Origin: Deltaproteobacteria bacterium
GTDB taxonomy: Bacteria; Desulfobacterota; GWC2-55-46
Length of the DNA stretch: 33,504 nucleotides
NCBI GenBank assembly: GCA_016182655.1
Contig: JACPGB010000002.1
Coordinates: forward strand, 1-33,504
Direction of reading: 5' to 3'
In this document: positions 1 through 33,504 of the stretch, in pieces
How the letters are laid out: the number at the start of each line of letters is the position of its first letter
How positions within the stretch are numbered: position 1 is the stretch's first letter
Notes under the pieces: model-generated
What the model was told of the DNA's origin: nothing
Seen by the model: only the letters and a program-made list of their open reading frames with translations
Databases searched by the model: none
Translations under genes and position numbers: made by a program

Positions 1-903
1 GCTAAAGGCCCTCAGTATTTCATCGCCTCCTTCCGAGGTGAAAATGAACCCTCTTTTCCCGCCGAGCACGCCCGCGACCCCCTCCAGGCGCGAGACGTCC
101 TCTCCGAACTCTTCAAGCCTTATATCCTTCCCCAGTTTTTTTAGGTCCGGGTCCAGGCCGCTGAAGATGACCAGCCCGTTTTTGTCGACCAGGCGCGGCG
201 CCATGCTCTCATATTTTGAGCGCGACCGGGCCAGGTCGATGATGCTCCTTATAGCCTCGATATTCAAAACGCCCTTGAGTATCCCGGCAAAAGCGCCTTT
301 TCCATCATATATGTTTATAACGATATCGACTGAAACGGCGCCTGAGCTTTCGTCGTATTCGACGCCGCCGAGCCAGAAACCCCGTTCTTTCACGGCCTCC
401 TGATGCCACCGCTCGTCGGCCTGCAGATAATCGCTTGTCCTCCCCGTCGAAGCTATGACCACACCGTGCCTGTTCGTCACGTATATCTCGGTAAATGGCG
501 CGTACTCATATTTTTGCCTGTAGAAATCAAGATACCTGACGAGCTCCCCTGACAGTTCATTGTTCAATACGCCCTGTATGAAAGGCGTCTTTTTTTTGCT
601 TTTCCAGTCTTCGTCTGTTTTTTTGATGAAATCCCGTATGCCGGGTGTTTTATCGAAGGCTTGGTTTGATCTGACGACTTCCTTCGCCAGCAGCAGGTCG
701 CTGGCGTAGGCCTGCATATCCTCGATCCTGACATTTATCTCTCTATCTATATCTCTTATGATATCGTCCGCCAATTGAAGTGCGTCGTCACCGGCATGCT
801 TTTTTAAGGCATTTTCGACTATGTGGACGGAAGCGACCCCCGCCATGGTGGACGCAAAAATAACCGTGGAAAAGGCAATGGTCAATTTTTGGCCTATTCT
901 CAT
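1..903 (-). CDS. Cache-domain membrane sensor protein, 3' end cut by window
   Basis: The minus frame is open from an ATG at 903 to base 1 (301 codons), so only the N-terminal part is present. Residues about 5-30 form one hydrophobic segment, followed by a long, mostly hydrophilic region with alternating helices and strands that reads like a periplasmic double-Cache sensor domain (for example ERWHQEAVKERGFWLG and a later LVDKNGLVIFSG stretch). Proteins of this layout are usually chemoreceptors, histidine kinases or diguanylate cyclases, but the output domain lies outside the window. The RBS is only a weak GGCGGG. By the island model this gene is chromosomal and once lay directly downstream of tRNA-Leu. 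Translation is certain; the family call is moderate. Confidence 0.75.
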   Translation of the reverse strand, partial: MRIGQKLTIAFSTVIFASTMAGVASVHIVENALKKHAGDDALQLADDIIRDIDREINVRIEDMQAYASDLLLAKEVVRSNQAFDKTPGIRDFIKKTDEDWKSKKKTPFIQGVLNNELSGELVRYLDFYRQKYEYAPFTEIYVTNRHGVVIASTGRTSDYLQADERWHQEAVKERGFWLGGVEYDESSGAVSVDIVINIYDGKGAFAGILKGVLNIEAIRSIIDLARSRSKYESMAPRLVDKNGLVIFSGLDPDLKKLGKDIRLEEFGEDVSRLEGVAGVLGGKRGFIFTSEGGDEILRAFS

Positions 904-1230
904 CCCGCCCGCCTTGTTTTTTTGTTCCCGTTGGAGCCGATGCGAACCGTCTGGAAAGGCGCAAAAGTCAGATGAAAGGAAAAAATATCCGGAGTATGAA
1001 ACTCATGGGGAGTGTGGATCAAAGGTGGACTTCACAGGCTTTTGCAGACAGTCGGTTTCTTTCACACGAGGCCATCGCGAAGCCGTAGGGACTGACCTGT
1101 CCGAGATGGATGTGGCGTCTGGTTTGGTTATTGAGACCTCAACGCAGTCGAAGAGATTCTCCTGAACACCATCCCGCGTCCGATATATTCTACGACGTAC
1201 TTGTCCTTTTTGCAACCGGGTCGGAAAAGT
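904..1230. other. Long leader/intergenic region before the sensor gene
   Basis: No convincing gene is seen. Short open frames on both strands have no RBS and no recognisable content. The only supportable element is a minus-strand promoter candidate near 1187-1215, which would give the sensor gene a leader of roughly 275 nt. I recognise no riboswitch consensus in it. Confidence 0.5.
1187..1215 (-). promoter_or_regulatory. Sigma70-type promoter candidate for the sensor gene
   Basis: On the minus strand TTGCAA (1215-1210) is followed after 17 bp by TAGAAT (1192-1187). It lies just left of the displaced tRNA fragment and points at the sensor gene. It is a motif match only. Confidence 0.35.
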
Positions 1231-1287
1231 TTGGTGCCGGAGGTCGGGCTCGAACCGACACGGGGTGTTAGCCCCACGGGATTTTGA
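1231..1287 (-). repeat. Distal att-like direct repeat: displaced tRNA-Leu 3' fragment
   Basis: These 57 bases are identical, in the same orientation, to 20397-20453. Read on the minus strand they hold the tRNA-Leu(CAA) sequence from the anticodon loop through the variable arm, T arm, acceptor 3' strand and encoded CCA. The 5' half of a tRNA is absent: past 1287 the sequence diverges at once. A 3' tRNA half left at the far end of an insert is the usual footprint of integration by a tyrosine recombinase. This copy cannot be a working tRNA. Confidence 0.85.
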
Positions 1288-1621
1288 TGGCAATCAAGCC
1301 CGAAAACGTACTCCCTGATATTCGACTTGATTTCCAGTTTTGTCTTATGAATTAGGGGGTTGGAAGGTTTTCCAGGTTGTCCAAAGAGGCTACTGGGTCT
1401 AAAGACAGCCGCCAATTCTACTACAAAATTAATACATTTCTAAATGCCTAAAAAAAAGGATTTTAAATCCCAAAGACTATCTTTCTTTTTATATGGGCCT
1501 TTTAACGCCGTGCCCGGGGCGTTTTACTACATCCCTCTGTGCAGTGTGCCACCGCTCTTAGCATCCATCTCTTCCTCATTTTATACACCTCCTTTTTATC
1601 GAGTAATTTTTTTCCGACGTA
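1288..1621. other. Left-end island DNA without a gene
   Basis: This AT-rich stretch separates the repeat from the last mer-operon gene. Open frames here have no RBS and no recognisable content. An inverted repeat AACGCC/GGCGTT (1504-1509 and 1518-1523) could form a hairpin after the mer operon, but no T tract follows it on the minus strand. An attP arm or recombinase remnant would be expected here; I cannot identify one. Confidence 0.5.
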
Positions 1622-1966
1622 CTAAATTTTGCAGCATACCTCTTCTTCAAACTGTTTGCCCTGCAACAACTCCCTGAATGCCTGCAATGCCTTCATGGCC
1701 CATTGTTCACCGGGACACCCCCCCTCGGTCATTGCCACGTTCAAGAATTCCAGCAGCTCTTTTTCCGTCGCGCCGGCCTCATGGGCTAATTTGGCATAGG
1801 CCCTTATGCATGGTTCGCATTTTGTAACGACCACAATTGCCAGGGCCGCCAGTATCTTGTACTTCGAGGGCACCGCGTCGTCTTTGAAGGTCTCCTCCCT
1901 CATCCTTACAAGGCCGCCTGTAACCTTTGGAGTAAGTTTCCTGAACTCTTCGTAAAATGTAGCCAT
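1622..1966 (-). CDS. AhpD-like/carboxymuconolactone decarboxylase family protein
   Basis: The 114-aa protein has the all-helical AhpD/CMD layout with a CxxC pair at residues 50-53 (CEPC). In AhpD-type disulfide reductases the motif is CxxCxxxH; here the fourth position after the pair is Tyr57, so the usual proton-relay His is missing, although His62 is nearby. The protein ends EEEVCCKI, adding a vicinal Cys pair near the C-terminus that could bind a thiophilic metal. The start is well set by AGGAGG six bases upstream. It is the last gene of the merR-merT operon, so a thiol redox role in metal stress is likely but inferred. No decarboxylase activity should be assumed. Confidence 0.8.
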   Translation of the reverse strand: MATFYEEFRKLTPKVTGGLVRMREETFKDDAVPSKYKILAALAIVVVTKCEPCIRAYAKLAHEAGATEKELLEFLNVAMTEGGCPGEQWAMKALQAFRELLQGKQFEEEVCCKI

Positions 1967-1991
1967 CCGCTACCTCCTTTTTTTAATTACT

Positions 1992-2309
1992 TCATAATAG
2001 ATACGGTGATACAACCCCGAACAGCACAAACCCTGCGAGAACCCAGAAAAGAAACCTGTTTGTCCTTTTAGAGCGCATATCGCATTTTCTTTCCGAATTA
2101 CACCGGCTCGCCCTTCCATAAGAATAGCGATAAGCTATGCCCAAAAATACAAAGGATATGACCAGAAAATAGGGCCTCAGCCATTCAAATCGTAACAGGA
2201 AGCCCGTTCCCGCAACTCCGAGCACTGAAAGCACGACAGGGCCGACGCAACAAATTGAAGCGAGAAAAGCCGATACGATACCACCTATTGAAGCGAGTCT
2301 TTCCTTCAT
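1992..2309 (-). CDS. merT: MerT-type mercuric ion transporter
   Basis: This 105-aa membrane protein has three hydrophobic segments. The first carries the vicinal Cys pair SICCVGP (Cys20-21) that defines MerT, and the loop between the second and third carries Cys70 and Cys76, spaced six apart like the cytoplasmic pair of classical MerT. MerT moves Hg(II) across the inner membrane to a cytoplasmic reductase. The start at 2309 is chosen because AGAAGG lies five bases upstream and classical MerT is about 116 aa; the open frame extends to 2417 but overlaps the preceding gene. No merP and no canonical merA follow in the operon. Confidence 0.85.
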   Translation of the reverse strand: MKERLASIGGIVSAFLASICCVGPVVLSVLGVAGTGFLLRFEWLRPYFLVISFVFLGIAYRYSYGRASRCNSERKCDMRSKRTNRFLFWVLAGFVLFGVVSPYLL

Positions 2310-2319
2310 AACGCGCCTT

Positions 2320-2514
2320 CTATTTAAGCCGGATCTCTTCGCACACCGTATAGCTGGTAGGCTGGCCGCAGTTTTCCTCCGGATATAATGTGGCTTTCTC
2401 GCAATCTGCGGTGACATCCTTGACGGATATCTCTCCGCACACCTCAGCTACCTTATTTCCGTTATCACCCGTTTTTATTTTAACGGTTACTCCCAGCAGT
2501 TTTTCCCGTGACAT
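2320..2514 (-). CDS. Small four-cysteine protein of the mer operon
   Basis: I do not recognise this 64-aa protein. It is soluble, with no signal peptide, and has four cysteines at 26, 38, 49 and 58, spaced about every ten residues, with charged and beta-prone sequence between. A purine-rich GAGGGGG precedes the ATG. It starts 16 nt after merR and ends 10 nt before merT, so it is certainly co-transcribed with them. A cytoplasmic metal-binding or metal-handing role between regulator and transporter would fit its place, but that is inference from cysteine content and operon position only. Confidence 0.7.
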   Translation of the reverse strand: MSREKLLGVTVKIKTGDNGNKVAEVCGEISVKDVTADCEKATLYPEENCGQPTSYTVCEEIRLK

Positions 2515-2530
2515 ATTTACACCCCCTCAT

Positions 2531-2947
2531 TTATCTCTTTTCTTCCATTGCCCTGAGAATAGGGCACTCTTCGGTCGGGCGTCGTTTGTCGCAACAGTTC
2601 AACAGATCTTTTAGTATTTTTCTCACCGATTCAAGCGCGGCTATCCTGTTCTCAATGGATTTCATTTTGGCCCTGGCCTTCGACTTCACCCGCTCGCAGG
2701 CTTCCTTGGATGAGGCCGGTTCAACCCGTAAACCTAAAAGCTCTCTTATTTCCTCGAGCGTAAAACCGAGTTCCTTGGCGCGGCGGATAAATACGAGCCT
2801 CTTCAACGCGCCTTCGTCGTAGAATCTATACCCCGAAGCCTTTCTTTCAGCCGGGAAAAGGAGCTTACGCCGTTCATAGTACCTTATCGTCTGCAGATTC
2901 ACCCCGGCCCGCCTGGCAAGTTCTCCGATTGTGAACAACCCGTTCAT
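2531..2947 (-). CDS. merR: MerR mercury-responsive transcription regulator
   Basis: The 138-aa protein begins with a MerR winged HTH (TIGELARRAGVNLQTIRYYE, residues 6-25) followed by a long dimerisation helix. The three Hg(II) ligands of Tn501 MerR are Cys82, Cys117 and Cys126. Here Cys84, Cys119 and Cys128 keep the exact 35- and 9-residue spacing, and an extra Cys118 sits beside the second ligand. This separates it from CueR, ZntR or SoxR types. Unlike Tn501, where merR is divergent, it is the first gene of its own operon. The predicted -10 hexamer ends only six bases before the ATG, so its transcript may be leaderless. Confidence 0.9.
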   Translation of the reverse strand: MNGLFTIGELARRAGVNLQTIRYYERRKLLFPAERKASGYRFYDEGALKRLVFIRRAKELGFTLEEIRELLGLRVEPASSKEACERVKSKARAKMKSIENRIAALESVRKILKDLLNCCDKRRPTEECPILRAMEEKR

Positions 2948-2953
2948 AATTTA

Positions 2954-2985
2954 ATTATAAACCTTATACTATGATAGAAGGTCAA
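2954..2985 (-). promoter_or_regulatory. MerR-type promoter and operator
   Basis: On the minus strand TTGACC (2985-2980) and TATAAT (2959-2954) are separated by 20 bp, longer than the normal 17, as is usual for MerR-family promoters (19-20 bp). The spacer holds an imperfect 22-bp dyad with ends ACCTT and AAGGT (2961-2982). Over-long spacing with a dyad between the hexamers is the architecture that MerR activates by DNA untwisting. The sequence points into merR itself, so the regulator should control its own operon. Confidence 0.8.
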
Positions 2986-3098
2986 GAAAAAAAGAGTACT
3001 GGAGTTGAGTTGTCTTGGGCCGTCAATCTTTTCAGGTTTCAATGATATACTATATCTATCTGAATTTGAGAAACTTGAGCTCATGAAAGGAGGATGCT

Positions 3099-3430
3099 GT
3101 GTTCAAAAGGCTTTCGTTTAGAACTGACGAGGCTCCAGACCGCTCGGCAAGAAGGCCCCGAAGGACCTTCCTGAAAAGGAGCTTGTGCTCGGCGTAGAGC
3201 TTGACGGCGTTGCCAGGGCATATCCTTTCAGCGTGCTTAAGAAGGCGGAACCGCCTGTAAGGGACACTTTGGCAGGCAAGAAGATAGAGGTGCACTTCGA
3301 CCCTGAGTCAGAGGAGGCCTACGCCACAGGCCCGGAGGGCAGGATCGAAGGAACGGTTTCGTACTGGTTCGCGTGGCGCTCGTTCCATCCTGATACCCAG
3401 ATCTACAAGGGGAAGGAGAAAGGGAGGTAA
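3099..3430 (+). pseudogene. DUF3179-like gene remnant with frameshift
   Basis: The frame ending at 3430 encodes LGVELDGVARAYPFSVL at about 3186-3240 and, near the end, SYWFAWRSFHPDTQIYKG, which match the start and end of the DUF3179 domain. The same frame continues upstream to a stop at 3125, with no good start. A GTG at 3099 with GGAGG five bases before it opens a different frame (reading FRTDEAPDR), and joining the two near 3140-3146 gives a sensible protein, so a one-base frameshift is likely. The central part of a normal DUF3179 protein (roughly 300 aa or more) is missing too. A short real protein from the internal GTG at 3185 cannot be excluded. Its stop lies 2 nt before the DsrE-like gene. 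Confidence 0.6.
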
Positions 3431-3432
3431 TC

Positions 3433-3801
3433 ATGGCTGAAAGGATAGCGATAATACTCCACGCAGAGCCCGGCACCCACGACTCATTGGGCCGGGCCCT
3501 GCACTCGCTCCTGTACACGAAGGAGCTCAATGAAAAAGGGTTTGAGGCCAGGCTCATCTTTGACGGCGGGGGCACGAGGTGGGCCGGCGAGCTTTCGAAG
3601 GAAGACCATAAGCTGCACGAGCTTTTCGAGTCAGTAAAGGCGTCTGGCGCTATTCATGGCGTCTGCCAGTTCTGTGTGGATGCCTTCGGCGGAAGCGTGG
3701 ATGAAGTGGAGAGGGCAGGCCTCAAGGTAATCGGAGAGTATTCAGGACATCCGAGCGTCGCAGGACTCATAGCGGATGGATTCAAGGTCATAACGCTTTG
3801 A
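3433..3801 (+). CDS. DsrE/DsrF-like sulfur-relay family protein
   Basis: The 122-aa protein has the compact alpha/beta layout of the DsrE superfamily: a first strand (IAIILHAEP), an early helix with SLGRALHSLL, a Gly-rich turn (FDGGGTRW), and the CQFC-containing strand (GVCQFCVDAFGG, about residues 76-87) where DsrE-like proteins place their active Cys. It ends with a typical PSVAGLIADGFKVITL strand. Family members carry persulfide sulfur or act with membrane thiol proteins. The RBS GGGAGG is five bases upstream. It follows the broken DUF3179 gene by 2 nt, so they were probably one unit. The exact substrate is unknown. Confidence 0.75.
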   Translation: MAERIAIILHAEPGTHDSLGRALHSLLYTKELNEKGFEARLIFDGGGTRWAGELSKEDHKLHELFESVKASGAIHGVCQFCVDAFGGSVDEVERAGLKVIGEYSGHPSVAGLIADGFKVITL

Positions 3802-3870
3802 AATGGCGGGTCTGCCGCCAGCCATGCTTTTTCAGGCCCGGTTGGTCAAGAATCGACCCTTGCAGGGATT

Positions 3871-4548
3871 CTATTCATCAAGCTGTTTGTTTTTACTGCG
3901 TAGTATAGACCTTAACCTCTGAATGGCCCCGTTAAGATCGGGTTTCCCGAGGATGCGTCGACGAATAAGCTTGAATCCTACGATGGCGACGATAGCTGAT
4001 AATACGAAAACAACAAAGCCGTATCTGATCCTTTCAAAAACAGGCAGCAAATCCAAAATGCCATCCTTGAAGGCAAAGCCAAGCAAAAGGAATACAGCCG
4101 CCCATAAAGCGGCGCCGACAAGGTCAAGCGCAAGAAATTTCATATAGCCGAACCGTAGCGCCCCGGTGAGCGGGGCCGAGAGGGTCCTTACGCCGAAGAC
4201 GAACCTGGCCATCGGTATGGTGACGTATCCGAACCTTTTGAAAAAAGACTCCGCCCTGTCCGCGCACTTGCACGTGCAAAGCGTGCAGTTGATATAAGTG
4301 TCTATGAGTTTTCTGCCTCCCCACCTCCCTATGAGATATGCCAGGCTGTCACCGATGACGGCTCCGGCTACAGCCACAAGGAGGCTTGGCGCCAGGTCCG
4401 TTCCGGTAGCCGCGAGCGCCCCGGCCATAAGAAGGAAAAGCTCGCCGGGAATCGGAAGCCCGGCATTATCGAGCATTACCCCGAAAAAAATTATCAGATA
4501 GCCGTAAGAGTGAAACAGGGCTAAAATATCGTTTGGGTTGTCACTCAC
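3871..4548 (-). CDS. DedA-family membrane protein with cysteine cluster
   Basis: This is a multi-pass inner-membrane protein with the DedA/SNARE-associated domain: an N-terminal membrane helix, the conserved GLPIPGELFLLMAGALA and GDSLAYLIGRWGGRK segments, and FVFGVRTLSAPLTGALR before the last helices. DedA proteins act in membrane homeostasis and lipid or proton-linked transport. Between the second and third conserved blocks is CTLCTCKC (Cys 88, 91, 93, 95), a potential metal site in the reentrant/loop region. The GTG start at 4548 is preferred because GAGGG lies upstream at a workable distance; the open frame could begin at a TTG at 4602. It converges with the DsrE-like gene. Confidence 0.85.
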   Translation of the reverse strand: MSDNPNDILALFHSYGYLIIFFGVMLDNAGLPIPGELFLLMAGALAATGTDLAPSLLVAVAGAVIGDSLAYLIGRWGGRKLIDTYINCTLCTCKCADRAESFFKRFGYVTIPMARFVFGVRTLSAPLTGALRFGYMKFLALDLVGAALWAAVFLLLGFAFKDGILDLLPVFERIRYGFVVFVLSAIVAIVGFKLIRRRILGKPDLNGAIQRLRSILRSKNKQLDE

Positions 4549-4656
4549 GTTTATGACCCTCAACACTGGAAATCTAAGAACGGATCCGGGGTTATTGCGC
4601 AAATTTCGTATGAGATGACGGGTTGGTAAGGTTTGAAAGGCTCGCGGGTGGAATTA

Positions 4657-4686
4657 TTGCCAGCTTAAGATATAGTATTATACAAT
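4657..4686 (+). promoter_or_regulatory. Promoter candidate for the Crp/Fnr regulator
   Basis: TTGCCA (4657-4662) and TACAAT (4681-4686) are spaced 18 bp and lie about 55 bp before the regulator's ATG in an AT-rich stretch. It is a motif match only. Confidence 0.4.
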
Positions 4687-4741
4687 TTCCTTCGATACAA
4701 ACAATTTTAAAATCCTGCGAGTTTATTTTATGAGGATAGGA

Positions 4742-5413
4742 ATGGATAAGACCAAACTCTGGTACATAAACACGAATAAAATCTTCTCCGGGCTCTCTGT
4801 AAAGGATAAGGGCGAGATAGCGTCCAAATTGACGGAATTGAACGTCAAAAAAAGAGGGTTTGTCTATAACTCGGGGGACAGAGCGGAGACCGTCTATATA
4901 CTCAAGGAAGGCAGGATCAAGATAACGCGGTTTTCCGAGGAAGGGAGGGAACTGACGGTCGATATCCTTGAGCCAGGCGACGTATTGGGCGAGTTGAGCC
5001 TGGCCGGAGAGCGAGAGCGTGAGACGGACGCTGTGGCGATGGAAGATTCCTTCCTGTGCGTCATCAAACGGAAGGACTTTGAGGATTTTATCGGCAAGAT
5101 GCCCGGTCTGTCATTCACGATAACGAAGTGGATGGGCCTTCGGTTAAGAAGGATCGAGAACCGCTTTGAAAACATGATATTCAAAGACGTGCGCACCAGG
5201 CTTGTCGCCGTATTCAGAGATCTGGCGCAACAGCACGGCGTGCCTGCCGATAACGGAACAAAGATTGCGATTCGTCTGTCGCACAAGGATATAGCGGGCC
5301 TTGTAGGGGCCACAAGGGAGACGGTGACGCTTGAGCTTAACAACCTTAAAAGAAGCGGAGTCATCCTGATAGACGGAAAGTATTTCATACTGAGCGCAAA
5401 GCATCCATCCTGA
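4742..5413 (+). CDS. Crp/Fnr-family transcription regulator
   Basis: The 223-aa protein has a cyclic-nucleotide-binding-like beta barrel (residues 15-115; GDRAETVYILKEGRIKI, LEPGDVLGELSL), a long dimer helix (about 122-165), and a C-terminal HTH (179-205) with recognition helix TRETVTLELNNL. It lacks the N-terminal Cys set of Fnr, so it is not an obvious Fe-S oxygen sensor; its ligand is unknown. The Arg-Glu pair that reads the TG of Crp sites is kept (Arg192, Glu193), but the position of E. coli Crp Arg185 is Leu197. ATG 4742 is chosen over 4730 because GAGG sits six bases upstream. A dyad 13 bp beyond its stop is its probable target. Confidence 0.9.
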   Translation: MDKTKLWYINTNKIFSGLSVKDKGEIASKLTELNVKKRGFVYNSGDRAETVYILKEGRIKITRFSEEGRELTVDILEPGDVLGELSLAGERERETDAVAMEDSFLCVIKRKDFEDFIGKMPGLSFTITKWMGLRLRRIENRFENMIFKDVRTRLVAVFRDLAQQHGVPADNGTKIAIRLSHKDIAGLVGATRETVTLELNNLKRSGVILIDGKYFILSAKHPS

Positions 5414-5425
5414 ATTTCCTCCATT

Positions 5426-5441
5426 TGTAAGCTCCCTTACA
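5426..5441 (+). promoter_or_regulatory. Crp-type operator dyad TGTAAG-N4-CTTACA
   Basis: This is a perfect 6+6 inverted repeat, equal to TGTAA-N6-TTACA, the geometry of Crp boxes (TGTGA-N6-TCACA) with G changed to A at the fourth half-site position. In E. coli Crp that G is read by Glu181 and Arg185; the adjacent regulator has Leu at the Arg185 position, which fits the change. The centre, 5433.5, is about 42 bp upstream of the predicted start site near 5476, the class II activator position. The site is seen directly; the pairing with the regulator is inferred. Confidence 0.7.
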
Positions 5442-5460
5442 TCTTTTACTCCTGCGCATC

Positions 5461-5469
5461 TGATATAAT
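5461..5469 (+). promoter_or_regulatory. Extended -10 promoter of the cytochrome operon
   Basis: TGATATAAT is an extended -10 (TGn followed by TATAAT at 5464-5469). No good -35 hexamer lies 16-18 bp upstream; instead the Crp-type dyad covers that region, as at activator-dependent class II promoters. The hexamer ends six bases before the ATG at 5476, so transcription should start at or next to the start codon. Confidence 0.65.
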
Positions 5470-5475
5470 TCGTTC

Positions 5476-5667
5476 ATGAAGAAATCCAAAGGCAAAGCTT
5501 CTCCCGGCGCGGCGAAAGGGGGGAAGGATGCCTGTATCATTTTTAAGAAAGGTGAACGCATAGAATTGAAAAGCTCCATCCTGCCAAAATCTTGCAGAGA
5601 GACGGATAAGGCCCCTGGCGATAAAAACTGTGAACTCGTAGAAGATATTAAGGGAGATAATAAATAG
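5476..5667 (+). CDS. Small lysine-rich hypothetical protein, first gene of cytochrome operon
   Basis: I do not recognise this 63-aa protein. It starts with a basic, Gly/Ala-rich stretch (residues 1-17), then KDACIIFKKGERIELKSSIL, and carries three cysteines (20, 40, 52). There is no signal peptide or membrane helix, so it should be cytoplasmic. No Shine-Dalgarno is seen and the -10 hexamer is six bases before the ATG, so translation is probably leaderless. Its place directly after the Crp/Fnr dyad and before the SEC-C gene supports it being real. A metal-binding or leader-type role is possible but unproven. Confidence 0.6.
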   Translation: MKKSKGKASPGAAKGGKDACIIFKKGERIELKSSILPKSCRETDKAPGDKNCELVEDIKGDNK

Positions 5668-5702
5668 GCGCTCAGTTTAAGCGCCGTGAAAGGAGGAGAG
5701 AG

Positions 5703-5849
5703 ATGGCTAAGAATCTGGACGAAGCGTGCCCTTGCGGCTCAGGAAAGAAATACGGCAAATGCTGCGGAAAAGACGAGCCCTGTTCCTGCGGGTCGGGCAA
5801 AAAGGCCTCCGAATGCTGCTATAAGACAGCCGGTAAAAGCTGCTGCTAA
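5703..5849 (+). CDS. Tandem SEC-C-motif cysteine mini-protein (48 aa)
   Basis: The gene has an excellent RBS (GGAGGAGAG) and encodes 48 residues with eleven cysteines. Two SEC-C type zinc motifs follow each other: CPCGSGKKYGKCC (residues 9-21) and CSCGSGKKASECC (27-39), and the chain ends SCC. In SecA and other proteins a single CxCxSGxxxxxCC/H unit binds one zinc as a short tail; here two units make up nearly the whole protein, which resembles a metallothionein in scale. There is no signal peptide, so it is cytoplasmic. It lies 35 nt after the small Lys-rich gene and 69 nt before the NPC cytochrome, on the same strand. Metal buffering or delivery is inferred. Confidence 0.8.
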   Translation: MAKNLDEACPCGSGKKYGKCCGKDEPCSCGSGKKASECCYKTAGKSCC

Positions 5850-5918
5850 GGTCGTGTTAGGAGAGTTGGGCTTTTTGTGTATCTTTGGCCCGCTCAAACA
5901 GAAAAGGGAGGAGTAGAT

Positions 5919-6473
5919 ATGGTGAAGCCTTTCATAAGGCCGCTTGTAAAGACCCTTCTGGTGATTTCAATGTTTATGCTGCTTGGTTTGCCGGAGGACT
6001 CTTTTGCAAAGGACACAAACCCCTGCTCGAAGATGTCCAGGAACCCATGCGCCGCCGCCGCCAAGAACATCCCTGTCAGAAAGAATCCTGTAAAGGATTC
6101 CGCGAAGCTTAAAGGAATGAGTGAAAAGCTCTGGGCCTCTGCCGCGCTCGGCACGTCAGGCAACTCATGCGCGACCTGCCATCCGAACGGCGCGGGACTT
6201 AAAAAAGAACCCTTCCCTAAGTACATCAAAATGGCCGACGACATCCTGACCATGGACCAGATGATAAACTTCTGCATGACGAATCCGATGAAAGGCAAGC
6301 CCCTTGCCTGGAATTCTCAGGAGATGACCGCTCTTGCCGCTTATATAACGGCGAACTCAAAGGAGAGCGCGGCGACTATGAACCCCTGCAACATGAAAAA
6401 CCCGTGCGATCTCAAAAATCCTTGCGCCAAAAAGAACCCCTGCTCGATGAAGAACCCATGCGGGGGAAGATAG
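5919..6473 (+). CDS. Secreted monohaem cytochrome c with NPC repeats
   Basis: The start at 5919 follows GGGAGGAG and begins a clear signal peptide (residues 1-30, cleavage near DSFA). The mature protein has two early NPC motifs (35-37, 42-44), one haem site CATCH (84-88), and a cytochrome c domain ending MTALAAYITA, with MINFCMTNPMKGKPLAW resembling the distal region of SoxX/TsdA-like cytochromes. The tail, 155-181, is five perfect six-residue units NPCxx(K), giving five cysteines at 157, 163, 169, 175 and 181. The tail looks built for metal or metalloid binding in the periplasm next to a redox centre. It is one base upstream of the five-haem cytochrome gene, so the two are translationally coupled. 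Confidence 0.85.
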   Translation: MVKPFIRPLVKTLLVISMFMLLGLPEDSFAKDTNPCSKMSRNPCAAAAKNIPVRKNPVKDSAKLKGMSEKLWASAALGTSGNSCATCHPNGAGLKKEPFPKYIKMADDILTMDQMINFCMTNPMKGKPLAWNSQEMTALAAYITANSKESAATMNPCNMKNPCDLKNPCAKKNPCSMKNPCGGR

Positions 6474-6474
6474 T

Positions 6475-7644
6475 GTGGTGCTCAGCGGTATAGTCATCAT
6501 GCTGTTTTTGACGCTGGCTTCTCCTCCTGCGGTATTCGGAGGAGAAGCTTCGCCGTCAGTCCATTGGCAAAGGCCTGTAAAAACCGGGTCATATGGAGCC
6601 GTGGACGGCATATATCCTGAAAGCTGCGCCGTGTGCCACCGGGCGCAGTACGATGACTGGAAGGGGGCGCTTCACAGTAAGAGCGTGGGGCCCGGACTTC
6701 TTGCCCAGTTGGACCCTGAGAAAGACCCGGAGACGGCGCTTTCCTGCTACTACTGTCATGCCCCCCTTGCGGCGCAGAATGAAATGATAGTCGATGAGGG
6801 CGGTTATGCCGCAAACGTCTCCTTTGACGAAAGGCTCAAGTCGTCGGGCGTAGGTTGTGCCGCATGCCATGTCAGGGAAGGCGGGGTTTTCGGCCCGCGG
6901 GGGCCGGAAGGGAATAAGGGCTCCCCAAGGGCTCATCACGCCTCGATCCAGAGTGATTTTTTTGAAAGGGCAGAATTCTGTGCCGCCTGCCATCAGCTTG
7001 ACCAAGGCTATGAGCTTAACGGGAAGCTCCTCGTAAATACCTTCACTGAGTGGAAGGAGAGCGAGTATGGAAAAAGTAATGTCCCATGTCAGAGTTGCCA
7101 TATGCCGGGAAGAAGGCACCTCTTCAGGGGCATCCATGACCCTGAGATGGTCAAAAGCGGCATTAAGTTCGAGGTGGAAAGGGCGGACGCGGGGGGTCGC
7201 GTCGGCGCGAAGCTCAGGATAACCAATTCAGGGGTGGGCCATTATTTTCCGACGTACGTCACGCCGCTTGTTATTGTCAAAGGCTTTCTGACCGACTCAA
7301 AAGGAAAGGTGCTGAAAGGTACGTTAAAAGAAAAGATGATAGGCAGGAAGGTCGCCCTTGATCTTTCAAAGGAGCTTTTCGATACGAGGATACCGCCTTT
7401 CAGGAGCTTTGAATTCGCTTACGGCTTAAGGCGCCCGGCCAAAGCCGACAGGCTCATCTTCGAAGTATGGGTTTTTCCGGATGAGTTTTATGACCGTTTT
7501 TTTGAAAACGCCCTCAAGAGGCGGGACCCTGCAATGAAAATGGAAGAGCTTGAAGAAGCGCTAAAAACAACATCCGGTTCAGGCTATCTTTTGTTTAAGA
7601 GGGAGGTATCTCTTGAAGAGATGTCTTCTACCGCCAAAGGCTGA
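6475..7644 (+). CDS. Five-haem cytochrome c (cytochrome c554-like)
   Basis: The 389-aa protein begins with a hydrophobic signal sequence (residues 1-23) and carries five CxxCH haem sites: CAVCH 51-55, CYYCH 91-95, CAACH 128-132, CAACH 169-173 and CQSCH 205-209. The spacing and the opening 'SCAVCHRAQYDDWKGALHS' type segment match the cytochrome c554/multihaem superfamily. After residue 225 comes a haem-free, beta-rich domain with ITNSGVGHYFPTYVTP, as in other multihaem cytochromes with an Ig-like tail. Translation starts at GTG one base after the NPC-cytochrome stop. It is likely periplasmic and an electron partner of the NPC cytochrome; the terminal substrate is unknown. Confidence 0.88.
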   Translation: MVLSGIVIMLFLTLASPPAVFGGEASPSVHWQRPVKTGSYGAVDGIYPESCAVCHRAQYDDWKGALHSKSVGPGLLAQLDPEKDPETALSCYYCHAPLAAQNEMIVDEGGYAANVSFDERLKSSGVGCAACHVREGGVFGPRGPEGNKGSPRAHHASIQSDFFERAEFCAACHQLDQGYELNGKLLVNTFTEWKESEYGKSNVPCQSCHMPGRRHLFRGIHDPEMVKSGIKFEVERADAGGRVGAKLRITNSGVGHYFPTYVTPLVIVKGFLTDSKGKVLKGTLKEKMIGRKVALDLSKELFDTRIPPFRSFEFAYGLRRPAKADRLIFEVWVFPDEFYDRFFENALKRRDPAMKMEELEEALKTTSGSGYLLFKREVSLEEMSSTAKG

Positions 7645-7796
7645 GGTCGTCGAGGCGCTTGGCGTCATGGAGTTATTTGCAGCTTCATAAATTTCTCGAT
7701 TCTCTATGTATAGAAACAGACTTCTGAGTGATTCGATATCTTCAATGAAGGCATTCCGGGTTAAAGTTTCTTATGGGAAAGTCGAGGTCCCCTGGA

Positions 7797-7826
7797 TTTG
7801 CGATATGCGCAAAGCTGTGCTATATA
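7797..7826 (+). promoter_or_regulatory. Promoter with overlapping dyad before PiT-arsM
   Basis: TTGCGA (7798-7803) and TATATA (7821-7826) are spaced 17 bp. An inverted repeat TTTGCG-N5-CGCAAA (7797-7813) covers the -35, a typical repressor position. It is about 105 bp before the transporter start, in the 288-bp gap between the cytochrome and transporter genes. Motif match only; the regulator is unknown. Confidence 0.35.
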
Positions 7827-7932
7827 TCAGTTTTGCCATACATCGCACTTCACTCATCCGCTCAAGATTATACTCACTTCAGGTTTTTTCTCATCCGGAT
7901 TCAGGGCTTTAAGGAAATTTTAGATCGGAGGA

Positions 7933-9057
7933 ATGTTTTCCTCTATGGATTCAATCCTGTTGCTGCTTGTAGTGTACATGGCGTTCTACAACGGGGCCAA
8001 CGATGTCTCCAAGGGCGTGGCCACCCTTTGCGGCAGCGGCCTGTGCGGCTACAGGACCGCTCTCCTTTGGGGCGCCATCTGGACCGTTGCCGGGGGAATT
8101 ACTGCTTGTTTCCTCGCCTCCGGCCTTTTTAAGGTATTCAGCAATGGAATAGTCTCGAGTGATATCAATCTGACGGTTAGCTTTTCAGTGGCCGTTGCCA
8201 TAGGGGTATCGACCTGGGTACTGCTTGCGACAAAGGCCGGCATGCCGGTATCCACTACCCACTCCATCGTAGGCTCGATCTGCGGCCCGGTGCTCTTTTC
8301 CATGGGACCCTCGAAGATATTGTGGGGCAGCCTGGGATATAAGGTCTTGATCCCCCTGCTTTTAAGCCCGGTCGTAGCCATCTTGGTCTCCGCTATAATA
8401 TACAAGGCAGGGTACGGCCTCCTTTCAAGGCTTTCGAGCTACTGCCTGTGCATCGAAACGAGAGAGAACGTCTGCTGCGACGGCGACGGAGGTGTGCAGG
8501 CGGTTGCTTGCGGTTCCAAATCCACTCTGGCAAAGGCCGGTACCGCGGAGGACTGCGCCGAGGGAATGGGCTCCTTCCTGCGGATGGACCTTAACGATAT
8601 GCTCCACTGGATTTCGAGCGCGCTTATATCCTTTGCCAGGGCGTTGAACGATACGCCCAAGATAGTGGCGGTCCTCTTCGCTTCTACGGCTTTCGCGGGA
8701 GGCGGCCTGAAGTCCGTGTTTCTTCTCGCCGCCCTGTTCATGGGGCTTGGAAGCTATCTTAAAGGGGTAAGGGTGACCGAGACGTTATCAAATAAGATAA
8801 CCGCTATGGACAGGCACGACGGCGTCATGGCGAACACTGCCACCGCGCTTCTTGTGCTCTTTGCCACAAAATTCGGGATGCCGGTATCGACAACTCACGT
8901 CTCCGGCGGCTCGATCATAGGGATAGGGCTTAAACGGGAAGACGGCACGGTCAATAAAAAGATTGTATCCGAGATGCTCCTTGCCTGGCTCGTAACTCTT
9001 CCAGCGGCGGGGGCTATCTCAGGTATGGCTTATATGACGCTAAATCATCTTGTGTAG
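7933..9057 (+). CDS. PiT-family inorganic phosphate transporter with Cys-rich loop
   Basis: The 374-aa membrane protein has the two PHO-4/PiT inverted signature repeats: GANDVSKGVATLCGSG near residue 21 and ALNDTPKIVAVLF near 238, plus the twin MPVSTTHSIVG and MPVSTTHVSGG segments. PiT proteins carry metal-phosphate with protons and also arsenate. The central cytoplasmic loop (about 168-212) holds six cysteines (171, 173, 181, 182, 193, 208), which is not a standard PiT feature. GGAGG sits very close to ATG 7933, so the ATG at 7945 is an alternative start. It is 17 nt before arsM and surely co-transcribed, suggesting a link to arsenic or phosphate balance under arsenic stress. Confidence 0.85.
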   Translation: MFSSMDSILLLLVVYMAFYNGANDVSKGVATLCGSGLCGYRTALLWGAIWTVAGGITACFLASGLFKVFSNGIVSSDINLTVSFSVAVAIGVSTWVLLATKAGMPVSTTHSIVGSICGPVLFSMGPSKILWGSLGYKVLIPLLLSPVVAILVSAIIYKAGYGLLSRLSSYCLCIETRENVCCDGDGGVQAVACGSKSTLAKAGTAEDCAEGMGSFLRMDLNDMLHWISSALISFARALNDTPKIVAVLFASTAFAGGGLKSVFLLAALFMGLGSYLKGVRVTETLSNKITAMDRHDGVMANTATALLVLFATKFGMPVSTTHVSGGSIIGIGLKREDGTVNKKIVSEMLLAWLVTLPAAGAISGMAYMTLNHLV

Positions 9058-9074
9058 AAAAGGAGAAGGGGAAG

Positions 9075-10022
9075 ATGGGGAAAGAGATCAGAGATTCCGT
9101 CAACGAGTTTTACTCCTCCGCCGCCGTAAGGCCCGTTGAGTCGCTCTGCTGTGCCGCAAGCTATAGAGAAGAAGATGTCTCCCATATACCCAAAGAGGTC
9201 CTGGATATATCCTATGGGTGCGGAAGCCCGGTTGCGCTCGCTGATTTAAAGGAAGGCGAGACCCTTGTGGACCTCGGCTCGGGCGGAGGGATAGACTGTT
9301 TTATAGCCGCAAAAATGGTAGGGAGGAACGGGAGGGTCTACGGGGTAGACATGACGGAAGAGATGCTCCTTAACGCAAGGGAGGCTTCTTCAAAGGTCGC
9401 CAGTAACCTGGGCTATGACATCGTCGAGTTCAAAAGAGGATTCCTAGAAGATATACCCATTGGTAATGAGACCGCGGATGTGGTCACCTCGAATTGCGTC
9501 ATAAACCTCTCCCCTGACAAGGAGAGGGTCTTGAAAGAGATATGCCGGGTACTTAAACACGGCGGCCGGTTCTGCATCTCAGATATCGTATCTGAGAAGG
9601 AGGTACCCGAAGATATGCGGGCGGACAAAAAACTCTGGGGTGAATGCTTGTCCGGCGCCATGAAAGAGGACGAGTTCATGAACGCCGCCAGAGGGGCGGG
9701 GTTTTACGGCCTGCACATTCTGACAAAGAGCCTCTACAGGGAGATCGAAGACATAAGATTCTATTCGATAACGCTTAGGGGTTATAAGTTCAAGAAAGGT
9801 AAGGAGTGCGTATACGCCGGACATTTCGCCGTATATAACGGGCCTTTTAAATCGGTCCGGGACGACGACGGGCATGAGTATCCGGTGGGACAGCCTGTAG
9901 AGGTCTGCACCGACACCGTTGAAAAGCTCAAGATGCCTCCCTATGCTGGCCACTTCACGATAACAGACCCCGAGGATAGTATGAAAGAAACCGTTGGATG
10001 CACGCCTGGAAAGTGCTGTTAG
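9075..10022 (+). CDS. arsM: Arsenite S-adenosylmethionine methyltransferase ArsM
   Basis: The 315-aa protein has the class I SAM fold with motif I VDLGSGGGIDCF (about 65-76), VYGVDMTEEML, and the ArsM family blocks SYGCGSPVALA (47-57), SNCVINLSPDKERVL (139-153), ISDIVS and WGECLSGAM (188-196). Cysteines 49, 141 and 191 lie in the conserved segments; the C-terminal domain (about 245-310) has the YNGPFKSVRDDDGHEYP and PPYAGHFT stretches, and the chain ends GKCC. ArsM methylates As(III) in the cytosol to mono- to trimethyl forms, some volatile. The RBS AGGAGAAGGGG is clear. It pairs with the PiT-like transporter. No arsR, arsC or arsB is seen nearby. Confidence 0.92.
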   Translation: MGKEIRDSVNEFYSSAAVRPVESLCCAASYREEDVSHIPKEVLDISYGCGSPVALADLKEGETLVDLGSGGGIDCFIAAKMVGRNGRVYGVDMTEEMLLNAREASSKVASNLGYDIVEFKRGFLEDIPIGNETADVVTSNCVINLSPDKERVLKEICRVLKHGGRFCISDIVSEKEVPEDMRADKKLWGECLSGAMKEDEFMNAARGAGFYGLHILTKSLYREIEDIRFYSITLRGYKFKKGKECVYAGHFAVYNGPFKSVRDDDGHEYPVGQPVEVCTDTVEKLKMPPYAGHFTITDPEDSMKETVGCTPGKCC

Positions 10023-10097
10023 TTTGAAAATCAGATTTGGGGCGCACTGTTACGGCTGTACGGCAGGGGCCGGCTCAAGCTGTACCGGTACGGTCGC

Positions 10098-10131
10098 CTG
10101 ACCCGGAATACCCTGAACGTATAATCAGGGT
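10098..10131 (+). promoter_or_regulatory. Promoter with dyad over the -10, before MerA-like operon
   Basis: CTGACC (10098-10103) and TATAAT (10120-10125) are spaced 16 bp. A perfect inverted repeat ACCCTGA-N8-TCAGGGT (10110-10131) brackets the -10, and a ten-base palindrome GTACCGGTAC (10082-10091) lies just upstream of the -35. This is a strong candidate for a repressible promoter of the flavoprotein-TVP38 unit. The regulator is not identified. Confidence 0.5.
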
Positions 10132-10177
10132 CACCTTTAAGCACCCTTCATAGTCGAGGGGAGGTTGAGGTGTTGCC

Positions 10178-11611
10178 ATGAAAAGATATGACCTTGTGAT
10201 AATCGGCGGCGGCGTCGCCGGGCTGGTCTCCGCGAGCGGCGCCGCACAGCTTGGGGCGAGAGTTGCCCTTGTGGAAAGGGAATCGCTTGGAGGGGACTGC
10301 CTGAGGACAGGCTGCGTCCCCACGAAGCGGCTGGTCCACGCGGCAAAGGTAGCTTCCCTCATGAGGAGGATGGAAGAGTTCGGCCTTGAGGGAGATCCGT
10401 TAAAGGTCAACTTCCAGAAGGTCATGCAGTCCATGAGGGACGTGAGGGTCGAGATAGGAAAGAACGACGACCCTGAGCGCTTCCGCAAGATGGGCGTGGA
10501 TGTCCTATTCGGGGACGGGAAGTTCACAGGCCCTAATGAATTCGAGATAAAAGGAGAGAAGCTTTGGGGCCGCAGGTTCATTATAGCCACAGGCTCAAGG
10601 CCGGTGATGCTCCCTATCCCGGGGTTGAAAGAGTCCGGGGCTCTCACGAACGAGACGGCCCTTGAGCTCGATAGACTACCCGGCTCTATAGCCATACTTG
10701 GCGCAGGCCCCATAGGGATGGAGTTCGCCCAGGTCTTCAGCCGCCTCGGCTCGAAGGTAACCGTAATAGAGAAGATGGGGCAGATACTGCCCAGGGAAGA
10801 CAAGGAACTCTCGGATACGCTCTTCAAGATACTGTCCGCCGAGGGGATAAGGATAGACGTATGCACCGAGGTAAAAGAGGTCAGGCAAAGCGGAGAGGTG
10901 AAGACGTTGAGCGCCCACTGCCCGACAGGGGATAAGACCTATGAAGCCGACGAGGTTATGATCGCCATAGGACGCGCGCCCAACGTGGAAGGCCTAAACC
11001 TCGAGGCCGCAGGGGTGGAATATGACAGGAGAAAAGGCATTAAGGCGGACGAAACCTTAAGGACGACCCAGAAGCACATATACGCCTGCGGGGACGTAGT
11101 GGGGCAGTACGCATTCACCCACGTCGCTGAATATCATGCGGGCATAGCGTTATCCAACGCGCTTTTCCCCGTCGTAAAAAGAAAGGTGGACTACCGTGTC
11201 GTGCCGTGGAGCACTTTTACGGACCCGGAGCTTGCGAGGATAGGGCTTACAGAGGACGAGGCGAAGGAGAAGTACGGCTCAAAGAATGTGCATGTATACC
11301 GTTTTCAATTTAAGGACGTGGACAGGGCCGTCATAGAAGGCGAGGGGCACGGTCTTATAAAGCTCGTCTGCGATAGTAAGGCCCGCATCCTCGGGGCGCA
11401 TATCCTTGGCCCTCACGCCGGAGAGCTGATCCACGAATACGTGCTCGCCATGCGGGAGAATTTGCCGATAACAAAAATATCGAGAGCCATACACGTATAT
11501 CCGACCGATTCCCAGGGCGTAAAGAGGGCCGCCGACCAGTATTACAAGGAAAAACTCTTTACAGGCTGGTTCCCGAAACTGGCGAAATGGCTGATACGCA
11601 GGGGCTCTTAA
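10178..11611 (+). CDS. MerA-like FAD-dependent dithiol oxidoreductase
   Basis: The 477-aa enzyme belongs to the class I pyridine-nucleotide disulfide oxidoreductases. It has the FAD motif IIGGGVAGLVSA (8-19), the redox pair in GGDCLRTGCVPTK (Cys41 and Cys46), the NAD(P) motif ILGAGPIGMEFAQVF, the second FAD motif IYACGDVVG, and a dimerisation domain. Two MerA hallmarks are missing: there is no N-terminal NmerA domain and no C-terminal Cys pair (the chain ends LIRRGS). The lipoamide dehydrogenase signature is also altered, with HVYPTDSQ in place of HxHPTxxE. It is followed 18 nt later by a TVP38-family gene, a frequent pairing. Hg(II) reduction is possible but not shown; the electron acceptor is open. 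Confidence 0.85.
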   Translation: MKRYDLVIIGGGVAGLVSASGAAQLGARVALVERESLGGDCLRTGCVPTKRLVHAAKVASLMRRMEEFGLEGDPLKVNFQKVMQSMRDVRVEIGKNDDPERFRKMGVDVLFGDGKFTGPNEFEIKGEKLWGRRFIIATGSRPVMLPIPGLKESGALTNETALELDRLPGSIAILGAGPIGMEFAQVFSRLGSKVTVIEKMGQILPREDKELSDTLFKILSAEGIRIDVCTEVKEVRQSGEVKTLSAHCPTGDKTYEADEVMIAIGRAPNVEGLNLEAAGVEYDRRKGIKADETLRTTQKHIYACGDVVGQYAFTHVAEYHAGIALSNALFPVVKRKVDYRVVPWSTFTDPELARIGLTEDEAKEKYGSKNVHVYRFQFKDVDRAVIEGEGHGLIKLVCDSKARILGAHILGPHAGELIHEYVLAMRENLPITKISRAIHVYPTDSQGVKRAADQYYKEKLFTGWFPKLAKWLIRRGS

Positions 11612-11629
11612 AAGGCGTGAAGGGATCCG

Positions 11630-12292
11630 ATGAACCGCAAAACTCTAAAATTCATAGCCCTTATCGCTTTCATCATCTCAGCTTTTTTCCTGGCCAGGTG
11701 GTATGGTCTGTCAGACTATCTCGACCAGGATAAGTTAAGGAGCTGGATAGACGGGTTCGGGGTCTGGGGGCCTCTTATATACATGCTCATCTATGCCATA
11801 GCGCCGAGCTTCATGATGCCCGGGCTTCCGCTTACGGTCATAGGGGGAATACTCTTCGGCCCTCTATGGGGCACTGTATACGTCCTCATCGGCGCGACCA
11901 TCGGCGCATCCATTGCCTTTCTGATAGCAAGGTACATGGGCAGGGCCTGGGTGGAGGGGTTCGTCAAAGGGGGCAGGTTTAAAGACCTCGATGAAAAAGT
12001 TCAAAAACAGGGCTGGAAGATAGTGGCGTTTACAAGGCTCATCCCTCTCTTTCCTTTCAATTTTCTGAACTACGCCTTCGGGCTCACGAACGTGAGGTTC
12101 AGCCATTATGTGATAGCCACTTTCATATTCATGGCCCCTGGGGCCGCGGCTTACGTCATATTTTCAAGCTCCATACTCGATATCTTCAAAGGCAAGGTCT
12201 CAAGGGAGTTCATAATAGGTGTCGTCCTCGTGATATCCGTCTCCCTTGTGCCGATACTTTATAAAAAATTCAAAGCAAAGAGCAGCGCGTGA
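11630..12292 (+). CDS. TVP38/TMEM64-family membrane protein
   Basis: The 220-aa inner-membrane protein starts with one hydrophobic helix (residues 5-25) and then shows the VTT/SNARE-associated domain: PSFMMPGLPLTVIGGILFGP, the glycine-rich GATIGASIAFLIARYMGR, and FTRLIPLFPFNFLNYAFGLT, with further membrane helices at about 155-175 and 185-210. Family members act on membranes; bacterial ones are poorly characterised, and one has been linked to selenite handling in related operons. The start is ATG 11630 with AAGGGA upstream. Pairing with the MerA-like flavoprotein suggests a shared transport-plus-reduction role, which is inference. Confidence 0.85.
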   Translation: MNRKTLKFIALIAFIISAFFLARWYGLSDYLDQDKLRSWIDGFGVWGPLIYMLIYAIAPSFMMPGLPLTVIGGILFGPLWGTVYVLIGATIGASIAFLIARYMGRAWVEGFVKGGRFKDLDEKVQKQGWKIVAFTRLIPLFPFNFLNYAFGLTNVRFSHYVIATFIFMAPGAAAYVIFSSSILDIFKGKVSREFIIGVVLVISVSLVPILYKKFKAKSSA

Positions 12293-12335
12293 AATCAAAG
12301 AAAATACTCAAAGGCAATATTAAGAGGGAGTGATC

Positions 12336-13160
12336 GTGGTACGAAAGCTTGAGATACAGGAAAACATATTGGCGGGACAGCGCGCGCTCGTAACAGGGGC
12401 GAGTTCAGGGATTGGAAGGGCGATAGCGCTCTCACTGGCAGAGGCAGGCGCAAGGGTGGCCGTAAACTACCTTCACGGCGACGACGAGGCGGAAGAAATC
12501 GTTGAGGAGATAAAGAAAAAGGGCGGGGAGGCGTTGGCGGTAAAGGCTGACGTCGGCAAGGAAGATGAAGTCAAATCGATGTTCAGGCGCATGTTCGACG
12601 CCTACGGCAGTATCGACATACTGGTCAATAACGCCGGACTTCAAAAAGACTCCCCCGTGCACATGATGAGTCTTGATGACTGGAACCTTGTGCTTTCGGT
12701 AAACCTGACCGGGCAGTTTCTGTGCTCGCGCGAGGCTACGAACGAATTCATCCGCCGAGGCGTGGCGCCTGAGCTTTCGTGCGCCGCCGGGAAGATCATC
12801 TGCATATCTTCAGTGCACGACCTGATACCGTGGGCAGGACATGCCAACTACGCCGCTTCCAAGGGCGGGGTGATGATGTTAATGAGGAGCATGGCGCAGG
12901 AACTGGCCCCTTTCAGGATACGCGTCAATAGCATCTCGCCGGGCGCCATAAAGACCGCCATCAATACGGCGGCATGGAGCACGCCGGAGGCGGAAAGAGA
13001 GCTCCTTAAGTTGATTCCCTACAAGAGGGTGGGCGAACCTCTTGATGTGGCAAAGGCAGCAGTGTGGCTCGCCTCCGACCATTCCGATTACGTCACCGGG
13101 GCGACTCTATACGTGGACGGCGGCATGACCCTTTACCCCGGTTTCAGCGAGGGAGGATAG
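12336..13160 (+). CDS. Short-chain dehydrogenase/reductase (glucose 1-dehydrogenase-like)
   Basis: The 274-aa protein is a classical SDR: nucleotide motif VTGASSGIGRAIA near residue 20, NNAG, catalytic Ser in CISSVHD, and YAASKGG with the catalytic Tyr and Lys. The end, VTGATLYVDGGMTLYP, is typical of the glucose 1-dehydrogenase-like group. The GTG at 12336 is preferred over the GTG at 12330 because GAGGGAG lies five bases before it. It starts the sugar-metabolism part of the island and is followed by a broken GMC oxidoreductase, a pairing often seen as an SDR plus GMC dehydrogenase unit. The exact sugar or polyol substrate cannot be told from sequence. Confidence 0.88.
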   Translation: MVRKLEIQENILAGQRALVTGASSGIGRAIALSLAEAGARVAVNYLHGDDEAEEIVEEIKKKGGEALAVKADVGKEDEVKSMFRRMFDAYGSIDILVNNAGLQKDSPVHMMSLDDWNLVLSVNLTGQFLCSREATNEFIRRGVAPELSCAAGKIICISSVHDLIPWAGHANYAASKGGVMMLMRSMAQELAPFRIRVNSISPGAIKTAINTAAWSTPEAERELLKLIPYKRVGEPLDVAKAAVWLASDHSDYVTGATLYVDGGMTLYPGFSEGG

Positions 13161-13161
13161 T

Positions 13162-13308
13162 ATGGAAATAAACCGATGGCCGCACCGGCCTGTTTTTGAC
13201 GGCATCCTGCGGCTTGTCGCCTTGATATTCTTCCTGTCCGCGATTGTTATCTCACCACCACCCGTTCTCTCTGCGCAACATGAGATTAAAGAGCCTCCGT
13301 CCCAATGA
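13162..13308 (+). pseudogene. Truncated secreted-protein N-terminus (48 aa)
   Basis: A strong RBS (GGGAGG, five bases before the ATG) and a signal peptide-like start (hydrophobic stretch at residues 15-37, cleavage near VLSA) open a frame that stops after only 11 mature residues. It begins one base after the SDR stop and lies where a small periplasmic subunit would be expected before a GMC dehydrogenase. I read it as the surviving 5' end of a secreted subunit (perhaps a gluconate-2-dehydrogenase subunit-3-like protein), cut by the same deletion that removed the front of the GMC gene. A functional 48-aa exported peptide is the alternative. Confidence 0.45.
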
Positions 13309-13309
13309 T

Positions 13310-13857
13310 GCGTTCCCGCACAGCAGCATCCAGACCCTTGGCTGGATAGACGGCGAGATAATAAGCGCCCAGATGCCATTGTACTTCCCGCGCATTCTAT
13401 CGGACGTAGCAGGCAAGCGAGCCTATGGTTTCTGGCTTACCACGGAGGACGGGTCTCATCCGGAAAATCGGGTTGCCGCTGCCGGAGGCGTTCTAAAGCA
13501 TCCTCTTCTCGATTACGAAGCATCACGGCTGCCAGCGTCTGTCGCCGAACATCGAAGCCTCATCCGCGCGTTCAGGCTCAGCCTCGCCGGACTCTGGAAC
13601 GCGAGTCTTGTCAAAGCGATGCCGCTTTCCGCCACGGCCTACGCATGCGGCACTCTGGTCGCGGGAAAGGACCCGAGGGAATCTGTCGTTGATGGAAATG
13701 GCAAGGTATATTTCATGGAGAACCTGTACGTAGTGGACGGCAGCGTCCTGGGCGCATAAGCAGAGTGAACCCGTCGCTGACCATTTACGCATGGGCGCTG
13801 CGTGCGGCGGAATATCTTAAAAACAGGTTTGTATCGTATGAGGAGGGGATTGCCTGA
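13310..13857 (+). pseudogene. GMC oxidoreductase remnant: C-terminal domain only, frameshifted
   Basis: The frame up to 13759 carries GMC C-domain signatures: GFWLTTEDGSHPENRV (about 13430-13477) and KVYFMENLYVVDGSVL (about 13704-13751). It then stops, while the next frame continues the family's last block, RVNPSLTIYAWALRAAEYL (about 13765-13821), and ends at 13857. This shows one frameshift at about 13750-13760. The FAD-binding N-terminal domain and most of the substrate domain (around 350 residues) are missing, so the gene is dead. Its end overlaps the start of the debranching enzyme gene. Confidence 0.8.
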
Positions 13858-15910
13858 AAACATACGCTTCGGCCGTGAGACCTGCTGCGACCTTGCGCAG
13901 GCTGAGCGGCGCGAATGGTTTATTTCAAACGGCGTCGGAGGATATGCCGCAGGCACCATAGCCGGGACCCTTACCCGGCGGTACCACGGCCTTTTGATAG
14001 CCCCAGTTAAAAAGCCTCTCGGCCGTTATCTTGTATTCGCCAAGGCCGATGCTACCCTTACGGACGGACGGAGAGCCTGGCCGCTTTTCAGCAATCGCTG
14101 GGTGGGCGGCGCTGTCGAACCAGCCGGACACCTTAATATCGAGTCCTTTCGCCTCGAAGGGCGGATGCCTGTATGGACTTTTGCATTCGACGGCATAAGG
14201 GTTGAAACGCGCGTCTGGATGGAGCACGGCGGGAATACCACATATGTAGCTTACCGTCTCCTTTTGGGACCCTCGGACGGCTTGCGCCTTGACATCGATA
14301 TTCTGGTAAACGCAAGGGACTATCACGGCAACACCGAGCCGGGGGATTTTGACCCTTTCATCGAGGCCGACCGTGACATACTGCGGGTAGCCTTCAGGGA
14401 TGACATCAATCTGTACTTTCGGGCCACTGGCGGGAGCTTCGAGGCAAAGCGCGTTTGGATAGAGAACTTCGACCTTCCCGCCGAAAGGGAAAGGGGGCTT
14501 CCGGACAACGACAACAATTTATGCGTCGGCAACGCCCATCTTTCCCTCAAGGGCGGTGAATGGACCGGCGTAACCCTCTCACTCGATGATGACTCGCCCG
14601 TTGATTTGGAAACCTCCATGCTCCGCTTCCTTTCCAGGGATGTTGACCTGTTGAAACTGGCAAAGAAGCGGTCGCCGGTTAAGTGCGCGCCGTGGTGGAT
14701 AGATAGCCTCATACTCGCCTCCGACAGTTTTTTGTTCGCAAGGCCCGTGAAAGGGCTTGCGGACGGAGAATCCGTAATCGCCGGGTATCCCTGGTTCGGA
14801 GACTGGGGGCGGGATACCATGATAGCCCTGCCGGGTCTGACGCTTGCTACCGGCCGCCACGCAGACGCTCTCAAGATTCTTGAAACTTTCGCAAGGTTTG
14901 TCGATAAAGGGATGCTTCCGAACAGGTTTCCCGGGGACGGCGAGACTGCTGAGTATAATTCGGTTGACGCCTCGCTGTGGTACATCCTCGCGTGGCGCGC
15001 GTATATCGAAGCGACTGACGACCGGGGTTCTCTTGAAAGCGCGCTCCCGTTGCTTAGGGAAATAATCGAGTGGTATGGGAAGGGAACGCGCTACGGGATA
15101 GGCATGGACGAGAGCGACGGGCTACTTCGCTCAGGCGAGCCGGGAATTCAGCTTACATGGATGGACGTGAAGATAGGCGACCGGGTTGTCACCCCGAGGA
15201 CAGGCAAGGCTGTCGAGGTAAACGCGCTATGGTTCAATGCGCTGAATACTATAGTCGAGTTTTCAGGGCTGACCGGGGCTTCCCCGGAGCCGTACCGGAA
15301 ACTGGCCGACAGGGCGCGAAGCGGCTTCCAGCGATTTATAAATTCGGAAAACGGCGGTCTTTACGACGTGATCGACGGCCCGGAGGGAAATGACCCGGCA
15401 ATAAGGCCTAACCAGATATTTGCGGTATCCCTGCCATTCAGCCCCCTTGACCGTGGTGCTCAGGCCGGGGTTGTAAGGCTTTGCGGCAGGGAACTCCTTA
15501 CCTCCTACGGTTTACGCTCCTTAAGCCCCTCTCACCCCGATTACCGCCCGTATTATACCGGTGGAGTGATCGAGAGGGACAGCGCTTACCATCAGGGCAC
15601 GGTATGGGCCTGGCTCCTTGGGCATTATGCGATGGCTGAGTTCAGGGTGACAGGGAATCCTGTGGAATCGCAGGCCCGTTTTGAGCCTATCCGCGATCAT
15701 CTGTTTGACGCGGGCCTCGGGACGGTAAGTGAGATATTCGACGGCTCGCCGCCACATCATCCGCGTGGATGCCCGGCGCAGGCATGGTCTGTTGCGTGCA
15801 TACTTGAGGCGTGGTGGAAGCTGGAGAGGGCAAAGGGCGTAAGCGCTCCCGGGGATTCAGTGTTACTTGGCAGTCAAAACGTTGATTCAAGGCATGGAAG
15901 GAGGTTGTGA
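13838..15910 (+). CDS. Amylo-alpha-1,6-glucosidase (glycogen debranching type)
   Basis: The roughly 690-aa cytoplasmic enzyme has the bacterial/archaeal debranching layout. The N-terminal domain opens with FGRETCCDLAQAERREWFIS and NGVGGYAAGTIAGTLTRRY, then HGLL; the C-terminal GH133-type (alpha/alpha)6 barrel shows GYPWFGDWGRDTMIALPGL, NSVDASLWYILA and YHQGTVWAWLLGHY. It would hydrolyse alpha-1,6 branch residues of glycogen-like polymers. The start is uncertain: ATG 13838 is used because the longer frame from GTG 13802 overlaps the GMC remnant further, but the AGGAGG sits just inside the gene rather than before it. Its stop overlaps the next start (TGATG). Confidence 0.88.
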   Translation: MRRGLPENIRFGRETCCDLAQAERREWFISNGVGGYAAGTIAGTLTRRYHGLLIAPVKKPLGRYLVFAKADATLTDGRRAWPLFSNRWVGGAVEPAGHLNIESFRLEGRMPVWTFAFDGIRVETRVWMEHGGNTTYVAYRLLLGPSDGLRLDIDILVNARDYHGNTEPGDFDPFIEADRDILRVAFRDDINLYFRATGGSFEAKRVWIENFDLPAERERGLPDNDNNLCVGNAHLSLKGGEWTGVTLSLDDDSPVDLETSMLRFLSRDVDLLKLAKKRSPVKCAPWWIDSLILASDSFLFARPVKGLADGESVIAGYPWFGDWGRDTMIALPGLTLATGRHADALKILETFARFVDKGMLPNRFPGDGETAEYNSVDASLWYILAWRAYIEATDDRGSLESALPLLREIIEWYGKGTRYGIGMDESDGLLRSGEPGIQLTWMDVKIGDRVVTPRTGKAVEVNALWFNALNTIVEFSGLTGASPEPYRKLADRARSGFQRFINSENGGLYDVIDGPEGNDPAIRPNQIFAVSLPFSPLDRGAQAGVVRLCGRELLTSYGLRSLSPSHPDYRPYYTGGVIERDSAYHQGTVWAWLLGHYAMAEFRVTGNPVESQARFEPIRDHLFDAGLGTVSEIFDGSPPHHPRGCPAQAWSVACILEAWWKLERAKGVSAPGDSVLLGSQNVDSRHGRRL

Positions 15911-18633
15911 TGAAAAATACAGGGATGAACGCTGAAAGGGAGCGCCTTGAGGCTGAGGAGAGGGGCGCGGAGGACTGGAGGCTGTGGGGCCCTTATCTTT
16001 CCGAGCGAGCGTGGGGTACTGTGCGTGAAGACTACAGCCCCCACGGTACGGCCTGGGAGGACTTCAGTCATGACCAGGCGCGCTCCCGCGCTTACAGGTG
16101 GAACGAGGACGGCATGGGAGGCATCTCCGATAAGGAGCAGCGCCTGTGCTTTGCTCTCGCGCTCTGGAACGGCGTTGACCCCATACTCAAGGAGCGGGCC
16201 TTCGGACTCACGGGCAATCAGGGCAACCACGGCGAGGACGTGAAGGAATATTATTTTTACCTGGACGCCACGCCGAGCCACAGCTATATGAGCTACCTCT
16301 ACAAATACCCGCAGGCGCAATATCCATATAGCCTTCTTGTGGATGAGAACGGACGGAGGACCCGTTCCGATCCGCCGTTCAGTCTTCTGGACTCCGGGGT
16401 TTTTAGTGAAAACCGCTATTGGGACGTCGAGGTCCAATATGCAAAGGCGACACCTGAAGAAATTCATATACGCGTCATAGCGAGCAACCGTGGTCCCGGC
16501 GAAGCTATGATACACCTGCTGCCGACCCTCTGGTTCAGGAATACCTGGTCCTGGGGCCCTGATGAGGCCCCAAAGCCGGTCCTTGAGGCCGAAGAGCCGC
16601 CTGACGGGGCTTTATGGGCCGTGAAGGCAACCCATCCAACTCTGGGTGATTATTATCTTTACGGCAGGCAGTCAGCAGAGCCTTTGTATACTGAGAACGA
16701 AAGCAACGGCGAGCTTCTGTGGGGGTGGCCGAACGCAACCCCATATGTCAAAGACTCCTTTCACCGCAGAGTAATAAATAACGAACAGGGCGCTATAAAC
16801 CAGGATCATGAAGGAACGAAGTTCGCCGCGTGGCATACTTATGCCGTAGGGCCGGGTCAACAGGTAAAAATAGAGATGGTCCTATCAGCAGAAAAGCTCG
16901 ATTCCCCGTTCTCTGAAATAGAGAGCGTATTCCGGCTGAGGGAATCCGAGGCGGATGAATTTTATAGTGACCTCGCTCCGGCGGCTTCGCAGGAAGAGAT
17001 GCGTATTATAAGACAGGCGGCGGCGGGCATGATATGGAACAAGCAGTTTTATCATTTCGACGTGGCAAGGTGGCAGGACGGGGACAGGTTCGCTCCGCCC
17101 GAAAGCCGTAAAACGGGGCGCAACTCACATTGGCGCCATCTCAAGGCCGCTGACATCATATCCATGCCCGATAAATGGGAGTACCCATGGTTCGCCGCAT
17201 GGGACCTCGCCTTCCACTCAGCCGTTTTCGCCATGCTGGACCCAGGCTTTGCCAAGGGGCAGATCGAACTTCTATTGAGGGAGAACTACTTCCATCCCAG
17301 AGGTCAGGTGCCTGCTTACGAATGGGCTTTCGACGATGTGAATCCTCCGGTGCTTGCGGCAGGGGCGCTGAAGGTCTTCCAGGCGGAGCGCGAAGTCCGC
17401 GGCAAGGGCGACCTTGATTTTCTGCACCGCGTGTTCAATAAGCTCCTTATGAACTTCACATGGTGGGTAAACAGAAAGGACAGCGACGGAAGAAATATCT
17501 TCGAGGGCGGCTTCATGGGGCTCGACAATATCTCGGTCTACGACCGCTCGCGGCCTCTGCCGCCGGGATACACTTTGAAGCAGGCCGACTCCACCGGCTG
17601 GATGGCGATGTTCGCCCTTAACATGACCGTCATGGCCCTTGAGCTCGCCGTTGAGGACCGCGACTACGAGGAGATAGCGATACAATGCTATTCGCAGTTC
17701 CTATCCATAGCGAACGCAATCAGTGGTCACTATGCCGACCACTGCGTGTCCCTGTGGGATAATGACGACGGTTTTTTCAAGGACCTAATAATGCTCCCTG
17801 ACGGGCGATGCCGCCGCCTGGACGTCTTTTCTTGGGTCGGGATAATACCCATTTTCGCCTGCGAAGTCGTGGGGCCGCGCCTGCTTTCGAACGTGCCGCG
17901 CTTCGCTAAGCTCCTTAAATCCCATGCCGGGGGTCTCTTCGACGGCCACCATATCTGCGCCTGCCCGGCGACCGTGAATGAAAAAGACGAGCATTTGCTT
18001 TCATTGGTCGACCATACGATGCTGCCGCGCATACTTAAGAGGCTCCTAAGCGAGGAAGAGTTTCTGTCCCGTTACGGTATAAGAAGCGTCTCCCGCGTCC
18101 ATGCGGGGCGTAAGGAACTGGGGCACATCCCGGGCATTGGCAGCGCGATAATAGAGTATGAGCCTGGCGAGGCCACCGGCGGGCTCTTCGGAGGCAATTC
18201 GAACTGGCGGGGCCCGATCTGGATGCCCACGAATTTTTTACTGATCGAGTCTCTGGAGAGGTTTCACCGTTATCTCGGTGACAACTACAGGGTAGAGGTC
18301 CCTTGCATGGGTAACAGGGAGATGACGCTAAAGGAGGTGGCGACGCTTCTTTCCGAGCGGCTGATCAATATATTCCGGCGCAGTGAAAACGGGCTACGGC
18401 CGGCCTTCGAGGAAACAAGCCCCTTCCAGCATGACGCCTACTGGAAGGACCTGCTCCTTTTCAACGAATATTTTCATGCCGAAACAGGCAGAGGTTTGGG
18501 CGCGTCTCATCAGACGGGCTGGACCGGGCTTGTGGGAAGCATTCTTTGCAGGCGCTATTCAGGGCAAACGGCAGGCCCTGCGAAAGAGGAGGAATCCTCC
18601 GGTATAACATCATTTTTGAAGCGGATATTTTAA
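15910..18633 (+). CDS. GH63-like glucosidase (mannosyl-oligosaccharide glucosidase family)
   Basis: The 907-aa protein matches the large bacterial 'glucosidase' family related to GH63. It opens with the typical ERLEAEERGAEDWRLWGPYL start, followed by WGTVREDYSPHGTAWEDF, NHGEDVKEYYFYLDATPSHS, and in the catalytic barrel FAAWDLAFHSAVFAMLDP, CPAYEWAFDDVNPPV-like, GGLFGGNSNWRGPIWMPTN and HQTGWTGLVG. No signal peptide is present. ATG 15910 is chosen since GGAGG is five bases upstream and it overlaps the preceding stop, showing translational coupling to the debranching enzyme. The two probably degrade or recycle glucose polymers or osmolyte glucosides. Substrate is not determinable here. Confidence 0.88.
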   Translation: MKNTGMNAERERLEAEERGAEDWRLWGPYLSERAWGTVREDYSPHGTAWEDFSHDQARSRAYRWNEDGMGGISDKEQRLCFALALWNGVDPILKERAFGLTGNQGNHGEDVKEYYFYLDATPSHSYMSYLYKYPQAQYPYSLLVDENGRRTRSDPPFSLLDSGVFSENRYWDVEVQYAKATPEEIHIRVIASNRGPGEAMIHLLPTLWFRNTWSWGPDEAPKPVLEAEEPPDGALWAVKATHPTLGDYYLYGRQSAEPLYTENESNGELLWGWPNATPYVKDSFHRRVINNEQGAINQDHEGTKFAAWHTYAVGPGQQVKIEMVLSAEKLDSPFSEIESVFRLRESEADEFYSDLAPAASQEEMRIIRQAAAGMIWNKQFYHFDVARWQDGDRFAPPESRKTGRNSHWRHLKAADIISMPDKWEYPWFAAWDLAFHSAVFAMLDPGFAKGQIELLLRENYFHPRGQVPAYEWAFDDVNPPVLAAGALKVFQAEREVRGKGDLDFLHRVFNKLLMNFTWWVNRKDSDGRNIFEGGFMGLDNISVYDRSRPLPPGYTLKQADSTGWMAMFALNMTVMALELAVEDRDYEEIAIQCYSQFLSIANAISGHYADHCVSLWDNDDGFFKDLIMLPDGRCRRLDVFSWVGIIPIFACEVVGPRLLSNVPRFAKLLKSHAGGLFDGHHICACPATVNEKDEHLLSLVDHTMLPRILKRLLSEEEFLSRYGIRSVSRVHAGRKELGHIPGIGSAIIEYEPGEATGGLFGGNSNWRGPIWMPTNFLLIESLERFHRYLGDNYRVEVPCMGNREMTLKEVATLLSERLINIFRRSENGLRPAFEETSPFQHDAYWKDLLLFNEYFHAETGRGLGASHQTGWTGLVGSILCRRYSGQTAGPAKEEESSGITSFLKRIF

Positions 18634-18719
18634 TGAATTTTACGATATCGGCATTGTATCCGCTGTCGGCCTTCTTGCTTGTAATTGTTTTTCTAAGAAG
18701 AAGGCTGGAATCAGAATAG
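18633..18719 (+). CDS. Possible 28-aa membrane peptide overlapping glucosidase stop
   Basis: An ATG overlaps the glucosidase stop (TAATG) and opens 28 codons: a hydrophobic segment (residues 7-21) followed by RRRLESE. The layout is that of a one-helix membrane peptide, or of the beginning of a membrane protein cut off by a later insertion, since the next DNA belongs to convergent genes. No RBS is visible beyond coupling. It overlaps the end of the M23 fragment by 9 bp. Confidence 0.3.
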   Translation: MNFTISALYPLSAFLLVIVFLRRRLESE

Positions 18720-19019
18720 TATATTACAAAACTCGTCTGTTATTTCAATCATACCCCACTCCGGTCTTCTGTATGTAACAGTGCCGGAGACAGGGGAATG
18801 TACCGATGGATGCTCCTTATTTATACCGTTCTGCCCCACTGGACTTCCCGACTCGTGATGATAATTTATATCTACCCCGCCGTGGTTTTCGCGGCCATTG
18901 CGAGGGGCGTGAAAGTTTTGCCGTACGCCGTCTGAACTGGTGGTAATATTGGGCTTAAACGTTTTTCCATTTTTATATTGAGGAGGTAAAATCGCATTGA
19001 TAGCGTCATCGAACGGCAT
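18711..19019 (-). CDS. Truncated M23-like (LytM) peptidase fragment
   Basis: The 102-aa product has the first half of an M23 zinc peptidase domain: HGGVDINYH (His and Asp ligands, about residues 46-54), then a Pro/Val-rich SPVSGTVTYRRPEWGMIEI strand pair. The second motif HxH, needed for zinc binding and catalysis, is absent because the frame ends about 12 residues later. There is no signal peptide. The start is sound (AGGAGA seven bases upstream) and lies 14 nt after the secreted-protein gene. It may be the remains of a cell-wall-degrading effector or a phage-type endopeptidase. Catalysis is not expected. Confidence 0.6.
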   Translation of the reverse strand: MPFDDAINAILPPQYKNGKTFKPNITTSSDGVRQNFHAPRNGRENHGGVDINYHHESGSPVGQNGINKEHPSVHSPVSGTVTYRRPEWGMIEITDEFCNILF

Positions 19020-19033
19020 GGAATCTTCTCCTG

Positions 19034-20062
19034 TTAGTGAATTTCATCGCTTACCCGTACTGTACTGAAGACTTTTTCCCAGCCTTCCAGATAATGACGG
19101 AGGACCGCGATTCTTTTTCCACCCGGGTCGTATGCTACATCGGGGCTCAAGCTCTCCTGCACTATAAGCTCGTACACACCATCCCCGTCCAGGTCTATAA
19201 TCCCGCCGAGACTGAAAGCTGGATGACGTACTATTCCTTCCATGACCTTTTCGGCAATTCCTGAATCCCGCAGTACAAAAAGCACTTCAATTTCGTAGAG
19301 CCCGGAATCGTTTAGATCGATTGGATATTTATCGTCAACATATTTATATGAAAATGAATAATTCCCTATAAGCTCTTTTTTCCCGTTACCGTCGAGGTCG
19401 ACCGCAGTGAGGAAATCAAGGCTGCTCCGCGATTCAGCGATGATTTTCCTTTTCTCTTTAGCCAAAATTTTTGCAATTATGCTTTTTGCGTAAGAGACAT
19501 ATTTTTTCCTTACAGCATTAGTGGCCCTTTTCGCGTCCTCTTCAGTCACATTGAATTGACGTTCTTTCGTGTATTTAAAAGTCTCCGGGGTTAGGACCGC
19601 CTTTATCGTCGCGAAGTCGATATTGAAATCATTAGCATAATAGGAGCCGTCGGATACCTCTCCCGGCAACGGCCCTCCGCTATACTTTCCGTACCCGATT
19701 ATGTTTGAGCTGTACTCTTTAACGTTCTCAGGGTTGTCGGTCATGATTATCAAGTTATTTAATTTACCGATAAGCTCGCTCCCGGCGTAGACGTTGAAAC
19801 CCTTGCCACGGACATATTCCTTATCGAACCTTTCCATGCCGATTTTGTCAGCCATCGCATAGGGGTCGATGAGCTTCCCTTTTTCGACTATGAAAAGCGG
19901 GCTGAACGGTTCTTTCTTTATCTTCGGCTGATAAAGATAAAGCCCGTCCGGAAGCCTTGCCTTGAACTCGCCTGTTTTGTTGGAACCCTCTTCAGCAAAT
20001 GCACAATGAGCAGTAAAGATAAATACCAAGAACAGGACTATAAGGATATTTTTTTTCATCAT
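19034..20062 (-). CDS. Secreted protein with FG-GAP/calcium-loop-like repeats
   Basis: The 342-aa protein starts with a good signal peptide (residues 1-23, cleavage near AFA), after an RBS GAGG six bases upstream. I do not recognise the whole protein. The C-terminal third holds two DLDGNGKKEL / DLDGDGVYEL segments (near 220 and 300) that look like FG-GAP or EF-hand-like calcium loops of VCBS-type proteins; the region between is beta-rich. It lies 14 nt upstream of the M23 fragment in one transcript. An inhibitor, immunity or adaptor role for a lost peptidase is possible, but nothing in it proves that. The region is AT-richer than the flanking glucosidase genes. Confidence 0.7.
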   Translation of the reverse strand: MMKKNILIVLFLVFIFTAHCAFAEEGSNKTGEFKARLPDGLYLYQPKIKKEPFSPLFIVEKGKLIDPYAMADKIGMERFDKEYVRGKGFNVYAGSELIGKLNNLIIMTDNPENVKEYSSNIIGYGKYSGGPLPGEVSDGSYYANDFNIDFATIKAVLTPETFKYTKERQFNVTEEDAKRATNAVRKKYVSYAKSIIAKILAKEKRKIIAESRSSLDFLTAVDLDGNGKKELIGNYSFSYKYVDDKYPIDLNDSGLYEIEVLFVLRDSGIAEKVMEGIVRHPAFSLGGIIDLDGDGVYELIVQESLSPDVAYDPGGKRIAVLRHYLEGWEKVFSTVRVSDEIH

Positions 20063-20397
20063 CTTTGACCTCTTTCACGGTCTATGAAAAAAGATATTAC
20101 ATATTTAATATAAACGGTGTTATTTTTCTACTCCTAAAATCGTATTCGTTTGTTTTCTCAAAGGAATGAGGCAAAAATTATTATATATTGTGGAGAGAAG
20201 GTGTGTCTTAGAGAGGTATAAATGTAGTGAACGAGGATGATCGCAAGTAGGTAGTCAAAAATTGTCAAATCACGATGAGAAGTCAAATCAACTTGATAGG
20301 GCAAAGTTTGGGCAAAGCACGGCATAAAAAAATCCCGCGCGGGAAGAAGTGAGCAAGAGAACTGGATGGTAACTCGTTGATTTACAAGGTAAAAACT
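20063..20397. other. AT-rich island right end without a gene
   Basis: The stretch between the secreted-protein gene and tRNA-Leu is AT-rich and stop-riddled. It holds the tRNA terminator (20326-20344) and otherwise no supported gene. An integrase or its remnant is expected here next to the tRNA 3' end but I cannot identify one. A short plus frame ending at the TAA near 20325 reads KLSNHDEKSNQ and then KFGQSTA; it is too short to assign. Confidence 0.5.
20326..20344 (-). terminator. Rho-independent terminator for tRNA-Leu
   Basis: On the minus strand TCCCGCGCGGGA forms a short GC-only hairpin followed by seven T. It lies 54 bases past the tRNA-Leu 3' end and, by the island model, is supplied by the island. 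Confidence 0.6.
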
Positions 20398-20453
20398 TGG
20401 TGCCGGAGGTCGGGCTCGAACCGACACGGGGTGTTAGCCCCACGGGATTTTGA
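20397..20453 (-). repeat. Proximal att-like direct repeat within tRNA-Leu
   Basis: This is the right copy of the perfect 57-bp repeat shared with 1231-1287. It runs from one base beyond the encoded CCA to the anticodon loop. The two copies diverge immediately on both sides, so the identity is a sharply bounded block, as expected for a recombination core. Confidence 0.85.
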
Positions 20454-20486
20454 GTCCCGCGCGTCTACCAGTTTCACCACTCCGGC
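20398..20486 (-). tRNA. tRNA-Leu (anticodon CAA)
   Basis: Read on the minus strand, 89 bases fold into a class II tRNA: acceptor GCCGGAG pairs with CTCCGGC, the anticodon stem CGGGA/TCCCG closes the loop CTCAAAA (anticodon CAA, Leu codon UUG), a long variable arm with GGGG/CCCC follows, the T arm contains GGTTCGAGCC, and CCA is encoded. This is the intact target tRNA of the island; its 3' part is repeated at 1231-1287. Confidence 0.96.
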
Positions 20487-20506
20487 ATGAGTGGAAAGGT
20501 CTCGAA

Positions 20507-20535
20507 ACGGTAACACAGGGGCAAAACTCTGTCAA
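20507..20535 (-). promoter_or_regulatory. Promoter of tRNA-Leu
   Basis: A perfect TTGACA (20535-20530) is followed after 17 bp by TACCGT (20512-20507), about 20 bases before the tRNA 5' end. The -35 is strong and the -10 is weak. Confidence 0.5.
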
Positions 20536-20640
20536 GGGGAAGGGGTTTGATTTCCCGCACGAGCCCCATTTTTTTCGCGTTTTCAGGGCCGGATGTCTTA
20601 TAATAGACACCTCGATCAACGACGACGGGATGAATCGGCC

Positions 20641-21660
20641 ATGCAGGTCAGCGACCCAAAAGGCGCAACCCCACAACTCCCAAAGGACGCCGACCCTCTC
20701 CACGCGGCAAGGCCCGCGATAAAGGAGGTGACGAACCTTGCCAACCTCCTCACCTCACTCCTGAAAGAGCATCATCCGTCGCAGGAAATCCAGCAACAGG
20801 TAAGGTCAGCCATAACCTCTCTATTGGCGCGTCTCGTTGACGGCTCCATAACCGTTGACGGGCTCCTTAAGCTCATCAAGGCCTCGGGCGTGGACTTGAA
20901 GCTATTTACCGGCGAGGTCGAAGTTTTTCTTTCGCAAACCCTTTCGCCCGAAGAGCTCAAGGACGCCATGAAGGCCCTACAGGATGATGGGTTGAAGGGG
21001 CTTATGAAGTACCTCTCATCAAGGCACGGCAAGGGGGAGTCCGTGGAAGCACCCTCGGGGCCGAAGGTGCAGGATGTAGTTACTTTTACGAAGGGGTTTG
21101 ACGCGGTATTAAAGTCGCTCGGGATAAACGATGGCGCGGCCGCCACACTTCTGAACATCCCCGGCGGGGCAGAGGCCCACCTCTTCGCCATGCTTATCGC
21201 CGAGGGGCTTGCCCCGGGGCTTGCGTTGAAGCTCAAGAAGCTTTATTCGAGGAAGCCGAAAGGCAACAAGGGCGACAAAGGCGGGAAGGACAAGGACCGC
21301 CAGAATGAGACGCACAAGGCTTACGATAATCCTATTGTCACGCTTGAATCAGAGGGCGGGATAAAGACCGCTGACGGCAAAAGGGCACACTGCGTTATCA
21401 TGATGGAGCTCGACACCGGCGCGGAAGACCTCTCGCACGCAAAGATCACCCTTCCGCCTGTTGAGATAGATTACAACGGCGCGGCAGAGGATTTAAAGGA
21501 CCTCTCGTTTTCTTTTGAGATAGAAAGGGCAAACGGCGCGCCCCAGGGCCACGGCAGGGGGCTTATCATCATCGACCTCATCGAGGTCGGCAGGGATGAG
21601 TCTGGCGCACCGATATACGGGGTGGGGGAGGAAGGGGGGTGGGAGGAGGAGGGGATTTGA
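20641..21660 (+). CDS. Hypothetical helical protein with Lys/Gly-rich linker
   Basis: I do not recognise this 339-aa protein. The N-terminal half (residues 20-200) is a series of amphipathic helices (for example LTSLLKEHHPSQEIQQQV). A strongly basic, glycine-rich linker with KGNKGDKGGKDKDRQ (about 206-230) joins a C-terminal beta-rich domain that ends in acidic glycine-rich sequence. No signal peptide or membrane helix is seen. ATG 20641 is chosen because a TATAAT at 20599-20604 lies inside the longer frame from 20593, which would then be the promoter. The two-domain form with a basic spacer suggests a nucleic acid or cell-surface polymer contact, which is speculation. It is outside the island. 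Confidence 0.65.
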   Translation: MQVSDPKGATPQLPKDADPLHAARPAIKEVTNLANLLTSLLKEHHPSQEIQQQVRSAITSLLARLVDGSITVDGLLKLIKASGVDLKLFTGEVEVFLSQTLSPEELKDAMKALQDDGLKGLMKYLSSRHGKGESVEAPSGPKVQDVVTFTKGFDAVLKSLGINDGAAATLLNIPGGAEAHLFAMLIAEGLAPGLALKLKKLYSRKPKGNKGDKGGKDKDRQNETHKAYDNPIVTLESEGGIKTADGKRAHCVIMMELDTGAEDLSHAKITLPPVEIDYNGAAEDLKDLSFSFEIERANGAPQGHGRGLIIIDLIEVGRDESGAPIYGVGEEGGWEEEGI

Positions 21661-21705
21661 ATAATAGACAGGCGTGTTTTGGTGCGCAAAGCGCAAGCTA
21701 CAAAA

Positions 21706-23328
21706 CTAATTAGGAGGTTTTCTCCTATAGAGGGTCTGGATCAACTCTTTTTCTGGTTCAACTGAAAAGAATTCCAAAAGTTGCTGGTCGGCAGAGAAGT
21801 ATAAATAACACTCAACGGATTTATTAAGCGGTCCACCCAAAAGGGTTGGCTTAACTTCTAATTCTGACTGGCGCTGGTAATTTACAATGGCTGATCGATT
21901 TCGTAGTGTACCGGAAATAGAACACTTGAAAGTTGAGATAAGTCCCCCTTGATGTTCGATCCATTCTCCGTTTATTATCTGTCCATTGACATTAATAGTA
22001 ACTTCTTCCCCCCGTTTAGTGAACCATGCGCCATTGAAATTTGTAGAAGCTGCTACTCTATCAAAGAATGCGTCACCATACATACGGATTTGGCGCTGAA
22101 ATGCATCAGCCTTCTTAATCAAAGCCGACCACTTTTCTTCCTGTTCATTCTTAAGTGTCTGCAATCTATATAAAGCTTGGCCAACATTCTCGTGAGGATT
22201 ATCCATTACACGAGCTTTGTCGAGGATTTCTTTTGCTTCATCCAAAAAACCAGCATCGATGAGCAGATTTGCTAAATTAGCCATAGCCAATGTGAGCCCC
22301 TCATTCATAGCTCTACGATATAAAGAAATCTGCTTTCCATTAACATTAAAGTTGCCCGAACATACGGCTAAATTGTTTAAAGCCGTCGCATGCCGTTCAT
22401 TTCGTTCCAATAGAGTTGAATAGTTAATCAGAGAAAGTAATTTTAATTTTTCTGAAAATTGTGCATATGCAGCTTCAAACAAAATTTCATTATTTCCAGG
22501 CGACAATTCTACTACTTTCTCCAATGCTAGTGCCGAGGCTTGATTATTGCCTTTCTCCTTTTCAAGAGTTGATAACATTTGATAAAGATTAGCTCGCTGT
22601 TCTTGATCGATAACATCTAAAAGTCGCTCCTCTATTAGTACTATGCCAAGATCAAGTTCCCCTTTGTTCTTGTATGCTTGGGCCAGCTTAAGACTAAAAG
22701 TTGTTTTCATTCCATTATCAGTAACTTTGGAGATGGCCTCCTGCCACAACTTAATTTGTTTATCATAGTCTTTCATAGCTCCATAGCACATTGATAGCCA
22801 GAATGCAGAATAATCTATCTGTTTCTCGTTTATACTTTTTGCATGTAGTTCTTCAAGTCGTTGTAAAGCCGTTCTTTCTTTTCCGTCAATGTATAAAAAA
22901 TGCAGGAATATGGTTTCATTGATATATTTTTTTTCCTCATCATTTTCCTCTCTTTGGTGCTCCTCGAAAATATGTTTAGCTGTATCTGTATCTCCCTTGT
23001 GCAAAGCTTCTTTTATGCGAAAGAACCAGCTCTTTGCTTCTTCCCCCTTTTCTTGCGCATTTTCTTCTGCTCCTTTTGACTCCGCAGGTTCTGATTCTGC
23101 CGTGCTCGGTGGAGATGTTTTTTCTACTTTGGTTTGCAATTCGTCTTTAGGAGGTGGTGCAACCGCCTCAACACCGCCAGATGCGCCGCCATAAGAGAAG
23201 TTTAGTTTGATTATGCGCTCTAAAAGACTTGCGATACCCTTACGATATACAATAAGTATGGTGATAAGAATTAACAACCAACTTTTTCTTTCGATAAAGC
23301 CAAGCAGTATATTCAAGTTCCCTTCCAT
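21706..23328 (-). CDS. Membrane-anchored TPR protein
   Basis: The 540-aa protein has one N-terminal membrane helix (about residues 15-29), a proline/glutamate-rich disordered region (about 50-100), and a long array of TPR-like helical repeats (about 100-390; ALNNLAVCSGNF, AMANLANLLIDAGFLDEAKEIL are clear units). The last 130 residues are beta-rich with NFNGAWFTKRGEEVTINVNG and a lipocalin-like feel. The specific function is unknown. It is AT-richer than the genes around it and has an RBS GGAGG ten bases upstream. It sits directly behind tRNA-Gln and convergent to the hypothetical gene, so it may be a separate acquisition. Confidence 0.8.
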   Translation of the reverse strand: MEGNLNILLGFIERKSWLLILITILIVYRKGIASLLERIIKLNFSYGGASGGVEAVAPPPKDELQTKVEKTSPPSTAESEPAESKGAEENAQEKGEEAKSWFFRIKEALHKGDTDTAKHIFEEHQREENDEEKKYINETIFLHFLYIDGKERTALQRLEELHAKSINEKQIDYSAFWLSMCYGAMKDYDKQIKLWQEAISKVTDNGMKTTFSLKLAQAYKNKGELDLGIVLIEERLLDVIDQEQRANLYQMLSTLEKEKGNNQASALALEKVVELSPGNNEILFEAAYAQFSEKLKLLSLINYSTLLERNERHATALNNLAVCSGNFNVNGKQISLYRRAMNEGLTLAMANLANLLIDAGFLDEAKEILDKARVMDNPHENVGQALYRLQTLKNEQEEKWSALIKKADAFQRQIRMYGDAFFDRVAASTNFNGAWFTKRGEEVTINVNGQIINGEWIEHQGGLISTFKCSISGTLRNRSAIVNYQRQSELEVKPTLLGGPLNKSVECYLYFSADQQLLEFFSVEPEKELIQTLYRRKPPN

Positions 23329-23397
23329 TTTTTTACAGCCTCCAAATTAAACTATCTCGGTTTGTATCGTTTAGTTTACAATATTTTAAGCGACTCC

Positions 23398-23437
23398 AAA
23401 AAACAACAAGGGGTTAGCTTTTCAGCTAACCCCTTGT
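23398..23437 (-). terminator. Strong rho-independent terminator behind tRNA-Gln
   Basis: A perfect 14-bp stem (23406-23419 with 23424-23437) closes a 4-nt loop, and on the minus strand six T follow within four bases. It lies 9 bases after the tRNA-Gln 3' end and separates the tRNA from the TPR gene. Confidence 0.9.
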
Positions 23438-23445
23438 CATTAATA

Positions 23446-23519
23446 TGGCTGGGGGACCAGGATTCGAACCTAGATAAACGAGTTCAGAGCCCGTTGTCCT
23501 GCCGTTAGACGATCCCCCA
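23446..23519 (-). tRNA. tRNA-Gln (anticodon CTG)
   Basis: The minus strand folds to a 74-base tRNA with encoded CCA: acceptor TGGGGGA/TCCCCCA, discriminator G, D arm with TCTAACGGCAGGA, anticodon stem ACGGG/CTCGT with loop CTCTGAA (anticodon CTG, codon CAG), and T arm GGTTCGAATCC. The UGGGG start is typical of tRNA-Gln. Confidence 0.96.
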
Positions 23520-23549
23520 GTCGCACGGAACCAAAAATCAAGTCTAATA

Positions 23550-23578
23550 AATATAATATCGACCCAAATCCAAGTCAA
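23550..23578 (-). promoter_or_regulatory. Promoter of tRNA-Gln
   Basis: TTGACT (23578-23573) and TATATT (23555-23550) are separated by 17 bp and lie about 30 bases before the tRNA. They are back to back with the yceD promoter. Confidence 0.65.
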
Positions 23579-23588
23579 GCAAATTTTA

Positions 23589-23618
23589 TTGACAACGCAG
23601 TATTCGTTCCTGTATACT
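23589..23618 (+). promoter_or_regulatory. Promoter of the yceD-rpmF-fab cluster
   Basis: TTGACA (23589-23594) and TATACT (23613-23618) are spaced 18 bp. The start site would be about 20 bases before the yceD ATG at 23648. Confidence 0.7.
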
Positions 23619-23647
23619 TTAAAGTCTTTATATTAAGGGCAGATACA

Positions 23648-24169
23648 ATGAAGATAAATATAGAAGACATTCCGGAGGCCGGCCTCGATCTCGACATAAA
23701 AGAGGAAGGTACTGCGCTCGAAGAGGCGGCAGGGGGGACTCTTGATTTTTCGTTCCCGTCGCCGGTCGAGGCACATCTGGAGCTCTCCAGGACCGGAGCG
23801 AACGTCCAGGTCGGCGGCGAGATAAAGGCCAGGATAAGGCTTGCTTGCGGCAGGTGCCTGAACGAGTTCGACCACGATATCTCGCTTAACTTCTCCGACT
23901 ACTTCACCGCCGGAAGGGCGGAGGAAAAGGACAAGGAACTAAAGCCCGAGGAGATGGACGTAAGCTATCTCGAAGGCACGGAGATAGACACGACGGCGAT
24001 GATACTCGGACAGATCGCGCTCGATGTGCCTATTCAGCCGCTCTGCAAGGAAGACTGCAAGGGCCTTTGTCCCAAGTGCGGGGCTGATTTAAATGTTACT
24101 GAATGCGCCTGCGACAAGGGCGACAAGGTGGATGAGAGATTAGCTAAGCTCAAGGACTTCAAGAAGTAA
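23648..24169 (+). CDS. yceD: DUF177/YceD family protein
   Basis: The 173-aa protein matches the YceD (DUF177) family, which sits next to rpmF in most bacteria and has been linked to 23S rRNA accumulation and ribosome assembly. Visible features are the RLACGRCLNEFDHDI segment (Cys67/Cys70 region), an acidic central stretch (EEKDKELKPEEMDV), and the C-terminal zinc-type block LCKEDCKGLCPKCGADLN with a further CAC. It is 44 nt upstream of rpmF and starts the operon. The cysteine block is as in many Desulfobacterota versions. Confidence 0.9.
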   Translation: MKINIEDIPEAGLDLDIKEEGTALEEAAGGTLDFSFPSPVEAHLELSRTGANVQVGGEIKARIRLACGRCLNEFDHDISLNFSDYFTAGRAEEKDKELKPEEMDVSYLEGTEIDTTAMILGQIALDVPIQPLCKEDCKGLCPKCGADLNVTECACDKGDKVDERLAKLKDFKK

Positions 24170-24212
24170 GATAACAGGGATTTCCACAACGACAAAAGAA
24201 GTGAGGTAAGCC

Positions 24213-24398
24213 ATGCCGAATCCGAAGAAGAGACACTCAAGGTGCAAAAGGATGCAGAGGAGGAGCCACGACGCCCTCACCACGCCCGCCGTATCCACCT
24301 GCCCGCAGTGCGGCGAGCCCAAGCGCCCCCATTACGTGTGCCCCAGCTGCGGCACCTACAGGGGCAGGACCGTCATAAAGAAAGAGGAAGCCCTCTAA
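24213..24398 (+). CDS. rpmF: 50S ribosomal protein L32
   Basis: The 61-aa protein begins MPNPKKRHSRCKRMQRRSHD and has the L32 zinc ribbon: CPQCGEPKRPHYVC and CPSCGTYRGR. Length and motif are normal for the zinc (C+) type. It lies between yceD and plsX, the conserved order. Confidence 0.97.
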   Translation: MPNPKKRHSRCKRMQRRSHDALTTPAVSTCPQCGEPKRPHYVCPSCGTYRGRTVIKKEEAL

Positions 24399-24418
24399 GG
24401 GGCCTTCAGGCCCCTTTT
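24397..24418 (+). terminator. Partial terminator/attenuator after rpmF
   Basis: Stem AAGGGGCC/GGCCCCTT with loop TTCA overlaps the rpmF stop; the T tract is only four bases and merges with the stem. It could lower plsX-fab transcription relative to rpmF without stopping it. Confidence 0.5.
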
Positions 24419-24507
24419 GACCTTTTGGGCAGAGTCCTTTTGTGTTATATGTATCCGGTAAACGCCGGGGGACTCCCGTCTTAAAGGACACTCATGCCTG
24501 CAATCAT

Positions 24508-25539
24508 ATGAAAATAGCCGTAGATGCGATGGGAGGGGATTACGCCCCCGAGGCCGTTGTCGAAGGGGCGTGTCTTGCCTCGAACGACCTCGACGCCCAC
24601 ATTATCCTTGTCGGAGACCGCGACAAGGTATCAGCCGAACTTAAAAAACACAAACACGGGCAGAACATCTCCGTCCGGCACGCCTCCGAAGTCGTCGCCA
24701 TGGACGAATCCCCGACGCAGGCCATAAGGAAGAAGAAGGACTCTTCCCTTAAGGTCTCTTTCGACCTCGTGAAGAGCGGAGAGGCCGACGCCGTAGTAAG
24801 CGCCGGGAACTCCGGCGCGGCCATGGCCGCGGGCATTTTGCTTTTGAGGAAGATCAAGGGGGTAGACCGTCCGGCGATAGCCGTCACCGTCCCCACCATG
24901 AAGGGCCCCGCGGTCCTGCTGGATGTCGGCGGAAATGTCGACTGCAAGCCCGCGCACCTCCTTCAGTTCGCGGTAATGGGCGAGGTCTACGCGCGGTACG
25001 TGTTGAAGAAGGCCCGTCCGGCCGTCGGCCTCCTTTCCAACGGCGAGGAAGAGGGCAAGGGCAACGAGCTCACGAGAGAGACCAACATACTTTTAAAAAA
25101 GGCCCAGCTCAATTACATCAGCTACGTCGAGGGCAGGGACATATACAAGGGCGACGTCGACGTGGTCGTCACCGACGGGTTCGTGGGAAACGTGGTGCTT
25201 AAGCTCAGCGAAGGACTCGTCGAGGCGGTCGTCACGATGCTTAAAAACGAGATAATGGCGAGCGTGCCGTCAAAAATAGGGTATCTGCTGGCAAAGGGCG
25301 CGTTCAAGAACTTGAAAAAGAAGATAGACTACGCCGAGTACGGCGGCGCGCCGCTTCTGGGCATAGAGGGCGTGTGCATCATAAGCCACGGCAGATCCAC
25401 GCCCAAGGCCATGAAGAATGCGATCCACCGGGCCTACGAGTTCGTCAAGGGTGACGTGAACGCTCACCTTTCCGAGGAGATCGAGAGGATGAGCGGCCTC
25501 GACAAGCTCGGACGCGAGAACGCGGCGGCCGGGAGATAA
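24508..25539 (+). CDS. plsX: Phosphate acyltransferase PlsX
   Basis: The 343-aa protein starts [20 protein letters not shown], the PlsX signature, and keeps [19 protein letters not shown] and [11 protein letters not shown]. PlsX makes acyl-phosphate from acyl-ACP for phospholipid synthesis. The start at 24508 is fixed by homology; the frame runs further upstream without meaning, and the RBS is weak. Its stop is 4 nt before fabH. Confidence 0.96.
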
Positions 25540-25543
25540 ATAG

Positions 25544-26518
25544 ATGATAAGGTCCAGGGTAATAGGCACGGGCTCATACGTCCCGAAAAAGGTACTTACA
25601 AACCACGACTTGGAGAGGTTCGTAGAGACCTCGGATGAATGGATATCCACGAGGACAGGCATCAGGGAGCGTAGGATAGCCGTAGACGACACGCCTTCCG
25701 ACATGGCCGCAAAGGCCGCGAAGGCCGCGCTCAAGGCCGCTGGTATTTCCCCCAAAGACATCGACCTCATAGTAGTCGGCACCGTTACGCCGGACATGAC
25801 GTTCCCGTCGACCGCCTGTTTTGTGCAGGGACATCTCGGCGTAAAGTCCGGCGCCGCGGCGTTCGATGTATCGGCCGCGTGCTCGGGTTTTCTATACGCC
25901 CTCGACATAGCCGATAAATACGTAAAGTCCGGGGTGGCGCAAAAGGCGCTCGTAATAGGAGTAGACCAGTTCTCAAGGCTCATCGACTGGAAGGACAGGG
26001 CGACCTGCGTGCTCTTCGGAGACGGCGCCGGCGCCGTTGTATTGTCCGCTGAAAAAGGCCAGAGGGGCGTGTTGTCGTGCCACATACACTCGGACGGCAA
26101 GCACTGGGAGATGCTCTACTCCGAAAGCCCGTGCCCGCCGTCGCCCTTCGAGGAGCGAAAGGCGACGAACCAGTACCTTAAGATGAACGGCAACGAGACC
26201 TTCAAGATAGCGGTCCGCACCATGGGCAATGCCATCACTGAGGCCTTGGAAGCGAATAACATCAAGCCCGAAGATGTCGCTCTCCTCGTGCCGCACCAGG
26301 CGAACCTCCGGATAATAGACGCTACGAGGCAGAGGCTCGGCCTCCCTGAAGAGAAGGTGTACACGAACCTTGAGAGGTTCGGCAACACCTCGGCGGGCTC
26401 CATTCCTCTCGCGCTGGACGAGGCCGTAAGGCTCGGGAAGGTGAAGGAGAACGATATCGTGCTCTTCGTCTCTTTCGGCGGCGGGCTTACATGGGCCTCG
26501 GCGGCGGTCCGGTGGTAG
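25544..26518 (+). CDS. fabH: 3-oxoacyl-ACP synthase III FabH
   Basis: The 324-aa enzyme starts fatty-acid chains by joining acetyl-CoA to malonyl-ACP. The catalytic triad is present: Cys113 in DVSAACSGFLYA, His in VPHQANLRI, and Asn in FGNTSAGSIPLAL. TSDEWISTRTGIRERR is a conserved N-terminal segment. Length is normal and it follows plsX by 4 nt. Confidence 0.96.
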   Translation: MIRSRVIGTGSYVPKKVLTNHDLERFVETSDEWISTRTGIRERRIAVDDTPSDMAAKAAKAALKAAGISPKDIDLIVVGTVTPDMTFPSTACFVQGHLGVKSGAAAFDVSAACSGFLYALDIADKYVKSGVAQKALVIGVDQFSRLIDWKDRATCVLFGDGAGAVVLSAEKGQRGVLSCHIHSDGKHWEMLYSESPCPPSPFEERKATNQYLKMNGNETFKIAVRTMGNAITEALEANNIKPEDVALLVPHQANLRIIDATRQRLGLPEEKVYTNLERFGNTSAGSIPLALDEAVRLGKVKENDIVLFVSFGGGLTWASAAVRW

Positions 26519-26557
26519 GTTTTTTTAGGGTCCAATACGGCGCGGCTTGCCGCGTTT

Positions 26558-26648
26558 TTCCCCTCCCCCTTGACGGGGGAGGGTTTGGGTGGGGGTGGCG
26601 GGCCATTGCACACCCTCCCCTCAATCCCCTCCCGTCAAGGGAGGGGAA
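26558..26648. repeat. GC-rich dispersed inverted repeat (REP-like)
   Basis: Left arm 26558-26597 and right arm 26611-26648 are imperfect reverse complements built of CCCCTCCC, TTGACGGG and GGGAGGGG blocks. Each arm also has its own small hairpin around TTGAC/GTCAA. A related element lies at 32046-32137. It fills the fabH-fabD gap and no gene is in it. Confidence 0.75.
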
Positions 26649-26723
26649 GTTAAAGGAGTCGCCCAGTTTCAATGCTTACGGGGTGGTTCATTGCCGTTAA
26701 AACCCTTTTAGGAAAATCGGATA

Positions 26724-27665
26724 ATGGCTAAAATCGCATTTGTCTTTCCCGGCCAGGGCTCCCAAGCCGTCGGCATGGGGAAAAGCTTTCATGATTCTTT
26801 CGAGTCCGCTAAAAGCCTCTACGAGGAGGCGGGCGCGTTTCTCGGGTATGATCTCCGGAAACTCTCCTTCGAAGGCCCGAAGGAAGAGCTGGACAGGACC
26901 GAGAACACACAGCCCGCGCTCTTAACGGCTTCGATTGCGGGACTCAGGGCCTTGAACGAGCGCATGAAGATAGAGCCCGCGTGTTTCGCCGGGCACAGCC
27001 TCGGCGAGTACACGGCGCTCGTGGCCGCCGGCTCGATCGGCTTCCGTGACGCCGTGAAACTCGTGCACATGCGGGGGCTCTTCATGCAGGAGAGCGTCCC
27101 TGCCGGGACCGGCAAGATGTGCGCGATAATCGGCCTCGACCTTGAAAATGTAAAGACCATCTGCGAGTCGGCCTCGATCGACGCGGCGGTGGTCGTGCCC
27201 GCGAACATCAACAGCCCTGAACAAATAGTCATCTCCGGACACGCCGCGGCGGTCGATATAGCCGCCTCTTACGCCAAGGAGAGGGGGGCGAAGATGGTAG
27301 TGCCCCTGCAGGTGAGCGCGCCTTCGCACTCGCCTTTGATGGAGAAAGCGGCGGAAAAGCTCGATAACGAGCTCGTCCACATCGATTTTAGAAGACCTGA
27401 TGTCCCGGTGCTTACGAACGTAGGCGCTCTGCCTTACAAAGACGCGGGCGAGATAAGGGGGCTACTTAAGGCCCAGCTCACGAACCCGGTACGCTGGGTC
27501 GATGTAATACGCCGCATGAGGCAAGACGGCATCGATACGATCGTCGAGATAGGCCCCGGCAAGGTCCTTACGGGGCTTGTAAAGAGGATAGACAAGGAAA
27601 TAAAGACATACAATTTGAGCGAGGCGGGCGACATCGACAAGCTCGCCTCCGATATGAACCGTTGA
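26724..27665 (+). CDS. fabD: Malonyl-CoA:ACP transacylase FabD
   Basis: The 313-aa enzyme has FVFPGQGSQAVGMG at the N-terminus and the nucleophile elbow AGHSLGEYTAL with Ser92; a later VSAPSHSPLM holds the catalytic His. It moves malonyl from CoA to ACP. An AGGA element lies upstream; fabG follows 11 nt later. Confidence 0.96.
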   Translation: MAKIAFVFPGQGSQAVGMGKSFHDSFESAKSLYEEAGAFLGYDLRKLSFEGPKEELDRTENTQPALLTASIAGLRALNERMKIEPACFAGHSLGEYTALVAAGSIGFRDAVKLVHMRGLFMQESVPAGTGKMCAIIGLDLENVKTICESASIDAAVVVPANINSPEQIVISGHAAAVDIAASYAKERGAKMVVPLQVSAPSHSPLMEKAAEKLDNELVHIDFRRPDVPVLTNVGALPYKDAGEIRGLLKAQLTNPVRWVDVIRRMRQDGIDTIVEIGPGKVLTGLVKRIDKEIKTYNLSEAGDIDKLASDMNR

Positions 27666-27676
27666 GGAGGGATTAG

Positions 27677-28417
27677 ATGAACGTATCCGGAAGGGTTGCT
27701 ATAGTAACCGGCGGCGGACAGGGCATTGGCAAGGCGATAGCCGAAAAGCTCGCCTCCTACGGGGCCGACGTCGTGGTTGTCGACGTTAATCTGGAGAAGG
27801 CAACGGAGGTCTCCGAGGGGATAAAGAGGATGGGCAGGCGCTCGATGGCCCTGAAGGTCGACGTCGTGAGCACGCAAGAGACCGAGGAGATGGCCGAAAA
27901 GGTCTTTAAGGAAATGGAGGCCATCCACATACTCGTCAACAACGCAGGTATTACACGGGACGGGCTCATCCTCCGGATGAAGGAAGAGGACTGGGACGCG
28001 GTAATAAATGTGAATTTGAAGGGCGCGTTCAACTGCACCAAGGCAGTATTGAAGTACATGACCAAGATGCGCTGGGGCAGGATAGTGAACATCGCCTCGG
28101 TCGTCGGCGTCATGGGCAACGCCGGGCAGGCGAACTACGCGGCGTCAAAGGCCGGGCTCATCGGGTTGACGAAGTCGGTAGCCAGGGAATTCGCGGCGCG
28201 GAACATCACCTGCAACGCGGTCGCCCCGGGCTTCATAGAGACGGCGATGACCGACGTATTATCCGAGCAGGTAAAGACCGATCTCATATCGAAGATACCC
28301 CTCGGGAGATTGGGCGGGGCGGGTGACGTGGCGACAGGCGTGCTGTTTCTGGCGTCCAACGCCTCCAACTACATAACCGGCCAGGTCCTGAACATCAACG
28401 GCGGCATGGCGATGTAA
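27677..28417 (+). CDS. fabG: 3-oxoacyl-ACP reductase FabG
   Basis: The 246-aa SDR has TGGGQGIGKAIA (residues 11-22), NNAG, and the catalytic Ser141, Tyr154 and Lys158 in SVVG and NYAASKAGL, ending with INGGMAM. It does the first NADPH reduction of the fatty-acid cycle. RBS GAGGAGGG is clear. Confidence 0.95.
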   Translation: MNVSGRVAIVTGGGQGIGKAIAEKLASYGADVVVVDVNLEKATEVSEGIKRMGRRSMALKVDVVSTQETEEMAEKVFKEMEAIHILVNNAGITRDGLILRMKEEDWDAVINVNLKGAFNCTKAVLKYMTKMRWGRIVNIASVVGVMGNAGQANYAASKAGLIGLTKSVAREFAARNITCNAVAPGFIETAMTDVLSEQVKTDLISKIPLGRLGGAGDVATGVLFLASNASNYITGQVLNINGGMAM

Positions 28418-28514
28418 AGGGGCTGGAGCGTCGGGTCGGACCGGCGCTTGAAATAGCATAAAAAACGAATCTTTTCAAGGGCGTTCGATATAAAGCCGGG
28501 TCTGCCATAAAAAA

Positions 28515-28543
28515 TTGACAACCGCCCTCGATAGGTGTTATAC
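28515..28543 (+). promoter_or_regulatory. Promoter of acpP
   Basis: A perfect TTGACA (28515-28520) and TTATAC (28538-28543) are spaced 17 bp, about 45 bases before the likely leader of acpP. It gives the carrier protein its own strong transcript. Confidence 0.75.
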
Positions 28544-28595
28544 AAAAAGGTAAACTCTCGCAGGAATAATCAATTATCTTTCAGGAGGTAACGCA

Positions 28596-28835
28596 ATGTC
28601 TTCAGTTGAAAATAAGGTTAAGAAGATCATCATCGATCAGCTCGACGTGACCGAGGAGGAAGTAACCTCTCAGGCCTCGTTCGTCGACGACCTGGGCGCT
28701 GATTCGCTCGATACGGTCGAGATGGTCATGGCATTCGAGGAGGAGTTCTCGATAGAGATACCGGATGAGGACGCCGAGAAGATCAAGACGGTGCACGACG
28801 CGGTCGAGTACATCCAGAAAAAGGCCGGAAAGTAA
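28596..28835 (+). CDS. acpP: Acyl carrier protein
   Basis: The 79-aa acidic protein has the phosphopantetheine site [16 protein letters not shown] with Ser37. RBS AGGAGG is strong. A private promoter and a strong terminator frame it, as expected for an abundant carrier protein. Confidence 0.97.
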
Positions 28836-28933
28836 GGGCCGCCTTGTTCCGGACCCGTTGTTTTTTAGCCTTGCGTCCGGAATGGGGGATGGTCCGGGTC
28901 CCGATCGACCCCGCGTAATATCCGTATAGCCTG

Positions 28934-28972
28934 ACCGTAAAGACCCTGAGACAAGGGTCTTTACGGTTTTTT
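28934..28972 (+). terminator. Strong terminator between acpP and fabF
   Basis: A 14-bp stem (28934-28947 with 28954-28967) with a 6-nt loop is followed by six T. It closes the acpP transcript. Confidence 0.92.
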
Positions 28973-29003
28973 AAGGACTTTAAACCAGAGAAGACGGTAA
29001 AAG

Positions 29004-30248
29004 ATGAAAAGAAGGGTAGCCGTAACAGGCGTAGGCATCATAAGCCCGCTCGGGACCGGGATAAAGAAGTCCTGGGAGGCCGCGAAGGAAGGCAGGGGCG
29101 GGATCCGGGAGATAACCCGGTTCGACGCAAAGGACTTTCCGGTCCGCATAGCAGGAGAGGTCCCGGACTTCGAGCCGACCGAGCACATCGAGAAGAAAGA
29201 GGTCAAGAAGATGGACCTCTTCATCCAGTATGCGGTCTCGGCCGCGATGATGGCCTTCAACGACTCCGGCTACAAGGTGACCGAAGAGAACGCCGAGAAG
29301 ACCGGCGTCTACATCGGCGCGGGCATAGGCGGGCTCCCGGCGATCGAATACTGGTATAATGTGCTTAAGGAGAAGGGGCCGGACAGGGTCACGCCTTTCT
29401 TCATACCCATGGTCATAATAAACCTCGCCTCGGGCCAGGTCTCGATAAAGACAGGGGCCAAGGGGCCGAACAGTTGCGCGGTCACTGCCTGCGCAACCGG
29501 GACGCACTCCATCGGCGACGCCATGAGGCTCATACAGAACGGGGACGCCGACTGCATGATAGCCGGAGGGACGGAGTCGACCATCACTCCCTTGTGCGTC
29601 GCGGGTTTTAACGCCATGAAGGCGCTGTCCACCCGTAACGACTCCCCGGCGACGGCGTCCCGCCCGTTCGACAAGGATAGGGACGGCTTCGTCGTAGGCG
29701 AGGGCTCGGGCATACTCGTCCTTGAGGAGATGGAGTCCGCTATCAAGCGCGGCGCCAGGATCTACGCGGAACTCTCCGGTTACGGCATGAACTCGGACGC
29801 CCACCACATGACGACACCGGCCCCCGAGGGCGAGGGCGCGGCGCGTTGCATGAGCCTCGCAATAAAGAACGCGGGGCTTAACCCCGGGGACATCGGGTAC
29901 ATAAACGCGCACGGGACTTCCACCTACTATAACGACCTCTACGAGACGATGGCGATAAAGAAGGTATTCGGAGAGCACGCGAAAAAGCTCGCCGTAAGCT
30001 CCACAAAGGGCATGACCGGCCACCTCCTCGGAGCGGCCGGAGGGATCGAAGCGGTCTTTACCGCCATGTCCCTCTACGAAGGCGTGCTCCCCCCGACGAT
30101 AAACTACGCTACACCCGACCCCGAGTGCGACCTCGATTATGTGCCGAACACCGCGAGGGAGTCGAAGGTAAAGGCCGCGCTTTCCAACTCATTCGGTTTC
30201 GGCGGCACGAACGCGGTGCTGGCGTTCAAGAGGTTCGAGGGGAAATAG
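29004..30248 (+). CDS. fabF: 3-oxoacyl-ACP synthase II FabF
   Basis: The 414-aa condensing enzyme has Cys163 in [14 protein letters not shown] and the two catalytic His in [12 protein letters not shown] and [10 protein letters not shown]. It elongates acyl-ACP. It begins just after the acpP terminator with no clear promoter, so it may depend on read-through. rpiB follows 5 nt later. Confidence 0.96.
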
Positions 30249-30253
30249 GAAAA

Positions 30254-30703
30254 ATGGAAAAGATAGTAATAGCGAGCGACCACGCGGGCCGCGAGCTTAA
30301 AGATGACATAAAGGACTTTCTTAAGTCCATAGGTGTGGAGTTCATAGACCTCGGCGTCGATAACGACGACTCGGTCGACTACCCGGACTACGGCATACCG
30401 GTAGCCGAGAAGGTCTCGAAGGGCGAGGCGCCGAAAGGGATACTCGTCTGCGGGACCGGGATAGGGATGTCGATACTCGCCAACAAGTTCGCTAACGTGC
30501 GCGCCGCGCTCGTTAGCGACGTCTTCACGGCGCGGATGTCGAAGGAGCACAACGACGCGAATATCCTCGTCATAGGCGGGCGCATAGTCGGCAAAGGGCT
30601 CGCAAGAGAGATGGTAAAGGAGTGGCTGGAGGCCCGGTTCGAGGGCGGCAGGCACCAGAGAAGGCTGGATAAGATAACGGAAGTGGAAAAGAAGAGAGGT
30701 TAA
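30254..30703 (+). CDS. rpiB: Ribose 5-phosphate isomerase B
   Basis: The 149-aa protein has the RpiB signatures [10 protein letters not shown], the active-site Cys in [22 protein letters not shown] and the usual end. It interconverts ribose 5-phosphate and ribulose 5-phosphate. ATG 30254 is chosen by homology; the frame runs back into fabF without meaning. Confidence 0.95.
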
Positions 30704-30720
30704 AAACGGAGGCCGTACAG

Positions 30721-31977
30721 ATGTCAGAGTTAAAGAACTTCGATCCGGAAATATACGAGTCCATCAGGCTCGAGACCGAGAGGCAGGAGTACAAGCTCGA
30801 GCTTATCGCCTCCGAGAACCTCGTCAGCGATGCGGTCCTCGAGGCTTCGGGCTCCGTCATGACGAACAAATACGCCGAAGGTTACCCCGGAAAGCGCTAC
30901 TACGGCGGGTGCGAGTTCGTGGACATTGCCGAGAGGCTCGCCATCGAGCGCGCCAAAAAGCTCTTCGGCGCCGAGCATGTGAACGTACAGCCGCACTCCG
31001 GCTCGCAGGCGAACATGGCCGTGTACATGGCGGCGGTAAAACCGGGAGAGACGGTACTCGGCATGAACCTCTCGCACGGCGGCCACCTTACGCACGGTTC
31101 ACCGGTGAACTTCTCCGGCATACTCTATAACATCGTCTCCTACGGCGTCCGGAAGGACGACCAGCGCATAGACATGGACAATGTCCGTGAGCTTGCAAAG
31201 ACGCACAGGCCCAAGATGATAGTCGTAGGCGCAAGCGCCTATCCGAGGATGATCGACTTCAAGGCCTTCAGGGAAATTGCGGACGAAGTAGGCGCTGTCG
31301 TGATGGTCGATATCGCGCACATCGCCGGGCTCGTGGTCGCGGGGCTACACCCGTCGCCGGTGCCTCACGCCGAGTTCGTGACTACTACCACGCACAAGAC
31401 CTTAAGAGGCCCGCGTAGCGGCATGATCATGTGCAGGGAATCATATGCGAAACAGATAGACAAGCTCATCTTCCCGGGCATACAGGGCGGGCCGCTCATG
31501 CACATAATCGCGGCAAAGGCCGTTGCCTTTAAAGAAGCGCTCGACCCGTCCTTTACCGAATACCAGAAGCAGGTCTTGAAGAACGCCAAGGTATTGTCGG
31601 AAGAGCTTATAGCGAAGGGTTACGACCTCGTCTCCGGCGGCACGGACAACCATCTGATGCTTGTGGACCTTACGAAGCAGGAGATCACGGGCAAGGAGGC
31701 CGAAGAGGCGCTTGTGAAGGCCGGTATCACGGTGAATAAGAACACGGTGCCTTTCGAGACCCGGAGCCCCTTTGTGACAAGCGGCATCCGCATAGGCGTG
31801 CCCGCCGCCACTACCAAGGGCATGAAAGAAGGCGAGATGAAGGCAATAGCGTCCTTCATCGACAGGGCGATAAAGGCGAGGGCGGACGAGGCAAAGCTTA
31901 CGGAGATAAAGGCAGAGGTAAGGGAGCTCTGCGCGCGGTTCCCGTTCTACACGAAGCTCATAAACGCGCCCGCTTAA
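30721..31977 (+). CDS. glyA: Serine hydroxymethyltransferase
   Basis: The 418-aa PLP enzyme has the N-terminal [16 protein letters not shown] block, [14 protein letters not shown], and the PLP lysine in [14 protein letters not shown]. It converts serine and tetrahydrofolate to glycine and methylene-tetrahydrofolate. It ends the fab-rpiB cluster, ahead of a strong terminator. Confidence 0.97.
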
Positions 31978-32002
31978 CTGATACGATTATTTTCGTCATG
32001 TG

Positions 32003-32033
32003 ACGCGCCCGCCTTCGGCGGGCGCGTTTTTTT
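32003..32033 (+). terminator. Strong terminator after glyA
   Basis: Stem CGCGCCCGCC/GGCGGGCGCG (32004-32013 with 32017-32026) with a TTC loop is followed by seven T. Confidence 0.93.
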
Positions 32034-32045
32034 GTGGGGTTCAGT

Positions 32046-32137
32046 TTCCCCTCCTTACCAAGGAGGGGCCAGGGGAGGTCGTCTTTATTTTCAAATATCA
32101 CCCCACCCATCCTCCCCCTGTTAAGAGGAGGCGAGGA
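32046..32137. repeat. Second GC-rich dispersed inverted repeat
   Basis: Two GC-rich arms, TTCCCCTCCTTACCAAGGAG-type on the left (about 32046-32079) and CCTCCCCCTG/TTAAGAGGAGG-type on the right (about 32101-32137), resemble the element at 26558-26648. The left arm is itself a hairpin. It lies between the glyA terminator and the DUF3343 gene. Confidence 0.65.
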
Positions 32138-32180
32138 CTCCATTCTTGAGATTCCCTCCGAAATCTGTTACCTTCTTCCG

Positions 32181-32420
32181 ATGGAATTCCTTATGGCCTT
32201 CGGCTCCACGCACAAGGCGCTAAAGGCCGAGGAGGTCTTGAGGGAGGCATCCGTCGCGTTCAGGCTTCTCCCGGCGCCCAAGGCCCTTGAGCCGTACTGC
32301 GACCTCGTGATATCGGTAAAAGAGGAAGACATCGGGGCCGCAAGGGAGGCCCTCGCCTCAAGAGGAGTCGATCCGAAAAACACATACAGGAAGGAAGGAG
32401 AGGGGTATGTTAAAGTGTGA
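32181..32420 (+). CDS. DUF3343 family protein (putative Se/S carrier-like)
   Basis: The 79-aa protein shows the DUF3343 pattern: MAFGSTHKALKAEEVLREA at the start, then FRLLPAPKALEPYCDLVISV with a single Cys (about residue 42). Family members are often placed near selenium or sulfur genes. ATG 32181 is fixed by homology since the frame runs back through the repeat. Its stop lies inside the next gene (ATG 32407), a 14-base overlap. Confidence 0.75.
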   Translation: MEFLMAFGSTHKALKAEEVLREASVAFRLLPAPKALEPYCDLVISVKEEDIGAAREALASRGVDPKNTYRKEGEGYVKV

Positions 32421-32586
32421 TTTTTGCGGGGCCGAGACCGATTTCGTCGTAAGGGTAGTCATCGACAAGGACTACGACAGGCTTACGGTAAGACACGAGA
32501 AGAGGTACGCGTGCCGCGCTTGTTCCGAGAAAAAGGAGAAGGAGCGCCAGGAGAGGACAAAGGCCTCCGTTCAAAAGGCCAAGTGA
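32407..32586 (+). CDS. Zinc-ribbon mini-protein (59 aa)
   Basis: The small gene encodes MLKCDFCGAETDFVV, a basic middle with KRYACRACSEKKEKER, and a Lys/Glu/Arg-rich helical tail. The two CxxC pairs form a typical zinc ribbon. Start overlaps the DUF3343 gene by 14 bases and the stop overlaps the next start by 3 (GTGA), so it is translationally coupled in both directions. Function unknown; an RNA or protein adaptor is one possibility. Confidence 0.75.
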   Translation: MLKCDFCGAETDFVVRVVIDKDYDRLTVRHEKRYACRACSEKKEKERQERTKASVQKAK

Positions 32587-33236
32587 GGGACCGTGCGCTC
32601 GTCGTCATGATGAGGGCGCCTGAGGCGGGCAGGGTGAAGACCCGGCTCGTGCCGCCGCTCGATTACTTTGAAGCCTCCGCCTTCTACGAGGCATTTCTCG
32701 CCGATATCTTTTGCAAGCTCAAACGGCTCCGGGGGGCCGATGTATTCGCCGCATATACGCCTTCGAGGTCGCGCCAAAAGGCGGCGTCGTTCGTGCCGCC
32801 CGGCGTGGAGTGCTTCCCCCAGAGAGGCTCGGACTTAGGCGTGCGGATGCATAACGCCTTTGCGGGCCTTCTCGGCCGGGGATACCAAAGGGTCGTGATG
32901 ATCGGCTCTGACAGCCCGGATATGCCGCTCACCCGCATAAATGATGGATTTGCCGCGCTCGACGAATCCGACGCCGTCTTCGGTCCCGCGCTCGACGGGG
33001 GTTATTATCTCATAGGCTTGAAGAGGCCTACGCGCCTTCCGTTCGAGGGCGTCCCGTGGTCGACTGCCACGGTCCTTGCCGATACGCTCAAAAGGATAAA
33101 AGGCGCGCTTACATACAGGCTCATCAAACCCTGGCACGACATAGATACCTTTGACGACATCCGTCTCCTCAGAAAACGATCGGCCCCGAGGACCTATGAA
33201 ACCGCCTTGGGGCTCGGGCTCGTAAAGGGGGCCTGA
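32583..33236 (+). CDS. TIGR04282-type glycosyltransferase (GT-A fold)
   Basis: The 217-aa protein has VVMMRAPEAGRVKTRLVPPL at the N-terminus, a signature of the TIGR04282 (DUF2064) glycosyltransferase group, the MIGSDSPDMPL metal/nucleotide block, and FGPALDGGYYLIGLKRP. Start is taken at the GTG overlapping the zinc-ribbon stop (AAGG five bases upstream); the longer frame from 32424 has no RBS. Usually cytoplasmic; the sugar donor is unknown. Confidence 0.85.
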   Translation: MRDRALVVMMRAPEAGRVKTRLVPPLDYFEASAFYEAFLADIFCKLKRLRGADVFAAYTPSRSRQKAASFVPPGVECFPQRGSDLGVRMHNAFAGLLGRGYQRVVMIGSDSPDMPLTRINDGFAALDESDAVFGPALDGGYYLIGLKRPTRLPFEGVPWSTATVLADTLKRIKGALTYRLIKPWHDIDTFDDIRLLRKRSAPRTYETALGLGLVKGA

Positions 33237-33237
33237 A

Positions 33238-33504
33238 ATGGATAGGCGCAGAGACAATGCCTTTGCGTACGGCCCATTCATCGCGTTAGTCCTAGCGGTG
33301 ATATCCGTCGCGCTCGTCTACTCGAACGCGATAGATTCCCCGTTCCTATTCGACGACGAGATTTACATCGTCAATAACGACGCGATAAAGACGCTCTCAA
33401 ACCTCTGGCCGCCGACGGGATCAAGGTATCTCGGCAACCTCTCCTTTGCGCTCAACTATTATTTCGGAAGCCTCGACCCGAGCGGCTACCATCTCGTCAA
33501 TATA
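33238..33504 (+). CDS. Multi-pass membrane protein, TMTC/GT39-like, 3' end cut by window
   Basis: The frame is open from an ATG 1 nt after the previous stop to the window end (89 codons). It has a membrane helix (about residues 14-30), then SPFLFDDEIYIVNNDAIKTLSNL and YLGNLSFALNYYFG, the first luminal loop pattern of TMTC/PMT-like glycosyltransferases, which often carry a C-terminal TPR part. The acidic DDE fits the family's catalytic first loop. The rest is outside the window. Confidence 0.7.
   Translation, partial: MDRRRDNAFAYGPFIALVLAVISVALVYSNAIDSPFLFDDEIYIVNNDAIKTLSNLWPPTGSRYLGNLSFALNYYFGSLDPSGYHLVNI

What the first reader, a model, noticed from the sequence alone, without database searches (positions are those of the whole stretch)
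4742..7644. Crp/Fnr regulator, class II dyad and SEC-C/NPC-repeat/multihaem cytochrome operon: candidate new metal-redox system
Seen: a Crp/Fnr regulator, then TGTAA-N6-TTACA centred about 42 bp before an expected start site, extended -10 with no -35, then four same-strand genes: short Cys protein, 48-aa double SEC-C protein, NPC-repeat monohaem cytochrome, five-haem cytochrome. The recognition helix keeps Arg192-Glu193 but has Leu197 where Crp has Arg185, matching the G-to-A change in the half site. Known: class II Crp/Fnr sites lie near -41.5. Inference: a regulated periplasmic thiol-haem module, with cytoplasmic zinc/metal mini-protein, placed between mercury and arsenic genes.
Basis: partly seen in the sequence, partly recalled or inferred. 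Interest (0 to 1): 0.86.

Follow-up and report, generated by a model that had tools for sequence, protein, structure and literature searches.

The report
Regulator-driven thiol-haem cytochrome operon, conserved
In a group of uncultured groundwater and sediment bacteria, a CRP/FNR-type switch protein is always followed by the same DNA docking site and promoter, which in most cases starts an operon for cysteine-rich haem proteins at the first letter of its first gene; this makes a little-described redox operon, sometimes joined to arsenic-handling genes, directly testable.

Summary
In detail: Crp/Fnr regulator (4742-5413), perfect dyad TGTAAGCTCCCTTACA (5426-5441), extended -10 (5461-5469), then four genes. 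The site is functional by comparative genomics: all 15 loci found with a close regulator (52-100% identity) carry a 9/10 or 10/10 TGTAA-N6-TTACA just after the regulator gene, four of them examined only after the rule was stated. In 12 of 15 an ATG lies with the dyad centred at -40.5 to -42.5 from its A, so the class II reading is strongly supported and transcription probably starts at that ATG (leaderless mini-ORF, conserved core CIxLKKGE). This points to thiol, sulfur or metalloid chemistry. SEC-C, pentahaem cytochrome, rhodanese and DsrE neighbours are frequent. PiT-ArsM follow in three loci and ArsS in one; the mercury link is not conserved. The regulator has one invariant cysteine and lacks the cAMP phosphate and FNR cluster residues, so its signal is unknown. 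The parts belong to known families; the combination appears undescribed in the libraries and papers searched.

The parts
4742..5413 (+). Crp/Fnr regulator, 223 aa (alternative start 4730); single Cys106; recognition helix TRETVTLEL
   Evidence: Pfam PF00027/PF13545/PF00325 above cut-offs; orthologues 52-89% identical
5426..5441 (+). Dyad TGTAAGCTCCCTTACA, operator; centre -42.5 from A of ATG 5476
   Evidence: Conserved at 15 of 15 regulator loci; alignment A1
5461..5469 (+). Extended -10, TGATATAAT; no -35 at normal spacing
   Evidence: Sequence; TCTGnTATA conserved in most loci
5476..5667 (+). 63-aa first ORF, probably leaderless (no Shine-Dalgarno), core CIIFKKGER
   Evidence: ATG with dyad centre at -40.5 to -42.5 in 12 of 15 loci; third-codon-position bias in core
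5703..5849 (+). 48-aa double SEC-C mini-protein (probable Zn-binding knuckles)
   Evidence: PF02810, two stretches; orthologues at eight regulator loci
5919..6473 (+). Exported NPC-repeat monohaem cytochrome, SoxA/TsdA-type domain, invariant Cys119
   Evidence: PF21342 60 bits vs cut-off 27; aligned to SoxA of solved SoxAX entries; alignment A3
6475..7644 (+). Exported five-haem cytochrome c554/ExtKL-like with C-terminal beta domain
   Evidence: Five invariant CxxCH; PF13435 and PF22113 above cut-off; best fold match pentahaem c552 5ze8
7933..9057 (+). PiT-type phosphate (arsenate?) permease
   Evidence: PF01384 212 bits; follows the cytochromes in L076 and L078
9075..10022 (+). ArsM-type arsenite methyltransferase
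   Evidence: NF008823 247 bits, just under its 263 cut-off; syntenic in L076 and L078
10178..11611 (+). MerA-like FAD disulfide oxidoreductase, no N-terminal MerP domain
   Evidence: PRK06370/MerA-like, below equivalog cut-offs; 92% identical in L076
11630..12292 (+). TVP38/VTT membrane protein
   Evidence: PF09335; 92% identical in L076
3433..3801 (+). DsrE-like protein; in L076, L078 and L176 its relative lies inside the regulated operon
   Evidence: PF02635 22.1 bits vs cut-off 22.7, marginal; positions

Best explanation
A dedicated Crp/Fnr activator controls an operon directly downstream of its own gene. Supported by comparison: a dimer binds TGTAA-N6-TTACA centred at about -41.5 and activates an extended -10 promoter lacking a -35 (class II), and transcription starts at or next to the ATG of a small ORF that is leaderless in most loci. 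Inferred: the operon makes an exported Cys-rich (NPC) SoxA/TsdA-type monohaem cytochrome with a His/Cys-ligated haem, whose clustered thiols bind or oxidise soft metals, metalloids or sulfane sulfur and pass electrons to or from the exported five-haem cytochrome. Cytoplasmic SEC-C, DsrE-like and small Cys proteins handle zinc, thiol or sulfur; where PiT, ArsM and ArsS follow, the module is coupled to arsenic methylation or arsenosugar synthesis. The regulator probably senses a thiol-reactive species through its single invariant Cys106, since neither cAMP nor an FNR-type cluster fits the sequence.
For: Dyad at 15 of 15 regulator loci in -4 to +83 nt after the stop, including four loci examined after the rule was set. 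ATG with dyad centre at -40.5 to -42.5 in 12 of 15; in one exception (L155) the ATG is further down and has a Shine-Dalgarno. TCTGnTATA conserved. First ORF has no Shine-Dalgarno whereas secC, npcC, pit and arsM do. The NPC cytochrome is encoded beside the regulator wherever the contig is long enough, except one locus with a non-NPC SoxA-like cytochrome. Invariant CxxCH and Cys119 aligned with the SoxA cysteine; in the SoxA/TsdA family a cysteine ligates the catalytic haem (PMC4423706). Rhodanese beside the module in L037, L038, L039, L040 and L151. ArsS in L076 scores 439 vs cut-off 300. One invariant Cys and RE(T/S) in place of the cAMP-site R-S/T.
Against: No binding, start-site or expression data. 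The dyad also forms a weak RNA hairpin (-1.7 to -7.8 kcal/mol). A conserved dyad with the same half-sites exists at G000:C13 and in genomes lacking this regulator, so the half-site is not private to it. 19 of the 49 class genomes without the regulator still have an NPC-cytochrome match. Arsenic genes are downstream in only three regulator loci. AlphaFold models of the NPC cytochrome (pLDDT 46) and of the haem part of the five-haem cytochrome are unusable. The substrate is inferred from neighbours alone.
Confidence: 0.62

Rival explanations
1. The dyad is an RNA hairpin that ends or stabilises the regulator mRNA, and the downstream operon has an unrelated constitutive promoter.
For: It lies 13 nt after the regulator stop in the window; TGTAAG/CTTACA folds as a 6-bp stem at -4 kcal/mol with some T after it.
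Against: The stem is short and A-U rich with no consistent T run; the sixth pair is broken in L077, L143 and L155; in L173 the left arm overlaps the stop codon; distance to the stop varies from -4 to +83 whereas distance to -10 and ATG is fixed within 2 nt in 12 loci. Sequence identity, not just pairing, is conserved.
Confidence: 0.07
2. The regulator acts on the site as a repressor or as a broader global regulator (for example a nitrogen-, oxygen- or redox-state Crp/Fnr) and the cytochromes are general anaerobic electron-transfer parts with no thiol or metalloid role.
For: One further dyad site (G000:C13) is conserved and precedes a membrane protein and a very large multihaem cytochrome; the best-scoring annotated regulator models are NtcA and CRP.
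Against: Regulator and NPC cytochrome are linked across at least four families; the C13 site is present in genomes without this regulator, so another protein reads it. Position -41.5 with no -35 fits activation better than repression.
Confidence: 0.22
3. The module is primarily an arsenic system: arsenate or phosphate import by PiT, ArsM methylation and ArsS arsenosugar formation, with the cytochromes doing periplasmic arsenite/arsenate redox.
For: PiT-ArsM follow in the window, L076 and L078; ArsS in L076.
Against: Most regulator loci lack these genes; no arsenite oxidase or arsenate reductase catalytic subunit was seen among the genes annotated here.
Confidence: 0.15

Closest known systems
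CRP class II activation (E. coli CRP/FNR promoters)
   Same: Crp/Fnr protein, TGTxA-N6-TxACA dyad, centre near -41.5, weak or absent -35
   Different: Half-site TGTAA; Leu in place of CRP Arg185; one regulator next to one operon; probable leaderless start; no cAMP phosphate-binding R-S/T
SoxA / TsdA cysteine-ligated cytochromes (PF21342; TsdA mechanism PMC4423706)
   Same: Same domain family, CxxCH and a downstream invariant Cys at the SoxA position
   Different: Monohaem, NPC repeats at both ends; catalytic Arg and Ser at Cys-4 and Cys+4 of TsdA are Met115 and Pro123 here, both invariant; no SoxX or SoxYZ noticed in the loci read
ExtKL multihaem (seleno)protein of Geobacter (extHIJKL, PMC5877670) and T. 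tepidum pentahaem c552 (5ze8)
   Same: Five haems, c554-like N-terminal part, beta C-terminal domain, rhodanese neighbour in some loci
   Different: 56.9 bits against the ExtKL cut-off of 250; no Sec codon; no outer-membrane porin seen in the operons; different regulator
Arsenosugar pathway ArsM-ArsS (TIGR04167)
   Same: ArsM in the operon, ArsS in the L076 operon
   Different: Only some loci; window lacks ArsS between ArsM and the MerA-like gene

Membership tests
Crp/Fnr superfamily | cNMP-type beta-roll plus Crp-type HTH | tested here: met
   PF00027 73.6, PF13545 45.3, PF00325 29.2 bits, all over cut-off
cAMP-CRP orthologue | NCBIfam CRP equivalog score; cAMP phosphate-binding Arg-Ser/Thr | tested here: not met
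   85.6 bits vs 266; GEL...RE(T/S) in ten orthologues against GEL...RT in the solved M. tuberculosis homologue
FNR (4Fe-4S oxygen sensor) | N-terminal Cys triad plus central Cys; NCBIfam FNR cut-off | tested here: not met
   60.1 bits vs 228; a single Cys in the window protein
Class II Crp-type promoter | Dyad centre near -41.5, -10 at fixed distance, no -35 | tested here: met
   Sequence spacing conserved; start site itself inferred
Class II Crp-type promoter | Regulator binding and activation at the mapped start | not testable with these tools
   Needs footprint, start mapping and a mutant
SoxA/TsdA cytochrome domain | PF21342 above cut-off, CxxCH and ligand-position Cys | tested here: met
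   60.1 vs 27 bits; Cys119 invariant in 14 sequences, aligned to the SoxA Cys
TsdA / catalytic SoxA enzyme | Active-site Arg at Cys-4 and Ser at Cys+4; TIGR04484 score | tested here: not met
   Met115 and Pro123 invariant instead (TsdA residues from PMC4423706); 53.8 vs 110 bits
ExtKL | NF040886 cut-off | tested here: not met
   56.9 vs 250 bits
SEC-C motif protein | PF02810 above cut-off | tested here: met
   40.5 vs 20.4 bits, two stretches
Arsenite methyltransferase ArsM | NF008823 cut-off | tested here: inconclusive
   247.1 vs 263 bits, E 2e-73

The most novel reading that the evidence does not exclude
A Crp/Fnr regulator that senses a thiol-reactive species (sulfane sulfur, arsenite or similar) through one beta-roll cysteine and switches on, from a leaderless class II promoter, a new periplasmic redox module in which a Cys-ligated haem with NPC thiol repeats exchanges electrons with a pentahaem cytochrome, with a leaderless CIxLKKGE peptide as an additional functional part.
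Probability: 0.25. Interest if true: 0.72.

Novelty: new variant of a known kind. Interest (0 to 1): 0.52.

Why it matters
It gives a regulator, an operator and a target operon in one 3-kb piece from uncultured lineages known here only as MAGs, so the DNA specificity and the signal of an unassigned Crp/Fnr branch can be tested in vitro and in E. coli. It attaches a candidate physiological role to NPC-repeat SoxA-like cytochromes, which got no name beyond the domain in Pfam or NCBIfam, and links them to a rhodanese, DsrE and arsenic gene neighbourhood. The fixed dyad-to-ATG distance also makes a clean natural set for studying leaderless starts at activator-dependent promoters.

Tried and rejected
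The other two exact dyads in the genome: one lies inside a 2289-aa ORF (C44), the other (C13) belongs to a separate conserved promoter. The G424:C60 dyad hit lies inside an isocitrate/isopropylmalate-dehydrogenase-like coding sequence: chance. AlphaFold for the NPC cytochrome was too poor to use; for the five-haem protein only residues about 230-380 are usable, and Foldseek gave pentahaem c552 first, then ApaG-type beta folds. Plasmid search found only weak SoxA-domain matches (best rows 26-42% identity). Literature searches for the NPC repeat, the TGTAA-N6-TTACA site and the cluster found no description. Terminator hypothesis considered and ranked low. cAMP and Fe-S sensing rejected on residues and family scores. 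Mercury-operon membership rejected: merR/merT are on the other strand and missing from the closest syntenic locus.
Full report
OBSERVATION. The regulator is a Crp/Fnr protein. In the 223-aa numbering it carries Arg192, Glu193 and Leu197. The dyad TGTAAGCTCCCTTACA occupies 5426-5441, TATAAT is at 5464-5469 with TGA directly before it (extended -10), and the first ATG is at 5476. Four same-strand ORFs follow: 63 aa, 48 aa (two SEC-C motifs), 184 aa (one CxxCH, seven NPC) and 389 aa (five CxxCH). The window is a whole contig, C35, of a 2.9-Mb genome 97.6% complete.

IS THE DYAD MORE THAN CHANCE? By count alone, no: three exact sites in the genome against 1.8 expected. By conservation, clearly yes. 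Orthologues of the regulator (52-89% identity) were found in 14 other genomes. Together with the window that makes 15 loci, counting the same record only once (L057 is G220, L052 is G410, L054 is G413, L058 is G425). All 15 have TGTAA-N6-TTACA with 10/10 (13 loci) or 9/10 matches (L143, L176), starting from -4 to +83 nt relative to the regulator stop. In single-locus shuffles 3-88 of 20,000 reach the observed score. Four loci (L173-L176) were fetched after the rule was formulated and all four obeyed it; in L173 the left arm includes the stop codon itself. The intergenic alignment of nine loci shows invariant TGTAA, TTACAT and ATG, and TCTGnTATA in most, within otherwise diverged DNA.

POSITION AND START SITE. 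In 12 of 15 loci an ATG places the dyad centre at -40.5, -41.5 or -42.5 from its A. The A is 7 nt after the -10 hexamer in the window, where sigma-70-type promoters start (general knowledge). The window ATG has no Shine-Dalgarno, unlike secC, npcC, pit and arsM. In L155 the ATG is moved downstream (-60.5) and there a Shine-Dalgarno is present. The simplest reading is a class II activator site with a leaderless first ORF. This is inferred; no 5' end was measured. L173 has no ATG near +1, and L174 has one at -39.5 opening a 2-codon ORF.

THE FIRST ORF. Its products share only a core (window CIIFKKGER, L143 CITLKKGEC, L156 CIILKKGEL, L044 CIVLKKSEK); in the seven-sequence core comparison codon position 3 differs far more often than 1 or 2 (124 against 43 and 69), which indicates translation under selection. 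In L037, L052 and L077 the ATG is kept but the frame closes after 8, 3 and 12 codons. In L078 and L176 the ORF is joined in frame to the DsrE-like protein. Its role is unknown; a leader or a small thiol protein are both possible.

THE OPERON. The constant partner is the NPC cytochrome: it, or in L174 a SoxA-like cytochrome without NPC repeats, lies downstream wherever the contig is long enough; L175 and L176 end too early. It is a member of PF21342 (SoxA/TsdA), 60 bits against 27, aligns with the N-terminal haem domain of SoxA in solved SoxAX entries, and keeps Cys119 in all 14 aligned sequences. In TsdA the catalytic haem is ligated by Cys123, and Arg119 and Ser127 are active-site residues (PMC4423706). 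Here the residues at Cys-4 and Cys+4 are invariant Met and Pro, so thiosulfate dehydrogenase activity of the TsdA kind is not expected; electron transfer or another thiol reaction is more likely. Met124 is also invariant and remains a possible ligand. The five-haem protein belongs to the c554/ExtKL neighbourhood but fails the ExtKL cut-off; its closest solved relatives are T. tepidum pentahaem c552 and a multihaem selenoprotein. A small rhodanese with a signal-like N-terminus adjoins the module in L037, L038, L039, L040 and L151.

NEIGHBOURHOOD. The nearest syntenic locus, L076, has dedA, regulator, dyad, p63, dsrE, secC, npcC, c5h, pit, arsM, arsS, merA-like, TVP38 in one run. ArsS is certain (TIGR04167, 439 bits against 300). 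L078 has regulator, dyad, dsrE, npcC, pit, arsM. No arsenic genes were seen in the other regulator loci. In the class sample, 14 of 63 genomes have the regulator and 13 of these have an NPC-cytochrome match, while 19 of the other 49 also have one. G414 (L053/L145) is a natural loss: its close relative G413 (L054) has regulator, dyad and secC, which are missing in G414 although the NPC genes and c5h stay.

THE REGULATOR SIGNAL. Ten aligned orthologues share one Cys in the beta-roll, and the window protein has no other. The site where cAMP-binding relatives have Arg-Ser/Thr reads Arg-Glu here (role of that site from general knowledge). CRP and FNR equivalog cut-offs are far from met. A thiol-reactive signal at Cys106 is therefore my preferred guess, at roughly one in three. 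The recognition helix (TRETVTLEL or a one-residue variant) does not vary at Leu197, so the proposed Leu-to-A:T code cannot be tested by covariation; a distant homologue (39%, G164) with Thr at that position also has a TGTAA dyad nearby.

VERDICT. A real, conserved and very probably regulated gene unit. The regulatory architecture is about 85% likely to be as described; the thiol/sulfur/metalloid redox function is perhaps 40%. Each part is of a known kind; the combination was not found in the libraries or papers searched.

Noticed in passing
G000:C13:116535-116575 (locus L048): A second conserved class II-like promoter, TGTAATCCAGGTTACAT then TATATA, precedes a 346-aa membrane protein and a 1305-aa multihaem cytochrome; it is present in same-genus and same-family genomes that lack the window regulator, so another protein probably reads the same half-site.
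   Followed up: partly
L053 versus L054 (G414 versus G413): Closely related genomes differ by loss of regulator, dyad and SEC-C gene while the NPC genes and pentahaem cytochrome remain.
   Followed up: partly
L052:1-540 (G410): The regulator gene is read in two frames (break near 436), so it is frameshifted or misassembled in this genome although the dyad is intact.
   Followed up: no
L079:5723 (G164:C10): TGTAAGGATCATTACA with TATAAT 22 nt downstream, about 400 bp upstream of a 39%-identical regulator that has a TAG in frame.
   Followed up: partly
L058:4264-5447: In this locus the regulated operon carries a 224-aa probably exported protein without Pfam match and a plastocyanin-like cupredoxin.
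   Followed up: no
window 1622-2947: Minus-strand MerR-family regulator, 64-aa Cys protein, MerT-like protein and an AhpD/CMD-family protein; a CMD relative (76%) also occurs in the L143 locus.
   Followed up: partly
L043 (G198:C45): Several separate NPC-repeat stretches on the minus strand beside a five-haem relative, a possible expansion of NPC proteins.
   Followed up: no

Follow-up and report, generated by a model that had tools for sequence, protein, structure and literature searches.

The SEC-C motif of the SecA tail (PF02810) coordinates a metal ion that is believed to be zinc, although iron has been put forward too (PMC6620043). Iron as the SEC-C metal is attributed to PMC7247292, as cited in PMC8076867; a preprint by the group behind that iron-ligand paper is cited in PMC6620043. 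In the account given in PMC6620043, the SecA motif binds SecB and ribosomes, and ribosome binding is tied to conserved basic surface residues. One review raises the possibility that other metal-binding proteins resembling SecA act as Sec accessories (PMC8076867). The role of SEC-C outside SecA is unsettled, and this includes the question of zinc or iron. A literature search returned nothing on SEC-C together with metallothionein, on small SEC-C proteins, on SEC-C in connection with zinc and YchJ, or on cytochromes with Asn-Pro-Cys repeats.

A conserved 48-residue protein with two SEC-C units

The window, the whole 33,504-nucleotide stretch of deltaproteobacterial DNA analysed here, contains a 48-residue ORF (5703..5849, +) that had been predicted to encode two tandem SEC-C motifs. 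The translation agrees, placing unit 1, CPCGSGKKYGKCC, at residues 9-21 (5727..5765, +) and unit 2, CSCGSGKKASECC, at residues 27-39 (5781..5819, +). Across the whole protein, Pfam SEC-C (PF02810) matches in two stretches with an E-value of 2.5e-10 and a score of 40.5 bits (cut-off 20.4), and the match is therefore not attributed to chance. In a search of the window's genome, both units exceed the SEC-C cut-off singly. The same genome holds three other matches above the cut-off, one closing SecA and the others in two frames, 244 and 247 residues long, and this search found no second double SEC-C protein in it. The longest hydrophobic run in the miniprotein is 2 residues, and the lack of a hydrophobic stretch suggests a cytosolic location. 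An AlphaFold2 model from the single sequence (pLDDT 55, pTM 0.26) was too poor for use.

Two details of the original prediction concern the ends of the gene. The strong ribosome-binding site can be read directly as a Shine-Dalgarno sequence, AAAGGAGG (5689..5696, +), located 6 bases 5' of the ATG, and equivalents lie 5' of all ten orthologues. The Cys count was overstated, with 10 rather than eleven in 48 residues. The terminal Cys pair (5841..5846, +) is present in the end SCC, as described, but is not a conserved feature: the orthologues end in CC or CCK in six cases, in a single Cys in one, and without Cys in three.

The prediction had been made to depend on conservation in relatives and on codon substitution patterns typical of translation, and both were found. 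A protein search of 59 genomes identified the stand-alone double form in 9, the window's included. When 63 class genomes were searched with a profile at 1e-7, 11 matched, of which 10 have a stand-alone protein, 47-54 residues in length; the match in G050 sits in a 908-residue frame and was left out of the orthologues. In a phylum sample of 395 genomes searched at 1e-9, matches occur in 4, all within the class. A plasmid collection gave 31 matching records, in no case over 80% of the query. No stand-alone double SEC-C protein is present among the 80 named-genome SEC-C loci listed or among the best 80 of 84 viral-contig loci, the latter containing a single frame with two motif matches, of 160 residues (L195). 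No miniprotein was seen outside the class, which is a result of these samples and not proof of absence.

Alignment of nine orthologues gives 23 invariant columns, including all eight SEC-C Cys, and the cysteines of the tenth agree. The ligand pattern C-x-C-x8-C-(H/C) occurs in both units of every orthologue, the SEC-C spacing is unchanged across the 10 sequences, and the Gly-Ser-Gly-Lys between the Cys is invariant. In a 33-codon core, the variable sites at the three codon positions number 7, 10, and 30 (33 each). Over all pairs, pN/pS in this core is 0.14 in frame versus 2.9 and 0.84 in the other forward frames, with synonymous sites near saturation in several pairs. The core is under strong purifying selection, as expected of a translated sequence, and the ORF is real and conserved. 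Short length is the only point in favour of a spurious ORF; with the orthologues, the in-frame selection, and the conserved ribosome-binding site against it, this explanation is vanishingly improbable.

To compare the motifs with ordinary ones, the 20 units of the 10 orthologues were set against 162 ordinary motifs, of which 116 are distinct when flanks are counted. These came from 80 loci of named genomes and 80 of viral contigs among the matches listed. The ordinary set was found by CGSGKK-type patterns, one of them ending in Tyr, and kept by similarity to the query. It is thus biased toward Gly-Ser-Gly-Lys-Lys and, in part, toward the aromatic; the position of the Lys after the aromatic and the position before the last Cys pair lie outside the patterns. 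At the former, 160 of 162 ordinary motifs have Lys, and not one of the 20 miniprotein units does. At the latter, an acidic residue is found in 18 of 20 miniprotein units versus 2 of 162 ordinary motifs. The aromatic itself, which 161 of 162 ordinary motifs possess, is missing from unit 2 in all ten orthologues. The SecA proteins of four carriers (the window's genome, G024, G007, and G005) have basic residues at both positions, and the conserved basic residues of a SecA-type SecB- or ribosome-binding tail are not retained in the miniprotein. By these sequence features, the miniprotein motifs are a distinct SEC-C subfamily. The further claim that the stand-alone double unit is unlike ordinary SEC-C tails is upheld across the ten orthologues.

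Control region and neighbouring genes

A Crp/Fnr-family regulator gene (4730..5413, +; Pfam cNMP_binding and HTH_Crp_2) lies upstream. Such a gene is upstream in eight of ten carrier loci, and none was seen nearby in L042 and L047. It is followed by a palindrome, TGTAAG-N4-CTTACA (5426..5441), a putative operator that is retained in seven of the eight crp-bearing carrier loci (exact in five, with one mismatch in L043 and L169) and absent in L041. A putative -10 element, TATAAT, is found at 5464..5469 (+), and in six of the seven palindrome loci TATA[AG]T occurs 20-22 bases 3' of the palindrome. By the usual rules for Crp, the spacing between the putative operator and -10 element fits activation from a site near -41. 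The window's genome has one exact palindrome and three further sites with one mismatch. The palindrome also follows crp in L176 and L158, where no miniprotein was seen.

Between the putative -10 element and the miniprotein gene is a small ORF of 63 residues, perhaps decaying (5476..5667, +). Its ATG is just 6 bases 3' of the putative -10 element. Several relatives retain this start but have a shorter reading frame. This ORF has no Pfam or NCBIfam match, and partial similarity was found in L142 and L138 only. The window has a short hairpin 5' of the Shine-Dalgarno, but comparison of the sequences by eye showed none in L040.

Downstream, the next Cys-rich gene encodes an exported-looking Asn-Pro-Cys-repeat protein in all ten loci, at a distance of ~0.5 kb in L046. 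This neighbour takes one of three forms: the repeats are fused to a SoxA/TsdA-type cytochrome c, stand free, or form the tail of an SmbP-like protein. In the window it is an exported SoxA/TsdA-type cytochrome c with Asn-Pro-Cys repeats (5919..6473, +; Pfam PF21342, E 2.1e-16, and alignment). The repeat family, exported-looking and either free or fused to the SoxA/TsdA-type cytochrome, is also seen at L041:8262-8591 and, in L176, upstream of the cytochrome gene; for the free form, no Pfam family scores above its cut-off. SmbP-like small metal-binding proteins with Asn-Pro-Cys repeats adjoin the double SEC-C gene at L042:8178-8495, above the SmbP Pfam cut-off, and at L043:9083-9379, below it.

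The next gene in the window encodes an ExtKL/c554-like multiheme cytochrome c (6475..7644, +; Pfam PF13435 and PF22113, and alignment), with an NCBIfam NF040886 match below its cut-off. A multiheme cytochrome c is downstream in eight of ten carrier loci. G051 carries it on a separate contig; G439 gave no match, and its contig ends soon after. At 1e-70, the multiheme cytochrome is present in 29 of 63 class genomes, with 30 matches. In the 1.5 kb flanks of these 30 loci, the Asn-Pro-Cys cytochrome occurs in 25 and the double SEC-C gene in 8, so that the miniprotein is accessory to a more widespread core formed by the cytochrome pair. As most module-bearing genomes are without the miniprotein, it is not essential to the module. 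The miniprotein also points to an exported Asn-Pro-Cys-repeat cytochrome module around this multiheme cytochrome, the latter being the component present in 29 of the 63 sampled genomes of the class.

Farther downstream, 7933-12292 encodes a PiT transporter, an ArsM-like methyltransferase ending in CC, a MerA-like oxidoreductase, and a TVP38-type protein. The gene order is the same in L040, at 78-92% identity, where an additional radical-SAM/DUF3641 gene separates the ArsM-like gene from the MerA-like one. On the opposite strand, 1622-2947 (-) looks like a small metal-response cluster: it encodes a MerR-type regulator, a MerT-like membrane protein, and a CMD/AhpD-type protein with CCKI at its end. 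A role in arsenic or mercury handling, considered on the basis of the window's neighbouring genes, was rejected, as the window's ArsM and MerA-like genes adjoin the operon in only one other carrier (L040). In G024, a genome of another genus, the genes for Crp, both cytochromes, PiT, ArsM, the MerA-like protein, and the TVP38-type protein have the same order at 78-92% identity; SecA identity between the window's genome and G024 is 78.5%. Four same-genus genomes searched at the thresholds used had neither the miniprotein nor the multiheme cytochrome. Horizontal transfer is a plausible hypothesis.

Candidate roles of the miniprotein

The explanation that best accommodates these findings, held tentatively, is that the miniprotein is a cytosolic two-site metal protein, made with the exported Asn-Pro-Cys and cytochrome proteins and acting as a metal-thiolate buffer or guard on the cytosolic side. 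Its conservation beside exported cysteine-rich proteins and cytochromes suggests that it probably handles metal for the gene set. If so, the protein would contain two four-Cys sites, each C-x-C-x8-C-C, with one metal ion per unit; the two sites together would probably hold two divalent ions, zinc or iron. It would be produced along with the c-type cytochromes and the exported proteins with Asn-Pro-Cys repeats, and a dedicated Crp/Fnr-type switch, the neighbouring Crp-like protein, would probably regulate the set. The most likely function would be that of a small metal-thiolate buffer or guard for an exported Cys-rich, heme- and metal-bearing module. The SmbP-type Asn-Pro-Cys neighbour in L042, related to small metal-binding proteins, is consistent with this proposal. 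A protein partner is also possible, since unit 1 keeps Gly-Ser-Gly-Lys-Lys-Tyr, beyond the needs of metal ligation.

An extended form of the proposal is more doubtful. Here, a new family of double SEC-C metalloproteins would be the cytosolic half of a two-compartment system, an undescribed exported Asn-Pro-Cys family would be the other half, and the whole would have its own Crp/Fnr-type switch. The exported half would comprise the Asn-Pro-Cys proteins in their free, cytochrome-fused, or SmbP-fused forms.

Three other roles were weighed against the two-site metal protein. The SecA tail binds SecB and ribosomes (PMC6620043); if the free SEC-C units likewise bound either of these, or some other part of the Sec machinery, they could aid export of the neighbouring Cys-rich apoproteins; exported neighbours in ten of ten loci are in keeping with this, as is the suggestion that SecA-like metal-binding proteins serve as Sec accessories (PMC8076867). 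Yet SecB is present in only two of ten carriers and 5 of 63 class genomes, and was not found in the window's genome (97.6% complete), which disfavours a SecB adaptor. Every unit has lost the Lys after the aromatic, and an acidic residue nearly always precedes the last Cys pair, a replacement expected if the metal site, and not the SecB/ribosome surface, is what is kept. On the strength of the SecB distribution and the replaced basic residues, an export adaptor ranks second and is unlikely. The miniprotein could instead sense metal or redox state as a partner of the Crp/Fnr-type regulator and tune its activity at the operon promoter. The frequent upstream crp gene and its promoter palindrome would suit such a partner, but L042 and L047 carry the miniprotein with no crp nearby, and L176 and L158 have crp and palindrome with no miniprotein seen, making this role improbable.

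The resemblance to a metallothionein raised in the original prediction leads to the remaining alternative: a scavenger in which all Cys form one metal-thiolate cluster that takes up soft toxic metals such as Hg, Cd, or As(III). The resemblance is genuine as to small size and Cys content, with 8-11 Cys in 47-54 residues, and the exported partner is Cys-rich and mer/ars-like genes lie within the window. It fails as to conservation along the chain, where the eight SEC-C Cys alone are invariant and the end Cys vary. Because the terminal pair is kept in six of ten orthologues only, the conserved unit is taken to be two four-Cys sites and not a loose metallothionein. Fixed spacing, the invariant Gly-Ser-Gly-Lys, and variable end Cys together suggest two structured metal sites, not a flexible thiolate cluster. 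The mer/ars-like genes are adjacent in just one other carrier, and, at the thresholds used, neither Pfam nor NCBIfam gave a metallothionein family match to the miniprotein. A scavenger of this kind is accordingly unlikely, and falls below the export adaptor in likelihood.

Comparison with known SEC-C proteins and metallothioneins

The miniprotein, with 48 residues that are almost entirely SEC-C and the basic residues of ordinary SEC-C replaced, sets the metal site apart from a role as SecB/ribosome adaptor and offers a simple system for testing the SEC-C metal site. On sequence grounds, it is a new stand-alone double form within a known motif family.

The closest likeness is to the SecA SEC-C tail, whose ligand pattern C-x-C-G-S-G-x5-C-C occurs twice in the miniprotein. 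Unlike that tail, the miniprotein has no host protein and carries two units in tandem; the Lys after the aromatic is lost, the residue before the Cys pair is acidic in 18 of 20 units, and unit 2 is without the aromatic. YchJ and YecA (UPF0225, UPF0149) also have a SEC-C unit outside SecA, and YchJ fragments are among the best PDB sequence matches to the miniprotein. In those proteins SEC-C ends a larger chain, whereas here it makes up nearly the whole protein. Two tandem SEC-C motifs are also found in L051:5337-8150 of a proteobacterial MAG, the only frame with two motifs among the 80 named-genome loci listed. Its motifs are ordinary and basic and end a 934-residue frame of SecA length, unlike the miniprotein. 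Bacterial metallothioneins share the small size and the abundance of Cys (10 of 48 residues in the miniprotein), but in the miniprotein the Cys are placed in two fixed SEC-C sites.
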